From Telmatobacter sp. DSM 110680 (lineage in GTDB: Bacteria; Acidobacteriota; Terriglobia; Terriglobales; Acidobacteriaceae): DNA of 64,000 bases. The notes beneath the pieces were generated by a model, which worked only from the letters and a program-made list of their open reading frames with translations, made no database searches and was not told where the DNA came from. The stretch is from the NCBI RefSeq assembly GCF_039994875.1, contig NZ_CP121196.1, positions 1,674,001-1,738,000 on the forward strand, given 5' to 3'. Position 1 is the stretch's first letter, and each line of letters opens with the position of its first letter. Below, piece after piece: positions 1-64,000 of this stretch. The position numbers and the translations under genes were made by a program.

Positions 1-140
1 AAGTCTGCGGTGGAATTCCCCGCGCTACGACGAAGTAACCCATCGGGTAATCGAACCCGATATCCATGGTTCAGGGTCGTGGGTACTAGCGAATGACCGG
101 TCCTGAAGGTTTGATAGCGGGCTCGCACAAAGCTCTGGGG

Positions 141-146
141 TATAGT
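141..146 (+). promoter_or_regulatory. possible -10 box upstream of the first membrane protein gene
   Basis: TATAGT lies about 50 nt before the ATG at 195. No convincing -35 box is seen. The 140 bases before it hold no gene that I can recognise. Weak support. Confidence 0.25.
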
Positions 147-194
147 CACGTTCATCCGAGGTTGTTCTTATGACCTTGGAGGAGCGAGTTCTTG

Positions 195-707
195 ATGCCC
201 GTGCTTCAAAAGCTTCTTCGCAACATGTTTGGCTATGCAGCCATTATTTCCGCCGGCGTATTCGCAACCATGGTGCCAGTACTTCTTCGGTCGCCATTCC
301 CGCATGCCACTGCTCGCTTTAACGCAGATCCCTATGGGCTGCTGCTGATCTTCATGCGCGAGCTGATTATGCTCGCGCCGCCCTTTGTGACGATTGTCAA
401 CGCGGTTGCGTGGCTGACCTTGCGCAAAGGTTCTCGGTCCGCACGGCCCTGGGCAATCGCGGCAAGCATCTCGTTTCTTGTGCTCAGCGCTCCTTTCCTG
501 GTCGCAGGCGTCGTCATCCTGCAGTATCACTTAACGGGATTTGTCGGATTCGCAGGAGTTCTCATTCTGTTTCTTATATTGAGCGCGGTCGGGATCGCAG
601 GCGTGGCTGCTTTCGCAAAGCGCGACGCGATGTCGGTGTCGTGTATCAGCCGGCCAACAGTTGCGAGCAACACTAGAAGCGTTGGCACATTGGCTTCGGC
701 CGCCTAA
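195..707 (+). CDS. small multi-pass membrane protein of unknown function
   Basis: A 170-residue protein with about four hydrophobic segments (roughly residues 10-30, 50-70, 88-110 and 117-138) and a short polar C-terminus, so it is probably an inner-membrane protein. ATG 195 is preferred over the TTG just before it because GGAGGAG at 178-184 sits about 10 nt upstream. I do not recognise a family or any catalytic motif. It converges on kdsA, which ends 54 bp away. It looks like a true gene by its ribosome binding site and hydrophobic periodicity, but its function is unknown. Confidence 0.6.
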   Translation: MPVLQKLLRNMFGYAAIISAGVFATMVPVLLRSPFPHATARFNADPYGLLLIFMRELIMLAPPFVTIVNAVAWLTLRKGSRSARPWAIAASISFLVLSAPFLVAGVVILQYHLTGFVGFAGVLILFLILSAVGIAGVAAFAKRDAMSVSCISRPTVASNTRSVGTLASAA

Positions 708-761
708 GAACAACAATACGGCTCCACTTTCCAAGTTCGACGCGATCGTTGAACGCGGAAG

Positions 762-1580
762 CTAAGAACCCAAAGCCGCCTTTTGAATAGCCAGCAGTTT
801 CTCCAATAGTGGCTTGAGCAGATCCAGCCGCAACGCATTCGCGCCGTCCGACCTTGCGTGCTCTGGATCGTCGTGCACTTCCAGAAACACCCCATCCACA
901 CCCGCAGCCACCGCTGCACGCGCCAGGAGCGGAATAAACTCTGGCTGTCCACCGCTTACGCCATTGGCTGCTGAGGGCTGTTGCACGGAGTGAGTTCCGT
1001 CAAACACCACAGGCGCCATCGCACGCATCACCGGTAAAGATCGGTAGTCAACGACTAAGGTGTTGTAACCGAAGCTTGCCCCGCGTTCGGTGAGAAACAC
1101 GCGCTCATTTCCTGTCGATCGCACCTTCTCGACAGGATGTTGCATATCCCACGGCGCAACAAATTGACCTTTCTTGATGTTCACAGCGCGGCCCGTTTTT
1201 CCGGCCGCAACCAGCAAGTCAGTCTGCCGGCAGAGAAACGCCGGAATCTGTAGCACGTCGACTGCCTCCGCAGCCACGTCGCAGTGCGAAGGCTCGTGCA
1301 CGTCTGTCAGCGTCGGCAAACCGGTATCCTTGGCCAGCCGGCCCAGAATCTTTGTGCCTTCGACCAACCCTGGTCCGCGAAAGCTCTTCACGCTCGTTCG
1401 ATTTGCCTTATCGTAGCTCGCCTTGAAGATGTACGGAACGCCGAGGTCGCTTGTGATTCGCTGGATAGCCTCCGCCATCCGGCGCACGTGCGCCTCAGAC
1501 TCGATTACGCACGGACCGGCAATAAGAAACAACTGGCCCTCGCCTACATGGACAGGACCAATCTCGAAGGAGTGACTCAC
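762..1580 (-). CDS. kdsA: 3-deoxy-8-phosphooctulonate (KDO-8-P) synthase
   Basis: Condenses phosphoenolpyruvate with arabinose 5-phosphate to KDO-8-phosphate, the first committed step of the lipopolysaccharide inner-core sugar KDO, in the cytoplasm. Visible family motifs are IAGPCVIES near the N-terminus, NIKKGQF, TERGASFGYNTL, FDGTHSVQQPS and EVHDDP. The Cys in AGPC and the EVHDDP segment are what the metal-dependent (Aquifex-like) class carries, whereas the E. coli type lacks that Cys. The reading frame runs open upstream to 1667 and would overlap the next gene. I chose GTG 1580, which gives 272 residues, close to the usual ~280, and has TAGAAT seven nt upstream. Last gene of the leftward pyrG block. 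Its presence implies a KDO-containing, Gram-negative type envelope. Confidence 0.93.
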   Translation of the reverse strand: MSHSFEIGPVHVGEGQLFLIAGPCVIESEAHVRRMAEAIQRITSDLGVPYIFKASYDKANRTSVKSFRGPGLVEGTKILGRLAKDTGLPTLTDVHEPSHCDVAAEAVDVLQIPAFLCRQTDLLVAAGKTGRAVNIKKGQFVAPWDMQHPVEKVRSTGNERVFLTERGASFGYNTLVVDYRSLPVMRAMAPVVFDGTHSVQQPSAANGVSGGQPEFIPLLARAAVAAGVDGVFLEVHDDPEHARSDGANALRLDLLKPLLEKLLAIQKAALGS

Positions 1581-1587
1581 GATGCCG

Positions 1588-1593
1588 ATTCTA
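1588..1593 (-). promoter_or_regulatory. candidate leaderless -10 box of kdsA
   Basis: On the minus strand TAGAAT is followed by seven bases and then the GTG start of kdsA; no Shine-Dalgarno sequence is visible. The identical hexamer sits 6 nt before ribH. Confidence 0.4.
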
Positions 1594-1635
1594 TCGCGCC
1601 ATGGTGCGACAGCGTTTCTCCAGCATCTTTCTGGG

Positions 1636-2193
1636 CTACAGCATCCGGTTGCGGGACCACTGTGCAAGCGCCCGATCCAGCGTGTGCAGCGGCGTTGGCC
1701 CTGGAAGATCTCTTTGCGGCATCACAATTCCGCGGTCCACCAGTCGTTGGCAGAATGCCAGGTACTCTTCATAGAACTGCACATCCTGGCGAGCCTGTCC
1801 CAGCGCTTCAAGGTCCCCCATCTCCAACTCGATGTACCGCTCCGGATAAATCGCCGCAAGGATCGAGGTCGCCAGCGACATGTCCACTCCACGCAAGGCC
1901 AGCAGGGCGCTCAGTGCCTCGGCGATCGAACTCTCCGTCGTCGCGGCCACTTCCAGCGCGCGCCGGATGCTTGTGGTGCTGTTTGCAATCACGTACTGCA
2001 CCAGCCGCTCAGACTTCCAGCGCACGATCGCTTCCAGGTTGGCCAGCGAGTAGTCGCCATGGCGGATCGCTTCCCCGGCCTCGAACGCCTCTTCTTCAAG
2101 GCGCCGTTCCCGGTTGGGAGCCTCTTTCCAGCATTGCTCTGCCAGTTGCTGAAGTTCTTTTTCTGAAGGCTGAAGTTCAAAGTGAGCCGTCAT
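1636..2193 (-). CDS. hypothetical protein with HhH-glycosylase-like segment
   Basis: A 185-residue soluble protein. ATG 2193 is chosen because AAGGAGG sits 7-8 nt upstream; the longer frame to 2229 has no such site. The middle (about residues 95-130) reads ALLALRGVDMSLATSILAA followed by a YPERYIELE segment. This resembles the helix-hairpin-helix region of base-excision glycosylases of the OGG/AlkA fold and of related uncharacterised bacterial proteins. No catalytic Lys/Asp pair can be assigned with certainty. It lies between pyrG and kdsA on the same strand, 55 bp before the kdsA start, so it may be co-transcribed. The family assignment is an inference from the motif only. Confidence 0.6.
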   Translation of the reverse strand: MTAHFELQPSEKELQQLAEQCWKEAPNRERRLEEEAFEAGEAIRHGDYSLANLEAIVRWKSERLVQYVIANSTTSIRRALEVAATTESSIAEALSALLALRGVDMSLATSILAAIYPERYIELEMGDLEALGQARQDVQFYEEYLAFCQRLVDRGIVMPQRDLPGPTPLHTLDRALAQWSRNRML

Positions 2194-2343
2194 GCGAACC
2201 CTCCTTTGTTGAGGCGAAAACGCCTGCAAACATAGGTCCGGGTAAAAACGACTGTCAAGGGCAATCCGGCTTCGTCACATGCCTATGTGATAAGGGCCAC
2301 ATTCAAAGATTAAAGCTCGCGCAGTAGACATTGGTCTTTGTTT

Positions 2344-4355
<2,012 letters not shown>

Positions 4356-5057
4356 ATGATCTCTTTTCATTGTCTTAAACGTTTCATGCTCGCGTTGGCG
4401 GCATTTCCGATGCTCACGAGTGCCGTCTCCTACGCGCAGGCGTCCGCTCCCGCAGCGAGCGCACCCGCCGCACCTCCTTGCCAGGCACTTGCCGAGTCAA
4501 GCGTTTCGCTAAACGCTACAGTTGAGGCTCAAGTTACCGGGCTGGACTCCGCACATTTGAAAGCAGACAAGGAAATCTGGTTCAAGGTTTCCCGCGGCAT
4601 CATCTATCCAAGCTGCACGCTCGAGGCCGATTCGGTGGTTTATGCCCGCGTCGTGACTGCAACCTCTTCAAAGGGTTCGGGTCCGTCGGAGCTTTCGTTG
4701 CAGTTTGATCGCGCCGATTGCTCGGGCCATGAAAAGCAGAAAATCAACCTCAGGCTCATTGCCATTCTTGGCCCCCCGGGCGATTCACACAAAATGCACG
4801 TCGACATGCCCACCAAAGTCGCCGGCAAGGGGCGGCAAATCGATGATGCTGCTGCAGGAACGAATGCCCTCGACATGGATCTGAACCCGGGGGGTGCTCC
4901 CCATACGGTGCATCCAGGCATAGTGGTCGGTGCTCCCAAATTAAAGTTGGAACCGACGGCGGGACAGGGATGCAGCGACAAGATATCCAGCACGGACAAC
5001 AAGGTTCAACTTGCCCCGGGATCAGAGTTTGTTCTGGCACTGACCGAGTTACGGTAA
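4356..5057 (+). CDS. exported protein of unknown function
   Basis: A 233-residue protein with a clear signal peptide (hydrophobic stretch LALAAFPMLTSAVSYAQA, probable cleavage after AQA), then an Ala/Pro-rich spacer and a soluble domain with several Cys residues that could form disulfides in the periplasm. ATG 4356 follows an AAGAGGA site; the TTG at 4329 is an unlikely alternative. Beta-strand-like segments around residues 55-110 are compatible with a small beta-sandwich. No named family is recognised. The gene is monocistronic and converges on the oxidoreductase gene to its right. Confidence 0.65.
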   Translation: MISFHCLKRFMLALAAFPMLTSAVSYAQASAPAASAPAAPPCQALAESSVSLNATVEAQVTGLDSAHLKADKEIWFKVSRGIIYPSCTLEADSVVYARVVTATSSKGSGPSELSLQFDRADCSGHEKQKINLRLIAILGPPGDSHKMHVDMPTKVAGKGRQIDDAAAGTNALDMDLNPGGAPHTVHPGIVVGAPKLKLEPTAGQGCSDKISSTDNKVQLAPGSEFVLALTELR

Positions 5058-5234
5058 ACAAGATCCGTTCTGCCGAAGAGATCATCCACCGATAAGGCTC
5101 CGGAGGCTGCCGGACTGCATTGAGCGTCATCGTTTGAAGCGTCTATTTCCCCGTGCGTTCCGTGTCTCGAGAAGAGATTGCCGAGGTTTGCCGAACCGTT
5201 CAGTCCAACTCCGCACAGCTCAGTCGCGCCGGAC

Positions 5235-6218
5235 CTAGCTGAGTTCTGGCATAGCAATCACAACTTTCCCGCGAGCGTGTCCTTCTTCCAGATACCGGAT
5301 GGCCTCTGGCAGTTCGCTCAAACCGTAGCACCGGTCAATTACAGGAATTACATCTCCGCTGGTCATGAGCTTGCGTAGGATTTCTAAATCTCCTTTGTCG
5401 CGTTTTGCCAGAATCCCAACGAGGCGCTGTCTCGTAAACCACCCCATCACAAGCTGACCGATCATGCCAGCCAGTAGATAGCTCGCCGACGTACTGGGGC
5501 TTCCTCCTCCGCAGCCGATGAACACGCCCCGGGGATTCAAGACACTTCTGAATGCCGCGATTGGCCGGTTACCCACAAGATCGAAGATCACGTCATAAGA
5601 TTCTCCGCTTGATGTGAAGTCTTCGCTCGTGTAATCAACCACGCGCTCCGCACCTAGACCACGAACCAAATTCACATTTCGCGCGCTGCAGACTCCGGTG
5701 ACTTTGCCACCCATCCACTTTGCAATTTGCACAGCAAACGTGCCCACTCCACCTGAAGCTCCGTTAATCAGCACCTTTTGCCCTGCCTGAAGATTGCCTT
5801 TGTTTCGGAGAGCCTGGAGTGCTGTAAGCCCTCCAATCGGAACTGCGGCCGCCCGTTCGTACGTCACATTTTGGGGCTTGATCGCCAAAGCCGACACTGG
5901 AGCGCATACATATTCCGCGAAAGACCCATCGGCTGCGCCGAAGACACTGTCGCCCTTCTTGATGTCGGAGACACCAGGGCCTGTCAAAATAACATCCCCA
6001 GCGACATCCACGCCGAGCCTGGTGCGTCTTGGCTTTCGCAGCCCTGTGAACAAACGCAGAAACCAGGGCACGCCTCTCATCAAGTGCCAGTCCAGCGGAT
6101 TTAGCGCGGCAGCCCGAACTTTGATCAATACTTCATTGTCTCCAGGTGTCGGCTTTGGGACTTCTTCGAGTGTCAGCACATCCGTCGTACCGTATGCGCG
6201 ATAAACGATAGCTTTCAT
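5235..6218 (-). CDS. NAD(P)-dependent alcohol dehydrogenase / quinone oxidoreductase-like protein (zinc-free MDR family)
   Basis: A 327-residue medium-chain dehydrogenase/reductase. The N-terminal GroES-like fold includes a PGDNEVLIKVRAAALNPLDW segment typical of quinone oxidoreductases. It is followed by a Rossmann domain with the NADPH-binding GASGGVGTFAVQIAKW motif and a DVIFDLVGN segment. The catalytic and structural zinc Cys/His sets are absent, which fits the zinc-independent QOR branch. The likely reaction is NADPH-dependent reduction of quinones or enones; the substrate is unknown. Transcribed divergently from the aldo/keto reductase gene, from a shared 168-bp interval. Confidence 0.88.
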   Translation of the reverse strand: MKAIVYRAYGTTDVLTLEEVPKPTPGDNEVLIKVRAAALNPLDWHLMRGVPWFLRLFTGLRKPRRTRLGVDVAGDVILTGPGVSDIKKGDSVFGAADGSFAEYVCAPVSALAIKPQNVTYERAAAVPIGGLTALQALRNKGNLQAGQKVLINGASGGVGTFAVQIAKWMGGKVTGVCSARNVNLVRGLGAERVVDYTSEDFTSSGESYDVIFDLVGNRPIAAFRSVLNPRGVFIGCGGGSPSTSASYLLAGMIGQLVMGWFTRQRLVGILAKRDKGDLEILRKLMTSGDVIPVIDRCYGLSELPEAIRYLEEGHARGKVVIAMPELS

Positions 6219-6385
6219 CGGAAATACCCGCTTCGAAGTACAAGCGAAGCATAGTCCCTCGCGGGTAATACTCTGTGTGCTGCGTCACTATCGAGGGCGT
6301 TTGTCGCATTGCATCATCGCATCGGCTACGCACCTTGCCGCATCTGATCAGCAGGCTTATCATGCCCCACGAAGAGGATTCCGCC

Positions 6386-7384
6386 ATGACTACTACATCC
6401 GCCATTCAGCCGCGTCAACTTGGCTCAACCGGCCCCGCAGTATACCCATTGGCTCTCGGATGTATGGGCATGAGCGGCATGTATGGACCTGCGGAGGAGC
6501 CGGAGTCGTTGGCCACCATCCACGCAGCTATCGATGCCGGTGTCACCCTGATCGATACCGGGGATTTTTACGGCATGGGCCACAACGAGATGCTGCTTGG
6601 CCAGGCGCTCCGCTTCTTCCGCGAAAAGGTCCTCATCTCCGTCAAGTTCGGCGCACAGCGTGGACCAGATGGGGCATGGCTCGGGTATGATGCACGTCCA
6701 GCCGCGGTCAAAACTGCGCTGGCTTATTCACTCAAGCGGCTCGGCGTTGATTACATCGATATCTACCGTCCCGCGCGTCTCGATCCCCATGTCCCGATTG
6801 AAGACACCATTGGCGCCATTGCCGACATGATCAAGGCGGGCTATGTCCGTCACATCGGACTGTCCGAGGTCGGGCCGGAAACCATTCGCCGCGCTGCCAA
6901 GATCCATCCCATTGTTGATTTGCAGATTGAGTACTCCCTCATCAGCCGTGCGCCAGAATCAAAGATCTTCCCTGTTCTCGAAGAGCTTGGCATTGCGGTC
7001 ACTGCTTACGGAGTGCTTTCGCGTGGTCTGCTCTCCGGTTCTCCCAAGAACGGTCCCGGCGACATTCGAAATCGATTCCCGCGTTTTGCCGCGGAGAATC
7101 AGACGCAGAATCAGAAGCTCGTCGCGCAGTTGGCAGAGGTCGCACAAAGCAAGGGGTTAACGCCATCTCAACTCGCTATCGCGTGGGTTCTCGCTAAAAG
7201 TCCGGCTATCGTCCCGGTTATAGGGGCACGCACCCGCGCACAGCTAACGGAGAGCCTTGCAGCGCTGAACGTTACCTTTACTGCCCAGGAGATAGCTACG
7301 ATTGAAGACGCTGTTCCCGCGGATTCGGTCGCCGGTACTCGCTATGATGCGCACCAGATGCAAGTGCTTGACAGCGAGAAGTGA
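6386..7384 (+). CDS. aldo/keto reductase
   Basis: A 332-residue NADPH-dependent reductase of the (beta/alpha)8 AKR superfamily. Visible features are LALGCMGMSG near the N-terminus, LIDTGDFYGMGHNE with the catalytic Asp/Tyr, the Lys in ISVKFG, the DYIDIY barrel strand where a His is usual a few residues later, and the cofactor-binding VPVIGARTRAQL near the C-terminus. ATG 6386 is chosen because GAAGAGGA sits 7 nt upstream; the frame is open further to 6275. The substrate is unknown. Paired head to head with a quinone-oxidoreductase-like gene, which suggests a shared carbonyl or quinone detoxification role (inference). Confidence 0.9.
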   Translation: MTTTSAIQPRQLGSTGPAVYPLALGCMGMSGMYGPAEEPESLATIHAAIDAGVTLIDTGDFYGMGHNEMLLGQALRFFREKVLISVKFGAQRGPDGAWLGYDARPAAVKTALAYSLKRLGVDYIDIYRPARLDPHVPIEDTIGAIADMIKAGYVRHIGLSEVGPETIRRAAKIHPIVDLQIEYSLISRAPESKIFPVLEELGIAVTAYGVLSRGLLSGSPKNGPGDIRNRFPRFAAENQTQNQKLVAQLAEVAQSKGLTPSQLAIAWVLAKSPAIVPVIGARTRAQLTESLAALNVTFTAQEIATIEDAVPADSVAGTRYDAHQMQVLDSEK

Positions 7385-7393
7385 CGTTCTTTC

Positions 7394-8602
7394 TTACACG
7401 GTCGAGGCGGCGCGTCTTCCTGTTTGCGGAATTTTCTCGCCTCGCAGCTGACTAGGCTGCACGTCGGGCACAGCCGGCAAATAAATCGTAAACACCGTGC
7501 CGCTCGGCGTTTCGGTACGCGACCGGAAGCGCAGTTTTCCGCCATTGCGCCGCACGATGTCGCGGGTCAGCCATAACCCCAGTCCTGTTCCGCTACTGCC
7601 TTTCGTAGTGAAGAACTGCTTGAAAAGACTCTGGCGGATTTCCTTGCGAATGCCCGCCCCTGTATCGGCTATGGTCAGCCGCGCGTGTTCAACGCCATTA
7701 ATCGAAACCGGGGAGACATGTATCCGCAGATTGCCGCCATCGCGCATGGCATCAACGGCATTGCCGATAAGATTGACCAGCGCCTGCCGGATTTCGCCTT
7801 CGCTGCAATAGCCGAAAGCCCGCTCCACCTTGATTCGCTCGCGAATGTGCCGCTCTCGCAACTTTCCACGGAACAGCGTTAACGCCGAGATCGCCAGTTC
7901 CGATACGTCAGTAAAGCCCGGCTTAGCCGGAGCACGATGAAAGCGCAGCGTGTGGTCCACGATCTCGCTGATCCGCTGAAGTTCCTTCGTGGCCAGTTGA
8001 CCAAAAGAATGTGCCTCTTCAAGCGAGCCACTGTTCTCCACGAGAAAGAGCAGATTTCCCAGTGCCTCAAGCGGATTGTTGACTTCGTGCGCCATGGTCG
8101 CCATCATGCGCCCCGTCACAGCCAATTGTTCTGATTTGCGGAGTGCCTCATCGCTTCGAGACTGCTTGTCTGTCGCGTCTCGGACCTGAAGCTGTTTCTG
8201 GCGCGAGTTGTATGCGACTTGAATAGCACTCAGCAGCATTTCTTTGCGCACTGGGCGATCCAACAGAATCAAACTCTGGATTTCCATGCGGGCACGGCTC
8301 GCTACCATCGCATAACTTGGTTCATTCGCGCCGCTCGTGAGAAGAATGGATGGCAACTCCGACCAGACGGGCTGGGCGCGAATCACCTTTTGAAAGGCTT
8401 CAATCCCGCCGCGAAGCAGTGCTTCATCAGTCAGGATCAGTCCAAGCAGCAGCGCGCTGTCGATCGCCTCTACCTGGCGCACGTGCTGCACGCGCTCTGA
8501 CCGGTAGCCCGCACGATTCAGTAGTCCGCATATCAGTTCGCCGTCGCGCCCGATTGGAGCAACAACCAGGAATCGGGGAACATTGGCGAGAGAGTCGGTC
8601 AC
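7394..8602 (-). CDS. soluble histidine kinase with N-terminal receiver-like domain
   Basis: A 402-residue kinase without membrane segments. Residues ~10-135 look like a receiver-type alpha/beta domain (FLVVAP start, LILTDEAL at the usual acidic strand, PSILLTSG later). A HisKA helix follows with the phosphoacceptor His in MAHEVNNPLEAL, then a HATPase domain with NLIGNAVDAM, ADTGAGI and GTGLGLWL. The start codon overlaps the stop of the upstream KaiC-like gene (ATGA), so the two are probably translated together. It converges on the aldo/keto reductase with 9 bp between them. A kinase reading out a KaiC-type ATPase is a plausible pairing, but the output regulator is not in the window. Confidence 0.9.
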   Translation of the reverse strand: MTDSLANVPRFLVVAPIGRDGELICGLLNRAGYRSERVQHVRQVEAIDSALLLGLILTDEALLRGGIEAFQKVIRAQPVWSELPSILLTSGANEPSYAMVASRARMEIQSLILLDRPVRKEMLLSAIQVAYNSRQKQLQVRDATDKQSRSDEALRKSEQLAVTGRMMATMAHEVNNPLEALGNLLFLVENSGSLEEAHSFGQLATKELQRISEIVDHTLRFHRAPAKPGFTDVSELAISALTLFRGKLRERHIRERIKVERAFGYCSEGEIRQALVNLIGNAVDAMRDGGNLRIHVSPVSINGVEHARLTIADTGAGIRKEIRQSLFKQFFTTKGSSGTGLGLWLTRDIVRRNGGKLRFRSRTETPSGTVFTIYLPAVPDVQPSQLRGEKIPQTGRRAASTV

Positions 8603-10077
8603 AGTAACTGTTGTCCCCCCTTGTACTCCGGGGTTCCCGTAAGTACCCCCATGAAATTGCGCAGCGGATCTCCGATAATCAATTTTCCTGCGCTCATTTG
8701 CAGTTCGCGAATGGAGCGTTCATGGGGTCCCGACCGCCGCTTCATCACCGAAATGGCCTGCCGCACTTCGCCTGCCGCCTCAAAATAGCGCAGCAACAAC
8801 ACATTGTCCGCCAGGTAGCTTACGTCTGTAGGAGACGACATCGAACTCCCCAGCAATCCGTACTGCGCCAGCACCATAAACGATGCCACACCCACTTGGT
8901 TCAAGTACGACAGCAATTCATGAAGTTGTACCGTCAGCGCCTGCTCCTCGCTCATGGAATTCATCAATCCGTTAAGACTGTCGATTACCACAATGCGCCA
9001 CTGCTTCTCTTCCACGCCCGCGCGAATTCGATGAATGAATTCACCCGGTGAGAGCTCCGCTGGATCTACCTGCTCCAGATGAATCATCCCGCTGTCGAGA
9101 TACCGGTCAAGATCCATTCCCAGCCCGCGGCTACGCACCATGAATGACTGCCGCGTCTCGTCGAATGTGAAGATTGCGCCCTTTTCTCCTCGCTTGGCGG
9201 CGCTCAATACAAACTGGGAGCAGAGCGTCGATTTGCCGCATCCCGTCGGTCCCGCAACCAAAGTGCTTGTCCCGCGTTGCACTCCGCCGTTGAAAAGGGA
9301 ATCGAGTTCCGCTACGCCGCTGGGAAGATTCTCCGGAGCAATATGCGCCCCGCGATGCTCACCCGATACCAGCCGGGGAAAAACAAGTACGCCACCCTTC
9401 ACGATGATGTAGTCGTGATATCCCTCGCGGAAGCTTGATGCCCGGACCTTCAATACTTCCAGTCGCCGCCGAGTGATTCCGTAACTACGTTGCAGGACTT
9501 CGAGAGATATCACCCCGTGCGCAATCGTCTGAACCTGGCTCTCCGGATTGTCACGGAACCGCTCATCCAGCAGAAGAGTTGTGCAGTCGCGGCCTTCAAA
9601 GAACTGCTTGAGGCTTAGCACCTGGCGCCTGTAGCGCAATGAATCGCGAGCCAGCATCCGCAACTCTGACATCGAATCGATAATCACTCGTGATGGGGCG
9701 ACATCTCGCACCTTCGCGAGGATTGTTTCGAGCACGTCGGCCAGTTCAACCTCTGCCGGCTGGAATACGGTGTATTGCTGCCCGGTCTCACCGGCAATCT
9801 CCGGCGGCGAGATCTTGCAAATCTCAACGTTATCCAGATTCATTCCATGCGAGGCGGCGACATGCCGCAACTCAGCCTCGCTCTCCGCGAGAGAGATATA
9901 AAGTCCCTTCTCCCCTCGCTCGGCACCCTCAATCAAAAACTGCAGTGCAAGCGTCGTCTTGCCGGCCCCCGGATTGCCTTCAATTAAATAAAGAAAGCCC
10001 TTGGCAAGCCCGCCACGAAGTATGTCGTCCAGTCCCGCTATCCCGGTGGACAGGCGAGTTTGGCTTTCGTCAATCAT
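8599..10077 (-). CDS. KaiC-type circadian-clock-like ATPase with two RecA domains
   Basis: A 492-residue protein with two tandem KaiC/RecA ATPase modules. The first Walker A is GNPGAGKTTL (about residues 34-43) with a VIIDSMSEL Walker B; the second Walker A is GPTGCGKSTL near residue 275 with a VVIDSLNGL Walker B. Paired acidic residues after the sensor strands are compatible with the KaiC catalytic glutamates. No kaiA or kaiB is present nearby. Such kaiB-less KaiC homologues are common outside cyanobacteria and are thought to act as signalling or scaffold ATPases. A strong site (AGGAGAG) precedes ATG 10077. Start-stop overlap with the histidine kinase gene supports a common function. Confidence 0.92.
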   Translation of the reverse strand: MIDESQTRLSTGIAGLDDILRGGLAKGFLYLIEGNPGAGKTTLALQFLIEGAERGEKGLYISLAESEAELRHVAASHGMNLDNVEICKISPPEIAGETGQQYTVFQPAEVELADVLETILAKVRDVAPSRVIIDSMSELRMLARDSLRYRRQVLSLKQFFEGRDCTTLLLDERFRDNPESQVQTIAHGVISLEVLQRSYGITRRRLEVLKVRASSFREGYHDYIIVKGGVLVFPRLVSGEHRGAHIAPENLPSGVAELDSLFNGGVQRGTSTLVAGPTGCGKSTLCSQFVLSAAKRGEKGAIFTFDETRQSFMVRSRGLGMDLDRYLDSGMIHLEQVDPAELSPGEFIHRIRAGVEEKQWRIVVIDSLNGLMNSMSEEQALTVQLHELLSYLNQVGVASFMVLAQYGLLGSSMSSPTDVSYLADNVLLLRYFEAAGEVRQAISVMKRRSGPHERSIRELQMSAGKLIIGDPLRNFMGVLTGTPEYKGGQQLL

Positions 10078-10309
10078 TTCCCGTTATCTCTCCTGATCTA
10101 GGTTCTGTCGTTTGGCCGGTGCGGCCTTTGGCAAACGCTTACATTAAAGACACTTCAATAGCTCTATGTACTTACATCTATGTAACTTCCAGGACCAAAT
10201 ATCTAACCCCTGCAAACAATTTCGATGCAATTGTTTGTGATGGGTTTGTATAAGCCTTCGAAGAGTTCTGCATGAGATCGCGTTACCATCGTCAGCGCCT
10301 TTAGCCTGA

Positions 10310-10315
10310 TAGCAT
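10310..10315 (+). promoter_or_regulatory. candidate leaderless -10 box of the S9 peptidase gene
   Basis: TAGCAT followed by six bases and ATG 10322, with no Shine-Dalgarno sequence in the leader. Same geometry as at ribH, ridA, mutY and the beta-lactamase-like gene. Confidence 0.4.
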
Positions 10316-10321
10316 TTCTCC

Positions 10322-12472
10322 ATGTTCAGGATCCCCTTTCGCAGTTGCAGAGTCGCCGTTCTTCCGCCGAGCGCCATCCTTTTCATGTCTGTGCTTACGA
10401 CGGCGCCACTTTTCGCTCAAACGGAAACTGCGAAGGGCAGCCCAGACCGAGCCCATATTGAAGAGGTGGTGCGTGGGCTCAATCGCGGACGTGGATTCGG
10501 CCAGGTAGGAATCTCGCCGGACGGGAAAAAGCTGGCCTGGATTGACGGCGGTCGCGGGGGATCGGAGATTCGCGTGGCATCGCCGACGGATCTTACGAAA
10601 AGCGAACGCGTCACCGCTGCGGCGAATACCGAGCAGCATTGCCGCGAGGGAGAATTTGTGTGGGCCCCCGATTCCAAAGGCCTCGCCTTTTTTTCTGACT
10701 GCGCCAGTTCTTCCGACCATCAGATAGATCTCTATTTTTCGAGGCTCGATGGCAGCCCCGTCAAACGGCTCACGGCGCTGAAGGGACTTCCGCAGGCGCC
10801 AGCTTTTTCCCCCGACGGAAGACAGATAGCCTTCCTTTTTGTTGAAGGCGCAACACGACCGGCTGGTGCATTGGCAGCGATGAAGCCGCCCTCCGGTGTC
10901 ATCGGCGAGGATGGAGTTGAGATACAGCGTGTGGCGATGGCGCATGTGAACGATGATGCGGCGGCCCCAACTCTACTGACACCCTCTACCCTTCACGTTT
11001 ACGAATTTGACTGGTCTCCCGATTCGAAACGGCTGGCGTACATCGCTGCGGAGCCGCCGGGCGAGAACAACTGGTGGGTGGCAAAACTTTATACCCAGTC
11101 TCTCGGAAGTCAGCCGAACTCTATCCTTACGCCCGCCGAAGTTTCTGGTCCGCTACACGGACTGCAAATCGCCGTGCCACGGTGGTCGCCGGATGGTATG
11201 GCCATCGCGTTTATTGGCGGTCTGATGAGCGACCAGGGCTCAACCGGCGGCGATGTTTGGATCATTTCTGCGGACGGAGGCCAGCCGCGCGATCTCAGCC
11301 AGGGTCGTCCCACCTCTCCGGCATGGATCGAGTGGGGAAGCAATGATCATCTATTCGTCAGCGAACTGGCCGGTGGCAACAGTCAGCTGATTCGGTACCG
11401 ACTAACCGGTGACCGCACCGGGACCGGACCGATCACTTTTGGCTCGCCCATCTTCAGCATTCCCGGCTCTGTTGGCGATGGCCGCCTCGAGATGAGCCTC
11501 TCTTCAACTGCGGATCGTTCCATGTTCGTCTTCGGAGCGAGCACCTTCGAACATCCGCGCGAAATCTATGCTGCCAAGCCCGCCACCGTGATGACATCCG
11601 GCCTCGAAGGAGTGATGCAGATCTCGCACTTCAACGATGGCGTCCAGCCGGGCTGGGGCAAATCCGAATCGCTAAGCTGGAAGAGCGACGGTTTTCGCGT
11701 CCAAGGCTGGCTGCTGCTGCCCAAGGACTACGATCCGGAAAAGAAATATCCGCTCATCGTCGAGGTCCATGGCGGCCCCGCCGCGGCGGTTACGGCGCGC
11801 TGGGGCGGCGGTGGCGGCCTCAGCTCTACTGTTTTCTCCGCGCTCGGTTATTTTGTCCTCGAGCCGAATCCCCGCGGCAGCTACGGGCAGGGCGAAGTCT
11901 TCACCCAGGCCAACCGAAAAGATTTTGGTTACGGAGACCTGCGCGACATTCTGGCCGGCGTGGACACTGTGCTCGCGAAGTATCCAGTGGATCCACAGCG
12001 GGTAGGCATTACGGGCTGGAGCTATGGCGGGTTCATGACGATGTTTGCGGTCACTCAGACCGACCGCTTCAAGGCGGCTGTTTCTGGCGCAGGCCTTTCG
12101 AACTGGCAAAGCTACTACGGAGAGAACTCGATCGATCAATGGATGATTCCGTACTTTGGCGCCTCCGTCTATGACGATCCGGCTGTTTACGCCAAAAGCT
12201 CCGCGATCAACTACATCAAGAAAGCGAAGACGCCAACATTGGTAGTTGTTGGCGATCGCGACGGCGAGTGTCCCGCGCCGCAGTCCTATGAGTTCTGGCA
12301 TGCCCTGCGGGATGAACACGTCCCGACTCAACTGGTGGTGTATCCCAACGAAGGACACGGGTTTGTCAACCCCGAGCATCGACGCGATGTGATGGATCGC
12401 GCTGTCGAATGGTTCTCCAAGTACATGCCTTCGAGCCCGGCGAGCTCGCAGACCACTTCGGGTGGCCGATGA
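10322..12472 (+). CDS. exported prolyl oligopeptidase family (S9) peptidase
   Basis: A 716-residue secreted serine peptidase. A signal peptide (residues ~1-35, ending near FAQ) is followed by a beta-propeller region with repeated ISPDGKKLAW / WSPDSKRLAY / WSPDGMAIAF blades, then an alpha/beta-hydrolase domain. The Ser nucleophile is in GWSYGGFM, the Asp in GDRDGECP and the His in NEGHGF. This is the dipeptidyl-peptidase IV / acylaminoacyl-peptidase type of architecture. It probably trims peptides in the periplasm; exact specificity cannot be read from the sequence. It diverges from the KaiC-like gene. Several other secreted hydrolases in the window fit a polymer-degrading lifestyle. Confidence 0.93.
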   Translation: MFRIPFRSCRVAVLPPSAILFMSVLTTAPLFAQTETAKGSPDRAHIEEVVRGLNRGRGFGQVGISPDGKKLAWIDGGRGGSEIRVASPTDLTKSERVTAAANTEQHCREGEFVWAPDSKGLAFFSDCASSSDHQIDLYFSRLDGSPVKRLTALKGLPQAPAFSPDGRQIAFLFVEGATRPAGALAAMKPPSGVIGEDGVEIQRVAMAHVNDDAAAPTLLTPSTLHVYEFDWSPDSKRLAYIAAEPPGENNWWVAKLYTQSLGSQPNSILTPAEVSGPLHGLQIAVPRWSPDGMAIAFIGGLMSDQGSTGGDVWIISADGGQPRDLSQGRPTSPAWIEWGSNDHLFVSELAGGNSQLIRYRLTGDRTGTGPITFGSPIFSIPGSVGDGRLEMSLSSTADRSMFVFGASTFEHPREIYAAKPATVMTSGLEGVMQISHFNDGVQPGWGKSESLSWKSDGFRVQGWLLLPKDYDPEKKYPLIVEVHGGPAAAVTARWGGGGGLSSTVFSALGYFVLEPNPRGSYGQGEVFTQANRKDFGYGDLRDILAGVDTVLAKYPVDPQRVGITGWSYGGFMTMFAVTQTDRFKAAVSGAGLSNWQSYYGENSIDQWMIPYFGASVYDDPAVYAKSSAINYIKKAKTPTLVVVGDRDGECPAPQSYEFWHALRDEHVPTQLVVYPNEGHGFVNPEHRRDVMDRAVEWFSKYMPSSPASSQTTSGGR

Positions 12473-12768
12473 CAGGCTTTTGCTCGCCAACTTGAGATCC
12501 GCGAGTCTATCAAAAGACAAAGCAATCAGCTGGGCCAGGAGGGACCTAGACCCCATCCTGCCCTGATACACTTTTCTTTGGAGCAAATCGAGCGTGTTCT
12601 GTCGACCGGCTGCATGGTGTGGACGAATGCCGAGTCCCGGTAGCCTGCGCGCCATGAGCCGGGTCCAGGCCAGCGTCGGGCACAAGGCAGGCTCGCTTTT
12701 AACCCATTTTTCTTAACGCATTCGGAGAGACCGTTCCGCGGTTCGATCAGGCGGGGCGGGGAGGATTC

Positions 12769-15207
12769 ATGCGGCGGTATCTGACGCTCGTTTTTTTGGT
12801 CTTTCTGGCAATTCCAGCGGGGATGACTTTCACCGGTTGCTACCGCAACCCGGCGGGAAATTATTGCAATGGTCTCGGCTACGGGTTGAAGGACACGGAT
12901 GTTTATGCGATCGACCTGGAGCCGAAGACAACCGGCGTGTCACTCGCATTTGGGCAGACCCGGCAGATCAATGCGCCGACCGCTACAACTTGCAAGGGTG
13001 TAACTGCAAGCGTATCCAGTTACGCGTACGCCACCACCAATAACCAGATACTAGACATCACTCCGAGCGGCAATATGTGTGCCGGTACCTGGAACCGCAA
13101 CTCTGGCGGCGGCATTCCGGATTACACCATTTGCAATCCCCCCAATCCCCTTCCCAAGAGCAATGGATTGCCATATGAAACCGCGTACATTTCTGTATCT
13201 GCCAACTCGGTGACCTCCAATCCCGTGGAAGTATATGTCCATGCTCCAGTCAGTTCTGTCGCACTTGCGACTTCTGGTGTTGTCGCCGGTGCGCAGCAAT
13301 GCTACTCCCAGGGCGCCAGCGCTCAACTCGACTCGGAAGCATGCTACGCATCGGGCGGTAAACAATATGAATTTTGCGCTCCTTCAACGGTTACGAACTA
13401 TTCGTGTCCGGGAGGATTGGCCCCTGGCGTCACTTCTGTTCCTAGTTGTTCGAATTCAATCGGCGCGCTCACATACGCGGTAAGTACCTCAGCTATTGCG
13501 ACTCTGAATAGCGCGACCAATGTAATTACCGCCGCTCAGCCGGGAACAACAGCGATTACTGCTTCCATTGCCGGTTCTGGATCCTCGGCCGGATACTTCA
13601 GCACCTGCCCGCCCAAGTCCATATCAGTCACCCTGAATGGTGCCACTAGCGGGACTGTGACGCAGGGAATTACGCAGAACCTCCAAACCACGGTGCTGGA
13701 TACGAATGGCCAGCCGATCACTGGTTTAACTCTCGATTACGAGTCCACCAACCAGTTGGATATCAACGTTGGCGGTTCTGGATCCGTCGTTCCGTCGTTT
13801 CCCGGTGAGGCATCGGTCTATGCCATTTGCCAGCCATCCACGTGTAATCCTTCGCCGATCAACCAGGTGGGATTGTTCGGGACAGGATTGTCGATTTCAA
13901 GCAATGCGGTGGCCATCACAACACCAGGATCAGCGAGCTCCCGCGCGTGGTTTTCGTCGCCCGGCCTTTCCCAGTATTTTGTGCCCTACGATCTGGTCGG
14001 GAATCAGCTAGGTTCTACGATTCGTCTGCCGTATGTCCCAAACTCTATGGTGATGGATCAGCTCGGAACTACGCTCTACTTCGGATCTTCCCACGCTCTG
14101 ATGACGTTTAACCTCGCGAGCGACGCGATGACGGGAACGCCCAACACCTCGGTGCCAGGTGTCGTGCTCGCCGTTGCTCCGAATGGCAGCCAGGTTCTGA
14201 TTAACGATCAGGTCCGACGGGTTCTGTACATTTACAACTCTTCCGGTTCCGTTGCCGCGAATTTTACGGGCATGGCCAGTTCGGCTGCCTGGACCCCGGA
14301 CTCGAAGACTCTCTACATCGCCGATAGCGTATCGGCCGGTGCGGGTCACTCCGATACGCTGTATGTCTTCAACGCCAACACTGGCTTTACGAGCTACGAT
14401 CTGACCGCATCAGGTGGAGCAACAAACCTTGCACTAACCGTCCCAAGTGTGGGCGCTTATCTCAGCGGCAACCCCACGGTTGCGCATACCTGGTGTCCGT
14501 CTGGCACAGCCAGCAATTACAGCAACATCGTGTTCTACCCCCAGGGAGACTCGGTGCCTGATAAGACCGACACGCTGGCTGCAACCGCCGACGGACAACA
14601 CATGCTCGGAGCGGCCATTGCCGGCGGCGGAGTGGAGATATCTGACATCTCCGTGTCCATTCCTTTCACCCCAAGCAACGGGAAAGCAACGGGTGGAACC
14701 ACCAACCTGATTAATCTCCCAAAAGCTTGTCCACAGTCCGGTCAGACCATGGAGCCACTCATAATTGACCATCCCTATCCGACCACCCAGCAGGCGGTCA
14801 GCGGAATCAACGCGACGGCAGTCAACCAGATTGTCACTTCACGGGCGTCGAATCTGGCGTTCCTGACCTATACGGGTTCGACGCCCGGCGCAAAACTTCC
14901 CTACTACATGACCTCTTCGAACGGAGCGCCGGGCACCGTGAACTACGTCGCCTTTACGGGTGGTTCCGCTGTGACTGCTCCCCTTACCGGAGCCTTCAGC
15001 CTCGACAACACGCTCTTTTTCGTTTCGACGGCCGGCGACAATCTGATCCACTTCATCAATACAACCACGCTTCAAGATACGCAGCAGATCAATCCCAAGT
15101 TGCCTGCGTGCACGCCTGGAACTGACCCGGATTGCCTCATTACTTCGCCGTCAACTGGCAGCGTCCCGACAACCGCGATTGCTGTTAAGCCGCGCGCGAC
15201 CACCTAG
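12769..15207 (+). CDS. large surface lipoprotein with Ig-like and beta-propeller-like regions
   Basis: An 812-residue protein with a lipoprotein signal: a hydrophobic N-terminus and the lipobox FTGC with Cys24. The first ~350 residues are Thr/Ser/Gly-rich and contain a bacterial Ig-like (BIG2) type segment with AQPGTTAITASIAG. The rest has WD/NHL-like strands such as AWTPDSKTLYIADSV that suggest a beta-propeller. Many Cys residues occur in the N-terminal half. Exported and probably displayed on the cell surface; the function is unknown, possibly adhesion or binding. ATG 12769 follows a GGGGAGGA site. A strong terminator follows the stop. Proteins of this composition are frequent in acidobacterial genomes (recall, not searched). 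Confidence 0.75.
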   Translation: MRRYLTLVFLVFLAIPAGMTFTGCYRNPAGNYCNGLGYGLKDTDVYAIDLEPKTTGVSLAFGQTRQINAPTATTCKGVTASVSSYAYATTNNQILDITPSGNMCAGTWNRNSGGGIPDYTICNPPNPLPKSNGLPYETAYISVSANSVTSNPVEVYVHAPVSSVALATSGVVAGAQQCYSQGASAQLDSEACYASGGKQYEFCAPSTVTNYSCPGGLAPGVTSVPSCSNSIGALTYAVSTSAIATLNSATNVITAAQPGTTAITASIAGSGSSAGYFSTCPPKSISVTLNGATSGTVTQGITQNLQTTVLDTNGQPITGLTLDYESTNQLDINVGGSGSVVPSFPGEASVYAICQPSTCNPSPINQVGLFGTGLSISSNAVAITTPGSASSRAWFSSPGLSQYFVPYDLVGNQLGSTIRLPYVPNSMVMDQLGTTLYFGSSHALMTFNLASDAMTGTPNTSVPGVVLAVAPNGSQVLINDQVRRVLYIYNSSGSVAANFTGMASSAAWTPDSKTLYIADSVSAGAGHSDTLYVFNANTGFTSYDLTASGGATNLALTVPSVGAYLSGNPTVAHTWCPSGTASNYSNIVFYPQGDSVPDKTDTLAATADGQHMLGAAIAGGGVEISDISVSIPFTPSNGKATGGTTNLINLPKACPQSGQTMEPLIIDHPYPTTQQAVSGINATAVNQIVTSRASNLAFLTYTGSTPGAKLPYYMTSSNGAPGTVNYVAFTGGSAVTAPLTGAFSLDNTLFFVSTAGDNLIHFINTTTLQDTQQINPKLPACTPGTDPDCLITSPSTGSVPTTAIAVKPRATT

Positions 15208-15228
15208 CTTTGAGCGGAACGATCATCC

Positions 15229-15254
15229 AAGGCCGGCTTTCTGCCGGCCTTTTT
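15229..15254 (+). terminator. Rho-independent terminator after the lipoprotein gene
   Basis: AAGGCCGGC and GCCGGCCTT arms around a 5-nt loop are followed by a T run, 22 bp after the stop codon at 15207. Confidence 0.85.
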
Positions 15255-15308
15255 CCTGCCTCCGATTCCGACACCCCGGCAATGGAAAAACGGGCCGCTG
15301 CCGCACGA

Positions 15309-15314
15309 TAGAAT
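15309..15314 (+). promoter_or_regulatory. candidate leaderless -10 box of the VOC-ribH gene
   Basis: TAGAAT, six bases, then ATG 15321; no Shine-Dalgarno sequence precedes the start. The preceding gene is closed by a terminator, so a promoter is expected here. Confidence 0.45.
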
Positions 15315-15320
15315 CAAAGC

Positions 15321-16190
15321 ATGATCAAGGGAATTTCCATCCTTCGACCGGCCGCAGACGCAGCTGTATACGAGCGTTTGACGGGCTTCTTCGAAGCGAT
15401 GGGATTCGCAAGAGGTTCAGGATGGAAAGAGGCCTCCAGCACAGGCGCTTCGTTTCTCGCCCCACTGGCGAACCTTGAATTCGTACATGGTCGGTTTCCT
15501 TCGGTCGCCGATTTAATGGTGGAAGTGACGTCGCTCGATTCCGCACATCAGGCCGCCGAAAGGTGGCTGAAGACTAGCGGCGGTAATACTGAGCTTGCGC
15601 CCTTATCCCCGATTTTCGAATCGGATTGGAAGTCACGCCTCTTCACCGTTCAGCCTGAGCCAGGTTTCGCCTTCACATTTTGGGCGTGGGCAGATCCCAC
15701 CAAAGGAAAGCCCCTTGCAATTGAAGGCGATCTATCTGCGGAAGGAATGAAGTTCGCCATTGTGGTCGCCCGCTGGAATGCCGTCATCACGGACCGGCTG
15801 CTCGACGGCGCTGTTGACGCTTTGATGCGCAGTGGCGCAAAACGGCCCGACATCAAAGTAGTCCGCGTGCCCGGTGCATGGGAAATTCCCGCCGCCGCCC
15901 GCACAATTGCCGAGCAGCACAAGGTTGATGCGATTGTGACCCTCGGCTGCCTCCTTCGTGGCGAAACCGCCCATTACGAGGCCATCTACAACGAGGTATC
16001 GCGCGGCATCGGTCAGTCGCAGCAGGAGACAGGTGTGCCCCACGGCTTCGGAGTTCTCACCTGCGAAAATCTTGAGCAGGCACTCAATCGCGCCGGCATC
16101 AAGGCGGGAAACAAAGGCTTTGAAGCAGCGGTCGCAGCGATTGAAATGGTGAGTCTGAGGCGAAAACTCTTGGAAGGCGGAAACGCTTGA
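15321..16190 (+). CDS. ribH: VOC-domain / 6,7-dimethyl-8-ribityllumazine synthase fusion
   Basis: A 289-residue protein. The C-terminal ~147 residues (from Met143) are lumazine synthase, which joins 5-amino-6-ribitylaminouracil and dihydroxybutanone phosphate in riboflavin synthesis. Visible are IVVARWNAVIT, VPGAWEIPAA, the LGCLLRGETAHYEAI loop with its conserved His and GVLTCENLEQA. Residues ~1-125 are an extra domain with glyoxalase/VOC-like strands (GISILRPAAD at the start, DLMVEVTSLDSAHQA later). An internal start at Met143 is possible, but the GAAGGA before it is only one nt away, too close to act as its ribosome site. The frame is uninterrupted, so a fusion is the simplest reading. The stop overlaps the nusB start. 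Confidence 0.9.
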   Translation: MIKGISILRPAADAAVYERLTGFFEAMGFARGSGWKEASSTGASFLAPLANLEFVHGRFPSVADLMVEVTSLDSAHQAAERWLKTSGGNTELAPLSPIFESDWKSRLFTVQPEPGFAFTFWAWADPTKGKPLAIEGDLSAEGMKFAIVVARWNAVITDRLLDGAVDALMRSGAKRPDIKVVRVPGAWEIPAAARTIAEQHKVDAIVTLGCLLRGETAHYEAIYNEVSRGIGQSQQETGVPHGFGVLTCENLEQALNRAGIKAGNKGFEAAVAAIEMVSLRRKLLEGGNA

Positions 16191-16606
16191 GCGCCGGTAC
16201 TCGCCGCAAATCCCGCGAACTTGCCATGCAGATGCTATTCCAGGCAGACCTAGGCAAGCAGACCCCCGACCAGGTACGCGCCACCTTCTGGAAATCAGTC
16301 GACGACGTCGAACCAGAAGTCCGCGGCTTTGCCGAAGATCTCTTTAACTCATCGCTTGCTCATCAGGAGAAGATTGACGAGCTTCTCGTCGCAAACTCCC
16401 GCCATTGGCGGCTGGAACGGATGCCGGCTGTTGATCGCAATCTATTGCGGATGGCTGTCGGCGAAATGCTGGCATTCAAGTCCACACCGTTTCCCATCGT
16501 CATCAACGAGGCATTGGAAATCGCCAGGCGCTACTCCGCACCAGAATCGATCAACTTCCTCAATGGGATTCTCGACGCCATCGCACGTGGCCTATTGCCA
16601 AAGTAG
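16187..16606 (+). CDS. nusB: transcription antitermination factor NusB
   Basis: A 139-residue all-helical RNA-binding protein of the rRNA antitermination complex, cytoplasmic. Family signatures are GTRRKSRELAMQMLFQ at the N-terminus, the RMPAVDRNLLRMAVGEM helix and the FPIVINEALEIARRY helix followed by FLNGILDAIA. The start is TTG 16187, overlapping the ribH stop by 4 nt (TTGA) and preceded by AAGGCGG inside ribH, so translation is probably coupled. The ribH-nusB order is widely conserved in bacteria, which supports both calls. Confidence 0.95.
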   Translation: MSAGTRRKSRELAMQMLFQADLGKQTPDQVRATFWKSVDDVEPEVRGFAEDLFNSSLAHQEKIDELLVANSRHWRLERMPAVDRNLLRMAVGEMLAFKSTPFPIVINEALEIARRYSAPESINFLNGILDAIARGLLPK

Positions 16607-16748
16607 ATTGCGCGTCCCCGCAATCGAGCGTCGGCACGATTCGAAAGACGTATCGCCAGACTTTGCAACTGATTCCACAACCACGGCGTCCAATGCCAAG
16701 AGAACTGAAGAGAGCGGTTTTCTTTGGGGATCGGTCTGTTTCTACATC

Positions 16749-16782
16749 CCGCGGTGTGCACTGCAAATTCTGCGCACCGCGG
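16749..16782 (+). terminator. stem-loop between nusB and the YtxH gene
   Basis: A 12-bp stem with one G-U pair (CCGCGGTGTGCA against TGCGCACCGCGG) and a 10-nt loop. It lies 140 bp after nusB. The T tract behind it is short, so a terminator function is only likely. Confidence 0.4.
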
Positions 16783-16854
16783 CATTTGCGGCGTAACATG
16801 GTGTTTTGATAGGCTCAGGCTTCTTGAATACTGGGCAGAAGGAGATATAGGTTT

Positions 16855-17250
16855 ATGAGCGAAGATTCTAGCAATGGTCAAGGAGTAGCGTGGTTTCTGG
16901 CTGGACTGGGCGTTGGAGCACTGATCGGCGTTTTGTACGCTCCTAAGAGCGGGCGCGAAACCCGCGAAGACCTCGCACAGGGCGCACGAGAGGGAACTGA
17001 GTATCTGCGTGCACGCAGCCGTCAAGCCGCCGAGCAGGTCGGTCAAATCGTCGACAAGGGCAAGGAACAGGTCAACCAGTATGTAGGGCGAGGACGCGAA
17101 GTTGTGGATCGCGGTCGTGCGCAGTGGGAAGACTTTGTTGAGCGCGGCAAAAATCTGGTCAACGACCAGACCAGCCGCGTGGGTGCTGCCGTTGACGCGG
17201 GCCGCGAAGCATATCAGGCGAATGCCAAGCCTACCGAGCCTACAGCGTGA
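16855..17250 (+). CDS. YtxH domain-containing stress/envelope protein
   Basis: A 131-residue protein. The N-terminal single hydrophobic segment WFLAGLGVGALIGVLYAPKSG is followed directly by GRETREDL, the typical YtxH signature. A long, highly charged amphipathic helix region rich in Arg/Glu/Gln comes next (AREGTEYLRARSRQAAEQVG type repeats). It is probably anchored in the inner membrane with a cytoplasmic or periplasmic coiled coil. YtxH family members are linked to general stress, but their biochemical role is not known. GAAGGAGATATA precedes the ATG. Followed by a terminator and then a DUF948-like gene, a pairing I believe recurs in acidobacteria. Confidence 0.85.
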   Translation: MSEDSSNGQGVAWFLAGLGVGALIGVLYAPKSGRETREDLAQGAREGTEYLRARSRQAAEQVGQIVDKGKEQVNQYVGRGREVVDRGRAQWEDFVERGKNLVNDQTSRVGAAVDAGREAYQANAKPTEPTA

Positions 17251-17256
17251 TTGTGG

Positions 17257-17288
17257 AAGAGAGCCTGAGGTTGATTTCAGGCTCTCTT
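17257..17288 (+). terminator. terminator after the YtxH gene
   Basis: A perfect 12-bp inverted repeat AAGAGAGCCTGA / TCAGGCTCTCTT with an 8-nt loop begins 7 bp after the stop codon and is followed by AATTT. Confidence 0.75.
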
Positions 17289-17411
17289 AATTTCCTGCAA
17301 TTGGGCCGCCAGTCGAGTGATTTGAATCGGCACATCGGCTCACTTACCGGCGTTCTCTCACAGGGACGCTGCACGAGTTCCATCAAGCGTTAGGATCGCG
17401 TCGGTGCCCCA

Positions 17412-17924
17412 ATGAACAATGAAACACTCCTCGTAATTTTCGTTGCCCTTACCGGTGTCGCGCTGCTCGTCCAGGCGATCGTAATGCTGGTTGCTTTCCT
17501 GACCATACGCAAGACCGTCGTTTCGCTGCAATCAGACGTCCACGAATTGCGCGCGTCTGCGATGCCGGTTATCGAAAAGTCGCGTGACACGCTTGAGAAG
17601 CTTGCCCCGAAGATCGAATCCGTATCGACTGACATTACCGAAGTCGTCCGCACTCTTCGAGAGCAGACACAGCAGTTCCAGATGGTAGCCGGCGACGTTC
17701 TCGATCGTGTACATCGCCAGACTAGCCGCGTCGACAACATGTTTACCGGAGTGGTAGACAGTGTAGAGCACGCCAGCAATGTGGTTGCTGATACGGTAAG
17801 TAGACCCGTCCGCCAGGTGTCGGCATTTCTCGCCGGAGCCAAAGCTTTCCTGGGCGTTATCGCAACCGGCCGCAGGCCCGGTGTGCGCGTCGAAGCCACT
17901 GCCGATGAAGACATGTTCGTCTAG
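17412..17924 (+). CDS. DUF948-like membrane-anchored coiled-coil protein
   Basis: A 170-residue protein with one N-terminal membrane segment (about residues 5-30) followed by a long helical region with regular heptads (SLQSDVHELRASAMPVIEK and later). This is the usual form of DUF948 proteins. A second weakly hydrophobic stretch lies near residues 135-150. Probably an inner-membrane protein with a cytoplasmic or periplasmic coiled coil; the role is unknown. No strong ribosome site is visible before ATG 17412. Its neighbour is the YtxH protein, similar in architecture. A hairpin lies just after the stop. Confidence 0.75.
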   Translation: MNNETLLVIFVALTGVALLVQAIVMLVAFLTIRKTVVSLQSDVHELRASAMPVIEKSRDTLEKLAPKIESVSTDITEVVRTLREQTQQFQMVAGDVLDRVHRQTSRVDNMFTGVVDSVEHASNVVADTVSRPVRQVSAFLAGAKAFLGVIATGRRPGVRVEATADEDMFV

Positions 17925-17952
17925 GCAGCAATTTCGCTTCTGCAAAAGATCC

Positions 17953-17983
17953 AAGGCCGGAGTTCATTTCGAATTCCGGCCTT
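17953..17983. terminator. bidirectional terminator-like hairpin between convergent genes
   Basis: AAGGCCGGA and TCCGGCCTT arms with a 13-nt loop lie between the DUF948-like gene and the convergent GH51 gene, 16 bp from the latter's stop. Confidence 0.7.
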
Positions 17984-17999
17984 TGTGTTTGCGCGAGAG

Positions 18000-19964
18000 C
18001 TACTGAAGATCAATCTGCAGTACTTGGATCGAATACGGCGGCAGGGTCACCATCAACTTACTGTTCACGTTGTGCAGCGTCGATTCCACGGGCACCAGCC
18101 GTGTGGGATCTTCGATGCTGTTTGTGGTTTGCGTATCCGGCGCACTCAGGCGAACCATCCTGGCGCTCGCCGCAACATGAACTCCGGGCATCGCTAGCTC
18201 AAGTGGCTGAGCGTCCGACGATGCATTCACGAGTTTCAGGTAAATCTGCTTCTTTGCTGTGTTCAGCGTCGCGGAGTAAAAGAGTTTCTCGCCGCCGTTC
18301 TCCAATCTTGATGCGACCGTGTGATCCCCCAAGTAGGAAGCGAACATCACCTGTGCGTAATATGCAGGCGAGCCGTAGCTCTTCATCGCGTTGTAGCCGA
18401 TGAGGTCTGTTTCCCATTGCATTCCGCCTGGGTTCACGTTCACCAGCATTGGCGCGTACGCGGCCATCACAACCAGATCGCTATTGCGCTCGAGCCCAGT
18501 CATCCACGCGGCGTCACCTAACGCTGCGCCCATATTCGGTGTCGGCGATCCTTCGCGCGTAGCCCATTCGCCAACGAAGATCTTCGGCCCGTTGCGGTCG
18601 GCCCTGTCAAAGTGGCCCGAGTCCCACTTTTGCATTGAAGACGAGTTGCCGTCAGGTGTGTCGTAGTGGGCTGCGTCGTGGAAGTTCTGTGTGGCGCGTA
18701 CGTAATAGTGTTCGTCGATCACGTCAGGCTTCACGCTTTTCACAGGTGCGGTTGCGATCAATTGCAGGTCTGGATACTTCGCCTTGATCGCTTTGTAAAA
18801 CTGCGTGTAGCGCTCATCGTAGCTGCCGGAGCGGTCAAACCAATCTTCATTGCCGATTTCGACGTAGCTAAGCTTGAACGGAGCAGGATGCCCATCCTTC
18901 GCGCGCTCGGCTCCCCACTTTGTGTCCGGTCCGCCACTGACGTACTCAATTTCATCCAGCGCGTCCTGTACGTAAGGTTCGAGATCGGCACCGGGATTCA
19001 CGTGCTCCTGCGACAGTGAATATCCGGCGTACACCGCAAGAAGCGGCTGCATATGCAGGTCTTCGCACCAGCCAAGAAACTCCAGCAGTCCCATGCCATC
19101 GGAGGATTGATAATTCCATGGACTGCGATGTGTCGGCCTGTCCACCAGCGGACCGATCGTCTTTTTCCACTCGAACCGCTCCTTGATGTGATCGCCTTCA
19201 AGGTAGTTGCCGCCCGGCATACGGAGAAAAGCGGGATGCATCGCCGCCATCTTTTCCATCAGGTCTTTGCGGAACCCATTTGTGCGATCGTGATATGTCG
19301 GAGGAAACAGCGATACCAGTTGCAGCCACAGTGTTCCAGCACGACCTGCCGAAATCACCAGATGATTCGACGCTGACGCTTCAATTTCGCCCGTCTTCAG
19401 CGCAAAGGTATGTTGCTTCCAGTCAGTGCCGATTCCGTCTACGGTCGCAGAGGCAACAGCTTTGCCGGTGTTGTCATTGACGAGACTCACCGTGATGGGG
19501 CCAATATCCGTCGAACCCGCTTTCGCGTAGAAAGAGCCCTTGTATATCGTGTTGCGGTGCAGCGCCATTCCCCACCAGCCTACGTTCAGCACGCCGGCCT
19601 GGTTCTTCGCGTCGGCTTGCTCGATGTTGACCTTCAGGCTCTTGGGCAGCGCAGAGCTTGGGCCAGTGGATTCGTCCACCTCGATCTTCGCTCGCGCGTT
19701 TCCGTCTTCTACGAGATACCAGTAGAGGATGCCGCTCCAGTCGCCTCGAAAGGTCCGGTTACGCACCATCTCCGCATACAGGCCGCCGTCGTAGGAGTAG
19801 TTGATCTCCTCCGTCATCAGTCCGTAGAGCGTGGGGCTCACCGTTGAAGTTGGCTGGTCGGGATGAATCGTCAGCGTAGCAGGTGCGTTTTGACCAGAAG
19901 CAACAACGGTGGACACTGCGATAGCCACAATCGCAAGCAGACGAGCAAACGTTTTCTCAGGCAT
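18000..19964 (-). CDS. secreted alpha-L-arabinofuranosidase, GH51-like
   Basis: A 654-residue exported glycoside hydrolase that should release arabinose from arabinan or arabinoxylan. A signal peptide (to about VVASGQ) is followed by a carbohydrate-binding-like beta domain. The TIM barrel carries RMPGGNYLEGD, the acid/base Glu in YVEIGNEDWF and the probable nucleophile Glu in KIFVGEWATREG, and a C-terminal beta domain ends in LPPYSIQVLQI. ATG 19964 has GGAGAGA upstream; a TTG lies one codon earlier. Length and motif order fit GH51 enzymes of the Acidobacteria/Bacteroidetes type. With the S9 and M28 peptidases it indicates growth on plant polymers. Confidence 0.92.
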   Translation of the reverse strand: MPEKTFARLLAIVAIAVSTVVASGQNAPATLTIHPDQPTSTVSPTLYGLMTEEINYSYDGGLYAEMVRNRTFRGDWSGILYWYLVEDGNARAKIEVDESTGPSSALPKSLKVNIEQADAKNQAGVLNVGWWGMALHRNTIYKGSFYAKAGSTDIGPITVSLVNDNTGKAVASATVDGIGTDWKQHTFALKTGEIEASASNHLVISAGRAGTLWLQLVSLFPPTYHDRTNGFRKDLMEKMAAMHPAFLRMPGGNYLEGDHIKERFEWKKTIGPLVDRPTHRSPWNYQSSDGMGLLEFLGWCEDLHMQPLLAVYAGYSLSQEHVNPGADLEPYVQDALDEIEYVSGGPDTKWGAERAKDGHPAPFKLSYVEIGNEDWFDRSGSYDERYTQFYKAIKAKYPDLQLIATAPVKSVKPDVIDEHYYVRATQNFHDAAHYDTPDGNSSSMQKWDSGHFDRADRNGPKIFVGEWATREGSPTPNMGAALGDAAWMTGLERNSDLVVMAAYAPMLVNVNPGGMQWETDLIGYNAMKSYGSPAYYAQVMFASYLGDHTVASRLENGGEKLFYSATLNTAKKQIYLKLVNASSDAQPLELAMPGVHVAASARMVRLSAPDTQTTNSIEDPTRLVPVESTLHNVNSKLMVTLPPYSIQVLQIDLQ

Positions 19965-20035
19965 CAATAATTCTCTCCGAAAAGAATGCGGAGACAGTAT
20001 AACGTGTGCATCTTGCTGACGATGGCTGCAGGGAT

Positions 20036-21184
20036 TTAGACGATCCAGCCGCCGCCTACAACCTCGTCGCCGTCGTAAAACACGGCCGACTGACCTGGCG
20101 TCACTGCACGCTGCGGCTCGTCAAATGTTGCGAGCACTTCTGCGCAGGACGAGTCCGAGTTTGGTCCTGCTCCTGAAACAGGCTCCAACGTGGCCCAGGC
20201 CGGCTCATGCCGATGCCGGATCTTCGCCTTCACCCGCATCGGAGCTGACAGCTCCGGAATGCTGATCCAGTTCAGCCGGTTTGCTCGCAGCGTCACCGTC
20301 GCAAGCTCCGCATCGGCACCCACCGTCACGCGATGGCTGGCCGGATCGATATTCAACACGTAAAGCGGCGAAGGCGACGACACCTTCAGTCCCTTGCGCT
20401 GCCCGACGGTGAAGTTCGAGATGCCTTCGTGCTGCCCAAGCACCTCGCCGCTCGATGCGACCAGTTCACCGGCTGTGTCGGGCATCGCCTCGCCCTGCTC
20501 TTCGAGATAGGCCGCGAGAAAATTCTGATACGAGCCGCCGGGTATGAAGCAGATCTCCTGCGAGTCCGGCTTCTCGGCTAGCGTCAGGCCCTTCTGCCGA
20601 GCCACTTCACGAACCTCGGGCTTGGTCATATGCCCCAGAGGGAAAAGCGTGTGCGCAAGCTGCGCCTGCGTGAGACCGAAGAGAAAGTACGTCTGATCTT
20701 TGGCGAGGTCAGCAGGCCGCTTCAGAATCCAGCGCTTTCGCTCCGGCTCGTACTCGTTGACTGCGTAGTGTCCCGTAGCAATCGAGTCGGCGCCGATCGA
20801 GCGCGCTGTCTTCAGCAACTGATCAAACTTGAGATGGTTGTTGCACAACGAGCAGGGAATCGGAGTCCGTCCTGCCAGGTATTCCGAAACAAACGGCCGC
20901 ACCACGTCCTGCTCGAACCGCTCTTCCTGATTTACCACGTAATACGGAATTCCAAGGTGCTCAGCGACGCGTCGCGCGTCGTATACGTCATCAAGGGAAC
21001 AGCAGCGTCCGGCCTTCGGCGCATCCGGAATTCCATGCTTTCCGGCCAGCCGGGTCTGATCCCACAGCTGCAGGGTCAGGCCGACGACGTTTGTATCCTG
21101 GTCCAATCGGGCGAGAATCGCCGCCACGGTAGAAGAGTCAACTCCTCCGGACATGGCAACGGCGATGGTGCGATTTTGGGGCAT
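20036..21184 (-). CDS. mnmA: tRNA-specific 2-thiouridylase
   Basis: Installs the 2-thio group on the wobble uridine of tRNA-Lys, Glu and Gln using persulfide sulfur and ATP. The 382-residue chain starts with the PP-loop SGGVDSSTVAAIL. It has the first catalytic Cys in CSLCNNHLKF, the tRNA-binding KDQTYFLFGL region and the second Cys in SQEICFIPGG, then the C-terminal beta-barrel domain (GQRKGL onward). All key residues are present. A cysteine desulfurase, its expected sulfur donor partner, is encoded on the same strand 0.9 kb upstream with one small gene between them. Confidence 0.96.
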   Translation of the reverse strand: MPQNRTIAVAMSGGVDSSTVAAILARLDQDTNVVGLTLQLWDQTRLAGKHGIPDAPKAGRCCSLDDVYDARRVAEHLGIPYYVVNQEERFEQDVVRPFVSEYLAGRTPIPCSLCNNHLKFDQLLKTARSIGADSIATGHYAVNEYEPERKRWILKRPADLAKDQTYFLFGLTQAQLAHTLFPLGHMTKPEVREVARQKGLTLAEKPDSQEICFIPGGSYQNFLAAYLEEQGEAMPDTAGELVASSGEVLGQHEGISNFTVGQRKGLKVSSPSPLYVLNIDPASHRVTVGADAELATVTLRANRLNWISIPELSAPMRVKAKIRHRHEPAWATLEPVSGAGPNSDSSCAEVLATFDEPQRAVTPGQSAVFYDGDEVVGGGWIV

Positions 21185-21622
21185 GGGAAGACTTACACGT
21201 CTATTTTCGCATCAATTCCCAAACGCGATGCGAATTGGCACGAGCGCTCTTTCCAGCCATCCATCAAAGCTTTGAGCGCGTGCAACCGCTTGGTTGCACT
21301 GCACCCCTCCCCCCATACCTTGCAGAGACGTTCGGCAGATTCATAGACTTACGCCCAATGAGTCCCGCTAAAATCCTCTTTTCATTGGACTTGGGCCGCA
21401 AAATCCTCTGTTGATAGGACTTATGGGTGAATAGGGGCGAAGCATAACGGTTCAGACGCCGATCAGAAATCGCGACAACTCATAATCGATTCCAGTATGC
21501 GCCGAAACATGCAAACGACCTGCAAACTCTCGCTCGATACTCTTTCTCTGTTTTCAGAGATTTGCGTGCATGAGAGCCCGGTCGGGATTGACACCTCCCG
21601 GGCTTACCTTTTGTGCTTGCTG
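21185..21622. other. 438-bp gene-poor interval with short direct repeats and hairpins
   Basis: No convincing gene. It contains a 23-bp imperfect direct repeat (21370-21422), a small hairpin TCTCTG-TTTT-CAGAGA at 21545-21560 and a stem AGCCCGG/CCGGGCT at 21575-21604. A rightward frame crossing the area lacks family features. Confidence 0.4.
21370..21422. repeat. pair of 23-bp imperfect direct repeats
   Basis: AAAATCCTCTTTTCATTGGACTT (written here as two arms: AAAATCCTCT and TGGACTT) at 21370-21392 recurs at 21400-21422 with 20 of 23 positions identical, giving a 30-bp period upstream of mnmA. Could be tandem regulator sites or duplicated promoter elements. Confidence 0.5.
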
Positions 21623-21841
21623 TTATGCCAATCTTGGGACGATTGGGAAATTTTTATACGGTCTAACTTTTTTATACCTTTCCAGAAGGCTTGGATCGCA
21701 ACCGTGACTCTGTTCTTCCGACTTCAAAACAGTTTGCGATCTGGCAGTTGCAACCGTGGTGAAGCACTCACGGCAGATGGAATCTATTGTGCCGTCATCA
21801 TTTAGGCGATGCAGAAACTTTAATGTATAAGCTTGAGACAT
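21623..21841 (-). CDS. small Cys-containing protein of unknown function
   Basis: A 72-residue protein. ATG 21841 is chosen because GGAGGGA lies about 8 nt upstream; the longer frame to 21910 has no such site. The sequence reads HRLNDDGTIDSICRECFTTV, then an E-rich helix and SHGCDP, i.e. CxxC plus HxxC, which could bind one zinc or iron ion. I recall similar small proteins with IDS-CxxC-F-TV and H-CDP patterns in acidobacteria but know no function for them. Lies between the cysteine desulfurase and mnmA, which might hint at sulfur or redox work, but this is speculative. Confidence 0.6.
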   Translation of the reverse strand: MSQAYTLKFLHRLNDDGTIDSICRECFTTVATARSQTVLKSEEQSHGCDPSLLERYKKVRPYKNFPIVPRLA

Positions 21842-22041
21842 GGGATTTACTCCCTCCGTACGGACCCAACAAGGCCGATTTAATTCATCTATTGGGAGAA
21901 TTCTTAGCAATCGGCGTTCCCAATTGAACCGGGAAGCGGTTTGGCTGACACTTTGGAGCGGTTAAAGTGGTCCGGGCAGCAAAGCCATCGGCCGTCTTGG
22001 GTCCGAAAGATCGTGCCTTTTTAAACGCGCAAACGGAGATT

Positions 22042-22060
22042 TGAAACCCATGCTCTGGGT
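22042..22060 (-). terminator. small hairpin downstream of the cysteine desulfurase gene
   Basis: AAACCCA and TGGGTTT arms with a 5-nt loop, about 50 bp after the leftward stop. Weak terminator candidate. Confidence 0.35.
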
Positions 22061-22110
22061 TTGATTGACGGTCAGCGCATGATGATGACGAGTAAAAACT
22101 GAAATTGCGG

Positions 22111-23304
22111 TTAGCTCAGGGTTCCTGCAGCCACAGGCGACAGTGTTCTCAACTGCTGCACAGCTTCCGGCACCACCTGGAGCACGCGATCAATCTGCGC
22201 CTCAGTCACCGTCTTCAGGAGGCTGAACCGCAAGCTAGCCCGCGCTCGCGCCTTATCCAGGCCCATGGCCATCAGCACATGGCTCGGTTCTGTTGCTCCG
22301 GAGTGGCAGGCGGACCCGCCGGAAACCGCAATGCCCTTCAGATCCAAGCCGATGAAGAGTGCTTCGCCTTCAAGGTTGTCGAACCAGATGTTCGTCGTAT
22401 TGGCAGCGCGGGGAGCTGGTTTTCCGTTCGGCATCACTCCGTTCAGCCCGGTGCCGGGCAGTGCGAGGATTCCTGCTTCCAGTTTGTCCCGCAGCCCGGC
22501 CAGCCGCGCGATAGTTCCGTCTTCGATGCTGTGCATCGCCAGTTCCACAGCCTTGGCCAGTCCCACGATCCCTGGAACGTTTTCAGTCCCGGCTCGACGG
22601 CGGCGTTCGTGGCTTCCGCCGACGATCAATGACTCTACGGGAGTTCCGCGGCGCACGAACATCGCGCCAACGCCCTTGGGCCCGTGGACCTTGTGTCCGC
22701 TGATCGAGAGCAGATGGCAGCCAAACTGGCGCACATCAAACTTGACCTTGCCGGCGCCTTGAACCGCGTCGATATGGAAGAAGCAACCAGTATCCGCAGC
22801 AATCTTGCCGATTTCGGAAACTGGTTGCAACACTCCAGTCTCGTTGTTGGCCAGCATCACGCTGATCAGCCGGGTCTCCGGCCGGATCGCGCGCAGGATA
22901 TCAGTGGGATCAATCAACCCGCTGGGCTGCGGAGCAACATACGTGGTCTGAACCCCGAAATGCTCCAACTTCTTCGCTGCCTGCAGGATAGCTGAGTGCT
23001 CGATCGACGTTGTAATGAGGTGATCGCCGGGATGTAGCAAGCCGAACAGGGCAGTGTTATCGCCCTCGGTGCCACCCGAGTTGAACACTACCTCAGCCTC
23101 GTGGCAGTTGAAGAACTCCGCCAGAGTCTCGCGTGCCCGATCCAGACCTGTTCGTGCCTGCTGGCCATCCAGATGGATCGACGAGGCGTTACCAAACTGC
23201 TCAATCCAATAGGGCCGCATCGCGTCGACCACCTCCGGCAGAAGGGGAGTGGTGGCGTTGGCATCCATATAGACCCGGGTGCCCGGTGCGTTTCCTGTAG
23301 ACAT
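22111..23304 (-). CDS. cysteine desulfurase (NifS/IscS family)
   Basis: A PLP enzyme that removes sulfur from cysteine to form a protein persulfide, feeding Fe-S cluster assembly and thiolation of tRNA. The 397-residue chain from ATG 23304 starts MDANATTPLLPEV after a short leader. It has FNSGGTEGDNTAL, the PLP Lys in SISGHKVHGPKG and the active-site Cys in GGSACHSGATEPSHVL on a mobile loop. The frame is open further to 23514, but an AGAGAGG site supports 23304. Other ISC genes are not adjacent. Possible users of its sulfur in this window are MnmA and the hydrogenase Fe-S subunits. Transcribed divergently from mutY. Confidence 0.94.
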   Translation of the reverse strand: MSTGNAPGTRVYMDANATTPLLPEVVDAMRPYWIEQFGNASSIHLDGQQARTGLDRARETLAEFFNCHEAEVVFNSGGTEGDNTALFGLLHPGDHLITTSIEHSAILQAAKKLEHFGVQTTYVAPQPSGLIDPTDILRAIRPETRLISVMLANNETGVLQPVSEIGKIAADTGCFFHIDAVQGAGKVKFDVRQFGCHLLSISGHKVHGPKGVGAMFVRRGTPVESLIVGGSHERRRRAGTENVPGIVGLAKAVELAMHSIEDGTIARLAGLRDKLEAGILALPGTGLNGVMPNGKPAPRAANTTNIWFDNLEGEALFIGLDLKGIAVSGGSACHSGATEPSHVLMAMGLDKARARASLRFSLLKTVTEAQIDRVLQVVPEAVQQLRTLSPVAAGTLS

Positions 23305-23365
23305 GTGCAGAGCCTCTCTTTGCGAGGTTATCACAGGGAGAAATTCAAACGTGAGACACTTCACC

Positions 23366-23415
23366 GGGTCAGAATTCAGGCATCTTGTGTGCGCCTGGAT
23401 GCCGTAATCTGACCC
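23366..23415. repeat. interrupted inverted repeat abutting the mutY start codon
   Basis: Outer arms GGGTCAGA (23366-23373) and TCTGACCC (23408-23415) enclose inner arms GGCATC and GATGCC. The right arm ends one base before the mutY ATG and contains its proposed -10 box. Confidence 0.6.
23405..23410 (+). promoter_or_regulatory. candidate leaderless -10 box of mutY
   Basis: TAATCT, six bases, then ATG 23417; no Shine-Dalgarno sequence is visible. It overlaps the right arm of the inverted repeat. Confidence 0.4.
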
Positions 23416-23416
23416 C

Positions 23417-24508
23417 ATGCTTCGTCGTCTTGGCCCTGAAGTTCTGGTTCGTATGCGCCGCGAGCTTTTGGGCTGGTACGAGCGAAACAAGCGCGACCTT
23501 CCCTGGCGCCGCACGCAGGATCCTTATGCCATCTGGGTCTCGGAGGTCATGCTGCAGCAGACGCGCGTCGCCGTGGTGATTGATCGTTGGAAAGAGTTTC
23601 TCGAACGCTTTCCCACCGTTGAGGTGCTGGCTGCGGCGGGTGAGCAGGAGGTCCTCGCCCTGTGGAGCGGCCTTGGCTACTATCGGCGCGCCCGCATGCT
23701 GCACAAAGCCGCACAGGCTGTAGTCGCGGAACACGGCGGAATCATGCCTGTCACCGCCGAAGAATTGAAAAAACTTTCCGGCATCGGGTCCTACACCGCC
23801 GCTGCCATCGCCAGCATCGCGCACAACGAACATGTTGCGGTTGTGGATGGCAACGTCGAGCGTGTGCTGAGTCGCATTCGCGGATGGGAGTCGCACGATG
23901 CTGTCGGCGAAGCTGCGGTCCGGCGCAAGGTAGAAGAATTCTCGGCATCGCTCGTTGATCCGCGCCGCCCCGGCGACTTCAATCAGGCGATCATGGAACT
24001 GGGCGCAACGGTATGCACGCCGCGCAATCCGCAATGCCTCGTATGCCCCTGGGCCTCGGAATGCCGAACGCTCGGCGAACACAAAACTCCCAGGCGTGCT
24101 GCCATGACCAATCGCGAGATTGCGTGCGCGCTCGTTCTTCGCGAAGCTGACGCAGGTACAGAAGTTCTGCTCGAACAGCGCGCCGCAGACAACACTGTAA
24201 TGCCGGGCATGTGGGAACTACCCGCGCTCGAAGTCGAAAAGGTAACCGCTGCTGGGGAAGTAATGACCGTGCGCCATGCAATCATGCAGGTCAATTACAC
24301 TGTGCGGGTTCACCCTGTCACGGCCCGCGACGCTTCCTCTACCGGATTGAAGGGAACTCCGATGCGCTGGTTCTCGATCGACAAGGCATCGACGATGGCG
24401 CTTACTGGTCTTGCGCGCAAGGTGCTTACACGTGCTGGGCTGTTGAGAACCGAAGCGCGAAGTACGCGGGCTAGGTTTGCTTCGCCACCGATCACGGAAT
24501 TAGTCTGA
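23417..24508 (+). CDS. mutY: A/G-specific adenine DNA glycosylase
   Basis: Excises adenine mispaired with 8-oxoguanine. A 363-residue protein with the N-terminal HhH glycosylase domain: WYERNKRDLPWR, the catalytic Glu in VSEVMLQQTRV, HhH motif LSGIGSYTAAAIASIA, and the catalytic Asp in VAVVDGNVERV. The [4Fe-4S] cluster motif C-X6-C-X2-C-X5-C begins at CTPRNPQCLVCPW. A C-terminal NUDIX-like domain that reads 8-oxoG follows (ALVLREADAGTEVLL, PGMWELPALEVE). The start ATG lacks a ribosome site; an internal ATG at 23453 just before the glycosylase core is an alternative. Confidence 0.95.
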   Translation: MLRRLGPEVLVRMRRELLGWYERNKRDLPWRRTQDPYAIWVSEVMLQQTRVAVVIDRWKEFLERFPTVEVLAAAGEQEVLALWSGLGYYRRARMLHKAAQAVVAEHGGIMPVTAEELKKLSGIGSYTAAAIASIAHNEHVAVVDGNVERVLSRIRGWESHDAVGEAAVRRKVEEFSASLVDPRRPGDFNQAIMELGATVCTPRNPQCLVCPWASECRTLGEHKTPRRAAMTNREIACALVLREADAGTEVLLEQRAADNTVMPGMWELPALEVEKVTAAGEVMTVRHAIMQVNYTVRVHPVTARDASSTGLKGTPMRWFSIDKASTMALTGLARKVLTRAGLLRTEARSTRARFASPPITELV

Positions 24509-24558
24509 AGCTTTACAACTGCAATGTCTTGCAGTTTGCATTCTCCAGCGGAGAGTTC

Positions 24559-26262
24559 ATGCACATCGCAAAATCTTCCTGTCTCCCGGCCTTGAGCCTC
24601 ATTCTGGCTAGCTTCACGTTTGCGCAACAGCATACGTCCGATGCGAATGTTCCCGTCGTTGCCGGGTTGCCGCCAGCCGCTCGCGCTTCCGCCTCCTCCA
24701 TTGATCCGGAGAAGATTCGCGCTCACGTGCGCTTTCTTTCTCTGGATTTGCTCGAGGGCCGCGGCCCCGGTACGCGCGGTGCTGAGCTTGCCGCTGAATA
24801 CATCGCCACGCAATTCGCGCTCGATGGCCTTGAGCCTGCGGGCGACAAAGGAACGTACTTTCAACAAGTGCCGCTCGTGGCCGTGCACACCATTGAAGAC
24901 AAAACCAAATTCGCATTTGTGCCTGCCAGCAGTGCGCCCGTCGAACTTACTTACGGCAGCCAAATCGTTTCGAAAGATGAAACCGGCCAGTCCTCCGCCG
25001 ACTTCGACGCACCGATTGTATTTGTTGGCTACGGCATATACGCACCCGAATACAACTGGGACGATTACGCGGGCGTCGATGTCAAAGGCAAGATCGCGTT
25101 GGTGATTGTCAACGAGCCACCCTCCGACGACGAGAAATTCTTCAAGGGCAAGACCATGACCTACTACGGTCGGTGGACCTATAAGTACGAGGAGGCCTCA
25201 CGGCGCGGCGCAGTCGGGGTGCTCATCATCCACAGGACAGATTTGGCCAGTTACGGCTGGCAGGTGGTGCAGAACTCGCAAGCCATCGAGAAGAGCTACC
25301 TGGCGGGCGATCCACTTAACACCTTGCGCGCCGCCGCATGGATCCAGCACGATGTGGCGCAACGACTTCTTACACTCGCGGGCCTGGGCGATCTGGACCA
25401 AGCGATCGAGGCGGCAGGCAAGCGCGGATTCCACGCACAGGAGCTGAATGTTCGCCTCAAGGCACACATCGAGAGCCGCGTACGCAAATACAACTCGACC
25501 AATGTAGTTGCTCGTGTGCCCGGTGTTGCCGCGGGACCAGCGAACGCAGTTCTGTATACCGCTCACTATGATCATCTCGGCATTGATCCAGACGCGAAAG
25601 GCGATGGCATCTACAACGGCGCGGCCGACAATGGCACGGGCTGCGGCATTCTTCTCGAATTAGCACGTGCCTACGCGCGATCATCTCAGCGCCCACCGCA
25701 TGCGATGTATTTTTCGGCTGTCACAGCAGAAGAGCAGGGCCTGCTTGGCTCGCAGTATCTTGGCGAGCATACCCCGGTTCCCGCGCGCGATATCACCCTC
25801 GATCTGAATTACGACATGTTGCTTCCCATCGGCGTTCCGCTTTCCGCGAGCCTTGGCGGCGCCGAACGCATCAATTTTTGGCCCACTATTCAGACAGTGG
25901 CGAAGGACTTCGACTTGAAGTTGTTGCCCGATCCCGATCCGTCAGCGGGGCACTACTACCGGTCAGATCACTTTTCACTGGCACGCGCCGGCATTCCTGC
26001 GTTCTCCATCGATCAGGGACGTTTGTTCGAGGGCCACGATGAGGCCTGGGGTCGCTCGCAGTTCGCCGACTTCGTGGCGCATCACTACCATCAGCCCTCC
26101 GACGAATACCAGGCAGGATGGGATTTTCGCGGCGACGCCAAAATGGCGCAGTTCGGTTTTGTACTCGGATGGCTGGCGAGTGAACAGGCGAAGCCCGTCG
26201 AATGGCAATCGGGCGATGAGTTCGAATCCGCCCGCAAAGCAAGTGAAAAAGGCAGGGAATAG
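24559..26262 (+). CDS. secreted M28 family zinc aminopeptidase with PA domain
   Basis: A 567-residue exported peptidase. The signal peptide (LSLILASFTFAQ) is followed by an N-terminal domain and a PA-type insertion (VFVGYGIYAPEYNWDDY, VKGKIALVIVN). The M28 catalytic domain carries the metal ligands and acid in AHYDHLG, GAADNGTG, TAEEQGLLGS, LDLNYDM and YYRSDHFSLARAG. The two-zinc ligand set H, D, E, D, H appears complete. It probably releases N-terminal amino acids in the periplasm, in keeping with amino-acid catabolism genes at 35-42 kb. ATG 24559 is preferred over the TTG at 24529 because GGAGAG and a proper signal peptide start there. Confidence 0.93.
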   Translation: MHIAKSSCLPALSLILASFTFAQQHTSDANVPVVAGLPPAARASASSIDPEKIRAHVRFLSLDLLEGRGPGTRGAELAAEYIATQFALDGLEPAGDKGTYFQQVPLVAVHTIEDKTKFAFVPASSAPVELTYGSQIVSKDETGQSSADFDAPIVFVGYGIYAPEYNWDDYAGVDVKGKIALVIVNEPPSDDEKFFKGKTMTYYGRWTYKYEEASRRGAVGVLIIHRTDLASYGWQVVQNSQAIEKSYLAGDPLNTLRAAAWIQHDVAQRLLTLAGLGDLDQAIEAAGKRGFHAQELNVRLKAHIESRVRKYNSTNVVARVPGVAAGPANAVLYTAHYDHLGIDPDAKGDGIYNGAADNGTGCGILLELARAYARSSQRPPHAMYFSAVTAEEQGLLGSQYLGEHTPVPARDITLDLNYDMLLPIGVPLSASLGGAERINFWPTIQTVAKDFDLKLLPDPDPSAGHYYRSDHFSLARAGIPAFSIDQGRLFEGHDEAWGRSQFADFVAHHYHQPSDEYQAGWDFRGDAKMAQFGFVLGWLASEQAKPVEWQSGDEFESARKASEKGRE

Positions 26263-26407
26263 GGATCAGGGAGTAGGGAATAACAAACAAAATCCGGCAA
26301 GGGTGCGATCGATCTGTCGATGAGGGAGCTCCGCTCTTCTCAAAGCGGCAGCAAATCAGGGGAGAGGATGTTCGTTACCCCTTTCCCTGCTCCCCAATAC
26401 CTGCTCT

Positions 26408-26626
26408 TCAGTAGTAATCCGCGCAGCTGAGGTAATAGCCGCAGTGCGTGCACACCAGCTTGCATTTGTGTCCCGTAAGGCGGTGGGAGCACGTTGGACA
26501 GATCTGACAATGGTGGTCAACGGGCGATTCCTCGAGGGATTCCTCGATCGGCGAGCAAGCCACACCACTTTGTGAGAAATTTGACGCAAAATCGCCATCA
26601 AAAACGCGCGGTCTGTTGGGGAGCAT
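26408..26626 (-). CDS. small zinc-ribbon-like protein
   Basis: A 72-residue protein whose C-terminal half is CPTCSHRLTGHKC, then LVCTHCGYYLSCADYY. The CxxC ... CxxC spacing is that of a zinc ribbon. The frame is open to 26770, but ATG 26626 with a TAATCT box seven nt upstream is the likely start. Similar short Cys-rich proteins ending in a GY-SC-D motif exist in acidobacteria as far as I recall; no function is known. It is divergent from osmC. Confidence 0.6.
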   Translation of the reverse strand: MLPNRPRVFDGDFASNFSQSGVACSPIEESLEESPVDHHCQICPTCSHRLTGHKCKLVCTHCGYYLSCADYY

Positions 26627-26633
26627 GGGTGAG

Positions 26634-26639
26634 AGATTA
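26634..26639 (-). promoter_or_regulatory. candidate leaderless -10 box of the zinc-ribbon gene
   Basis: On the minus strand TAATCT, seven bases, then ATG 26626, with no ribosome site. Confidence 0.35.
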
Positions 26640-26782
26640 GCATAGGAATGTGGGCGCGGTTCAGGCCGCATCGCGGCAGGCGTCCGAAGAATCAAAAGCG
26701 TAACGCCGTCCTGATTTTCCTGAGGCGGCGCACCCCAGAGAACAAAGATCAATCGACCAAAAATCCCCAAAGGAGAATATCT

Positions 26783-27214
26783 ATGGCTAGCAAGGCAAGT
26801 GCGGTTTGGACCGGTTCACTGAAAGAAGGCAAGGGCACCATTTCCACGGCAACCGGCGTGCTGAAGGACGCCAACTATTCGTTTGCGACGCGCTTTGAAG
26901 GCGCATCGAGCGGCACCACCCCCGAAGAGCTGATCGCGGCAGCGCACGCCAGCTGCTTCTCCATGGCCCTCGGCGCGCAACTCGGCGGAGCGGGCTTGAC
27001 GCCCTCCAAGATTGAGACGCAGGCCGCAGTTACCCTGGCCAAGGTTGAAGGCGGATTCGCCGTGACGAAGATCGCGCTCACCACGACGGCAAGCGTTCCA
27101 GGCGCAACAAAGGAGGTCTTCGACAAGGCCGCTGCCGATGCCAAGGCTGGCTGCCCCATCTCGAAGCTCTTCGCCAACAACACCGAAATCACCCTCGACG
27201 CTAAGCTCGTCTAG
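26783..27214 (+). CDS. OsmC family peroxiredoxin-like protein
   Basis: A 143-residue cytoplasmic thiol peroxidase of the OsmC branch, reducing organic hydroperoxides. Both redox Cys are visible, in AAHASCFSMALG and in GCPISKLFANN, with the conserved Glu in TPEELIAAAH. AGGAGA is 6-7 nt before ATG 26783; the longer open frame to 26648 is unlikely. MASKASAVWTGSLKEGKG is a typical OsmC N-terminus. Belongs with MsrB, RidA and MutY as a loose group of damage-repair genes between 23 and 29 kb. Confidence 0.93.
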   Translation: MASKASAVWTGSLKEGKGTISTATGVLKDANYSFATRFEGASSGTTPEELIAAAHASCFSMALGAQLGGAGLTPSKIETQAAVTLAKVEGGFAVTKIALTTTASVPGATKEVFDKAAADAKAGCPISKLFANNTEITLDAKLV

Positions 27215-27501
27215 ACAGTTTCGATTTTCGTTGCATCCCATCCTTCCCATCCAGCTCTTTTCGCTTAAATGCGATCAGCCGGATGGGATGTGTGTTTCTG
27301 GGCGTCTTGTTCGTTGGCTCGCATTGTCTAGAGGGCCGGGATAGTTAGCACTCACTTAACTTGATGTATTACTAACCTCCATCCCCGATGGGGTTTACGC
27401 TTGACACCTTCTCCGTATCAGGCCAAAGTTTATTCGCAATCACCTTGCCAACTGATTGTGTATTGAACTGCGGCGCGACTGCGCATGCAGAAGGAGTGTT
27501 C

Positions 27502-27915
27502 ATGATTCAGTTTCACTCTATAAACAACGTCGCCATCCTGGTCTCCGCAATCATCTTGTGGATTCTGGGCGCAATCTGGTTTTCACCCGCCCTGTTCGCC
27601 AAGCCCTGGATGCAGCTCCTGGGAATCACGGCGGAGCCGGGCAAGCGCGATGGTATGTTGCTTGGCATGACCGCGTCATTCATCGGCGACCTGGTTTTGT
27701 CTTTCGTCCTATCCACCATCATCATGTGGTCCAACACCACAGGTTTTGCTCACGGAGCCACCCTCGGCGTCCTGGTCTGGATCGCGTTTTTCGCCGCGCC
27801 AAATCTGCCGCAGGGTATCTACGAGAGGAGACCGTTCAAGCTTTTCGCAATCACCGGTGGTTACTGGCTTGTTGGGCTCTTCATCGTTGGCGGGATGCTT
27901 GCAACCTGGCGCTAG
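27502..27915 (+). CDS. DUF1761 family membrane protein
   Basis: A 137-residue integral membrane protein with four predicted helices (about residues 8-27, 52-72, 83-102, 114-133). The INNVAILVSAIILWILGAIWFS start and the PW between the first two helices fit DUF1761, a family of unknown function. AAGGAGTG lies 5 nt before ATG 27502. The ~290 bp upstream hold only a weak inverted repeat (CCCATCC / GGATGGG near 27247-27289). No partner gene is evident. Confidence 0.8.
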   Translation: MIQFHSINNVAILVSAIILWILGAIWFSPALFAKPWMQLLGITAEPGKRDGMLLGMTASFIGDLVLSFVLSTIIMWSNTTGFAHGATLGVLVWIAFFAAPNLPQGIYERRPFKLFAITGGYWLVGLFIVGGMLATWR

Positions 27916-27998
27916 GCTGCTGGTGATGTAGTTTTTACGACTCTTCTCCCAGGGGCCGCGCTTCACTACGAGGCGAGACCCCCGGGGATCCTACCCGC

Positions 27999-28004
27999 TA
28001 AAAT
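27999..28004 (+). promoter_or_regulatory. candidate leaderless -10 box of ridA
   Basis: TAAAAT, six bases, then ATG 28011; no Shine-Dalgarno sequence. Confidence 0.4.
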
Positions 28005-28010
28005 TAGTTC

Positions 28011-28406
28011 ATGAGCAAAACCGTCGTCTCCACCTCGTCGGCGCCCAAGGCGGTCGGACCTTACTCGCAGGGCATACGCTGCGGCAACCTCGTCTTCACG
28101 GCCGGACAAGCCGCGCTTGATCCTTCTACCCAGCAGCTTATCTCCGGCGGAATTACCGAACAGACCCGGCGCACTCTCGACAACCTGAAAGCCGTGCTCG
28201 AAGCAGCGGGTACCACACTCGACCGCGTGGTCAAGGCCAATGTCTATCTCAAAGACATGAACGACTTCGCCGCGATGAACGCAGTCTATGCAGAGTACCT
28301 CGCACCGCAAGGCGTTATTGCTCCCGCTCGCACCACCATTGAAGCGGCGCGCCTTCCCAAGGATGCTCTGGTTGAGATTGAACTGATCGCTGAAATTGGC
28401 GATTAA
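28011..28406 (+). CDS. ridA: RidA family reactive imine/enamine deaminase
   Basis: A 131-residue protein of the YjgF/YER057c/UK114 family, which hydrolyses 2-aminoacrylate and related enamines released by PLP enzymes. Signatures are APKAVGPYSQGIRCGNLVF near the N-terminus, the VVKANVYLKDMNDF strand, and the catalytic Arg in APARTTIEAARLP with the following Glu in LVEIELIAEI. It probably forms a cytoplasmic trimer. Relevant to protecting IlvE and other PLP enzymes encoded in the window. MsrB follows 85 bp downstream with its own ribosome site. Confidence 0.96.
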   Translation: MSKTVVSTSSAPKAVGPYSQGIRCGNLVFTAGQAALDPSTQQLISGGITEQTRRTLDNLKAVLEAAGTTLDRVVKANVYLKDMNDFAAMNAVYAEYLAPQGVIAPARTTIEAARLPKDALVEIELIAEIGD

Positions 28407-28491
28407 GTCATCGCTGCATTTCGCGCATACGTAGCGTGAACGCATCAGATTGTTGAGCTGCAGCATCCAATAAGTCCCTATTGGAGGTCTC

Positions 28492-28926
28492 ATGAGCAAC
28501 CCACCCAAAGAGTCCGGCGTGGCCGCGAAGGTCACCCATACTGAAGCCGAATGGCGCGAGAAGCTGACGCCGCATCAGTATCACGTGCTGCGCGAGAAAG
28601 GCACGGAGCGCCCCTACACTGGCGCCCTCACTGAGAATCACGAAACCGGCAACTATCATTGCGCCGGTTGCGGAGCGCTGCTGTTTCTCTCTGGAGCAAA
28701 ATTCGACTCCGGCTGCGGCTGGCCCAGCTTCGTGATTCCTGCTGACTCGAAGGCCATCCACGAGCACGAAGACAATACCCTCGGCATGCGCCGCGTCGAA
28801 GTTACCTGCGCACAATGCGGCGGGCACCTGGGACACGTCTTCCCCGATGGCCCCCGTCCCACTGGGCTTCGCTACTGCATCAACTCGGCCTCGCTGACCT
28901 TCACACGCGAAGGCGACACGAAATAG
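28492..28926 (+). CDS. msrB: peptide-methionine (R)-S-oxide reductase
   Basis: Reduces methionine-R-sulfoxide in proteins. A 144-residue single-domain Msr[21 protein letters not shown] start, zinc ligands in CAGCGALLF and [19 protein letters not shown], and the catalytic Cys in [13 protein letters not shown]. The usual Ser/Thr or Cys resolving position before SGCGWPS reads DSGCGWP. No signal peptide, so cytoplasmic. TTGGAGGT precedes the ATG. Confidence 0.96.
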
Positions 28927-29026
28927 AGAATCGGGCACAGTCGGTAGCGAACCTGGTCGCTTTTACATCGAACTTGTCGCCGACTTTGTGGGTAACCACC
29001 GGCGCACGCGGCAGGCGCTCCTGCGA

Positions 29027-29032
29027 TAGTCT
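29027..29032 (+). promoter_or_regulatory. candidate leaderless -10 box of the beta-lactamase-like gene
   Basis: TAGTCT, six bases, then ATG 29039; no ribosome site is visible. Confidence 0.35.
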
Positions 29033-29038
29033 GAGCAC

Positions 29039-30055
29039 ATGATTTCGTTGAAGTGCGGGAGAAGCGTTTCAGCTTTAGTTCTCGGGCTTGCCACATTGCT
29101 GCCGGCTGCGGCTCAGCAAGACCCTCAGCTCGACCACCAGATCAAGACGATCAGCGAAGCTCATCACGGCCGCGTCGCTGTCTACGCGCACAACCTCCGC
29201 ACCGGCCAGACAGCATGGCTGCTGCCTGATGAGCCTGTACAGACGGCCTCGGTGATCAAGATGGGCATTCTGCTGGATGCGGCTGAGCAGATTCGCGCGG
29301 GCCACGCCTCTCTTGACGAGCGCATCGTGCTCACGAAAGCCAACCAGGTTGAAGGCTCCGGCGTTCTCGGGGAATTGACTTCACAAATCGCACTTACGCT
29401 CGGCGACACTCTTCGGCTGATGGTGATTCTGAGCGACAACACCGCTACCAACATGGCCATCGATCGTCTCGAACTAGTGCATATCAATGCCACACTGCGC
29501 GCAGCAGGACTTCGCCAGACCGTGCTCTACAAGAAGGTCTACATCCCCGCGATCGGCCCCATGCCGTCCGACTGGACAAAATTTGGCCTGGGCAAAACTA
29601 CAGCCCGCGAGATGGCTGCCATTATGGAGCGGTTTGCCACCTGCCATCTGGCGCTCGACAACTCTACCGCGCTGCCCGCTGACGGAAAGATCTGCGGCGC
29701 CATACTCGACATGCTGCGACATCAGCAAGATCGCGACAGCTTGCCGCGCTACCTTGAGACGCTGGATACGAGCGAGACAGGCTCTGCGATAGGCAACAAG
29801 ACCGGTGCGCTCAACCAGGTTCGCAACGATGTTGCACTGATTTCGTCGAAGGCAGGCCCTATCGTTATTGCCGCATTCACATGGGAGAACAGTGACCAGC
29901 GCTGGACGGGCGATAACGAAGCCGAACAAACCCTCGGCAAACTGGCCAAGGCAGTCGTTGATCGATGGTCCCCGCAGGGGCTCGATCCGTCCGCATTTCG
30001 CTGGGAGAATCCACTGAGTTCGTCAGGCACAGATCCAAAGGCGACGGCGCCTTAG
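29039..30055 (+). CDS. exported class A beta-lactamase-like serine hydrolase lacking Glu166 equivalent
   Basis: A 338-residue protein with a signal peptide (to about LPAAAQQ) and the class A fold. Active-site Ser and Lys are in TASVIKMGI (SxxK), the SDN loop is VILSDNTATN and the KTG triad is in GNKTGALNQV. The omega-loop motif ExxLN expected between them is absent: this stretch reads VLYKKVYIPAIGPMP. Without the Glu166 equivalent, deacylation of beta-lactams should be poor, so it may bind penicillins slowly, act as a peptidase or esterase, or have another general base. A resistance role should not be assumed. It ends before a strong bidirectional terminator. Confidence 0.85.
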   Translation: MISLKCGRSVSALVLGLATLLPAAAQQDPQLDHQIKTISEAHHGRVAVYAHNLRTGQTAWLLPDEPVQTASVIKMGILLDAAEQIRAGHASLDERIVLTKANQVEGSGVLGELTSQIALTLGDTLRLMVILSDNTATNMAIDRLELVHINATLRAAGLRQTVLYKKVYIPAIGPMPSDWTKFGLGKTTAREMAAIMERFATCHLALDNSTALPADGKICGAILDMLRHQQDRDSLPRYLETLDTSETGSAIGNKTGALNQVRNDVALISSKAGPIVIAAFTWENSDQRWTGDNEAEQTLGKLAKAVVDRWSPQGLDPSAFRWENPLSSSGTDPKATAP

Positions 30056-30074
30056 TGCTGATTGCAGACACAAC

Positions 30075-30102
30075 AAAACCCCGTCCGCGCGGACGGGGTT
30101 TT
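30075..30102. terminator. bidirectional Rho-independent terminator
   Basis: A perfect 13-bp inverted repeat AAAACCCCGTCCG / CGGACGGGGTTTT with a 2-nt spacer, giving a T run on either strand. It sits between the convergent beta-lactamase-like gene and rpmB. Confidence 0.9.
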
Positions 30103-30154
30103 GGGATCGACTCTGCCTTAACTCTTATCGGCCGAGAGCGCCAATTGCCAGAAG

Positions 30155-30343
30155 CTAGGTCTTCGAAACTTTACCGCTCTTGATGCAGCTGGTGCACACG
30201 CGGATGCGCTTCGGATTGCCGTTCACCAGCGCCTTCACTGCCTGCAGGTTCACGTTCCAGCGCCGCTTGGTTACGTTGTGCGCGTGCGAAATGTTGTTGC
30301 CAAACTGCGGCCCCTTGCCGCAAACATCACATACCTGTGCCAT
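30155..30343 (-). CDS. rpmB: 50S ribosomal protein L28
   Basis: A 62-residue ribosomal protein with the N-terminal [12 protein letters not shown] and [11 protein letters not shown] segments and a C-terminal [11 protein letters not shown]. Two CxxC pairs are present, so this is the zinc-binding form. Full length for the family. GGAG lies about 9 nt before the ATG. It is separated from its neighbours by terminators on both sides. Confidence 0.97.
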
Positions 30344-30706
30344 TTCATTTGCTCCAAACTTGTCTGAGTTTTAGGGGCACGCCCGAACTGGTATCCAAAC
30401 TGATTTGGAACAGCTCTCATCCGTCCTGATTTGTAACTTCAGCTCTAAGACGGGCGAAGGGGCGAATGAAGACACACTCACCCTTCAGCTTGCCGAAGAT
30501 TCAGTATACCCTGAACTTCCGCTCAGGCCAACCCGCAAGGGCGGACCGGCCGATTACAGACCGTCAAATCTAAGGAGGGGAAGCCGCTCATTTGAAAAGA
30601 GTTCCCCTTCCGGACGAGCCGGAAGGGGAAGGAGAGTTCAAACACATGAGTGAATGAACAAAACTATTGCGATGTGTCAGGCTTGGTTCTGACCTTGGTA
30701 GATGAG
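30344..30706. other. intergenic region between rpmB and an exported protein gene
   Basis: 363 bases without a supported gene. It carries the terminator at 30602-30630 and, presumably, the rpmB promoter. A rightward frame of 82 codons here shows no family features. Confidence 0.4.
30602..30630 (-). terminator. terminator of the small exported protein gene
   Basis: A 12-bp stem TTCCCCTTCCGG / CCGGAAGGGGAA with a 5-nt loop, followed on the minus strand by CTCTTTTC. Confidence 0.75.
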
Positions 30707-31051
30707 TTACCGGCCTGAAGCGGTCGCGCCTTCGAGCTGCAGGCTCACGTTGCTCAGCTGGATGGTCTGCAACTGATCGGCACCGCCCTCGCGGCTCACG
30801 ATGTATCCCTTGTGGTTGTGCTTCTCTTCGACGAGCTTCGCCGGAACTGTGAAGCTCTTGCCGTTTTCCGCGATCGTAACCTGGACGTTGTCGCCGGTGC
30901 CGTTCCAAGTCACCTTGTAGTCGCCTGCAGGAATTTCGTTGGCGCCAATCTTAACGGGCGTTGCAAAGTTCAAGGACTGTGAATTCTTGGCAGCAAACGA
31001 CGGGGCAGCTGCGAGAGCGAGCATAAGTGCGTAAGTAGAAAGACGCTTCAT
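30707..31051 (-). CDS. small exported protein of unknown function
   Basis: A 114-residue protein with a signal peptide (MKRLSTYALMLALAAAPSFA) and a compact beta-rich domain: ATPVKIGANEIPAGDYKVTW, then VQVTIAENGKSFTVPAKL and a final LQTIQLSNVSLQLEG. ATG 31051 follows GGAGAAG. Small secreted proteins with the KIG-xxxIPAGxYxVxW pattern seem common in acidobacteria (recall); they may bind or coat something in the periplasm, but no function is established. Located next to an OmpR/histidine-kinase pair on the same strand, so it could be an envelope-stress target (inference). Confidence 0.7.
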   Translation of the reverse strand: MKRLSTYALMLALAAAPSFAAKNSQSLNFATPVKIGANEIPAGDYKVTWNGTGDNVQVTIAENGKSFTVPAKLVEEKHNHKGYIVSREGGADQLQTIQLSNVSLQLEGATASGR

Positions 31052-31284
31052 GATGTTCTTCTCCGATTGCCTCGATGAATTTGAGGTGAGATAGTGAGGC
31101 ACTGACCACAGTGAACACCATCGGCAAGTTTTCGTAGCTTAAGAAACGTTAAGCGGCTCGTATGTTCACGCCCGGCTTCCAGCAAGTGACAGAAAACACG
31201 CATGGATCAAGGCTTTGAATCGTACTTAAGAAACTGCATTCTGGTACGCGGTCGCGATTGTTCGAGCGAACTCAAAGCAATAAT

Positions 31285-32634
31285 TCACTTCGTATTTACA
31301 ATCCCTTCATGCGTTAGTGGAATCGAGATTATGACACGCAACCCAGGGGTTGCATTTTCTGCACTAATCGCTCCACGGTGCACGCATACTGCGCGCTTGG
31401 CAATTGACAGGCCGAGGCCGGAGCCTCCGCCGTTGGTATTGCGCGCTTCTTCCACCCGGAAGAAAGGATCGAAGATGCGCGCAAGCGATTCTTCGGGAAC
31501 ACCCGGCCCGTAATCACGAATCGTAATGGCTGCGTCCTTTGCATTCTCGCTGATGGAAAGCTCGATCGGCGATTTCTCCGGCGAATAGCGAATTCCGTTG
31601 CGCAACACGTTCTCAACGGCGCGGCGCAGCAGTTCGGGATTTCCTTGGATCGATCCGCAGACATTGCCGCTCACTTCAATCCGGCAGCCACGAATTTCAG
31701 CCTCAACACTGCAGTCGCGTACCACCTCTTCGATAATGTCGCGCACGCAAATCTCGCGTTTGTCCTGCAGCGCAGGATCATCCTCCACGACGTTGATTTC
31801 TACGATGTCGGCAACCAGCGACGCGATGCGGTCTACATCGCGTTCAATCCGCTCCAGCGCCGTCGTTGGGTCTGAACTGGTGCGTGCCAGCTTCATCGCA
31901 AACTTGAGGCGCGCCAGTGGGGATCGCAGCTCATGCGAGATGTCGCCAAGCAAACGCCGCTCGCTCACGATCAGCCGTTCGAGCCGCTCCGCCATCTCGT
32001 TGAACGATCGCCCCAACTGCCCAATCTCGTCGTCGCGGTCCGTCTCCACGCGGACGCCCAGGTTGCCCTGGCCAAAGAGCGCGATACTTGCGGCGACTTT
32101 GCGAATTGGCGAAATCACGCCGGCCGCCGCAATCCAGCACAGGATGCCGGTTGCGCCGATCACCAGGAAATAGTAGGGAAGAAATGAAAAAATGCGTGGC
32201 GGCCGATCCTGGCCCTCCGCGGCGAACCAGAATTTTCCGTCCGATGCGCGGTGGGTAATCTCCCAGTGGCGATGCGCTTCAGTTCGCGATTTCACTGCGG
32301 GTGGCGCGGGCAGCATCTCCACCCGGCTCACGCCAGTCACCAGGTCGGTGCCATTTGCGTCCAGCAGATAATGTGCGCCGCCGAAGAGACTGTTCAAGCT
32401 GTCTAGATATTTCTTGAGAGCAGGTACCCCACTGCTGAGCAGAACGTTGCGCGCGCTTTCCAGTTGCAACTCGTCGAAGCGGTCATACACCGGATCGATT
32501 TTTTCCGTTTGAATCTGCTCTGAAATTGCACGGAAGGCAACGAACGAGAGCGACAGGATACCCACCATCGCCAGCAAAACCCAGATGTAAAGTGACTGCC
32601 TTAGCAGGACCCTAGGCTGCGCCGGTAAAGACAT
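31285..32634 (-). CDS. membrane sensor histidine kinase with HAMP domain
   Basis: A 449-residue kinase. Two membrane helices (about residues 14-35 and 160-182) enclose a periplasmic sensor domain. HAMP, a HisKA domain with His in LGDISHELRSPLARL and a HATPase domain (ENVLRNGIRYSP, RDYGPGVPEESL, GSGLGLSIA) follow. ATG 32634 with GGAG upstream is chosen over the GTG four codons earlier. It overlaps the 3' end of the response regulator gene by 23 bp. The overall form is that of CpxA-type envelope sensors; the signal is unknown. Confidence 0.93.
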   Translation of the reverse strand: MSLPAQPRVLLRQSLYIWVLLAMVGILSLSFVAFRAISEQIQTEKIDPVYDRFDELQLESARNVLLSSGVPALKKYLDSLNSLFGGAHYLLDANGTDLVTGVSRVEMLPAPPAVKSRTEAHRHWEITHRASDGKFWFAAEGQDRPPRIFSFLPYYFLVIGATGILCWIAAAGVISPIRKVAASIALFGQGNLGVRVETDRDDEIGQLGRSFNEMAERLERLIVSERRLLGDISHELRSPLARLKFAMKLARTSSDPTTALERIERDVDRIASLVADIVEINVVEDDPALQDKREICVRDIIEEVVRDCSVEAEIRGCRIEVSGNVCGSIQGNPELLRRAVENVLRNGIRYSPEKSPIELSISENAKDAAITIRDYGPGVPEESLARIFDPFFRVEEARNTNGGGSGLGLSIAKRAVCVHRGAISAENATPGLRVIISIPLTHEGIVNTK

Positions 32635-33313
32635 ATCCCACTCCACGAACCGTTCTGATCAGGCTTCGCGCGCCCTCGAGCTTTTTGCGCAGATGACTGA
32701 TGTGGACATCGAGAAAGCGATCGTAGGGCGTGGCCTCCCGCTCGAATAGCGCAGCCGTAATTTCGTCCCTTGAAACCACCCGCCCTGCCGCACGCATCAG
32801 CATCTCCAGAAGATCGAACTCTGCAGCCGTCAAGTCCACGACAACATTGTCGAGCCAAACCTCACGCGTCGTCGGATTCAAACGGAGATTCCCAATCAAG
32901 ATGTCGTCTGATTCTGTGCGCGTCAGCGACTCAGACCTCCGCAGTACAGCGCGCACCCGAGCGAGCAGTTCATCCGGATCAAAAGGCTTGGGAAGATAAT
33001 CATCCGCACCCGCGTCAAGTCCCCGAATCCTGTCTTGCTGCTGCACTCGCGCCGTGAGCATGATGATGGGCATATCTTTGCGCCGTCGCAGCCGCTGCAG
33101 CAACTCGAACCCATCCACAACCGGCAGCATTACGTCGAGAATGATCAGATCGTAGGTGCCGTTCAGCGCTGCGGTCAGCCCTTCGCGGCCGTTGTAGGCG
33201 CAGTCCAGGTGATGGCCCTCCTGCGCAAAGAATTCGCGCATCATTCCGCACAACTCCACGTCGTCGTCCACCAGCAGGAGCGAGAGTTGCCGCGGCTTTT
33301 CTAAGCTTTCCAT
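32612..33313 (-). CDS. OmpR-family response regulator
   Basis: A 233-residue regulator. The receiver domain has the acidic pair in LLLVDDDVEL, phosphoacceptor Asp in LIILDVMLPVVDG, Thr in IIMLTAR and Lys in DYLPKPFDPDEL. The C-terminal winged helix carries LTAAEFDLLEML, DVHISHLRKKLE and the terminal IRTVRGVGYVF. All phosphorylation residues are intact. Start taken at ATG 33313; a TTG at 33343 is an alternative. First gene of the pair with the kinase. Divergent from the luciferase-like oxidoreductase gene, 184 bp apart. Confidence 0.94.
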   Translation of the reverse strand: MESLEKPRQLSLLLVDDDVELCGMMREFFAQEGHHLDCAYNGREGLTAALNGTYDLIILDVMLPVVDGFELLQRLRRRKDMPIIMLTARVQQQDRIRGLDAGADDYLPKPFDPDELLARVRAVLRRSESLTRTESDDILIGNLRLNPTTREVWLDNVVVDLTAAEFDLLEMLMRAAGRVVSRDEITAALFEREATPYDRFLDVHISHLRKKLEGARSLIRTVRGVGYVFTGAA

Positions 33314-33497
33314 TTGGCTCACGTTTAAGGCTAATGGCAACACGAATTACCCCTACGGCTTCCAAGTCTCGCACACCGCAAGGTCTATGTGCCTGCCTTA
33401 ACAATTCTTAACGTAAATGACCGTCAAAGCGAGCCTGATATCCCGTCATCCGGGTGACCTTGAATCGCAATAGCGGGACGTTCATCTAACACTAAGA

Positions 33498-34529
33498 ATG
33501 AGTTTTCCTATTTCAGTACTCGATCTTGTAGGGATGCATCCGGCAGAATTGGCCGGCGGCGCTATCGCCCGCTCCGTCGATCTTGCGCAGCACGTGGAGA
33601 GCTTCGGCTATCGCCGTTTCTGGCTCGCCGAGCATCACTCCATCGAGGGGCTGGCTTGTTCCGCAACATCGGTGCTCATCGGCCACGTCGCCGGCGCAAC
33701 AAAGACCATTCGCGTCGGCAGCGGTGGCATCATGCTGCCGAACCACGCGCCCTTGGTCGTGGCGGAGCAGTTTGGAACGCTGGAAGCCCTCTATCCCGGA
33801 AGAATCGATCTGGGTCTGGGCCGGGCACCCGGCGGCGACTTCCACACTATGCGTGCGCTCCGTCGCGATCTGGCCCAAAGCGGCGACGATTTTCCCGGGT
33901 TGCTTGCGGAATTACGGACGTATCTTGGGCCCGGAGTTTCCGGCCAAGCCGTGAAGGCAATTCCGGGTCAGGGTAGCCATGTTCCCATCACGCTTCTTGG
34001 ATCGAGCGACTTCAGCGCGCGCCTTGCAGCATCGCTGGGCTTGCCATTCGCATTCGCCGCGCATTTTGCCCCGGAGATGCTGCTGCATTCAGCACGTCTG
34101 TATCGAAACCTCTTCCACCCTAGTGAGACGTTGCAACAGCCTTGGCTGATGATTGGCGTTCAAATCATCGTAGCTGAAACCGACGCCGAGGCACGAAGAC
34201 TCTTCACCACTCCACAGCAACGTTTTCTGCGCCTCATTCGCAATCAACCGGTAGAGTTGCTGCCTCCGGTTGATTCGATGGATGGTTTGTGGACGGAATG
34301 GGAGCACGCTGCTGTAGAGAGCAGACTGGGGGCAGCGATCGTAGGTTCCGAATCCACGGTGAAGGCGGGGCTCGAAAAGCTTGTCGCCGATACGGGCGCC
34401 GACGAAGTAATCGTTGTGACCGATGCCTGGGATCACGAAGCTCGTCTGAATTCCTACCGTCGGCTCGCGAAAGTTGCCGAGACTATCGGCGCGAAATCGC
34501 TTGCGGTATCGAACTCAACTTGTCGCTGA
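33498..34529 (+). CDS. LLM class flavin-dependent oxidoreductase
   Basis: A 343-residue luciferase-like monooxygenase with the TIM-barrel start [54 protein letters not shown] and [14 protein letters not shown], which match the YhbW/MsnO8 type subgroup. It probably uses FMNH2 from a separate reductase; the substrate is unknown. TAACAC lies five nt before the ATG and no ribosome site is visible, so it may also be leaderless. It converges with the next gene, leaving a single base between stop codons. Confidence 0.9.
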
Positions 34530-34530
34530 G

Positions 34531-35067
34531 CTAAGGTTTCATCGATTTTTGAATTCTGAAATGTGACTGACTTGCCACGGCGGTTGCATCTGCACTTTCA
34601 CCCACGGACAGGGTCAGGTTGTTCACGGCAAACGACGTCGTCGATGCGAAGTCCAAAATGGAAATAAAACGCGCGATGCGGCGATGATGGTGTCGGATGA
34701 GGAATCGCGTTGCACCGAGTTCCGAAAGCCACATTGCGCCGTCAAACGCATAAATGCTGCCTGTACTGTTCGCGATGAACGCGGGCAAATTCTGCTCATA
34801 GTTGCACGTGGATACGCCAACCATCTTCTGACCCGAACTGCAATTGTTCTTCAACATCCTTGTGGTGGAATAGGCATCCAGCATGCGGGCGCCACCATCG
34901 GCGGCCAGGAACGTCCAGGTAAGCCGGTCGATGCGAGGCCTCGCCGTTTGCGCTGCTGGCGGCTTTAGAACGAAAGCGCTCTCCAGATCAGATTTGGCCG
35001 GGCCAGGAGTCTTCGCCATCAGCAAAGGTGCAAGAAGGAAAAGAAATAAAACGCCAGATAGCCGCAT
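34531..35067 (-). CDS. exported hypothetical protein
   Basis: A 178-residue protein with an N-terminal signal peptide (LSGVLFLFLLAPLLMAKT). The mature part has a WTFLAADGGARMLDAYSTTR segment, a Cys pair and an IRHHHRRIAR stretch. The pattern resembles small membrane-associated proteins in which a helix pair carries D-x-x-ST-R, but no family name can be given. Predicted amphipathic helices near residues 100-145. Stop codons of this gene and the LLM gene nearly touch. Preceded by a 206-bp interval holding the gdhA terminator. Confidence 0.6.
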   Translation of the reverse strand: MRLSGVLFLFLLAPLLMAKTPGPAKSDLESAFVLKPPAAQTARPRIDRLTWTFLAADGGARMLDAYSTTRMLKNNCSSGQKMVGVSTCNYEQNLPAFIANSTGSIYAFDGAMWLSELGATRFLIRHHHRRIARFISILDFASTTSFAVNNLTLSVGESADATAVASQSHFRIQKSMKP

Positions 35068-35208
35068 CGTATGAGCTCTTTCGCGGTGACACTGAAAGAC
35101 TCATCGGCAGTCCAGGCCAAAATTTCAGTTACGAACGCCCGTAACCGATTTGAAAGAGTTTGGCTAGTGAACCTTCTCCCCTAAGAAGGTTGCTCTTGAA
35201 GATACGAA

Positions 35209-35232
35209 GGGCGGCATCTTTCAATGCCGCCC
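35209..35232 (-). terminator. terminator of the amino-acid catabolism block
   Basis: GGGCGGCAT / ATGCCGCCC arms with a 6-nt loop, about 40 bp after the leftward gdhA stop and followed on that strand by TTCGTATCTTC. Confidence 0.75.
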
Positions 35233-35273
35233 GCAAAATGTTCAAGCAAATCAGCCTTCAGTCCTATTGCATC

Positions 35274-36533
35274 CTATGGATAGATGCCACGCAGGTGAAT
35301 GGCTTCAGCGACGCGGCCGATGCCCAGCATATTCGCTGCGATCCGCATCGACACGTTGCGATCAATGTGAATCTTCAGCACGTCTTTGAAGGATGTCTTC
35401 ATCACCTTCTCGAGGCGGTTGTAAACGTCCTGTGCCTCCCAGAAGAGGTGCTGCTCGTCCTGCACCCATTCGAAGTAGGACACCGTGACACCACCGGCAT
35501 TGCAAAGAATGTCGGGGATAACAAACGCACCTTTCGCCTCGAGAATCCTGTCGGCTGCCGGAGTAAGTGGGCCATTGGCAGCTTCAGCGATGATGCGCGC
35601 CCCTATGGTATTTGCATTCTCGCCGGTGACAGCGTTCTCAAGTGCGGCAGGAACGAGAATGTCGCACTTTAAGGCCAACAACGCAGCGGGTTCGATCGGC
35701 TCGCTGCCTGGGAATCCGTACACATGCCCAGTGATTTCTTTCATGTGCATCAGTTCCGGAATGTCGAGCCCATCGCGGTTGTAGATGCAACCAGTCGAAT
35801 CGCTGACCGCGATGATCCGTGCGCCAGCTTCATGCAGCAGTTGCGCCGCAATCGATCCGGCATTGCCGAATCCCTGCACCGCAACCGTAGCGCCTTTCAG
35901 CGGGATGTCGAGGTGCTCGCATGCGCACTGGATGGTGTAGAAGCAGCCGCGGCCTGTGGCTTCATTGCGGCCAAGCGATCCGCCAAGGCTGATCGGCTTG
36001 CCGGTAACGACGCCGGGGATCGTGTAGCCCTTGGTCATGCTGTAGGTGTCCATGATCCAGGCCATGGTTTGTGAGTTGGTGTAAACATCTGGTGCAGGAA
36101 TGTCCTGATCGGGACCTATCAAGGGTAGAATCGCGCTGGTGTAGCGGCGCGTCATCCGCTCAAGTTCGCCCTGCGACATGTGTTTGGGATCGCAGGTTAT
36201 GCCACCCTTACCGCCGCCAAACGGAATATTCACGACCGCGCACTTCCAGGTCATCCACGTGGCCAAAGCTTTCACTTCATCCAGAGTGACCTGCGGATGG
36301 AAGCGAATGCCGCCTTTGGCGGGACCGCGGGCAGTGGAGTGCTGTACGCGATAGGCCTCAAAGCGGTGGATGTGTCCGTCGTCCATGCGGACAGGGACAG
36401 TTACGGTAAGCACGCGCTCGGGAAACTTGATCATCTCCCGCGTATCGTTGTCGAGGCCGAGGGCGTCCGCCGCGGAATCAAAATTCTCCAGCGCCACGTC
36501 ATAGGCATTGTCTACGAGTTTTGTTGCGAGCAT
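35274..36533 (-). CDS. gdhA: glutamate dehydrogenase (Glu/Leu/Phe/Val dehydrogenase family)
   Basis: Oxidatively deaminates glutamate to 2-oxoglutarate or the reverse. The 419-residue length and sequence match the hexameric NAD-type enzymes: AKGGIRFHPQVTLDEV, the catalytic Lys region FGGGKGGITCDP, GPDQDIPAPDVYT, and the Rossmann motif VQGFGNAGSIAAQLL, ending in RVAEAIHLRG. Strong site AAGGAGGAAAC before ATG 36533. It follows ilvE by 180 bp on the same strand, where regenerating 2-oxoglutarate for the transaminase is the obvious role. The 180-bp gap allows for its own promoter. Confidence 0.95.
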   Translation of the reverse strand: MLATKLVDNAYDVALENFDSAADALGLDNDTREMIKFPERVLTVTVPVRMDDGHIHRFEAYRVQHSTARGPAKGGIRFHPQVTLDEVKALATWMTWKCAVVNIPFGGGKGGITCDPKHMSQGELERMTRRYTSAILPLIGPDQDIPAPDVYTNSQTMAWIMDTYSMTKGYTIPGVVTGKPISLGGSLGRNEATGRGCFYTIQCACEHLDIPLKGATVAVQGFGNAGSIAAQLLHEAGARIIAVSDSTGCIYNRDGLDIPELMHMKEITGHVYGFPGSEPIEPAALLALKCDILVPAALENAVTGENANTIGARIIAEAANGPLTPAADRILEAKGAFVIPDILCNAGGVTVSYFEWVQDEQHLFWEAQDVYNRLEKVMKTSFKDVLKIHIDRNVSMRIAANMLGIGRVAEAIHLRGIYP

Positions 36534-36713
36534 CGTTGTTTCCTCCTTCTGGCAAGACCAGAGAAGGTGCTCTTTCTGACCGCGCGCGAGGTCGACGCTC
36601 GCAGATGGCTACGTCAACTCCAGTGTCCGGCCTTCGGGGTATTTCCTCTCCGGTTTGCATTGCCCCCACCGTCTACCATGCGGGTGCAGCGAGAGAGCTT
36701 GCTCCGTCAACGA

Positions 36714-37688
36714 TTAATCAACAATGGAAACCAGTTCCTGCTCGTGTTTCATCCGCGACTGATAGACCGGCGTGAGCCAGTTCCAGTAAGCCTGCAGGTG
36801 TCCGCGGGTCGCATCGAAATACAGCTTTTGTATTGAGTGCGTAACCGCTCCGATTGTTCCGGTCTTCACTTCGCGGTGGTCAACGCGCACAATGGGTGCG
36901 ACGCCGACGGCCGTTCCCGTGAAGAACAGTTCGTCACATACGTAAAGTTCGCTGCGGTCGATCGGTCTTTCAATGACCCGCAGTCCCATTTCGCGAAACG
37001 CCAGTTCCATGATGCAGTTTCGCGTGATGCCCTCGAGAGCGTTCTCGGTCACAGAGGGCGTAATGAGCTTTCCGTCGCGCACCATGAAGATGTTGCAGGT
37101 GGCGCCTTCAGCGACGTGTCCATTTTCGTTTAGAAAGATGGCTTCGTCGAAACCGGCCAGGCGTGCATCGTCACTGGCCAACGCGCTGTTCACATAGGCG
37201 CCGCAGATCTTGGCGCGCGCCGGAATCGCATTGTCCTCGATCCGACGCCAGGAGCTTACTCCGGCGTGCAGGCCTTTGTCGCTATGCAAATATTCGCCAA
37301 AGGGAAGTGCAACGATTGCAAAGGCATCCTGGTCATCGGTGCTGACACCCACGCGTTCGGCGGACTTGTAAGCCAGGGGTCGAACATAAACATTGGTGTG
37401 GAACGCATTGCGGCGCATCAGCTCGACCGTAATCGCGCAGAGTTCCGGCACCGTAGCTGGAACCTGAATGCGCAGAATGCCGCAGTTCTTTTTCCAGCGC
37501 TCGTAATGCTCGTGGGCGCGCAGGATAAACAGATCGTCGTCAGTGGGAACCCAGTGCGCGCGAATACCTTCAAAGACCCCGGTGCCGTAGTGCAGTGCGT
37601 GCGTAAGGATGTTGACCTGCGCATCGCGCAGAGGCATATATTTGCCATCGAAGTACACGATCAGATTTGGATCGGCAGTGGCTTTCAT
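36714..37688 (-). CDS. ilvE: branched-chain amino acid aminotransferase (class IV)
   Basis: PLP enzyme interconverting valine, leucine and isoleucine with their 2-oxo acids, using 2-oxoglutarate/glutamate. The 324-residue chain begins LIVYFDGKYMPLRDAQVN, has HALHYGTGVFEGIRA, the PLP Lys in RPLAYKSAERVG, ENGHVAEGATCNIFMV and FFTGTAVGVAPI. The start codon overlaps the stop of the VOR beta-gamma gene (ATGA), so it is translated with the oxidoreductase. This position, apart from any ilv biosynthesis genes, points to catabolism. Biosynthetic use in the reverse direction cannot be excluded. Confidence 0.94.
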   Translation of the reverse strand: MKATADPNLIVYFDGKYMPLRDAQVNILTHALHYGTGVFEGIRAHWVPTDDDLFILRAHEHYERWKKNCGILRIQVPATVPELCAITVELMRRNAFHTNVYVRPLAYKSAERVGVSTDDQDAFAIVALPFGEYLHSDKGLHAGVSSWRRIEDNAIPARAKICGAYVNSALASDDARLAGFDEAIFLNENGHVAEGATCNIFMVRDGKLITPSVTENALEGITRNCIMELAFREMGLRVIERPIDRSELYVCDELFFTGTAVGVAPIVRVDHREVKTGTIGAVTHSIQKLYFDATRGHLQAYWNWLTPVYQSRMKHEQELVSIVD

Positions 37689-39187
37689 ACCGCAACCTCT
37701 TTCGGGGTCCCCGGGAACAGGTCTTGGTCGATGGGGTGTTTGTGCGTTTCGCGATACAGTTCGCGCCCTCGCGCCAGGGCCCGTTCATCAAGCTGATACC
37801 AGCGCTCGGATTTGACCAGGCGATGGAGTGCCTCATCGATACTGGGCTGAGGCAGCGCACCTGAAATCTCAAGCAGCGCGCCAAGCATCACCATGTTTGC
37901 CGCGCGGGGATCACCCAGTTCATTGGCAGCTTGCGTGAAGTTCAGAGCCAGAACGTTCACATCTTCGCGTTCGCAATCATCCGGAAAAACGTCGCCGTTG
38001 TAGATCACCCATCCGCCTGTCTGCACACTCAAGTCAAACTTGCGCAGCGATGGCTCGTTCATGGCGATCAGGAAATTGGGCACCGTGACCAGAGGAGAAT
38101 CGATGGGTTCGTTTGAAACGCGCACGTGGCAGTTTGAAGTTCCCGAGCGCATCTCCGGTCCGTACGATGGCAACCACGAGACTTCGAGTCCAGCATCGAG
38201 TCCAGCCTCGGCCAGCACTTCGCCGAGCAGGAGGACGCCTTGCCCACCAAACCCTGCAACGCGAACGTGAAGATCTACATGACTCGCTTCATTACTCGTT
38301 ATTGGAATGTGCGGCAGATCCTCGTGCTCGATTCCAAGGATGGCGGGGATCTCTTCGAGACTTGGCGCGTGATTCGTTGCAACGCGCGGCTCGCGATCCT
38401 TGGTCCGATCGCAGACAACTCCAAGAGGATACGTCTTTTCCATGACGTCACGGACCCAATGCTGCGCCTCGACGGCAGACATCTTCCAGATCGTGGGGCA
38501 AGGCGAAAGAACTTCAATCATCGAGAATCCGAGTCCGCGCACCTGGTTCTCGACGGCGCGCTTCACGGCGCGTCCGGCCTGCGCGATCTGCTTGTTGTCG
38601 CCGAGGCCCACGCGCTCGATGTAGACAGGAGCATCGAGCGTCGCCAGGAGTTCGCTCATGCGGAGCGGGTAGCCTTCGTTAGCGGCGTTGCGACCAAAAG
38701 GCGTGGTCGTGCTCTTCTGGCCAAGTAGAGTTGTCGGCGCAGCCTGTCCACCCGTCATGCTGTAGATGGCGTTGTTAACAAATAGGACAGTGATGTTTTC
38801 GCCGCGATTGGCCGCGTGCAGAATCTCCGCAGCGCCTATCGCCGAAAGATCTCCGTCGCCTTGGTAACTGATGACGATACTGTGCGGGTGGCTGCGCTTT
38901 GCCGCCGTAGCAACCGCAGGCGCACGTCCATGCGCCGCCTGGATATTGCCGACATCGAAGTAGTTGTATGCGAATACGGAACAACCAACCGGGCTGATCA
39001 GCACGGTTTGATTCTGTATGCCGAGTTCATCTATTGCTTTGGCTAGCATCTTGTGCACAATGCCGTGTCCGCAACCGGGGCAATAGTGCGTCTGGTGTTG
39101 CAACTCTTCTTTGCGCGCGTAGGTTTCGTAGAAGACTTTCGCCTTCGAATGCACTACTTCGTAATCGGATTCCATGGCACTAGACAT
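37685..39187 (-). CDS. 2-oxoacid:ferredoxin oxidoreductase, fused beta (TPP) and gamma subunits
   Basis: A 500-residue protein. The N-terminal ~270 residues are the thiamine-diphosphate subunit: [39 protein letters not shown] with the GDG motif, and [12 protein letters not shown]. The C-terminal ~180 residues are the gamma domain: [35 protein letters not shown] and [12 protein letters not shown]. In many organisms these are separate chains, so this is a beta-gamma fusion. ATG 39187 is chosen because AAGGAG lies upstream inside the alpha gene; ATG 39175 lacks one. Together with alpha and the ferredoxin-like delta it cleaves 2-oxo acids to acyl-CoA and CO2, reducing ferredoxin. Confidence 0.92.
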
Positions 39188-40247
39188 GGGCCATCTGCTC
39201 CTTCTCGGCGACAGCCAAAACAAACTTGAGAATGTCTTCGTGCGACGGCACATTACCGCCGACGCGACTTAGGAATTCCACGGGGCGTGCGCCGTTCAAC
39301 GCGAGCCGAACGTCTTCGACCATCTGCCCGTTGCTCATCTCCACGACAACGAAGGAATGCGCTCGCTTGGCCAACCGCTGGAAATCCGCAGTAGGGAATG
39401 GGTAGAGAGTGATGGGCCGCAGTAATCCGACCTTAATGCCCATCGCCCGAGCTTCCGCGGTTACGGCCTTCAAGATGCGTCCCACAATGCCGTAACCAAC
39501 AAGGACAAAGTCAGCGTCGTCGGTGAACCAGTGTTCGGCTCTCGTCTCGCGCAGTTCGGCCTGGCGATATTTCGCTTCAAGTGCGTGCATGTGCGACTCA
39601 AGGTCGTCGGCGCCCATATGCAGAGACGTGATCATGTTGGCGCGTGACTCAGAAGTTCCGGCCACGGCCCAGTCAGGCAGTTGCGGGGCTATCGCTTTTT
39701 CCGCGAACTCAACGGGCTCCATCATCTGGCCTACAAAACCGTCTGCAAGAATTACCACCGGATTGCGATAGCGGTCGGCAAGTTCGAACGCGAGTGCGGT
39801 AAGGTCGGCCATCTCCTGTGCGGAGTAAGGCGCGAGCACGATGGTGCGATAGTTTCCGTTGCCGCCGCCCTTCACCACCTGGTGATAGTCGCCCTGCTCT
39901 GAAGCGATGTTGCCAAGCCCCGGGCCACCGCGCGTGATATCGGCGATGACGCAAGGCAGTTCCGCGCCAGCCATGTAGCTGATGCCTTCCTGCATCAGGC
40001 TGATGCCAGGACCGCTCGATGCCGTCATGCAGCGAACGCCTGCCGAAGATGCGCCGTAGAGCATATTGATGGCCGCTACTTCGCTCTCCGCTTGTAGAAA
40101 TACGCCGCCCACCTGCGGCATGTAGAGCGCGGCAGCCTCCGTAATTTCGCTGGCGGGAGTAATTGGATAACCATAGAAACCGCGGCAACCGGCGAGTATC
40201 GCGCTTCGCACAATCGCTTCATTGCCCTTCATCAATTGCTTGCGCAT
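39180..40247 (-). CDS. vorB: 2-oxoacid:ferredoxin oxidoreductase alpha subunit, VorB-like
   Basis: A 355-residue alpha subunit. It starts [19 protein letters not shown] and carries [51 protein letters not shown] and [18 protein letters not shown]. This sequence is the form I associate with 2-ketoisovalerate (VOR-type) enzymes more than pyruvate or 2-oxoglutarate types. The neighbouring ilvE supports branched-chain substrates, though 2-oxoglutarate remains possible. AGGAGG at the end of the ferredoxin gene sets ATG 40247 as the start, giving a 16-bp overlap. Confidence 0.9.
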
Positions 40248-40528
40248 GCCAGGACCTCCTGTTGCTGCACGGCGACACCGTGGCGCAGACGCAGAACGGT
40301 AATCGCTCCGGGTTCGGGGCACGCCAGGAAGCAAATTCCGCAGCCCGTGCAGCCGGAGCCGTTATAAGTCGCGGTGCGATATCCGTAATGATTGAGCTGT
40401 TCGCTCAGATGGATTGCCTTGGGAGGGCACGCCTCGATGCATAGTCCGCATCCCTTGCATTCGTTTCCGTCTACGCGCAGCAGGCCCCGATCTCGCTTGC
40501 CTGTTCCGGTCTTTTCTGGGGATGTCAT
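40232..40528 (-). CDS. 2x[4Fe-4S] ferredoxin, delta subunit of the 2-oxoacid oxidoreductase
   Basis: A 98-residue protein with two CxxCxxCxxxCP cluster motifs, [16 protein letters not shown] and [17 protein letters not shown], the normal bacterial dicluster arrangement. The ~25 N-terminal and ~20 C-terminal residues are polar extensions. It would carry electrons from the TPP subunit to soluble ferredoxin. Lies between the CoA-transferase and alpha-subunit genes with tight spacing, and its 3' end carries the ribosome site of the alpha gene. Confidence 0.94.
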
Positions 40529-40555
40529 GATTCGCTCCTCATAGTGATGGCTGCC

Positions 40556-41875
40556 TCACGCGTACGCGGCTGTCTGGCTCTTCAGGTAATGCGCGCGCAC
40601 CGCGAAATCCTGTAGTTCCTGCTGGAAACGGGGATCAGCAATCGCAATAAGCGCTTCGGAGCGTTCCCGCAGGGTTTTGCCGTGCAGATAAGCGACTCCA
40701 TGTTCGGTCACAACGTAGTGCACGTCCGCACGTGACGTCACCACGCCCGCACCGGGTTCTAAAACCGGAACGATGCGGGATATCGCGCTGCGGCACGCTG
40801 TGGACAGCAAAGCGATGATCGGAACACCCCCGCGCGACCGTGCCGCCCCGCGAATGAAATCAAGTTGGCCGCCAAATCCGCTGTAGGGCTTGGTGCCGAG
40901 TGAGTCAGCGCAAACCTGGCCAGTCAGATCGATCTGCAACGCGGAGTTGATGGCGACCATGCGATCGTTCTGCGCGACCACGAATGGATCGTTGGTGTAG
41001 GAGATGGAACGGAACTCAAAGCTGGGATTCTCGTGGATGTAGTCAAAGAGCTTCTGGGTACCGAGAACGAATGCCGCTACTGCCTTGCCGCGATGCAGCG
41101 ACTTTCGTGCTCCGTTGATGATGCCTGCTTCCATCAGATCGACTACACCGTCCGGGCACATTTCGGTATGAATGCCGAGATCGTGTTTGTCCTGGAGGCA
41201 ATGCAGCACCGCTTCGGAGATGCCGCCTATTCCGGGCTGAAGTGTTGCGCCGTCGGGAATGAGCGTGGCGACGTTGCGACCCACCTTCATCTGCATCTCG
41301 CTGAATGGCTCGGTGGGCAATTCGAGGAGCTGCCGCGAGGTCTCGACAAAAGCGGAGATCTGGCTGACGTGAATTGACGTGTCTCCATGAGTCCGAGGCG
41401 CGCGATCATTCACCTCGGCAATGACCGTTTTGGCGCAGCGAGCCGCAGTCATCGTGCAGTCGACAGTCGTGCTCAGGCTTACGAATCCATGCGCATCCGG
41501 CGGAGACACCTGCATCAGTACTACATCGAGTGGCAAGGCTCCGCTTTCAAACAACCCTTCGATCTCGCTAAGGAATATTGGTGTGTAATCGGCGCGGCCT
41601 GCAGCTACGGCCTCGCGCACGTTGTCGCCAAGGAACAATCCGCGATGGCGAAAGTGGCCTTCGTATTCGGGTCTTGTATACGTAGCTTCGCCGAGAGTCT
41701 TCATGTGAACGAGTTCGACATCGAAGAGCTCCGCCGATCGCGCTACCAATGCATCGATCAGTGGCTTTGGTGTGCCGCAACTCGGCTGGATCCAGACGCG
41801 ATCACCGGAGCGCACAAATTTGAGTGCCTGTGCGGCGCTCATGCGTCGTCCCCGGTATTCCTCCTGCCAGTTCAC
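40556..41875 (-). CDS. acetyl-CoA hydrolase/transferase family (4-hydroxybutyrate/butyrate:acetate CoA-transferase-like)
   Basis: A 439-residue type I CoA-transferase. The N-terminus NWQEEYRGRRMSAAQAL is typical of the family, which supports GTG 41875 as the start; an ATG at 41926 would add 17 residues. Other features are QPSCGTPKPLIDAL, VSPPDAHGFVSLS, IAEVNDRAPRTHGD, GATLQPGIGGISEAVL, the probable catalytic Glu region HTEMCPDGVVDLMEAG, and GFGGQLDFIRGAARSRGG. It would move CoA between acyl groups and acetate. Just upstream of the VOR-type genes, it could release isobutyrate, isovalerate and 2-methylbutyrate while saving the thioester energy. Confidence 0.9.
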   Translation of the reverse strand: MNWQEEYRGRRMSAAQALKFVRSGDRVWIQPSCGTPKPLIDALVARSAELFDVELVHMKTLGEATYTRPEYEGHFRHRGLFLGDNVREAVAAGRADYTPIFLSEIEGLFESGALPLDVVLMQVSPPDAHGFVSLSTTVDCTMTAARCAKTVIAEVNDRAPRTHGDTSIHVSQISAFVETSRQLLELPTEPFSEMQMKVGRNVATLIPDGATLQPGIGGISEAVLHCLQDKHDLGIHTEMCPDGVVDLMEAGIINGARKSLHRGKAVAAFVLGTQKLFDYIHENPSFEFRSISYTNDPFVVAQNDRMVAINSALQIDLTGQVCADSLGTKPYSGFGGQLDFIRGAARSRGGVPIIALLSTACRSAISRIVPVLEPGAGVVTSRADVHYVVTEHGVAYLHGKTLRERSEALIAIADPRFQQELQDFAVRAHYLKSQTAAYA

Positions 41876-42267
41876 AATGTTTCGTCTCCGGGCCGTTTTA
41901 CCTAACAACTTCAAGGCCTGCTTCAACTTCGGGTTTCAGAAGACATCCCCCAAAGCCCGGAATATGTTGCTCTCACCCACCGCGTTCGGACTGTGACCGC
42001 AGTCACCCATCAGCGACGGCGATTGCGGCCAGATTTTGGGTCTGAAGGGCCCTTTAAAAGGCTCGAAAAAGATGCCCGGAGAGAACGCAGAATGGGCTGC
42101 AGATTTGGTCCGAAACTCTGTCTTCAGCGACCTTCGCAAGTGGTTGAAGAGGCGTGACCTGCCATCATTCGAAGCGGAGGAATCAATCGCCTGGGTACAA
42201 CCCGCGTTTATACGCTTCACATCTGACTTGCTTGTAAGAGATCTGCGTTGCACCAGGAGAGGAATAT
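41876..42267. other. intergenic region between the catabolic block and the BON lipoprotein gene
   Basis: 392 bases with no supported gene. It should contain both divergent promoters. A short dyad GTGAC-CGCA-GTCAC lies at 41994-42007. A rightward frame starting at 42036 would overlap the BON gene and is not convincing. Confidence 0.4.
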
Positions 42268-42831
42268 ATGAAACTTACAGCAAACCGCCACACATTCCTG
42301 CTCAGCACGGCCGCCATTCTGGCCGGCGCGATGGTTGTTGCAGGCTGCAATAAGCCGGCCCACCCCGACGAAAAGTCAGCAGTCAGCGATTCACTTAAAA
42401 ATAACAACCTGAGCGCGGTCAGCGTCTCGCAGGATCGAGACAAAGGCGTCATGACGCTCAAGGGAAACTTGGATTCCCAGGATCTAAAGAACCAGGCTGA
42501 AAACATCGCCAAGCAGGCGGCTCCGGACTATACAGTTGCCGACGAGATCGGTGTACGGCCTCCGGGAGCAAGTGAAGCAGGCTCGGTGGCTTCTAACCTC
42601 GACAGCGCAATTGAAGACAACTTCAAGGCGATGATCAAGGCTCACGCCAATCTCAACGATCAAAGCATCAGCGGTTCTGCCAAAAACGGCACCCTGGTGA
42701 TTAAGGGATCGGTAAAGACGGCCAAGCAGAAGAAGGAAGCCGAAGACCTCGCCAAAAAGATCCCCAATGTCCAGCAGGTCGTCAACGAGATCGAAATCAA
42801 GACTGACAAGCATTCGACCACGAATTCGTAA
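42268..42831 (+). CDS. BON-domain lipoprotein
   Basis: A 187-residue protein with a lipoprotein signal (lipobox VAGC, Cys about residue 29) and two BON modules. The first (SDSLKNNNLSAVSVSQD then GVMTLKGNLDSQDLKNQA) and the second (DNFKAMIKAHANL then GTLVIKGSVKTAKQKKEA and VQQVVNEIEI) each show the alpha-beta pattern with the central Gly-x-V/L. BON domains bind phospholipid or peptidoglycan-associated surfaces, as in OsmY and the Kbp proteins, so this is probably an outer-membrane or periplasmic stress protein. A good site GGAGAGGAA lies before the ATG. Confidence 0.9.
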   Translation: MKLTANRHTFLLSTAAILAGAMVVAGCNKPAHPDEKSAVSDSLKNNNLSAVSVSQDRDKGVMTLKGNLDSQDLKNQAENIAKQAAPDYTVADEIGVRPPGASEAGSVASNLDSAIEDNFKAMIKAHANLNDQSISGSAKNGTLVIKGSVKTAKQKKEAEDLAKKIPNVQQVVNEIEIKTDKHSTTNS

Positions 42832-42875
42832 GTAAAAACTCCTTATTGCTGCATAAGCAAAAGCCGAATGACGAT

Positions 42876-42905
42876 AGATCTATATTTTGAGAAAGATCTA
42901 TATTT
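42876..42905. repeat. two copies of AGATCTATATTT
   Basis: The 12-mer AGATCTATATTT at 42876-42887 recurs exactly at 42894-42905, an 18-bp period (nearly two helical turns). Located between the BON gene and its terminator. Confidence 0.6.
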
Positions 42906-42920
42906 CGATTAGCGCATCGC

Positions 42921-42957
42921 GAAGCCCCGTCAGCCAATGCCTGCCGGGGCTTCTTTA
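42921..42957 (+). terminator. terminator of the BON lipoprotein gene
   Basis: GAAGCCCCG / CGGGGCTTC arms with a 15-nt loop followed by TTTA, 90 bp after the stop. Confidence 0.75.
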
Positions 42958-43100
42958 CTTGATTTCCATTTCGAGACTAGAGCCATAAATTCCCCAACTG
43001 GAATCGAAGCGACCCACATGCCCTGAAAAATTGCCCGTCTTAACTTTCTTGGCGGTGACAATCGTGCTGAAGAGGGTCTGCCAGGCAGTGGGGGGCGTCA

Positions 43101-43481
43101 ATGTTGCATCATTCCATTCGATTTTTACAGCCATTCTTTTCCGGAATCATGCTCGGTCTCATCGCAATGGTCTTGCACGAATGCGGCCATCTGGTGGTTG
43201 CCAAATCGCTTGATGTTCGGGTCAAACACGTTGGCTTGAGGTGGAACAAGGGTCTGTTCACGGTTCGGGAGCAGGGAACTGTCCATCAGAATCTTTTGAT
43301 TGCGATGGCTGGACCTTTCGTAAACCTGCTGCTGGTTGCTTTCGGGCCCTGGTACCCGGTGTTTGGCCTGGCCAACCTCTGCTATGCGCTGGCTAACACG
43401 TTGCCCATCGAGGGATCGGATGGCTTCAGGATCGCGGATTGCTGGAGGAGAATCCGGCGCGGTGAATTCGTAAACTGGTAG
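43101..43481 (+). CDS. minimal M50-like membrane metalloprotease
   Basis: A 126-residue integral membrane protein. The zinc motif HECGH (HExxH) lies within the first membrane helix (MLGLIAMVLHECGHLVVA). A later NTLPIEGSDGFRIAD segment is placed like the NPxPxxxxDG motif of site-2 proteases, with the Asp as third zinc ligand. About three membrane helices are predicted, fewer than in most M50 proteins, so it is near the minimal catalytic core. GGGGGCG precedes the ATG. It may be a regulated-proteolysis enzyme or a remnant; residues needed for activity appear present. Confidence 0.7.
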   Translation: MLHHSIRFLQPFFSGIMLGLIAMVLHECGHLVVAKSLDVRVKHVGLRWNKGLFTVREQGTVHQNLLIAMAGPFVNLLLVAFGPWYPVFGLANLCYALANTLPIEGSDGFRIADCWRRIRRGEFVNW

Positions 43482-43687
43482 AAGCGCGAGAAATCGTCGG
43501 ACATGTTCGGTGATATCGCGAATTCTCGCGGTAACAATCTTCATGTTGCTCATTCATTTGTGATTTACGTCACCTCGAATAGGCCGTATGGGCAGACGGA
43601 CATGATGGAAGTTGTACTTTTGTTACCACGATCGTGCGATGTCGCTTTGGAGATAAGTGGCTAGACTCTCATTCGTGGAGAACTTCT

Positions 43688-43927
43688 ATGAGAGAGAACG
43701 TTCATAAAGACGTTTACCGATTCGCCTACGACGAGGCTTCTACGGAACTTCGCAAGATCCTGAGATCGTTTGAACAGTTGTGCGCCCAGAAGAACCGGGT
43801 GGAAAAGCTCATTGAAGTCCTCAAGCCCGAAGTCGGCCTGCCGGAAGCTGCGGATGACGGCAAACTCGTTAAGCGGACCACCCACCTGCCTTATTGCACG
43901 GTTGTCACGCGACTTACAGTCCTTTAG
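43688..43927 (+). CDS. small helical protein of unknown function
   Basis: A 79-residue soluble protein. GGAGAA lies 7 nt before ATG 43688. The core YDEASTELRKILRSFEQL then KNRVEKLIEVLKPEVG is strongly helical with heptads, likely a short coiled coil. I recall acidobacterial proteins in which an LRxIxxxFExLxxRKxxIExxIxxLKP pattern is linked to a membrane anchor; here only the coil is present. No function known. A strong terminator follows. Confidence 0.55.
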   Translation: MRENVHKDVYRFAYDEASTELRKILRSFEQLCAQKNRVEKLIEVLKPEVGLPEAADDGKLVKRTTHLPYCTVVTRLTVL

Positions 43928-44291
43928 TAGTCCACCTCGCGATCCCCCCAAACGTCAGCCCGATACGACCCCAGACGTATCGAGCTGACGTTTTCATTTT
44001 TCTTACGCGCCCGAACCTTGGGTGCACCGTGAATGAGGCACAGCAGCGGAGGTTGCGCATTTGTTATCTGCCGATTTTTCCTATTTAAAATCAATTATTT
44101 AGCATTGCGCGTTCCCGAATCTGCTCCTCAGCGGAGTAATGGCGGTCGTTACTTTCGGGTAACCGATTGTATTTCTCACTCAGAATTGAGAAAATCCATG
44201 GCTACGGCTGGTTTCGGATCAGGGGGCCAGAATCGAGAACAGGGCTACCTCAGGCGACTTCACCCCCCGTTATCCCTGAAACCGTGGACCT
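43928..44291. other. intergenic region before the DUF192-PilZ gene
   Basis: 364 bases. Begins with the terminator at 43951-44000; the remainder is AT-richer (around 44080-44110) and should hold the promoter of the next gene. No gene is seen. Confidence 0.4.
43951..44000 (+). terminator. long-stem terminator
   Basis: AACGTCAGC ... GCTGACGTT arms with an inner CGATACG/CGTATCG stem, followed by TTCATTTTTCTT. Lies just after the small helical protein gene. Confidence 0.88.
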
Positions 44292-46952
44292 ATGGATACC
44301 AGAGTTTTTTGCGTCTATAACGTTGCAAGAGGAGCTTTTCTCAGTTCGAAGGTGACTGTCGCAGACGGCGAAAATCAGCCACTAACGATCTTGAAAGTGC
44401 TCGTCGGCGGTCTTGCGGTCGATTCGAAATCAGGACTTTGGCTATCCCCGTTACATGCGATCCCATCTGTACCGCGGCTTTTTCCTTTTGACCTTTTCTA
44501 TCTGGATGATGAGCTTCGCGTAGTTGGTCTGATCGAATTCGTTCCCGGAGCCGAATTTCCGCCCTACCGTCGGGAGGTCACGAGCGCGCTGATCCTCCCC
44601 ACGCAGTCGTTGCAATCCACGCAAACTGAGCTTGGCGACCATCTCCTAATCTGCCCCGCAGAGGAGATGGAAAGGCAGATCTCGGTGTTGCGATCATCTT
44701 TGCCTGTCCCCGCATCCCCTTTTGCAGGAGCACATCCGGGTCAATCCGTACCTCCGCGATCGGAGCCGGCACTGAACGTCGGGTCAGCCCTCAGGCAGGC
44801 CCCGTCGGTGAGGGCCAGTGCAGCGGTCGCCGTAGCCGAAGAATTATCGCAATCGACGATGACCGTGCCTTCTCCTGGTCTTTCGTTGGCGAACGAGCAG
44901 GTATCCACGTCGGCAATGAAGGCAGCCGATCTCCACGCCGATGTTGCCACACCTGCACCCCAACCGGAAAAGATCGACAGAGCAGGTGTTAGCAAAGACG
45001 CGGCAGAGGTGTCGAAAGATGTCATGGCCGCGATTGGGACCAAGCCAATTGCAAAGGTTGCTGTTGCGGAAGAGAGAACGAATGTCCGTTCAGCTGGTAA
45101 GGCCAGCAACGGGAAACCTCAGGTCGATCCGCCGGTTATCTCGATCACGGAAGTCATTCTTGAGAGACCTCGGACTGTCGAGCCGCCGACCATCGTTGGG
45201 GGGCATGGAGAAGTACTTCATGGAGATGTCGAGGATCTATTTTCAAACTGGATGGATGCTCCTACGCTGGCTTCAACGTGGAAGGAGCGTTCCGAGCCAT
45301 TACGACAGCTGCTGAAATCTGCGATCGCGCACCCGGTCGTAGACACTCCCATTACAGAACCGAATGCGGCAGTAGCATCGCAGGATGTTGTGCCGGCATT
45401 GCCTGCCATATCACAGGCTGCAGTGGTATTACCGGATGTAAAGAGCGAATCTGCATCTTCCGCTTCTTCGATAGCGCAAGTTGAGCAAGTCGAAATCGAC
45501 ACTCAAATCAAGCCCGCCGAGATGGATGTGAAGGCGGAGCCAGACTTACGGCCGCTTCCATCGCCGCAAGCAAATGCAGAATCGGTTAAGGCAGAGACAC
45601 AGCACGCGGCACCGCTTAATGCAGCACCCGAATCCTTCAAAGTGGAACCCGAATTCTCCAAAACGGGTTCTCTGCCAGTCGAACCCCCGTCGATTTCGAC
45701 CCCCGTGCGAGTCTCTCTCCCACAGCCAGCGCAGGCGTCAACGTCTACGGTTGCCCAGTACGGATTGTGGCGTGCGAGCATGCCGACCGCGGTCCTTCCT
45801 GTCTCCCCTATGACGGAACCAGCCAAGGATACAGCCCGGACTGTACCAGGCGGTGCCTCAACGGAACTCTCAAAGACAGCGGGAAACCCGCCAAGCGGCA
45901 GAATTTCGAAAGCAAGCCCGGCTTCTTCCGCAACCGACTCGCCTGTCTCTGCTGCTCCCGCATCTCCAGCTGAAGCCGACGTGCAACGTTCGGTACAGCC
46001 CTTTTCGCGTTCTTCCGCAGACTTGGAACGTCTTCCACGCAAGCCATTGGTGGAGGCTGCGAAATCCCGTCCCGAAAAAACCACGGAAGCTGTGTCTAGA
46101 AGACCTCTCATCCCTGATAACTTTCTGTCGGCCGATGAGAAGCGTAAGCCCGTAAACAGGGTTGCAGCCTCGGCCACGTCGAACAAGAGTGCGGCCGAAG
46201 TACCTGTGCAGCCTTATATCGAACCAATCCAGGATACCCAGACTGCGTCGACAGCAGACGCTCTGGCTGCGGACGCAGTGGATGCCGTTCAACGGAAGCT
46301 GGGGATCGGACAAGCCGCCCCTGAATCCACCAAAAGCGTCGACAGGGCGGAGCCGGAGCCGGTCCAAAAGGCATCAGCCGAGTTCATGGAACCGGCGCGG
46401 GTTGCAGCAACGGACCTCATGATTGGGAATGATTCGCTTCATCGAAGCCATGGCGAGCTGTCACTGCCGGAAACGGATACCGGCGCGCACAATGAAACCG
46501 CAAAGGCACCCGCGCGGCATGTCAAGTTGAATGGACAAGCACCCGCAGCAGCTCGCACGTTTGCAGAGCGCTTCAAGCGCTGGCTAAACCCGACGGCCCC
46601 GGCGCACAGCGACCGGCGGAGGGCTCACAGGCGGTATGTGCCGGGGATGGTGGCTCATTACTATACCGGTGGAGCACCCAAGCCGCATGACATCGCAGAT
46701 ATCAGTATGACCGGCTTTTATCTGCTCACCGAAGATCGCTGGATGCCGGATACGATGATCCAGATGACCCTGCAGAAGCCTTGCGCTAAAGGCGAGCGAA
46801 AGCAATCCATTACGGTTCTGTCGAGGATCGTACGGCGCGGATCAGACGGCGTCGCTGCCCAGTTTGTGATGCCCGAAACCCTGGATCCGCATAGCCATGA
46901 CGTTCAGCCATCGCAAACTACGGACAAATTCGCTCTCGCCCGATTTATCTGA
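44292..46952 (+). CDS. DUF192-like / disordered linker / PilZ protein
   Basis: An 886-residue protein in three parts. Residues ~1-130 match the DUF192 pattern: YNVARGAFLSSKV, the SGLWLSPLHAIPSV turn, FPFDLFYLDDELRVV, LILPTQSLQSTQTELGDHLLI. Residues ~135-770 are low-complexity, rich in Ala, Pro, Ser, Glu and Val, probably disordered. The last ~110 residues are a PilZ domain with the c-di-GMP motifs RRAHRR and DISMTGFYLL. No signal peptide. ATG 44292 lacks a clear ribosome site. Likely a c-di-GMP effector in which the long tether links two folded ends. The following gene encodes a second PilZ protein sharing the DISxxGFYxxTExRW signature. Confidence 0.82.
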   Translation: MDTRVFCVYNVARGAFLSSKVTVADGENQPLTILKVLVGGLAVDSKSGLWLSPLHAIPSVPRLFPFDLFYLDDELRVVGLIEFVPGAEFPPYRREVTSALILPTQSLQSTQTELGDHLLICPAEEMERQISVLRSSLPVPASPFAGAHPGQSVPPRSEPALNVGSALRQAPSVRASAAVAVAEELSQSTMTVPSPGLSLANEQVSTSAMKAADLHADVATPAPQPEKIDRAGVSKDAAEVSKDVMAAIGTKPIAKVAVAEERTNVRSAGKASNGKPQVDPPVISITEVILERPRTVEPPTIVGGHGEVLHGDVEDLFSNWMDAPTLASTWKERSEPLRQLLKSAIAHPVVDTPITEPNAAVASQDVVPALPAISQAAVVLPDVKSESASSASSIAQVEQVEIDTQIKPAEMDVKAEPDLRPLPSPQANAESVKAETQHAAPLNAAPESFKVEPEFSKTGSLPVEPPSISTPVRVSLPQPAQASTSTVAQYGLWRASMPTAVLPVSPMTEPAKDTARTVPGGASTELSKTAGNPPSGRISKASPASSATDSPVSAAPASPAEADVQRSVQPFSRSSADLERLPRKPLVEAAKSRPEKTTEAVSRRPLIPDNFLSADEKRKPVNRVAASATSNKSAAEVPVQPYIEPIQDTQTASTADALAADAVDAVQRKLGIGQAAPESTKSVDRAEPEPVQKASAEFMEPARVAATDLMIGNDSLHRSHGELSLPETDTGAHNETAKAPARHVKLNGQAPAAARTFAERFKRWLNPTAPAHSDRRRAHRRYVPGMVAHYYTGGAPKPHDIADISMTGFYLLTEDRWMPDTMIQMTLQKPCAKGERKQSITVLSRIVRRGSDGVAAQFVMPETLDPHSHDVQPSQTTDKFALARFI

Positions 46953-47017
46953 TACGTAAAAGCCTCCCGGCAGCTTCAATAATCTCAATCGTGTGCGATC
47001 ACGATCCTGCAGAGTAG

Positions 47018-47088
47018 TCCCCCATCCGGGGGAGGCAATTCAACCTATTGGGTATATCGAGGGATTTTGACCCAATGTTAGGTTGAAT
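47018..47088 (+). promoter_or_regulatory. structured leader upstream of the second PilZ gene
   Basis: Two tandem hairpins. The first (47018-47033) has five G-C pairs plus one A-T closing pair. The second pairs ATTCAACCTA (47038-47047) with TAGGTTGAAT (47079-47088) and TTGGGT (47048-47053) with ACCCAA (47070-47075), leaving a 3-nt bulge and a 16-nt loop. No T run follows. It ends 57 nt before ATG 47146. Confidence 0.55.
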
Positions 47089-47145
47089 ATTCCAGAGACT
47101 TGTCTCGCTGTTTGCTACTGGTGTGCCTGAAAGGAATCTGCGACT

Positions 47146-47691
47146 ATGTACGTACAACTTAGCCGTGCAAACGAGCAGCCGAATTCGACTCCCCGTTTGG
47201 CCGAGATTAAGGTGATTCACTCCTCGAACCCCACGTTGGAGAAAAGCATGACGGCTCCACGCCAAAAAGATCCCCTGATGAAGCGCCTGATGCGTTGGCT
47301 GGTTCCAGATCAGCGCGTAGCAAACCGACACACCATGCCGCCCGTTGTGGCCTATCTTGGGACACTGCGGTCGTCGAAACTGTACAAGATCGGCGACATC
47401 AGCGTTGCCGGCTTCTACATGGTTACTGAAGAGCGTTGGATTACCGGTACCGGATTTCCCGTGACTCTTGAGCGTGTCGATGAATATGCGCAGGGACAGA
47501 CTTTAACCGTGTTTTCGACGGTGGCTAGAATCGGTGTGGACGGTGTCGGATTTTCGTTTCTGCAGCCTGCCGAAGAGAATGCTGGTGAGTCACAGGAGCC
47601 TTCACGGATGGATTTGACCAAGTTGGCGCAGTTCTTGAAGGGGCTTCCGTTGACTGAGCCGGGATCCGACAACCTGGAGCGAGCTTCCTAG
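47146..47691 (+). CDS. PilZ domain protein
   Basis: A 181-residue soluble protein. An N-terminal ~55-residue polar region leads to a PilZ domain with RVANRH (RxxxR) and DISVAGFYMVTEERW (DxSxxG), the two c-di-GMP contact motifs, then beta strands up to GVGFSFLQPAE. The C-terminus is a short acidic/helical tail. It is a paralogue of the PilZ end of the preceding 886-residue protein. Preceded by a hairpin-rich leader. An AAGGAA site lies about 11 nt before the ATG. The target process (motility, adhesion, exopolysaccharide) cannot be read from context. Confidence 0.85.
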   Translation: MYVQLSRANEQPNSTPRLAEIKVIHSSNPTLEKSMTAPRQKDPLMKRLMRWLVPDQRVANRHTMPPVVAYLGTLRSSKLYKIGDISVAGFYMVTEERWITGTGFPVTLERVDEYAQGQTLTVFSTVARIGVDGVGFSFLQPAEENAGESQEPSRMDLTKLAQFLKGLPLTEPGSDNLERAS

Positions 47692-47799
47692 CCAGGACAA
47701 AGAGAGTGCGGTGCGGATGTGCCGTAGACTCGGTGAAACATACTGGCGTCCGTTTCGCATCAATCGCGAAGCTCTGTCGGTGGTTGCCGATTGTCGGCA

Positions 47800-48372
47800 T
47801 CAATTCTGTCTGCGGACCACCATCTCGAACGAAAATTTCAGTTCGTCTTTCACTTTCAAAGCGCCGCCGGCGACGGAGATCGGTTTGATGCCGTAGTCGG
47901 ATTGATTCAGTGTGAATTCGCCGGAGGCGCGCAACATCTCATCAAATACGGCGATTCGCGCCGAGATAGCCTGGTTGCGGGTCACTCCATGAAAACTGAG
48001 AGTTCCGGTGAGTGCAGCGGAGAAGAGTGCGCTTTCGATGTGCGTGATCGAGACCGATGGGGCGTCATAGACGATGTCGGGGTATTTGGTTGGCTCCAGG
48101 ACCTGCTCGTTCATCATCTTTTCGATATCCCTGCGATCCTTGTCGCTGACGTCATCCAGAACTCCCAGCGAGTTGGACTTCACGGATAATCGAAAACCGC
48201 TAGCCTGCGCCGATTCGGCGCTGAAGTCGACTGTGCCCGCGAAGGTGCGAATGCCGATTTTGGGGTTGTGACCCATAGCAGACAACATGCCAGCCGCAAA
48301 GGCCTGCACCGTAAAACGGCTGGACCTGGCATCGACAACGTAATGAAGAAGAGTGGCCTTGGCTGTTTCCAT
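47800..48372 (-). CDS. YceI-family lipid-binding protein without signal peptide
   Basis: A 190-residue protein of the YceI lipocalin-like fold, a beta-barrel that in characterised members binds polyisoprenoid chains. Seen here are YVVDARSSRFTVQAFAAGML, SAMGHNPKIGIRTFAGTV, the YPDIVYDA strand, TLSFHGVTRNQAI and the final FTLNQSDYGIKPISV. There is no N-terminal signal, unlike most YceI proteins, so it should be cytoplasmic. It is the last gene of the leftward hydrogenase cluster, 20 bp after the small membrane protein. A role in handling quinone or isoprenoid for the hydrogenase is suggested by position only. Confidence 0.88.
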   Translation of the reverse strand: METAKATLLHYVVDARSSRFTVQAFAAGMLSAMGHNPKIGIRTFAGTVDFSAESAQASGFRLSVKSNSLGVLDDVSDKDRRDIEKMMNEQVLEPTKYPDIVYDAPSVSITHIESALFSAALTGTLSFHGVTRNQAISARIAVFDEMLRASGEFTLNQSDYGIKPISVAGGALKVKDELKFSFEMVVRRQN

Positions 48373-48392
48373 TTACTCGATCACGGATTCAG

Positions 48393-48608
48393 TTACATGG
48401 CACGAAGTTTGAAGTAACGCTCTACATCCGGGATCACGGCTGTCGCCAGATTCCCGACGCCGAATTGCGACATGTAACGACGAATCGTGGGATTAGAAAG
48501 AATCAATCCCGCTCCGAAGACCATGAGAGCAACGCCGCCCAGCATGTAAAGAGTGTCCTTCTCGTTTCCAGTTCCGTTTGCGGTTGATTCCATCAGATCC
48601 AATGACAT
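48393..48608 (-). CDS. small single-helix membrane protein of the hydrogenase cluster
   Basis: A 71-residue protein with one membrane helix (about YMLGGVALMVFGAGLILS) and an amphipathic C-terminus ending in VIPDVERYFKLRAM. AAGGAGAG precedes ATG 48608. The PDxxRYxKxR ending recalls the small DUF6893-like proteins that accompany group 1h hydrogenases in actinobacteria, from memory. It could anchor the otherwise soluble hydrogenase to the membrane or pass electrons to quinone. It lies between the maturation protease and YceI genes. Confidence 0.72.
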   Translation of the reverse strand: MSLDLMESTANGTGNEKDTLYMLGGVALMVFGAGLILSNPTIRRYMSQFGVGNLATAVIPDVERYFKLRAM

Positions 48609-48638
48609 TTGAGCTCTCCTTTTCCGTCTTACGATTCC

Positions 48639-49478
48639 TCAAGCGGATTCTCCACCTAGAAGTCTCCTGATGAGTGCTTCTGTCGTGCTCGCTGCTTCTT
48701 CAACTGCGGCCTCGACCGGTTTGCTGAGTCCCATGAAGCCTTCGTCGCCGCCTAGCGATTCCGGTTCGCAGCCGACCAGGAGCACTCGATTGAGCGTGCC
48801 ATTCATTGCGGCGGCCATGCGCAGCACATTCAGTGGGTGCATGCTGTGCGCTTCGACGAGAGCGGATGGCGCGGCAGTGATCTCCTCCTGATCGGGCTCA
48901 ACTACAGAAACAGTCCCTGGACTCTGCCCATGTGGAAATGCATCGATCAGGATGGTGGTTTCGTAATTGTCCTGTAGGGCGTAGGCGAGATCGAGGCCGC
49001 GAATGCCGAAGTCTGCCACACGCACCTGCGCAGGCAGGTTACGACTCATCAGGCGGCGTACGACTTCAACGCCGAACGCGTCGTCCCCGAGAAAGATGTT
49101 GCCGATGCCGGCAACGAGAATTGTGGGCCTGACGGCTTTCGCGGTTGTGGCATCTTCTCCAGGACTGTTGGGAGCCGCGCGAAGAGTTTCTATTTCGGCG
49201 GGAGTAAAGAAGAAGCGATGACCTGGCTGCCGCATCATTCCCAAATCGCGGCCTGGATCATCCTCGATGACTACGCAGATATGCTGCGCGCCTTCGTAGT
49301 CTTCTTCAATGCTTTCGATGATCGCGATCTGACCGCGCAATGCGATATCGAGAATGTCGCCGCCTTCTTTGGGACGTAGCCTGACGCGGTCGCCGACCCT
49401 TACCGGTACACCTTCGATTTCTACGTGATCCACGGTGGCGGTTTTGTCTTCGAGGAGATTCCATTCCCATTCGTTCAC
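48639..49478 (-). CDS. hydrogenase maturation protease with extra N-terminal domain
   Basis: A 279-residue protein. Residues ~125-279 form an M52 endopeptidase of the HyaD/HycI type: ILVAGIGNIFLGDDAFGVEV with the Glu/Asp metal site, DFGIRGLDLAYAL, the TILIDAFPHG strand and the AHSMHPLNVL His segment. It should remove the C-terminal tail of the large subunit after nickel insertion. Residues ~1-110 are an added domain (GVPVRVGDRVRLRPKEGG, IESIEEDYEGAQH, DDPGRDLG) that I recall from actinobacterial group 1h clusters. Starts with ATGA overlap on the upstream gene. Confidence 0.9.
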   Translation of the reverse strand: MNEWEWNLLEDKTATVDHVEIEGVPVRVGDRVRLRPKEGGDILDIALRGQIAIIESIEEDYEGAQHICVVIEDDPGRDLGMMRQPGHRFFFTPAEIETLRAAPNSPGEDATTAKAVRPTILVAGIGNIFLGDDAFGVEVVRRLMSRNLPAQVRVADFGIRGLDLAYALQDNYETTILIDAFPHGQSPGTVSVVEPDQEEITAAPSALVEAHSMHPLNVLRMAAAMNGTLNRVLLVGCEPESLGGDEGFMGLSKPVEAAVEEAASTTEALIRRLLGGESA

Positions 49479-50536
49479 TGGATATTCTCCTTGATGGGGC
49501 TAAGGCCACGCAGGATGCCGTGCAACTTTGCAAATTGCTCTTCGGGCATTTGCTCAGTGCGCTCAAGTATGCGGCGGGTGCGATCGTCGGACTGGCGCAT
49601 CTCGCGTTTCTCGTCGTCAGTGAGGGTAAGAATGCGCAGGGAAAGAATTTCGTCAATCTCAGTGGAGTCGAAGAGATTGCCGATGCTTTCCGGCGCGATC
49701 TGCGGATGGTCGTAAAGAATGATGGGCGACGACAACATCGCGTCCGCATTATCGGTGGCAAGCACGGGCCACGTCCCGAGGTTCTGACATTGTGCCACCT
49801 GATCTTCGAATCCAACGGGCGGTTCGAGCATGGAGAGGAATTCGCCGTTCTCGGTGCCGAGAATGGTGTGCGCCGAGACCATCGAATGGAGCAGGATCGC
49901 CTCCCGGGCGTCGAAGACGGAGGCCGGCTCGGAATCACAGATCGTGAGATTCTCAACTTGCACGCTGATCTTGACTACTTCATCGTGACTGCCGAGTGAA
50001 CGAATTTCTACCGATCCGTTAAGGGCTTTCCATGAGCGAACAAGAGCGCCCACGGTTGTGCCCTGCTCATCGCGCAGATATTCAACGCTCTTCCCGCCGG
50101 GAAACGAGAACAGTAAGGGCGGCATCGTTGCGAAGTCAGCCGGGTCGAGATCGTCATAGCAAAGCTCGCGCTCTACGGCTTCCTGCCAGGGTTGGTAAAC
50201 GTGGTCACGAATTTCAAGCCGGTCAACCGACTTGAGTTCCGGCAACGGCGTGTCGAACGGATCAGCAGTGAGCGAAATAACCTGTGCAACCGAGCGCTGC
50301 ACGATCTGCAAGAAGCGAATCTTGACCGTGAGTCGCGTCGACGAATCCGTCTTCAGCAGACATTCAGTCTGCATGCTGCTTCGATCGGAACTCGCCTGAT
50401 TGCACCACGACGGCGGATAGAGCACACCGAAGTTCCATCTCTGCTGGTTTTTGACCGAGGATGGCCGGTAGGGATAGAGCATGTACCCCTCATAGAGTAC
50501 GGCTTCGGCAATCTTCTCGACCCCTTCCAGATTCAC
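49475..50536 (-). CDS. hydrogenase-cluster protein of unknown function
   Basis: A 353-residue soluble protein. The N-terminus GVEKIAEAVLYEGYMLYPYR, then VKNQQRWNFGVLYPP, is distinctive and, as far as I recall, is found in the accessory gene of group 1h hydrogenase clusters. The chain is alpha/beta, without membrane helices or recognisable cofactor motifs. Start and stop overlap the neighbours by ATGA on both sides, so it is translated stoichiometrically with the DUF6084-like protein and the protease. A role in assembly is likely; no biochemical function is known. Confidence 0.82.
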   Translation of the reverse strand: MNLEGVEKIAEAVLYEGYMLYPYRPSSVKNQQRWNFGVLYPPSWCNQASSDRSSMQTECLLKTDSSTRLTVKIRFLQIVQRSVAQVISLTADPFDTPLPELKSVDRLEIRDHVYQPWQEAVERELCYDDLDPADFATMPPLLFSFPGGKSVEYLRDEQGTTVGALVRSWKALNGSVEIRSLGSHDEVVKISVQVENLTICDSEPASVFDAREAILLHSMVSAHTILGTENGEFLSMLEPPVGFEDQVAQCQNLGTWPVLATDNADAMLSSPIILYDHPQIAPESIGNLFDSTEIDEILSLRILTLTDDEKREMRQSDDRTRRILERTEQMPEEQFAKLHGILRGLSPIKENIQ

Positions 50537-51198
50537 GAGTTCACCTCAATCTCTTCTTCGGTGCGGAGGCGGGCAAGGATCTGTTCGAGTGCTTGCTCCC
50601 AACTGAGCAGGCTGTGCTGCATCTTGTAGCGATATAGCCGCTCGAAGACATCCTTGTGCAGATTGATCCAAACGCTGTTGGGGTAGTAGGCGTCCATCAT
50701 TTCGCGCCAGAGCTTCACTGGGAGTTTGTAACGCGCTTCTTGCTCCCACGAGATTGGCGCGACCTGCAGGGAACTGTCGGGAGGCGCGTAAAAGATGGTT
50801 CCGCTGAAGAGGAACAACAAGGGGATTTCGCCATCCGTAAGACCCGCGAAATATTTGGTAGCGGCAACGTTGAAATCGAAAGAGCAGGGAACCTGCATAT
50901 CGACTACGGTTTCAGTTCCGGCAAACGTCGGAACCACCCAATTGACGTGCGTCCACAGCAGACTGCGCAAAGTCTGACTCCAGCGATCGGGTTGTCCGAA
51001 GAGGTCGAGCATCTGTTCCTGCTCGCCGGGCGTGTAGCGGCGACGCGTCACTTCGATTTGAATCTGACAACGCAGAGCGATGGTGTGAATCGCTTCATCT
51101 GGCACGGAGTTCGTGATCTGCAACTTGAACGCAAGCATCGGAACCGCGGCGAACGGAACGACGCTGGCGTTGTCAATTTTGAATGTGAGATCAGGCAT
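50533..51198 (-). CDS. DUF6084-like hydrogenase accessory protein
   Basis: A 221-residue protein starting PDLTFKIDNASVVPFAAVP, with a beta-sandwich-like N-terminal half (LAFKLQITNSVPDEAIH, ALRCQIQIEV) and a region around the motif GEQEQMLDLFGQPDRWSQTL followed by LLWTHVNWVVPTF. These features match my memory of DUF6084, which travels with actinobacterial-type hydrogenases. No enzyme motif is visible. It overlaps the upstream DUF5947-like gene by 8 bp and the downstream gene by 4 bp. Confidence 0.82.
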   Translation of the reverse strand: MPDLTFKIDNASVVPFAAVPMLAFKLQITNSVPDEAIHTIALRCQIQIEVTRRRYTPGEQEQMLDLFGQPDRWSQTLRSLLWTHVNWVVPTFAGTETVVDMQVPCSFDFNVAATKYFAGLTDGEIPLLFLFSGTIFYAPPDSSLQVAPISWEQEARYKLPVKLWREMMDAYYPNSVWINLHKDVFERLYRYKMQHSLLSWEQALEQILARLRTEEEIEVNS

Positions 51199-51862
51199 TC
51201 ACACCTCCGCGCATCACTTCGGATTTAGATCGAAGTTCCGCAAAGAAGCGGGCTACCTCGGTCCACACTTCGGTTCCGCCGGAGAGGCCTTTCCAATTCG
51301 TGCGAATCAGGCCGACGAGCTTGTAGCACTCATCGATCGGCGCGATGTAATACTCGGCATCTCTCAGTCCATGCGCGTGACCGACACGATTTACGAGCAG
51401 AGCTTCAATGTCCGGCTTGAGCAGACGCAGGACTGGGTTATTAGCAGCGATTTCTTCCCACGCATCAAGTGGCAGAAGCGATTCAACCGAGCCGGCGGGG
51501 CTTGGATACAGCGCAACGGTTCTGTTTTCAATACTGGACCGGAACAAGAAGGCCATGTTGATAGGAATCATCAGGCTTTCCCACTGGCCGTCGGTCATTT
51601 CGAAGCTGGCGAGATACTGGGGCGTGCGGGATACGCGCTTGAATTTTGATTTTTCAAGTCCATCAAAGAGCAAGGCACATGCATCACAGGCGCAGAGGAT
51701 CTGGCGATTGGCGAGTTCAACCAGGTGGGGATGATCATGATGCAATCCGGCGCTGCAGAGCTCGCAATGTTCAACGGCTCGCGAAGCCGCACTGCGCGAA
51801 CGGGTGAACTGGCGCAGAACGCCAAAGGCCTGCTCAAAGCCGAGCATGGATTCTTCAGGCAT
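51191..51862 (-). CDS. DUF5947-like zinc-binding hydrogenase accessory protein
   Basis: A 223-residue protein with Cys pairs in VEHCELCSAGLHHDHPHL and ILCACDACALLFDGL, spaced like a structural zinc site. FEMTDGQWESLMIPINMAF, ALYPSPAGSVESLL and DIEALLVNRV follow. This matches the DUF5947 pattern I associate with group 1h hydrogenase operons; the function is unknown, possibly an assembly chaperone or metal carrier. An AAGGG-type site precedes the ATG. Follows the NifU-like gene by 27 bp. Confidence 0.84.
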   Translation of the reverse strand: MPEESMLGFEQAFGVLRQFTRSRSAASRAVEHCELCSAGLHHDHPHLVELANRQILCACDACALLFDGLEKSKFKRVSRTPQYLASFEMTDGQWESLMIPINMAFLFRSSIENRTVALYPSPAGSVESLLPLDAWEEIAANNPVLRLLKPDIEALLVNRVGHAHGLRDAEYYIAPIDECYKLVGLIRTNWKGLSGGTEVWTEVARFFAELRSKSEVMRGGVNA

Positions 51863-51889
51863 AGCAGGACCCTTTCTTTAGCGTTGTTC

Positions 51890-52489
51890 TCAATCGGCGC
51901 CATCCGTTCGGAGTGAGTGAGAATTTTGATTAGCCGTTAGAAGACTGTGTCCCATGAGACTTTCGAGAGCGACGAATCCTGAATTCACAGGCTCTTCCAG
52001 TCCGCGAATATCCAGAGAGGTCACATCCGGAGCGAGCTCGTAAATTCCCTCTTCCACGATGGCGCGCACATCTTTTGATGTGGAGCCGCAACTGTGTCCG
52101 CTTGACGTCGATGTCACACTGAGTTCCACTGCTCCTTCACACACGCGGATGAGATCGATGCTGTATGAAAGTTTTCGCAACCGAGGTCGTAGGCGCTCGA
52201 TTGCTTTGTCGAGGCGCGTCTCTAAATCATCCGGATGCAGCGAATAGAGGAGTAGCAGACTGTTGGTGACGCTATCCTGCGCCAGCCTGTCGACGATTGC
52301 GGGGCCTGCGGCCTCGTTTTCAAAGATAATCTCCATCATTCTGTCGAGCCCCACACCATGCACGTCCATGAGAAGTTGCACGAGTTGTTTGCAAGCAATC
52401 TTCTGAGGGTTGTCGGGCATCTGATCGAACTGCGTGATCAACTGTCCGAGCTGTCGAACCTGTTCCTGAAATTCGGTGCCGTTCGCCAC
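51890..52489 (-). CDS. NifU/Nfu-like protein of the hydrogenase cluster
   Basis: A 199-residue protein. The C-terminal ~85 residues follow the NifU C-terminal (Nfu) pattern of a Val-rich strand, then SGHSCGSTSKDVRAIVEEGI and VTSLDI. The usual CxxC for a bridging cluster is reduced to one Cys (SCGST), so cluster binding would need a dimer or other ligands. The N-terminal ~100 residues are helical (QLGQLITQFDQMPD, LVQLLMDVHGVGLDRMMEII). Start is GTG 52489 with AAAGGAGG upstream. Likely aids Fe-S loading of the small subunit. Confidence 0.86.
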   Translation of the reverse strand: MANGTEFQEQVRQLGQLITQFDQMPDNPQKIACKQLVQLLMDVHGVGLDRMMEIIFENEAAGPAIVDRLAQDSVTNSLLLLYSLHPDDLETRLDKAIERLRPRLRKLSYSIDLIRVCEGAVELSVTSTSSGHSCGSTSKDVRAIVEEGIYELAPDVTSLDIRGLEEPVNSGFVALESLMGHSLLTANQNSHSLRTDGAD

Positions 52490-52598
52490 ACGCCTCCTTT
52501 GAGCAATTGATCAGAAGTGAGAGGCCGGGCATTCACTGGCATTACTGCCACAAATGAATGGCCCCGGCTCCCTTCTGACTTTGACTCGGCCAACGATT

Positions 52599-54407
52599 TC
52601 AACGATGAACGTCAGACCCCACACCGAACATCGGGGAATGGTGGGTCTCCAATACTTTGCCGTTGCCAAGATACATGTGCACACCGCATGGGAGGCAAGG
52701 ATCAAAGCTGCGCACTGCGCGCATGATATCGATGCCCTTGAATTTGTCCGGACCATTCTCCTCGAAGATTGGCGTATTCTGTACCGCATCCTCATACGGA
52801 CCGGGAGTGCCATAGCAATCGCGTGGGTTGGCATTCCAAGGCGTAGGAGGATAAGGGTGATAGTTGGCGATCTTGTGGTCCTTTATCACGACGTGATGCG
52901 AAAGAACACCGCGCACTGCCTCGTGGAATCCGCAGCCGATAGCTTCTTCAGGGACCTTGAAGTCGTTCCATGTACGGGTGCGGCCGGCGTGCAACTCTGC
53001 CAGCGCCTGTTCGGCGAAGTAGAGTGCTGCCGCCGCTGCGTAGGCCTGGAAATAAGTGCGGGCGCGATCGCGTTCGATGGCATTGCTCCACTTGGGTATG
53101 TGCCATTCAAATTCGGTTTCTGGGAGAGAGACGGTCTTCGGCAAGTAGATTTTGACGCTGTGGCCGGTGGCCTTGATGTAGCCGATGTCAACGATGCCTG
53201 CAAGCGCCGTTGCCCAGAACCGTGCGATGGGGCCGCCGCCCGTGTCGAGCGCAAGGTAGTCACCCGTTCGCTTGTCGTACCACCGGGGAGACATGACCCA
53301 GGTGTATTTATCTTTGAAGTCGCGCTTCTGTGGCTTCGGGAAAGTGCTCTGATTCCACGGATGGCGCTGATCGACAGGGTTCCCGAGAGGATCCTTGGCC
53401 ACGAAGGTCTGTGAGTTTTGCCAGTCATCGTAATAAGAGCTGCCGAGCAGGATGCGGATGTTGAGATTGATATCAACGAGGTCGTGGGTCACGAGTTGGC
53501 CGTCTACAACGACGCCTGGTGTGACGTACATAGCGCTACCCCACTCCGACATATTCTTGTAGGTATAGTCGCAGACGTCGGGATTGTTAAACGACCCCCA
53601 GCAGCCGAGGAGGATGCGACGGCGTCCTACTTCTTCGTAGCCGGGCATGGCTTCGTAGATGAAGTTGAAGAGATCGTCGTGGAGCGGCACGACCTTCTTC
53701 ATGAACTCGACATACTTCATCAAGCGAACGATGTAGTCAGTGAAAAGCTGGACGGTGGGAACTGTGCCGACTCCACCCGGATACAGAGTCGAAGGATGGA
53801 CGTGACGTCCTTCCATCAGGCAGAACATCTCACGCGTCATGCGGCTGACTTGCAAGGCTTCGATATAGAATGCGCCGGTGAAGGGATTGAGCGCCGTCAT
53901 AATGTCGCCGATAGTTTTGAAACCATGCAGCTCGGCATGCGGTGACGCAGTCTTGGCTGCCTTCTCCCACACGCCGGGGTTGGTTTCTTTCACCATCTTT
54001 TCGCAGAAGTCGACGCCGACCAGATTGTCCTGGAAGATGTTGTGGTCAAACATGTATTCGGCGGCTTCACCAAGGTTGACGATCCACTCAGCCATGGCGG
54101 GGGGGCGGACACCGAAGGCCATGTTCTGCGCATAGGTCGCGCAAGTGGCGTGATTGTCGCCGCAGATGCCGCAGATGCGACTGGTGATGAAATGGGCGTC
54201 GCGCGGATCCTTGCCTTTCATGAAGATGCTGTATCCACGGAAGATAGAGGAGGTGCTGTGGCACTCTGCGACTTTGCGTTTGCCGAAATCGATTTTTGTG
54301 AAGATGCCGAGGCTGCCGACGATCCGCGTAATCGGATCCCAATTCATTTCTACTAACTGGCTCTTTCCAGCCTCTTGCTCCGAATGAGTAGCGGTAATCG
54401 TGCCCAT
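52599..54407 (-). CDS. hhyL: [NiFe]-hydrogenase large subunit, group 1h type
   Basis: A 602-residue catalytic subunit. The nickel site Cys pairs are in RICGICGDNHATC (L1, Cys79 and Cys82) and DPCLPCGVH (L2, Cys571 and Cys574). The 25 residues after His577 form the tail expected to be cut off by the maturation protease. MNWDPITRIVGSLGIFTKID is the N-terminal signature. Group 1h enzymes oxidise H2 at trace, even atmospheric, levels and tolerate O2. A strong AAGGAGAA site lies 8 nt before ATG 54407, 24 bp after hhyS. The L1 motif (RxCGxCxxxH) and the accessory genes decide the group assignment; no phylogeny was done. Confidence 0.96.
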   Translation of the reverse strand: MGTITATHSEQEAGKSQLVEMNWDPITRIVGSLGIFTKIDFGKRKVAECHSTSSIFRGYSIFMKGKDPRDAHFITSRICGICGDNHATCATYAQNMAFGVRPPAMAEWIVNLGEAAEYMFDHNIFQDNLVGVDFCEKMVKETNPGVWEKAAKTASPHAELHGFKTIGDIMTALNPFTGAFYIEALQVSRMTREMFCLMEGRHVHPSTLYPGGVGTVPTVQLFTDYIVRLMKYVEFMKKVVPLHDDLFNFIYEAMPGYEEVGRRRILLGCWGSFNNPDVCDYTYKNMSEWGSAMYVTPGVVVDGQLVTHDLVDINLNIRILLGSSYYDDWQNSQTFVAKDPLGNPVDQRHPWNQSTFPKPQKRDFKDKYTWVMSPRWYDKRTGDYLALDTGGGPIARFWATALAGIVDIGYIKATGHSVKIYLPKTVSLPETEFEWHIPKWSNAIERDRARTYFQAYAAAAALYFAEQALAELHAGRTRTWNDFKVPEEAIGCGFHEAVRGVLSHHVVIKDHKIANYHPYPPTPWNANPRDCYGTPGPYEDAVQNTPIFEENGPDKFKGIDIMRAVRSFDPCLPCGVHMYLGNGKVLETHHSPMFGVGSDVHR

Positions 54408-54431
54408 CTTGATTTCTCCTTCTTTGCCGGG

Positions 54432-55496
54432 TTAGTAGGAACTGGACTTGTAGCCCGTAGTGAGTTCGGCGCGCGGATGCCGCCACTTGGGCTCTTTGTT
54501 GACAGTCGAATTCGTAATGCTGCGCAGAGCACGCATCGCCTTGCCGTAGGGACCTATCGACGAAGTGGACAGTTTCGCTCCGGGAGGCTCATCCATGAAC
54601 GGCATGAACTTGTCGGGGAATCCAGGCATGGTGCAGCCAATGCAGATTCCTCCAACGTTAGGACAGCCGCCGATACCGGCCATCCAGCCCCGCTTCGGTA
54701 CATTGCAATTTACGACAGGTCCCCAGCAGCCGAGCTTGACGATGCACTTGGGCGAGCCATAGCTGGTGGCAAAGTCACCCTGCTCGTAATACGCTGCGCG
54801 ATCGCAGCCATCGTGTACGGTCTTGCCGAACAGCCACGTCGGCCGCAACTGCTCATCGAGAGGAATCATGGGCGCGAGGCCCGCAACTTGATACAGCAGG
54901 TAAAGCACTGTTTCCATGAAGTTATCCGGCTGAACGGGGCACCCAGGAACATTCACGATGGGTAGGCCCGCTTTCGATTTCCAGCCCCAACCAAGGTAGT
55001 CAGCCAGTCCCATGCAGCCGGTCGGATTGCCTTCCATGGCATGAATGCCGCCGTATGTGGCGCATGTGCCACAGGCGATAACGGCCAGTGCTTTGGGCGT
55101 GAGGCGATCGATCCATTCGTTGGTGGTGATCGGCTGTCCGGTGTGCGGATCGGTCCCCAGCCCTGCCCAGTAACCTTCCTTCTTGATCTTCTCGTTGGGG
55201 ATGGAACCTTCAACAACCAGGACGAATGGATCAAGCCTGCCGGCCTCTGCTTCATACCAGAACTTCATGAAGTCATCGCCGCACTCGTAGGCGAGCACGG
55301 GATTATGCAGGTGAACTTTCGGTAATCCTGGAATTGCGCCGAGTAAAACATCTTCGATGCTTGGTTGCGTGGCCGCCGTGATGGAGACGGAATCTCCGTC
55401 GCAACCCAGACCGGCGGTGATCCACAATATGTGCAGTTCAGCCACAGCGGGTTTTTTCTGGGTGACTCGACCATAGGGTACAGCTTGTGCGGTCAT
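54432..55496 (-). CDS. hhyS: [NiFe]-hydrogenase small subunit, group 1h type
   Basis: A 354-residue electron-transfer subunit. It lacks a Tat signal, so the enzyme stays on the cytoplasmic side. The proximal-cluster motif is GLGCDGDS: Cys32 is kept but the second position is Asp35 instead of Cys, a change known from the actinobacterial-type hydrogenase of Ralstonia. The remaining proximal ligands are in CGTCATYGG and VPGCPVQPDN. Medial and distal cluster ligands lie in HDGCDRAAYYEQGDF, KCIVKLGCWGPVVNC and GGCPNVGGICIGCTMPGFP. AAGGAGAT is 9 nt before the ATG. Downstream of a 527-bp regulatory interval. Confidence 0.96.
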   Translation of the reverse strand: MTAQAVPYGRVTQKKPAVAELHILWITAGLGCDGDSVSITAATQPSIEDVLLGAIPGLPKVHLHNPVLAYECGDDFMKFWYEAEAGRLDPFVLVVEGSIPNEKIKKEGYWAGLGTDPHTGQPITTNEWIDRLTPKALAVIACGTCATYGGIHAMEGNPTGCMGLADYLGWGWKSKAGLPIVNVPGCPVQPDNFMETVLYLLYQVAGLAPMIPLDEQLRPTWLFGKTVHDGCDRAAYYEQGDFATSYGSPKCIVKLGCWGPVVNCNVPKRGWMAGIGGCPNVGGICIGCTMPGFPDKFMPFMDEPPGAKLSTSSIGPYGKAMRALRSITNSTVNKEPKWRHPRAELTTGYKSSSY

Positions 55497-56023
55497 GATC
55501 TGGGATCTCCTTTACGGATTCTGGCTGGCCTGCTTCTTTCACGCTGCCTAAGAACTGGGCGAACCAAGTGTGAGTTGGCTCGCACAACTTGCAAGAAAAA
55601 GGTCAGCGGCGACACACGCGAGTGAAACCCGGAAGACGGGAACGATCTCGCTTACGCATCGCCGCTGCAGAGAACTTAGCTTGGAGCCGACCTTTGTTAA
55701 CTGTTCAAATCCAGCAATTCTGTCTCTCGATTTCGCCTAGTCAATACCGGCGCGGGGTTATCTCAAAAGACGAGGGGAAGATGCCTTCATCGAACACTGG
55801 CTATCCCACCAGACAGCGGGAAATAGTCGCAAGCGGGACCGGCCCTATTCTAACTTCATACTTTTCGCACTGGCTGGATAAGGGAAAACCCGATTTCGGT
55901 AGCTCCCAGTGAAGACGTTGGAGCAATGCCCTTTGGAAGGTGCAAATACTTATGATCGGAAAACATGTCGTCGCAAATCCTCCTGATAAAGTTCGCTTCT
56001 TGAAGAGTTCATCGAATACGAAA
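55497..56023. other. 527-bp regulatory interval upstream of the hydrogenase operon
   Basis: No gene is supported here. It separates the regulator gene from hhyS and should contain the hydrogenase promoter. A near-palindrome GTGTGAG-TTGG-CTCGCAC lies at 55568-55585, 72-89 nt before the hhyS start. No good sigma-54 site is seen on the coding strand. Confidence 0.5.
55568..55585. promoter_or_regulatory. near-palindromic candidate operator of hhyS
   Basis: GTGTGAG and CTCGCAC half-sites (one mismatch) flank TTGG. Candidate binding site for the adjacent NarL-type regulator; based on symmetry and position only. Confidence 0.3.
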
Positions 56024-56704
56024 TTATTCGCCGATCTTCCATTGAATTGCATGCTGAATCAGCTCTCGTCCGCTACGCAGGGCGAGCTTCTCTTTGATGT
56101 GAGCCTGGTAGGTTTCCACTGTTTTGATACTCAAGTGGAGTTCCTCGGCGATCTCCCGAGTGCCGCGGCCCTCGCCGATCAACCGAAAGACTTCCAGTTC
56201 GCGATCGGAGAGAGACGCGATGCGGGACTGGATCATGGAGGGAGCGCCGCCGATATACTGCTGCAGCATCTTGTTGGACATGCGCTCGCTGAGGTAGACC
56301 TCTCCGTTGAGAATGCGGCGCACGGCCACAAGCACTTTCTCGGTGGCCTCCTGCTTCATGATGTAGCCGTTGGCTCGGGCGCGGAGAGCACGCTCGGCGT
56401 ATATTGCTTCATCGTGCATGGAGAGAACGAGAACAGGCAGATCAGGATTGGTGGCGCGGATATTCTTGAGGATATCGAGCCCATCAGGCCCATTTAGGGA
56501 GATGTCGAGGATCATGATGTCAGGGCGCAACTGCGCTATGGCATGCATTGCCGCCTGAGCCTCCTCAGCTTCGCCGCATACCTGCATGTCGTGCTGCTGA
56601 TTGATCAGCAGCGCCAGGCCCTGCCGCATGAGCGGGTGATCGTCAACAACCAGCACAGTCTTCTTGCCGTACTGCGATCGGTCAAGGACAGAATTTGTCG
56701 TCAT
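56024..56704 (-). CDS. NarL/FixJ-family response regulator of the hydrogenase locus
   Basis: A 226-residue regulator. The receiver domain has VLVVDDHPLMRQGL, phosphoacceptor Asp in IMILDISLNGPDG, Ser in VLVLSMHDE and Lys in GYIMKQEATEKVL. The C-terminal LuxR-type helix-turn-helix has LSDRELEVFRLIGEGRGTREIA and LSIKTVETYQAHI. All key residues are present. ATG 56704 overlaps the end of the kinase gene by 23 bp; the frame runs on to 56755 without a better start. It lies directly upstream of the hhyS promoter interval, so the hydrogenase operon is its likely target. Confidence 0.94.
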   Translation of the reverse strand: MTTNSVLDRSQYGKKTVLVVDDHPLMRQGLALLINQQHDMQVCGEAEEAQAAMHAIAQLRPDIMILDISLNGPDGLDILKNIRATNPDLPVLVLSMHDEAIYAERALRARANGYIMKQEATEKVLVAVRRILNGEVYLSERMSNKMLQQYIGGAPSMIQSRIASLSDRELEVFRLIGEGRGTREIAEELHLSIKTVETYQAHIKEKLALRSGRELIQHAIQWKIGE

Positions 56705-58301
56705 TGGCTTTTCCCTTTCCCTGCGCGGCTTCGATGGGGAACATGCAGATGACACAGGTGCCGTGAGGCAGATTTGGGCGAATCTCCAACCTTCCGCCGA
56801 TCATGCCCGCCCTGTAGCTCATGATGTGCAGGCCCATTCCGGGGGTCGACGCTCGATCTTCTGCGATGCCTGTGCCGTCATCGCGGATGATCAGTTTGCC
56901 CCATCCGCCTTCCGCGGTCAGGCTGATTATGATGCCAGAGACGTGTCCGTGCTTGATGGCGTTGTTCACCGCCTCCTGCGCAATGTGATACAGATGCGTG
57001 GCCATGGCATCATCGTGAATGAGCACGTCGGTCGCACACTCAAAGCCGCAGGAGATTCCGAACAGATCTTCCACTTCGCCCGCCCGGAGTTGGAGTGCCG
57101 ACATCAGTCCCTGTGAATCCGAGACAACCGGAAGAAGGCCACGCGCCAGCTCGCGCGTTTTATGGATCGCTTCGTTCACCAGCTTTACGATCTTCGCGGC
57201 GTCGGCTGTGTCCGGAAGCTGTTTCTCGGCGAGCTTTGCTTCATGGGCTTTGGCCATGAACGCGATGCCTGTTAGATGTTGGCCTAGTCCATCATGCAGA
57301 TCCTGACCGATGCGCCGCTGCTCGCGCGCACTGATCTCCAACAGCGCTCTCTCCAGTTGTTCGCGTTCGGTGATATCGATACCGGTGGCGATGATGTACC
57401 GAGGTATCCCATCATCGCTGCCAGGCAACATCGAGCAAGACCAGGCGATCAGACGATTCGTATTGTGTCGCGTCACCCAGTGACTCTGAAAATCCTGGGG
57501 AAGCAGGTCCCCGCTTAATTGCAGAAGCACGGACCTTGCGCGTTCCGCCTCTTCTTCTTGTTGGAAGAACTCCCACAGGCGCCTGCCGCGTACCTCGTCC
57601 AGTGCATATGCGGTGGTTAGCTCGCATGCTCGATTGAAGCGCACGATGCGTCCATCGAGGTCGAGGACAGTCACGAGCGCACCGACCGTATCGAGAATTG
57701 CGGACACAGTGTTGCGTTCCTGTTGCAGGGCGCGTTCAGTGTCTTTCAAATCCGTGATATCGATCGCCACGCCATGAATGAACCACGGTGAACCGTCAGG
57801 ACGGCGCACCATACGCGCATCGCAGTGGAACCATACAACGCGACCGTCGCGCGCCATGACACGATAAGAGGAGCGCAGCGGCTTGCCGGAGAGAAACATT
57901 CCGGCAGCCTCAAGGCTCCAGCGTTGCTTGTCGTCGGGATGGATGCGTGCGTACCATCGCACCGGATCTTCAAGCCACTCTTCGCGCGAATAACCGAGTG
58001 CTGCCTCAATCTCAGGACTGACGAATGCCTCGCTCACGCCACGATCGAGGTACGCCATGAAAACCACGGCTGGGATCTGTTCAAGAAGCGCGCGGTATTT
58101 GGCTTCGAGATTCGACGCGTCGGACTGATCGGATGGCGATAGATCGTTGACCGCCGCATTGCCCGGCGCAGCGAATACGCTCGCCAGTTCGAGTAGAAGA
58201 GCCTCAGCTGCGCCCAGATCCGGTATCACGGGAACACTACCCCACTCGGCCTCGCGTTGAGAGGGCCGGTCTTCCCATTCGGTTTGCGCCAGCAATGCCA
58301 T
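56682..58301 (-). CDS. PAS-domain sensor histidine kinase (HisKA_3) of the hydrogenase locus
   Basis: A 539-residue soluble kinase. Two PAS domains (about residues 68-195 and 200-320; first AVVFMAYLDRGVSEAFVSPE, HPDDKQRW, MARDGRVVWFHCDARM; second LVTVLDLDGRIVRFNRACEL) precede the HisKA_3 helix with His in RRIGQDLHDGLGQHLTG and a HATPase domain (YHIAQEAVNNAIKH, IRDDGTGI, GMGLHIM). No membrane segment. GGAG lies 7 nt before ATG 58301. The gene starts 46 bp after the solitary small-subunit gene and overlaps the regulator gene, so the three form one unit. A PAS domain could bind haem, flavin or respond to the small subunit. Confidence 0.94.
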   Translation of the reverse strand: MALLAQTEWEDRPSQREAEWGSVPVIPDLGAAEALLLELASVFAAPGNAAVNDLSPSDQSDASNLEAKYRALLEQIPAVVFMAYLDRGVSEAFVSPEIEAALGYSREEWLEDPVRWYARIHPDDKQRWSLEAAGMFLSGKPLRSSYRVMARDGRVVWFHCDARMVRRPDGSPWFIHGVAIDITDLKDTERALQQERNTVSAILDTVGALVTVLDLDGRIVRFNRACELTTAYALDEVRGRRLWEFFQQEEEAERARSVLLQLSGDLLPQDFQSHWVTRHNTNRLIAWSCSMLPGSDDGIPRYIIATGIDITEREQLERALLEISAREQRRIGQDLHDGLGQHLTGIAFMAKAHEAKLAEKQLPDTADAAKIVKLVNEAIHKTRELARGLLPVVSDSQGLMSALQLRAGEVEDLFGISCGFECATDVLIHDDAMATHLYHIAQEAVNNAIKHGHVSGIIISLTAEGGWGKLIIRDDGTGIAEDRASTPGMGLHIMSYRAGMIGGRLEIRPNLPHGTCVICMFPIEAAQGKGKANDDKFCP

Positions 58302-58347
58302 TCATCACTCCGGTGTAAGGCTTGCTTACAAATCTTCAGGTTGGATG

Positions 58348-59451
58348 TCAGTCGGACTTGCCGGGGACAGATTGCCGTTGACGCCAGCTTGGAACTTTGT
58401 TCAGAGATGCCTGGGTAAATTTGCGTAAAGCATGGATAGCGCGCCCATAGGTTTCGACGGCGGCCGATGATAGGAGTGAACCGGGTGGTTGATTCATGAA
58501 CGGCATAAATTTGTCTGGGAAGCCAGGCATGGTGCAGCCAATACAGATTCCGCCAACATTGGGACAGCCGCCAATCCCGCCCATCCACCCGCGCTTGCCT
58601 ACATTGCATTGCACGACTGGTCCCCAACAACCCAGTTTTACGATGCAAAGCGGTGACCCGTACTCCTCGGCAAACTGAGCCTGTTCGTAATATCCGCCGC
58701 GATCGCACCCCTCGTGCACTGTGCTACCGAAAAGCCAGGTGGGTCTAAGCGCGCTGTCGAGAGGGATCATCGGCGACCGTCCAGCAGCCATGTACAACAG
58801 GTAGAGAAGCGTCTCCATGAAGTTGTCAGGCTGCACGGGACATCCGGGAACGCAGACGATCGGGATTTTCGCTTTTGACTGCCATTGCCACCCGAGATAG
58901 TCGGGCAGGCCCATGCAGCCGGTGGGATTGCCCTCCATCGCATGGATGCCGCCATAAGTCGCACAGGTTCCCACCGCAATTACCGCCCAGGCATGCGGCG
59001 CGAGGCGGTCGATCCACGCACAGGTGGTTATGGGCTGGCCGGTTGCAGCGTCAGTGCCGAGCGATGCCCAATAGCCCTCTTGCTTATTGTTTTCGTTGGG
59101 GATGGAACCTTCAACAACAAGGATGAAGGGATCGACGCCGCCATCGGCAGCCAGGTGAAATCGACGCAGAAACTCATCCCCATTTTCAAAAGAGAGGAAT
59201 GGGTTGTGGAAGTTGACCTTGGGTATCCATGGAATACCACCCCGGATGACGTCCTCAATGCTAGGCTGCGTCGCAGCCGTCATGGCGATAGTGTCACCAT
59301 CGCATCCGAGCCCTGCGGTAATCCATAGAACATCGATCTCCGCAATTGGCGGAGTCGAATGGGCCGAGCTTGCCACAGGACCTCCCGTGCCGGCGCCCAC
59401 CAGGGGAAGTGGCGCACGAAATATCTTCCTCCTGAAAGAGGACTTAGGCAA
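58348..59451 (-). CDS. solitary second [NiFe]-hydrogenase small subunit (putative sensor subunit)
   Basis: Up to 367 residues, a clear paralogue of hhyS over its full length: LWITAGLGCDGDTI with the same Cys-x-x-Asp proximal motif, GTCATYGGIHAMEGNP, VPGCPVQPDNFMETLL, HEGCDRGGYYEQ, LGCWGPVVQCN and GGCPNVGGICIGCTMPGFP. All cluster ligands of the canonical copy are kept. There is no second large subunit in the window. The start is uncertain: TTG 59451 gives a 34-residue basic N-terminal extension; GTG 59376 with GGGAGG close upstream gives a length like hhyS. It is followed at 46 bp by the PAS kinase, which suggests a signalling role, perhaps with HhyL as partner. Confidence 0.92.
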   Translation of the reverse strand: MPKSSFRRKIFRAPLPLVGAGTGGPVASSAHSTPPIAEIDVLWITAGLGCDGDTIAMTAATQPSIEDVIRGGIPWIPKVNFHNPFLSFENGDEFLRRFHLAADGGVDPFILVVEGSIPNENNKQEGYWASLGTDAATGQPITTCAWIDRLAPHAWAVIAVGTCATYGGIHAMEGNPTGCMGLPDYLGWQWQSKAKIPIVCVPGCPVQPDNFMETLLYLLYMAAGRSPMIPLDSALRPTWLFGSTVHEGCDRGGYYEQAQFAEEYGSPLCIVKLGCWGPVVQCNVGKRGWMGGIGGCPNVGGICIGCTMPGFPDKFMPFMNQPPGSLLSSAAVETYGRAIHALRKFTQASLNKVPSWRQRQSVPGKSD

Positions 59452-59714
59452 GAGATTGCGCTTCTTTTCCCGAGCGAGTCTTGTCGCAATCCGGGAAAGC
59501 TGGAGGGTGTAGCGAATGGGATGGATTTGAGCTTAGAGTGCGCTTCTATACTGATATGCGTCGAGTAGCGGCAAACCGGATCAATTCCAAGGCGTACAGC
59601 CAAGCCTAAGCATCCAGAAACGCAGATTCGCCTCGCACACACTAGGAATGCGAGGCGAACACTTCAAGTAGATGGGAATCCTCCGCGTCTTTCACTCAGT
59701 TTGCATGCAGGCTT

Positions 59715-59867
59715 CTAAACTGTCGAAGTTCTGCCGCGCAGAAAGTGAAACACAAAGGAGACTAACGCCAACACCAATAAGATATGGATGAGAAAACCCG
59801 CCGTATGGAACATTACGAATCCACCCAGCCACAGTAGAACCAACACAATTCCTATCCCTAAAAACAT
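59715..59867 (-). CDS. lmo0937-type small membrane protein
   Basis: A 50-residue peptide with two membrane helices (MFLGIGIVLVLLWLGGFVMF and ILLVLALVSFVFHFL) joined by HTAGFLIH, ending in a basic RGR tail. This is the short hydrophobic family often annotated lmo0937. ATG 59867 with AAGGAGGAAACA upstream is clearly the start rather than 59924. Function unknown; frequently stress-induced in other bacteria. Not obviously tied to the hydrogenase or efflux genes on either side. Confidence 0.82.
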   Translation of the reverse strand: MFLGIGIVLVLLWLGGFVMFHTAGFLIHILLVLALVSFVFHFLRGRTSTV

Positions 59868-59990
59868 TGTTTCCTCCTTATTTACATCTCTAATTTGTCG
59901 GAATTCGTCCGACCGCGGAAGCATGGGGGCAGCTATCTCAAAGTTTGAGACATGCTCTGCCGCTTAGGTTGTCTGCCTTCAACTTCTTAG

Positions 59991-60009
59991 GGTGTTCATC
60001 TGTAACACC
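59991..60009. promoter_or_regulatory. dyad upstream of the efflux operon
   Basis: GGTGTT-N7-AACACC, 94 bp before the TolC-family ATG. Candidate operator; no regulator gene is adjacent in the window. Confidence 0.3.
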
Positions 60010-60102
60010 GGCTGATCTATTCCGGTGCTGTAGGCAACCTGTTTTGCTGTTTCTCGGGCGAATCTGTAACGAATCTGCATACTCGTGGCTTTAATCCTTT
60101 AA

Positions 60103-61485
60103 ATGGATAAAGCAGGAAAGTTAAGTAGACCCAATTTTGTCCGCGCTCGGTTTCTGGGCCTTGTCCTTCTAACGCTCGTAGACGGCATCGCCGCTACGGG
60201 GCAAGGTGCACTCAAGCTCCGAGACGCCATTGAAACAGCCTTGGGCAAAAGCCCTGACGCTGCAATCGCACGAGCTGGCAATCGGGAAGCCGACGCGGGG
60301 GCTGTTCTGTCTCGCACCGCGCTGCTGCCGCAACTGAGCTTTATTGAAGACATCTCCCGCGGAAACGATCCCGTGTATGTTTTCGGCTCGCGGCTGAGGC
60401 AAAGGCAGTTCACGCAAGCAGACTTTGCGATCGATGCTCTAAATCATCCAGATCCGCTTGGCGATTTCTCGACGCGGCTGTCCGGTTCGTGGGTGGCCTT
60501 CGATTCATTTAAGACACAGAGAGAGATTCGTCGTGCCGACAGCTTGAAGCAGAGTGCTCAATTGTCGGGCAAGGCAGTCGATCAGCAGATTGTCTTCCGC
60601 GTCGTGACGGCATACCAATCGGTGCTCTTCGCTCAGCGAGAGGTCGACGTAGCCGAGCACGAGCAGGAGACGGCGGCGGCGCTGCTGACTTCAGTCGACG
60701 ACCACGTAAAGGCTGGCCTTGCGGTCGAGTCCGATCGCATGTCGGCACAGGTGAATGGAGCCGCCCGCAAACAAGAGTTGATTGCGGCACAGGGTGATCT
60801 GGAACTGGCGTGGGCCCAACTGCGAGAAGCGATGGGTGTAGCGGATCTGCAAGCTTCAGATCTAAAACCGATCGAACCGCACACATTCCCGCAGCTTCCG
60901 TTGGAACAGGAAATCGAAACAGCATCCAAGTCGCGCCCGGATATTTCCGCCCTCGCCCTAGCGCGGTCAGCACAGGCATCCGCGGTGGGAGCGGCACGAT
61001 CGGAATTCGGTCCGCGCATAAGCACCTACGGAAATTGGGAAGAGGACCGCGGTTCGCTGGGTGCGTCAGGAGGCAGCAACTGGGTAGCGGGGGTGCAGAT
61101 CAGCATCGACATTTTGCCTTTAGGCAAGCGCGCTCAGGTTGCAAGAGAAACTGCCGCTCAACAACGAATTGAGGCGCAGTTCGCAGCTTCCCAATTGCAT
61201 GTGCGCCTTGAAGTGAACCAGGCACATATCCATCGCCAGACCGCGGCCCTGTCCCTTGAGACTGCGCAGGTCGCGGTGGATCAAGCGACAGAAAGTCTGC
61301 GCATCGTCAGGAATCGCTACGGCGCCGGGCTTGCCACGATTACCGATCTGCTGCGAGCAGAGGATGCGGAGCGGCAGAGCCAATCCAATTACTGGCATGC
61401 GGTCTATGGAAACACCATGGCATATGCCGAACTTCTATACGCGACAGGGACACTGACGCCCGATGCTGCGGAGGAATTGCAATGA
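60103..61485 (+). CDS. TolC-family outer-membrane efflux protein
   Basis: A 460-residue exported protein with an N-terminal hydrophobic signal (FLGLVLLTLVDGIAATG). Two TolC/OEP repeats of long helices follow: LRDAIETALGKSPDAAIARA first, and EQEIETASKSRPDISALALA in the second repeat, then the characteristic SLRIVRNRYGAGLATITDLL. It forms the trimeric outer-membrane duct of an RND pump. No strong ribosome site precedes the ATG; TAATCC lies five nt before it. The stop overlaps the adaptor start by ATGA. Confidence 0.92.
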   Translation: MDKAGKLSRPNFVRARFLGLVLLTLVDGIAATGQGALKLRDAIETALGKSPDAAIARAGNREADAGAVLSRTALLPQLSFIEDISRGNDPVYVFGSRLRQRQFTQADFAIDALNHPDPLGDFSTRLSGSWVAFDSFKTQREIRRADSLKQSAQLSGKAVDQQIVFRVVTAYQSVLFAQREVDVAEHEQETAAALLTSVDDHVKAGLAVESDRMSAQVNGAARKQELIAAQGDLELAWAQLREAMGVADLQASDLKPIEPHTFPQLPLEQEIETASKSRPDISALALARSAQASAVGAARSEFGPRISTYGNWEEDRGSLGASGGSNWVAGVQISIDILPLGKRAQVARETAAQQRIEAQFAASQLHVRLEVNQAHIHRQTAALSLETAQVAVDQATESLRIVRNRYGAGLATITDLLRAEDAERQSQSNYWHAVYGNTMAYAELLYATGTLTPDAAEELQ

Positions 61486-62594
61486 AGAATCTTGTATCGG
61501 GTTTCCTGATGGTTTTCTCCGCAATGCTGCTGGCCGGCTGCGATGGAGCGAACTCTACGCCTGTATCACCTGTACAGACCGTGAACGCACGTGTTGTCGA
61601 GAGTCAACAGCGGCAGGTGCCCCAGATGATCCAATCGACCGGCACCATCCATGCTCGGGAAACCGCAATCATATCCGCGCAGATCATGGGCCGCATCCAG
61701 CAGGTTCTGGTACGCGAAGGGGACGAGGTGCGCGCCGGGCAATCTCTGGTCATACTCGATGACGCGTCGATGCGTGCGTCCGCGGATCAGGCGCAGGCAG
61801 GCGAGCAGGCCGCCAGGAGCCAAATCACCGCGGCTGAAACCGACGCCAAGCTCGCTGCCAGCACGCTGGAACGCTATCGCCAGCTTGAAGTGCAGAAGAG
61901 CGTAAGCCCGCAGGAGATGGATGAAGTAACGCGCCGCGCAGAAGCTGCAACCGCAAGACTCGAAGCTGTGCGAGCGCAATCGGATGCTGCGAGGGCCCAG
62001 GTGGCCGGCGCGCACACGATGCTGGGCTACACGCGAATCGTTGCGCCATTCGCCGGAGTGGTGACCGCACGCATGGCCGATCCAGGGACAATGGCCGCAC
62101 CCGGGGTGTCCCTGCTGCAGATCGATCAGGCCGGAGTTGTGCAGCTTCAGGTCACAGTGGACGAGTCCCTGATCGCTGCCATTCGCAAGGGGATGAAAGT
62201 CCAGGTCGCAGGCAATAGTGCTGACTCCTCAACGATCGACGGTACGGTTGCGGAGATTATGCCCGCCGCCGATCCGGCTAGTCACAGCTTTCTGATCAAG
62301 ATTGATCTGCCGCCCTCAAACCACCTACGCGCGGGCATGTATGCAACTGCGTCGTTTAACAACGGCGTTCGGCAGGCGATTGTTGTCCCCCGAACAGCCA
62401 TTGTGAATCGCGGTTCACTCATTTGTGGATACGTTCTGGACAGCCAGGGAATCGCACAACTTAGAACCCTCACGCTGGGTGCAGAGCAAGCTGATTTCGT
62501 TGAAGTTCTCTCAGGGCTCTCTTCTGGAGAAAAGCTTGTCGATGGTCCCGAAGATCGCGACCTTGCCGGCAAACGCGTCGAGGTTCAACCATGA
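61482..62594 (+). CDS. RND efflux periplasmic adaptor lipoprotein
   Basis: A 370-residue membrane-fusion protein. Lipobox LAGC near residue 20 anchors it in the inner membrane. A biotinyl-lipoyl-like half (GRIQQVLVREGDEVRAGQSL), a helical hairpin (EQAARSQITAAETDAK to ARAQVAGAHTMLGYT), the second lipoyl half (IVAPFAGVVTARMADPGTMAAPG), and beta-barrel and membrane-proximal domains follow. It joins TolC to the RND pump. Flanked by ATGA overlaps on both sides. Confidence 0.94.
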   Translation: MKNLVSGFLMVFSAMLLAGCDGANSTPVSPVQTVNARVVESQQRQVPQMIQSTGTIHARETAIISAQIMGRIQQVLVREGDEVRAGQSLVILDDASMRASADQAQAGEQAARSQITAAETDAKLAASTLERYRQLEVQKSVSPQEMDEVTRRAEAATARLEAVRAQSDAARAQVAGAHTMLGYTRIVAPFAGVVTARMADPGTMAAPGVSLLQIDQAGVVQLQVTVDESLIAAIRKGMKVQVAGNSADSSTIDGTVAEIMPAADPASHSFLIKIDLPPSNHLRAGMYATASFNNGVRQAIVVPRTAIVNRGSLICGYVLDSQGIAQLRTLTLGAEQADFVEVLSGLSSGEKLVDGPEDRDLAGKRVEVQP

Positions 62595-64000
62595 AGCAGG
62601 ACCTTGGAATCGCCGGGCGACTGGCACACAGCTTTCTCAATTCCAAACTGACGCCGCTGTTCGTCGCTGCGTCGCTGGCTGTCGGAATTTTTTCGGTTGT
62701 CATCATCCCCCGCGAAGAAGAACCGCAGATTCTCGTACCAATGCTCGACATCACCACCGCCATGCCGGGCGCCTCACCGACAGAGGTTGAAGAACGCGTC
62801 ACTCTACCCATCGAAAATCTCGTCCATCAGATCAGTGGTGTCGAGTATGTTTACTCAACGTCGAGCCCCGGGCAGAGCTTGGTCATCGTGCGGTTCCTGG
62901 TCGGTACTCCGCAGGAAGATGCGCTGATCAAGGTTTACAGCAAGCTCTATTCCAACTTCGACCGCATGACTCCCGGCGTTTCCCAGCCGATCATCAAGGC
63001 CCGTTCGATTGATGATGTTCCTATTCTTGCCCTCACGCTTTGGGGCGCGCACTATAACGGGTATCAACTTCGCAGTTTCGCGGCAGAGATCCAGCACAAT
63101 ATCGCGCAGATTTCCGATGTGTCAGAGACGGTGATCATCGGCGGTCTTCCGCGCACCATGCGGGTTGTTCTCAGCACCGGAAAACTGAATGCGTACGGAT
63201 TGTCCGCGATGGCCATCGTCAGCCGTTTGCAGGGCGCCAACGCCACCGTGCAGGCAGGAAGATTTGCCGAAAATAATCAGGAGGTTCGCGTCGAGGCCGG
63301 GAACCTTTTTTCAAGCCAGGCAGATCTCGAAAGTGTAGTTGTCGGTGTCGTTCGTGGGCATCCGGTTTATCTTCGCGATGTTGCGGAAAAGATCGTTGAT
63401 GGCGCGGCGGAACCTTCGGATTATGTGGTTTTCGGCACTACGAATGCTGCCGCAACGGGAGTTCAGGGGGCGCGCCAATATCCCGCAGTCACCGTAACCG
63501 TGGCCAAGCGCAAAGGCACCAACGCAACTGAAATCTCAAATGCTGTTCTCAAGCGCGTTCATGAAATGCAGGGCGTCATCATCCCTGCCGATGTGACCGT
63601 GACCACTACGCGCAATTATGGAGAGACAGCCAAAAACAAATCAGATGAGTTGCTAGAGCACTTGCTGCTGGCGACTCTATCGGTCACTTTTCTGGTTGCC
63701 TTGTTTTTAGGATGGCGCGAGTCTGGAGTGGTGCTGCTCGCGATTCCGGTCACGCTCGCGCTCACCATGTCGGTGTTTTATTTGTTGGGTTACACCATCA
63801 ATCGGGTCACCTTGTTTGCCTTGATCTTCAGCATCGGCATTCTTGTGGACGACGCAATCGTGGTGGTCGAGAACATGGTGCGTCACTTCCGACTGCCTGA
63901 AAATCACGGTCGCCCGCTGAGCCAGATTGCAGTTGAAGCCGTAGCTGAAGTTGGCAATCCCACAATTCTCGCGACGTTTGCCGTAATTGCCGCTGTTCTT
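62591..64000 (+). CDS. RND efflux permease, 5' part only
   Basis: The first 470 codons of an AcrB-type permease, cut by the window end (full genes have ~1,030). From ATG 62591 (ATGA overlap with the adaptor) the translation begins MKQDLGIAGRLAHSFLNSKL, then membrane helix 1 and the PREEEPQI element and GASPTEVEERVTLPIE. A porter domain and helices 2-4 follow, with VDDAIVVVEN, where the two Asp residues of the proton relay lie. The PREEEPQI element is typical of one RND branch whose substrates vary, so drug or solvent export is likely but the substrate cannot be named. Confidence 0.95.
   Translation, partial: MKQDLGIAGRLAHSFLNSKLTPLFVAASLAVGIFSVVIIPREEEPQILVPMLDITTAMPGASPTEVEERVTLPIENLVHQISGVEYVYSTSSPGQSLVIVRFLVGTPQEDALIKVYSKLYSNFDRMTPGVSQPIIKARSIDDVPILALTLWGAHYNGYQLRSFAAEIQHNIAQISDVSETVIIGGLPRTMRVVLSTGKLNAYGLSAMAIVSRLQGANATVQAGRFAENNQEVRVEAGNLFSSQADLESVVVGVVRGHPVYLRDVAEKIVDGAAEPSDYVVFGTTNAAATGVQGARQYPAVTVTVAKRKGTNATEISNAVLKRVHEMQGVIIPADVTVTTTRNYGETAKNKSDELLEHLLLATLSVTFLVALFLGWRESGVVLLAIPVTLALTMSVFYLLGYTINRVTLFALIFSIGILVDDAIVVVENMVRHFRLPENHGRPLSQIAVEAVAEVGNPTILATFAVIAAVL

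Follow-up and report, generated by a model that had tools for sequence, protein, structure and literature searches.

Soil bacteria with high-affinity hydrogenases are a main sink for atmospheric H2, and some soil bacteria can live on trace hydrogen from air. To our knowledge, the control of these enzymes in Acidobacteriota has been little studied. The closest described control systems are the group 2b H2 sensors, HoxBC-HoxJ-HoxA of Cupriavidus necator and HupUV-HupT-HupR. The locus described here resembles them in that a hydrogenase subunit gene adjoins genes for a kinase and a regulator, which probably act on hydrogenase genes. It lies in a 64,000-nucleotide window of the genome of Telmatobacter sp. 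DSM 110680, a single contig of 5,987,865 bp (5.99 Mb) that encodes one group 1h large subunit.

An initial annotation of the window had held that this module differs from HupUV and HoxBC, and the comparison agrees on each component. The small subunit, HhyS2, belongs to group 1h rather than 2b and is only 33.6% identical to HoxB, no large subunit is encoded beside it, and none of the PF00374 places in this genome held a 2b-like pair. The regulator is NarL-type (Response_reg and GerE), whereas group 2b systems use a sigma-54-type (NtrC-type) protein. A profile of the kinase PAS1 domain has no match in HoxJ and the whole kinase reaches only E 0.1 against it, so homology of PAS1 to HoxJ was rejected. 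Hydrogenases and histidine kinases also meet in the putative kinase-linked [FeFe] group C1 enzymes, for which H2 sensing is proposed in the accessible text on HydDB (PMC5037454). Those belong to a different hydrogenase class, and kinship is not expected.

Gene organization upstream of hhySL

Three minus-strand genes precede hhySL (Table 1). They encode HhyS2, a kinase of PAS-PAS-HisKA_3 layout and a regulator of NarL type. The kinase gene follows hhyS2 after 46 bp and, as the initial annotation had proposed, its product carries two PAS domains, recognized by Pfam as PAS_3 and PAS_4. The overlap of kinase and regulator genes ahead of the hydrogenase genes was also recovered, spanning 74 bp from GTG 56755 or 23 bp from ATG 56704. 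The ATG is the probable start, because it better fits the lengths of relatives. For hhyS2, GTG at 59400 or 59376 are possible alternative starts.

Table 1. Features of the hhyS2-hhySL region, in window coordinates
Feature	Position	Strand	Remarks
hhyS2, second small subunit of group 1h, linked to the kinase	58348..59451	(-)	TTG start; Pfam Oxidored_q6 and NiFe_hyd_SSU_C; has the Cys144 and Cys200 typical of its clade
Sensor histidine kinase	56682..58301	(-)	Pfam PAS_3, PAS_4, HisKA_3, HATPase_c
Kinase N-terminal segment, residues 29-43, L..LA..[FL] motif, candidate docking element	58173..58217	(-)	Helix predicted, low confidence
Kinase PAS1 domain, residues 64-195, common to HhyS2-linked kinases	57717..58112	(-)	
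Kinase second PAS domain, residues 199-315, absent from some linked kinases	57357..57707	(-)	
Kinase core HisKA_3 and HATPase_c, residues 327-523	56733..57323	(-)	
NarL-type response regulator	56024..56755	(-)	Pfam Response_reg and GerE; frame opens at GTG 56755
Candidate regulator site ATCGGGTTTTCCCTTAT	55878..55894	(-)	3 mismatches to ATCRGGGAWTCCCYGAT; 398 bp before hhyS
hhyS, catalytic small subunit	54432..55496	(-)	
hhyL, sole group 1h large subunit found in genome	52599..54407	(-)	

A separate clade of group 1h small subunits

HhyS2 is 70% identical to HhyS over 337 aa and scores 571 bits against the solved HofK (5aa5). The Cys and His positions that we assign as cluster ligands after solved hydrogenases are present in the window's protein together with C-x-x-D, in keeping with its first description as a 1h small-subunit paralogue. 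Kinship to HofK/HhyS and the ligand set both place HhyS2 in group 1h, although the large-subunit neighbour usual for this group is absent beside it in the window.

In a small-subunit tree, an analysis suggested by the initial annotation, the kinase-linked subunits form a clade of their own, sister to HhyS, that holds 56 of the 92 sequences with support 99. The rows came from 70 loci, of which 55 contributed an HhyS2 besides that of the window and six an HhyS only; nine loci with fragments or split frames (L011, L062, L073, L075-L080) were left out. Support stayed at 99 with six rows added; a different set of 14 extra rows, including a partial one, gave 85. HhyS2 shares ancestry and ligand positions with the HhySL/HofKG enzymes and differs from them in its kinase link, its typical Cys144 and Cys200 (missing in 6/56 and 8/56, respectively) and the usual lack of an adjoining large subunit. 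The Cys positions taken as proximal ligands, which we assume to serve transfer from the large subunit, are invariant (56/56). The Asp of C-x-x-D is replaced by Glu in 9/56. The small-subunit structure model is poor in the C-terminal half (mean pLDDT 64.4). Plasmid records gave 124 matches to HhyS2, 12 of them at 60-80% identity, and the two neighbourhoods inspected (Cupriavidus, Methylocystis) held no kinase.

Large-subunit partners

Across the whole Telmatobacter contig, a search with HhyL at E<=1e-60 matched HhyL alone. PF00374 also marks a pair resembling HoxKG, a distant large subunit whose gene overlaps a small-subunit-like frame of 214 aa, and a presumed NuoD (a 360-aa frame); no unpaired large subunit was seen. 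The whole-genome searches revealed no hidden partner for HhyS2, and the second 1h large subunit that would have undermined the first reading of the locus was not found.

The initial annotation had also described the module as having only a small subunit. This is true of the window and does not extend to the whole clade: in five loci from Planctomycetota, Myxococcota and Chloroflexota (L055, L060, L064, L066, L070), a large-subunit gene that keeps the L1 and L2 motifs directly follows hhyS2. The solitary form may therefore be derived, as these sequences suggest, from one with its own large subunit. On the large-subunit tree the adjoining subunits do not clearly group together (4 changes), and the tree therefore proves neither their single origin nor the loss of a large subunit from the sensor. 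Three of these genomes (L060, L064, L066) encode a second HhyS with HhyL elsewhere.

Genome-wide subunit counts, which covered 50 of the 70 loci, found a 1h-type large subunit in 47/47 HhyS2 genomes tested. One 99%-complete genome has HhyL without HhyS, HhyS2 being its sole 1h small subunit, and only HhyS2-type small subunits were seen in the genomes of L039, L055 and L070.

The linked kinase and its PAS1 domain

A PAS1 kinase lies downstream of HhyS2 in 54 of 55 other loci; in the remaining one (L040), the contig stops 1 base after. It is the next labelled feature in 49 of the linked loci and follows the large-subunit gene in five. In KBS 96 the link is kept with hhySL 2.7 Mb away, and in three loci (L037, L047, L053) hhySL is not within 10 kb of the pair. 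These three and L059 show neither regulator nor hhySL in the downstream sequence examined. The recurrence in 54 of 55 loci and across phyla led us to reject a chance neighbourhood, and the scattered neighbours that would have spoken against a functional module were not seen. A conserved genetic link between hydrogenase subunit and kinase is also a mark of hydrogenase-linked two-component H2 sensors.

Among 54 kinases scanned (the window's and 53 others, excluding those truncated or distant from HhyS2, namely L084, L092 and the second in L049), PAS_3 was found in 54/54, with cores of HisKA_3 (40), HisKA (9) or HisKA_2 (3) type. PAS1 is constant and the N-terminal L..LA..[FL] motif nearly so. 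The module as first described, a kinase with a NarL-type regulator, is accordingly general in its PAS1 link, whereas kinase core and regulator type differ among loci.

A PAS1 profile, built from linked examples, scores linked kinases at 194.9-235 bits (a truncated one at 95) and the best unlinked one at 132.9. On the Telmatobacter genome it gives 226.7 bits against 41.9 for the next match, a gap that rules out an ordinary PAS domain. A PAS1-like group at 103-133 bits comprises nine domains in five Acidobacteriota genomes, four without a 1h hydrogenase. The kinase structure model matches the LOV, NifL and FixL PAS proteins, which says little about a ligand.

A candidate operator before hhyS

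A palindrome precedes hhyS in 27/30 promoters associated with this regulator type and 0/24 others, a contrast that is partly circular and confounded because the consensus was derived from the positive group itself and regulator type follows lineage. These counts excluded rows with a weak or truncated HhyS or <120 bp upstream, and shuffled controls were made for promoters other than the window's. Genome-wide specificity is less subject to both problems: a scan of 34 whole genomes gave 18 sites, 16 of them before hhyS, with no strict site in 17/34. The window's only site with <=3 mismatches is at -398 from hhyS; the best match before its hhyS2 has 6. L033 and L092 have no site within 3 mismatches. 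A second promoter block, B2, is strong in near relatives, with weaker matches in several further loci.

Occurrence across genomes

HhyL occurs in 13 of 247 Acidobacteriota genomes and HhyS2 in 8 of those 13, with clade membership confirmed by the tree. The same eight have PAS1 at >=219 bits, and the other five lack both. Among 193 Myxococcota genomes, eight encode a small subunit of 1h type, one of them at just 46% identity, and HhyS2 and PAS1 occur in the same two. Wherever a sampled genome has a small subunit of this type, HhyS2 and PAS1 are either both present or both absent, the co-occurrence that the initial annotation had proposed to look for. The pairing of small subunit and kinase is frequent in soil bacteria able to use trace H2.

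Proposed mechanism and alternatives

That HhyS2, kinase and regulator form a dedicated control module for the group 1h hydrogenase is well supported, and the spare small subunit with its kinase is probably a hydrogen gauge that sets the amount of hydrogenase. As a full explanation we favour, with some confidence, a sensor HhyS2 that borrows HhyL and signals through the PAS1 kinase and regulator to hhySL. HhyS2 would be a sensor-specific small subunit that in most Acidobacteriota probably docks on HhyL, shared with catalytic HhyS; in some other phyla its partner may come from the adjoining large-subunit gene. Oxidation of H2 at the [NiFe] site would reduce the HhyS2 clusters, and PAS1, perhaps with a predicted N-terminal kinase helix, could read either their redox state or the conformation of the whole complex. 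The kinase would then alter phosphorylation of the NarL-type regulator, which may bind and act at the palindrome upstream of hhyS, the sign of control being conjectural. Points against this reading are the loci with neither regulator nor hhySL downstream, the HhyS2 sequences without Cys144 or Cys200, the three mismatches and distant position of the window's own site, the promoters and genomes with no site, and the published qPCR that did not detect the hhyS homologue in E. aggregans. More tentatively, and at slightly less than an even chance, HhyL would pair with HhyS in the energy-yielding enzyme and with kinase-bound HhyS2 in the sensor, so that the kinase reads H2 through the working active site at the trace levels usable by that enzyme, in an arrangement evolved from a complete 1h-type sensor by loss of the large subunit in most Acidobacteriota, independently of group 2b.

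The lack of a large subunit of its own in most Acidobacteriota genomes searched could also mean that HhyS2 acts without any, as a kinase-bound iron-sulphur sensor of redox state or oxygen. The pairs with no hhySL within 10 kb (L037, L047, L053), Cys200 near the proximal ligand and the Asp-to-Glu exchanges in 9/56 would suit such a role. It seems unlikely to us, given the 1h-type large subunit in every HhyS2 genome tested, the invariant Cys presumed to be proximal ligands and the five relatives that adjoin a large subunit. Slightly less probable again is a catalytic role, in which HhyS2 would replace HhyS to connect HhyL to a different electron acceptor, with a kinase that regulates the operon without touching HhyS2. 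The identity to HhyS, the full ligand set and the genomes with HhyS2-type subunits only (the HhyS-lacking one with HhyL; L039, L055, L070) would fit this; the kinase link nevertheless holds where hhySL is elsewhere, PAS1 persists through exchanges of the kinase core, and genomes have either both PAS1 and HhyS2 or neither.

HhyS2 might instead sense assembly rather than H2, sampling free mature HhyL and giving the kinase a feedback signal on how much of it there is. HhyL is the sole large-subunit partner available in most Acidobacteriota searched and the candidate operator is almost confined to hhyS, as such feedback would have it, but in L060, L064 and L066 the large subunit that adjoins HhyS2 comes on top of a separate HhyS and HhyL, an arrangement more in line with sensing a signal than with counting a pool. 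We rate this the most improbable of the three.

Relation to published work and significance

If the sensor that borrows HhyL is real, [NiFe]-hydrogenases gave rise to H2 sensing on at least two occasions, and in one of the resulting sensors the active site is also that of the enzyme under control. The extra hhyS copy would gain a testable role: cultivated strains carry it, PAS1 (perhaps with the predicted N-terminal helix) is a candidate partner, and marker cysteines and a possible operator are at hand.

That copy is already published: the accessible text of PMC8027828 reports an additional hhyS in the Acidobacteria KBS 83, E. aggregans and Pyrinomonas, evidently the same gene as hhyS2, our L013, L017 and L061 being those organisms. 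Its main text contains neither 'histidine kinase' nor any word beginning 'operon' or 'regulat', and the accessible published texts assign the extra copy no kinase or sensor role. New here are the HhyS2 clade, the PAS1 link, the palindrome and the relatives with a large subunit. By qPCR, the hhyS homologue was detected in KBS 83 and not in E. aggregans, according to the accessible text of PMC8027828. Cultivated carriers of hhyS2 are KBS 83, KBS 96, Edaphobacter and Pyrinomonas.

Conservation of the HhyS2-linked kinase

HhyS2, the second group 1h [NiFe]-hydrogenase small subunit, very probably forms with its neighbouring kinase and regulator a conserved unit that serves specifically to control the 1h hydrogenase. 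On balance, we lean towards a unit that senses H2, or a redox effect of H2, through HhyL.

Gene layout around the hhyS promoter (window coordinates)
Feature	Position	Strand	Remarks
hhyS2, second group 1h small subunit	58348-59451	minus	Pfam-supported; first in transcription order
Histidine kinase	56682-58301	minus	Pfam-supported; second, after hhyS2
NarL-type regulator	56024-56755	minus	Pfam-supported; third, after kinase; ATG 56704 the likelier start
hhyS	54432-55496	minus	Pfam-supported; fourth, after a 527 bp gap following the regulator
hhyL	52599-54407	minus	Pfam-supported; fifth, after hhyS
Candidate palindrome site before hhyS	55878-55894		3 mismatches, at -398

Outside the window, a kinase carrying PAS1 (the first PAS domain of the linked kinase) lies downstream of HhyS2 in 54 of 55 loci, as the next labelled feature in 49 and after a large-subunit gene in five; at the remaining locus, L040, the contig stops 1 base past HhyS2. 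Further genes separate the large-subunit gene from the kinase at L070. A transposase-like frame sits between HhyS2 and the kinase at L069 (11111-11560). The order HhyS2-kinase-regulator-HhyS-HhyL recurs in 26 loci, not always gene by gene, and three more run as far as HhyS before the contig ends. HhyS2 and the kinase alone are visible in 12 loci, including four (L037, L047, L053, L059) with more than 4 kb of sequence after HhyS2.

The kinase cores vary (HisKA_3 in 40 of the 54 scanned with Pfam, HisKA in nine, HisKA_2 in three, with a receiver domain in two), and PAS_3 is present in all 54. Linked kinases scored 194.9-235 bits for PAS1 (95 for one truncated copy) and the best unlinked kinase reached 132.9, a gap widened by building the model from linked examples; in the window's genome the scores were 226.7 and, for the runner-up, 41.9. 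N-terminal to PAS1, an L..LA..[FL] motif occurs in 44 of 54 kinases (shuffling expectation 0.69) and in none of nine unlinked PAS1-like kinases, two of which have fewer than 30 residues ahead of the domain. It corresponds to helix 29-43 of the kinase's AlphaFold model, where pLDDT is mostly below 50. Two genomes, G020 (L037, L084) and G021 (L038, L092), each encode two different PAS1 kinases, one adjoining HhyS2, the second paired with a regulator ahead of hhySL; a single HhyS2 may serve both.

A distinct small-subunit clade

The scan for HhyS2-type loci yielded 70 loci. A tree of 92 small subunits divides into 56 HhyS2 and 36 HhyS, the latter including Cupriavidus HofK, Methylocystis and Streptomyces sequences and acidobacterial HhyS. 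Support for the split is 99 (SH-aLRT, quick search), stays at 99 after adding six Myxococcota rows, and falls to 85 with 14 different added rows (one partial), no earlier row changing side. HhyS2 is thus a clade rather than a stray copy. In the window, HhyS and HhyS2 are 70% identical across 337 residues. The positions we take to be cluster ligands are conserved across the 56 HhyS2, save for Asp to Glu in the proximal C-x-x-D motif of nine and one Cys to Ala (L056). The clade has two marker cysteines. Cys200, which precedes Cys204 by four residues, is found in 48 of 56 HhyS2 (Asn in 35 of 36 HhyS, and in HoxB and HofK), and Cys144 in 50 of 56 versus 2 of 36.

Shared presence and absence

Among 247 Acidobacteriota genomes drawn phylum-wide, HhyL and a 1h small subunit occur in the same 13. 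Eight of these carry HhyS2, and exactly those eight among the 247 have PAS1 at 219 bits or more; both are absent from the other five. Clade membership was tree-checked for all 13 (G113, G125 and G136 via loci judged to be the same assemblies from identical coordinates). Eight of 193 Myxococcota have a 1h-type small subunit (that of G478 only 46% identical); two have HhyS2 and the same two PAS1 (cut-off 1e-45), while the other six small subunits fall outside the clade. Several sampled genomes, including both HhyS2 Myxococcota, were sources of the 70-locus scan, so neither sample is independent of that scan. Large acidobacterial kinases contain a related, weaker-scoring PAS1-like group (L104-L112; 103-133 bits), found in five genomes of which only one has a 1h hydrogenase.

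The hhyS promoter

Aligned hhyS upstream regions share a palindrome, ATCRGGGAWTCCCYGAT. With up to 3 mismatches and within 350 bp of hhyS, it occurs in 27 of 30 promoters whose genome has a window-type regulator (at least 60% identity) versus none of 24 from other genomes, a contrast partly circular, as the consensus derives from the former promoters, and confounded because regulator type tracks lineage. Shuffling (40 rounds per promoter) produced a site with 3 mismatches in 2 of 53 cases and nothing closer. The three failures are L033, L092 and the window, counted as such because its site lies at -398.

A search of 34 whole genomes allowing 1 mismatch found 18 sites in 17 genomes, 16 just before hhyS by its position and two elsewhere (G010, G050); a reversed control pattern gave none. 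Among the 17 genomes lacking a strict site are the window's and six others (G001, G002, G014, G021, G023, G024) that have a window-type regulator and weaker sites only, as well as genomes with a divergent regulator, no regulator nearby or no HhyS2. The window-type regulator of G032 lies on a different contig from hhyS (L050), so adjacency of the two is not needed. In the same genome, a different kinase-regulator pair without PAS1 stands upstream of hhyS (L090:3713-5398), the HhyS2 unit being on another contig. About 45 bp past the palindrome, a AATAGGGTCTGTCCYGCTTGTGA-like block, perhaps the promoter itself, appears in the window, L012, L013, L017, L025, L026 and L042, with weaker matches upstream of hhyS in L016, L035, L056 and L092.

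The candidate large-subunit partner

The window's genome is a single contig of 5,987,865 bp, across which an HhyL query (E<=1e-60) matched HhyL alone. In this genome PF00374 also matches a HoxKG-like pair (55 and 53% identity), a divergent large subunit beside a 214-aa small-subunit-like frame, and a 360-aa frame that is presumably NuoD. HhyL matches were found in all 50 genomes searched (47 with HhyS2), some as fragments at contig ends. The genes can lie far apart: strain KBS 96 has hhySL at 3.78 Mb and HhyS2 at 6.50 Mb. A 99% complete Blastocatellia genome (L058/G113) has HhyL without HhyS, its sole 1h small subunit being HhyS2, and in further, possibly incomplete genomes (e.g. L039, L055, L070) a single HhyS2-type small subunit appears and HhyS does not. 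In the 99% complete genome without HhyS, a kinase-regulator pair, OmpR-like by eye, lies directly upstream of HhyL (L086:2482-4136).

At L055, L060, L064, L066 and L070 HhyS2 is directly followed by a large-subunit gene whose L1 and L2 motifs are intact, and a second HhyL-type gene is also present in the genomes of L060, L064, L066 and L068. We favour a complete 1h-type sensor as ancestral, its large subunit lost in most Acidobacteriota; less probably, events ran in reverse, the HhyS2 unit recruiting a large subunit. In the large-subunit tree L055, L060, L064 and L066 form one clade (support 92, below the 95 mark), and a single origin of sensor large subunits is not established because L068-L069, L070 and L039 fall elsewhere.

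Relation to known systems

HydDB assigns H2 sensing and kinase linkage to the group 2b [NiFe]-hydrogenases and lists 2c and [FeFe] group C as putative sensors (PMC5037454). In the complex of HoxBC with its kinase, a kinase tetramer is reported to combine with two heterodimers (PMC5665086). The HhyS2 unit differs from the HoxBC system in its hydrogenase group, the putative docking domain of the kinase and the type of regulator. Extra hhyS copies were already published for KBS 83, E. aggregans and Pyrinomonas (L013, L017, L061), with a transcript detected in KBS 83 and not in E. aggregans, in a paper whose main text contains neither 'histidine kinase' nor any word beginning 'regulat' or 'operon' (PMC8027828). 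Eichorst et al. report a single hhyL per strain (PMC5900883). By title and abstract opening, no paper among the literature matches listed concerns a 1h small subunit with a linked kinase; an earlier mention may exist in Greening et al. 2015 or in supplements.

Two plasmid records (L081, L082) label the 1h small subunit 'hydrogenase expression protein HypE', apparently a misnomer. Acidobacterial-type HhyS2 and hhySL genes (L040, L063) occur in a MAG labelled betaproteobacterial (CAJCHZ01), and these contigs are probably mis-binned. HhyL of a single-contig genome (L135, G267:C1:569573-571359) is split into two overlapping frames, a possible frameshift or inactivation. On a Rokubacteria contig (L079:5715-8858), a PAS1 kinase immediately follows HhyS2 sequence limited to an N-terminal fragment, which may reflect a disrupted copy or a misassembly.
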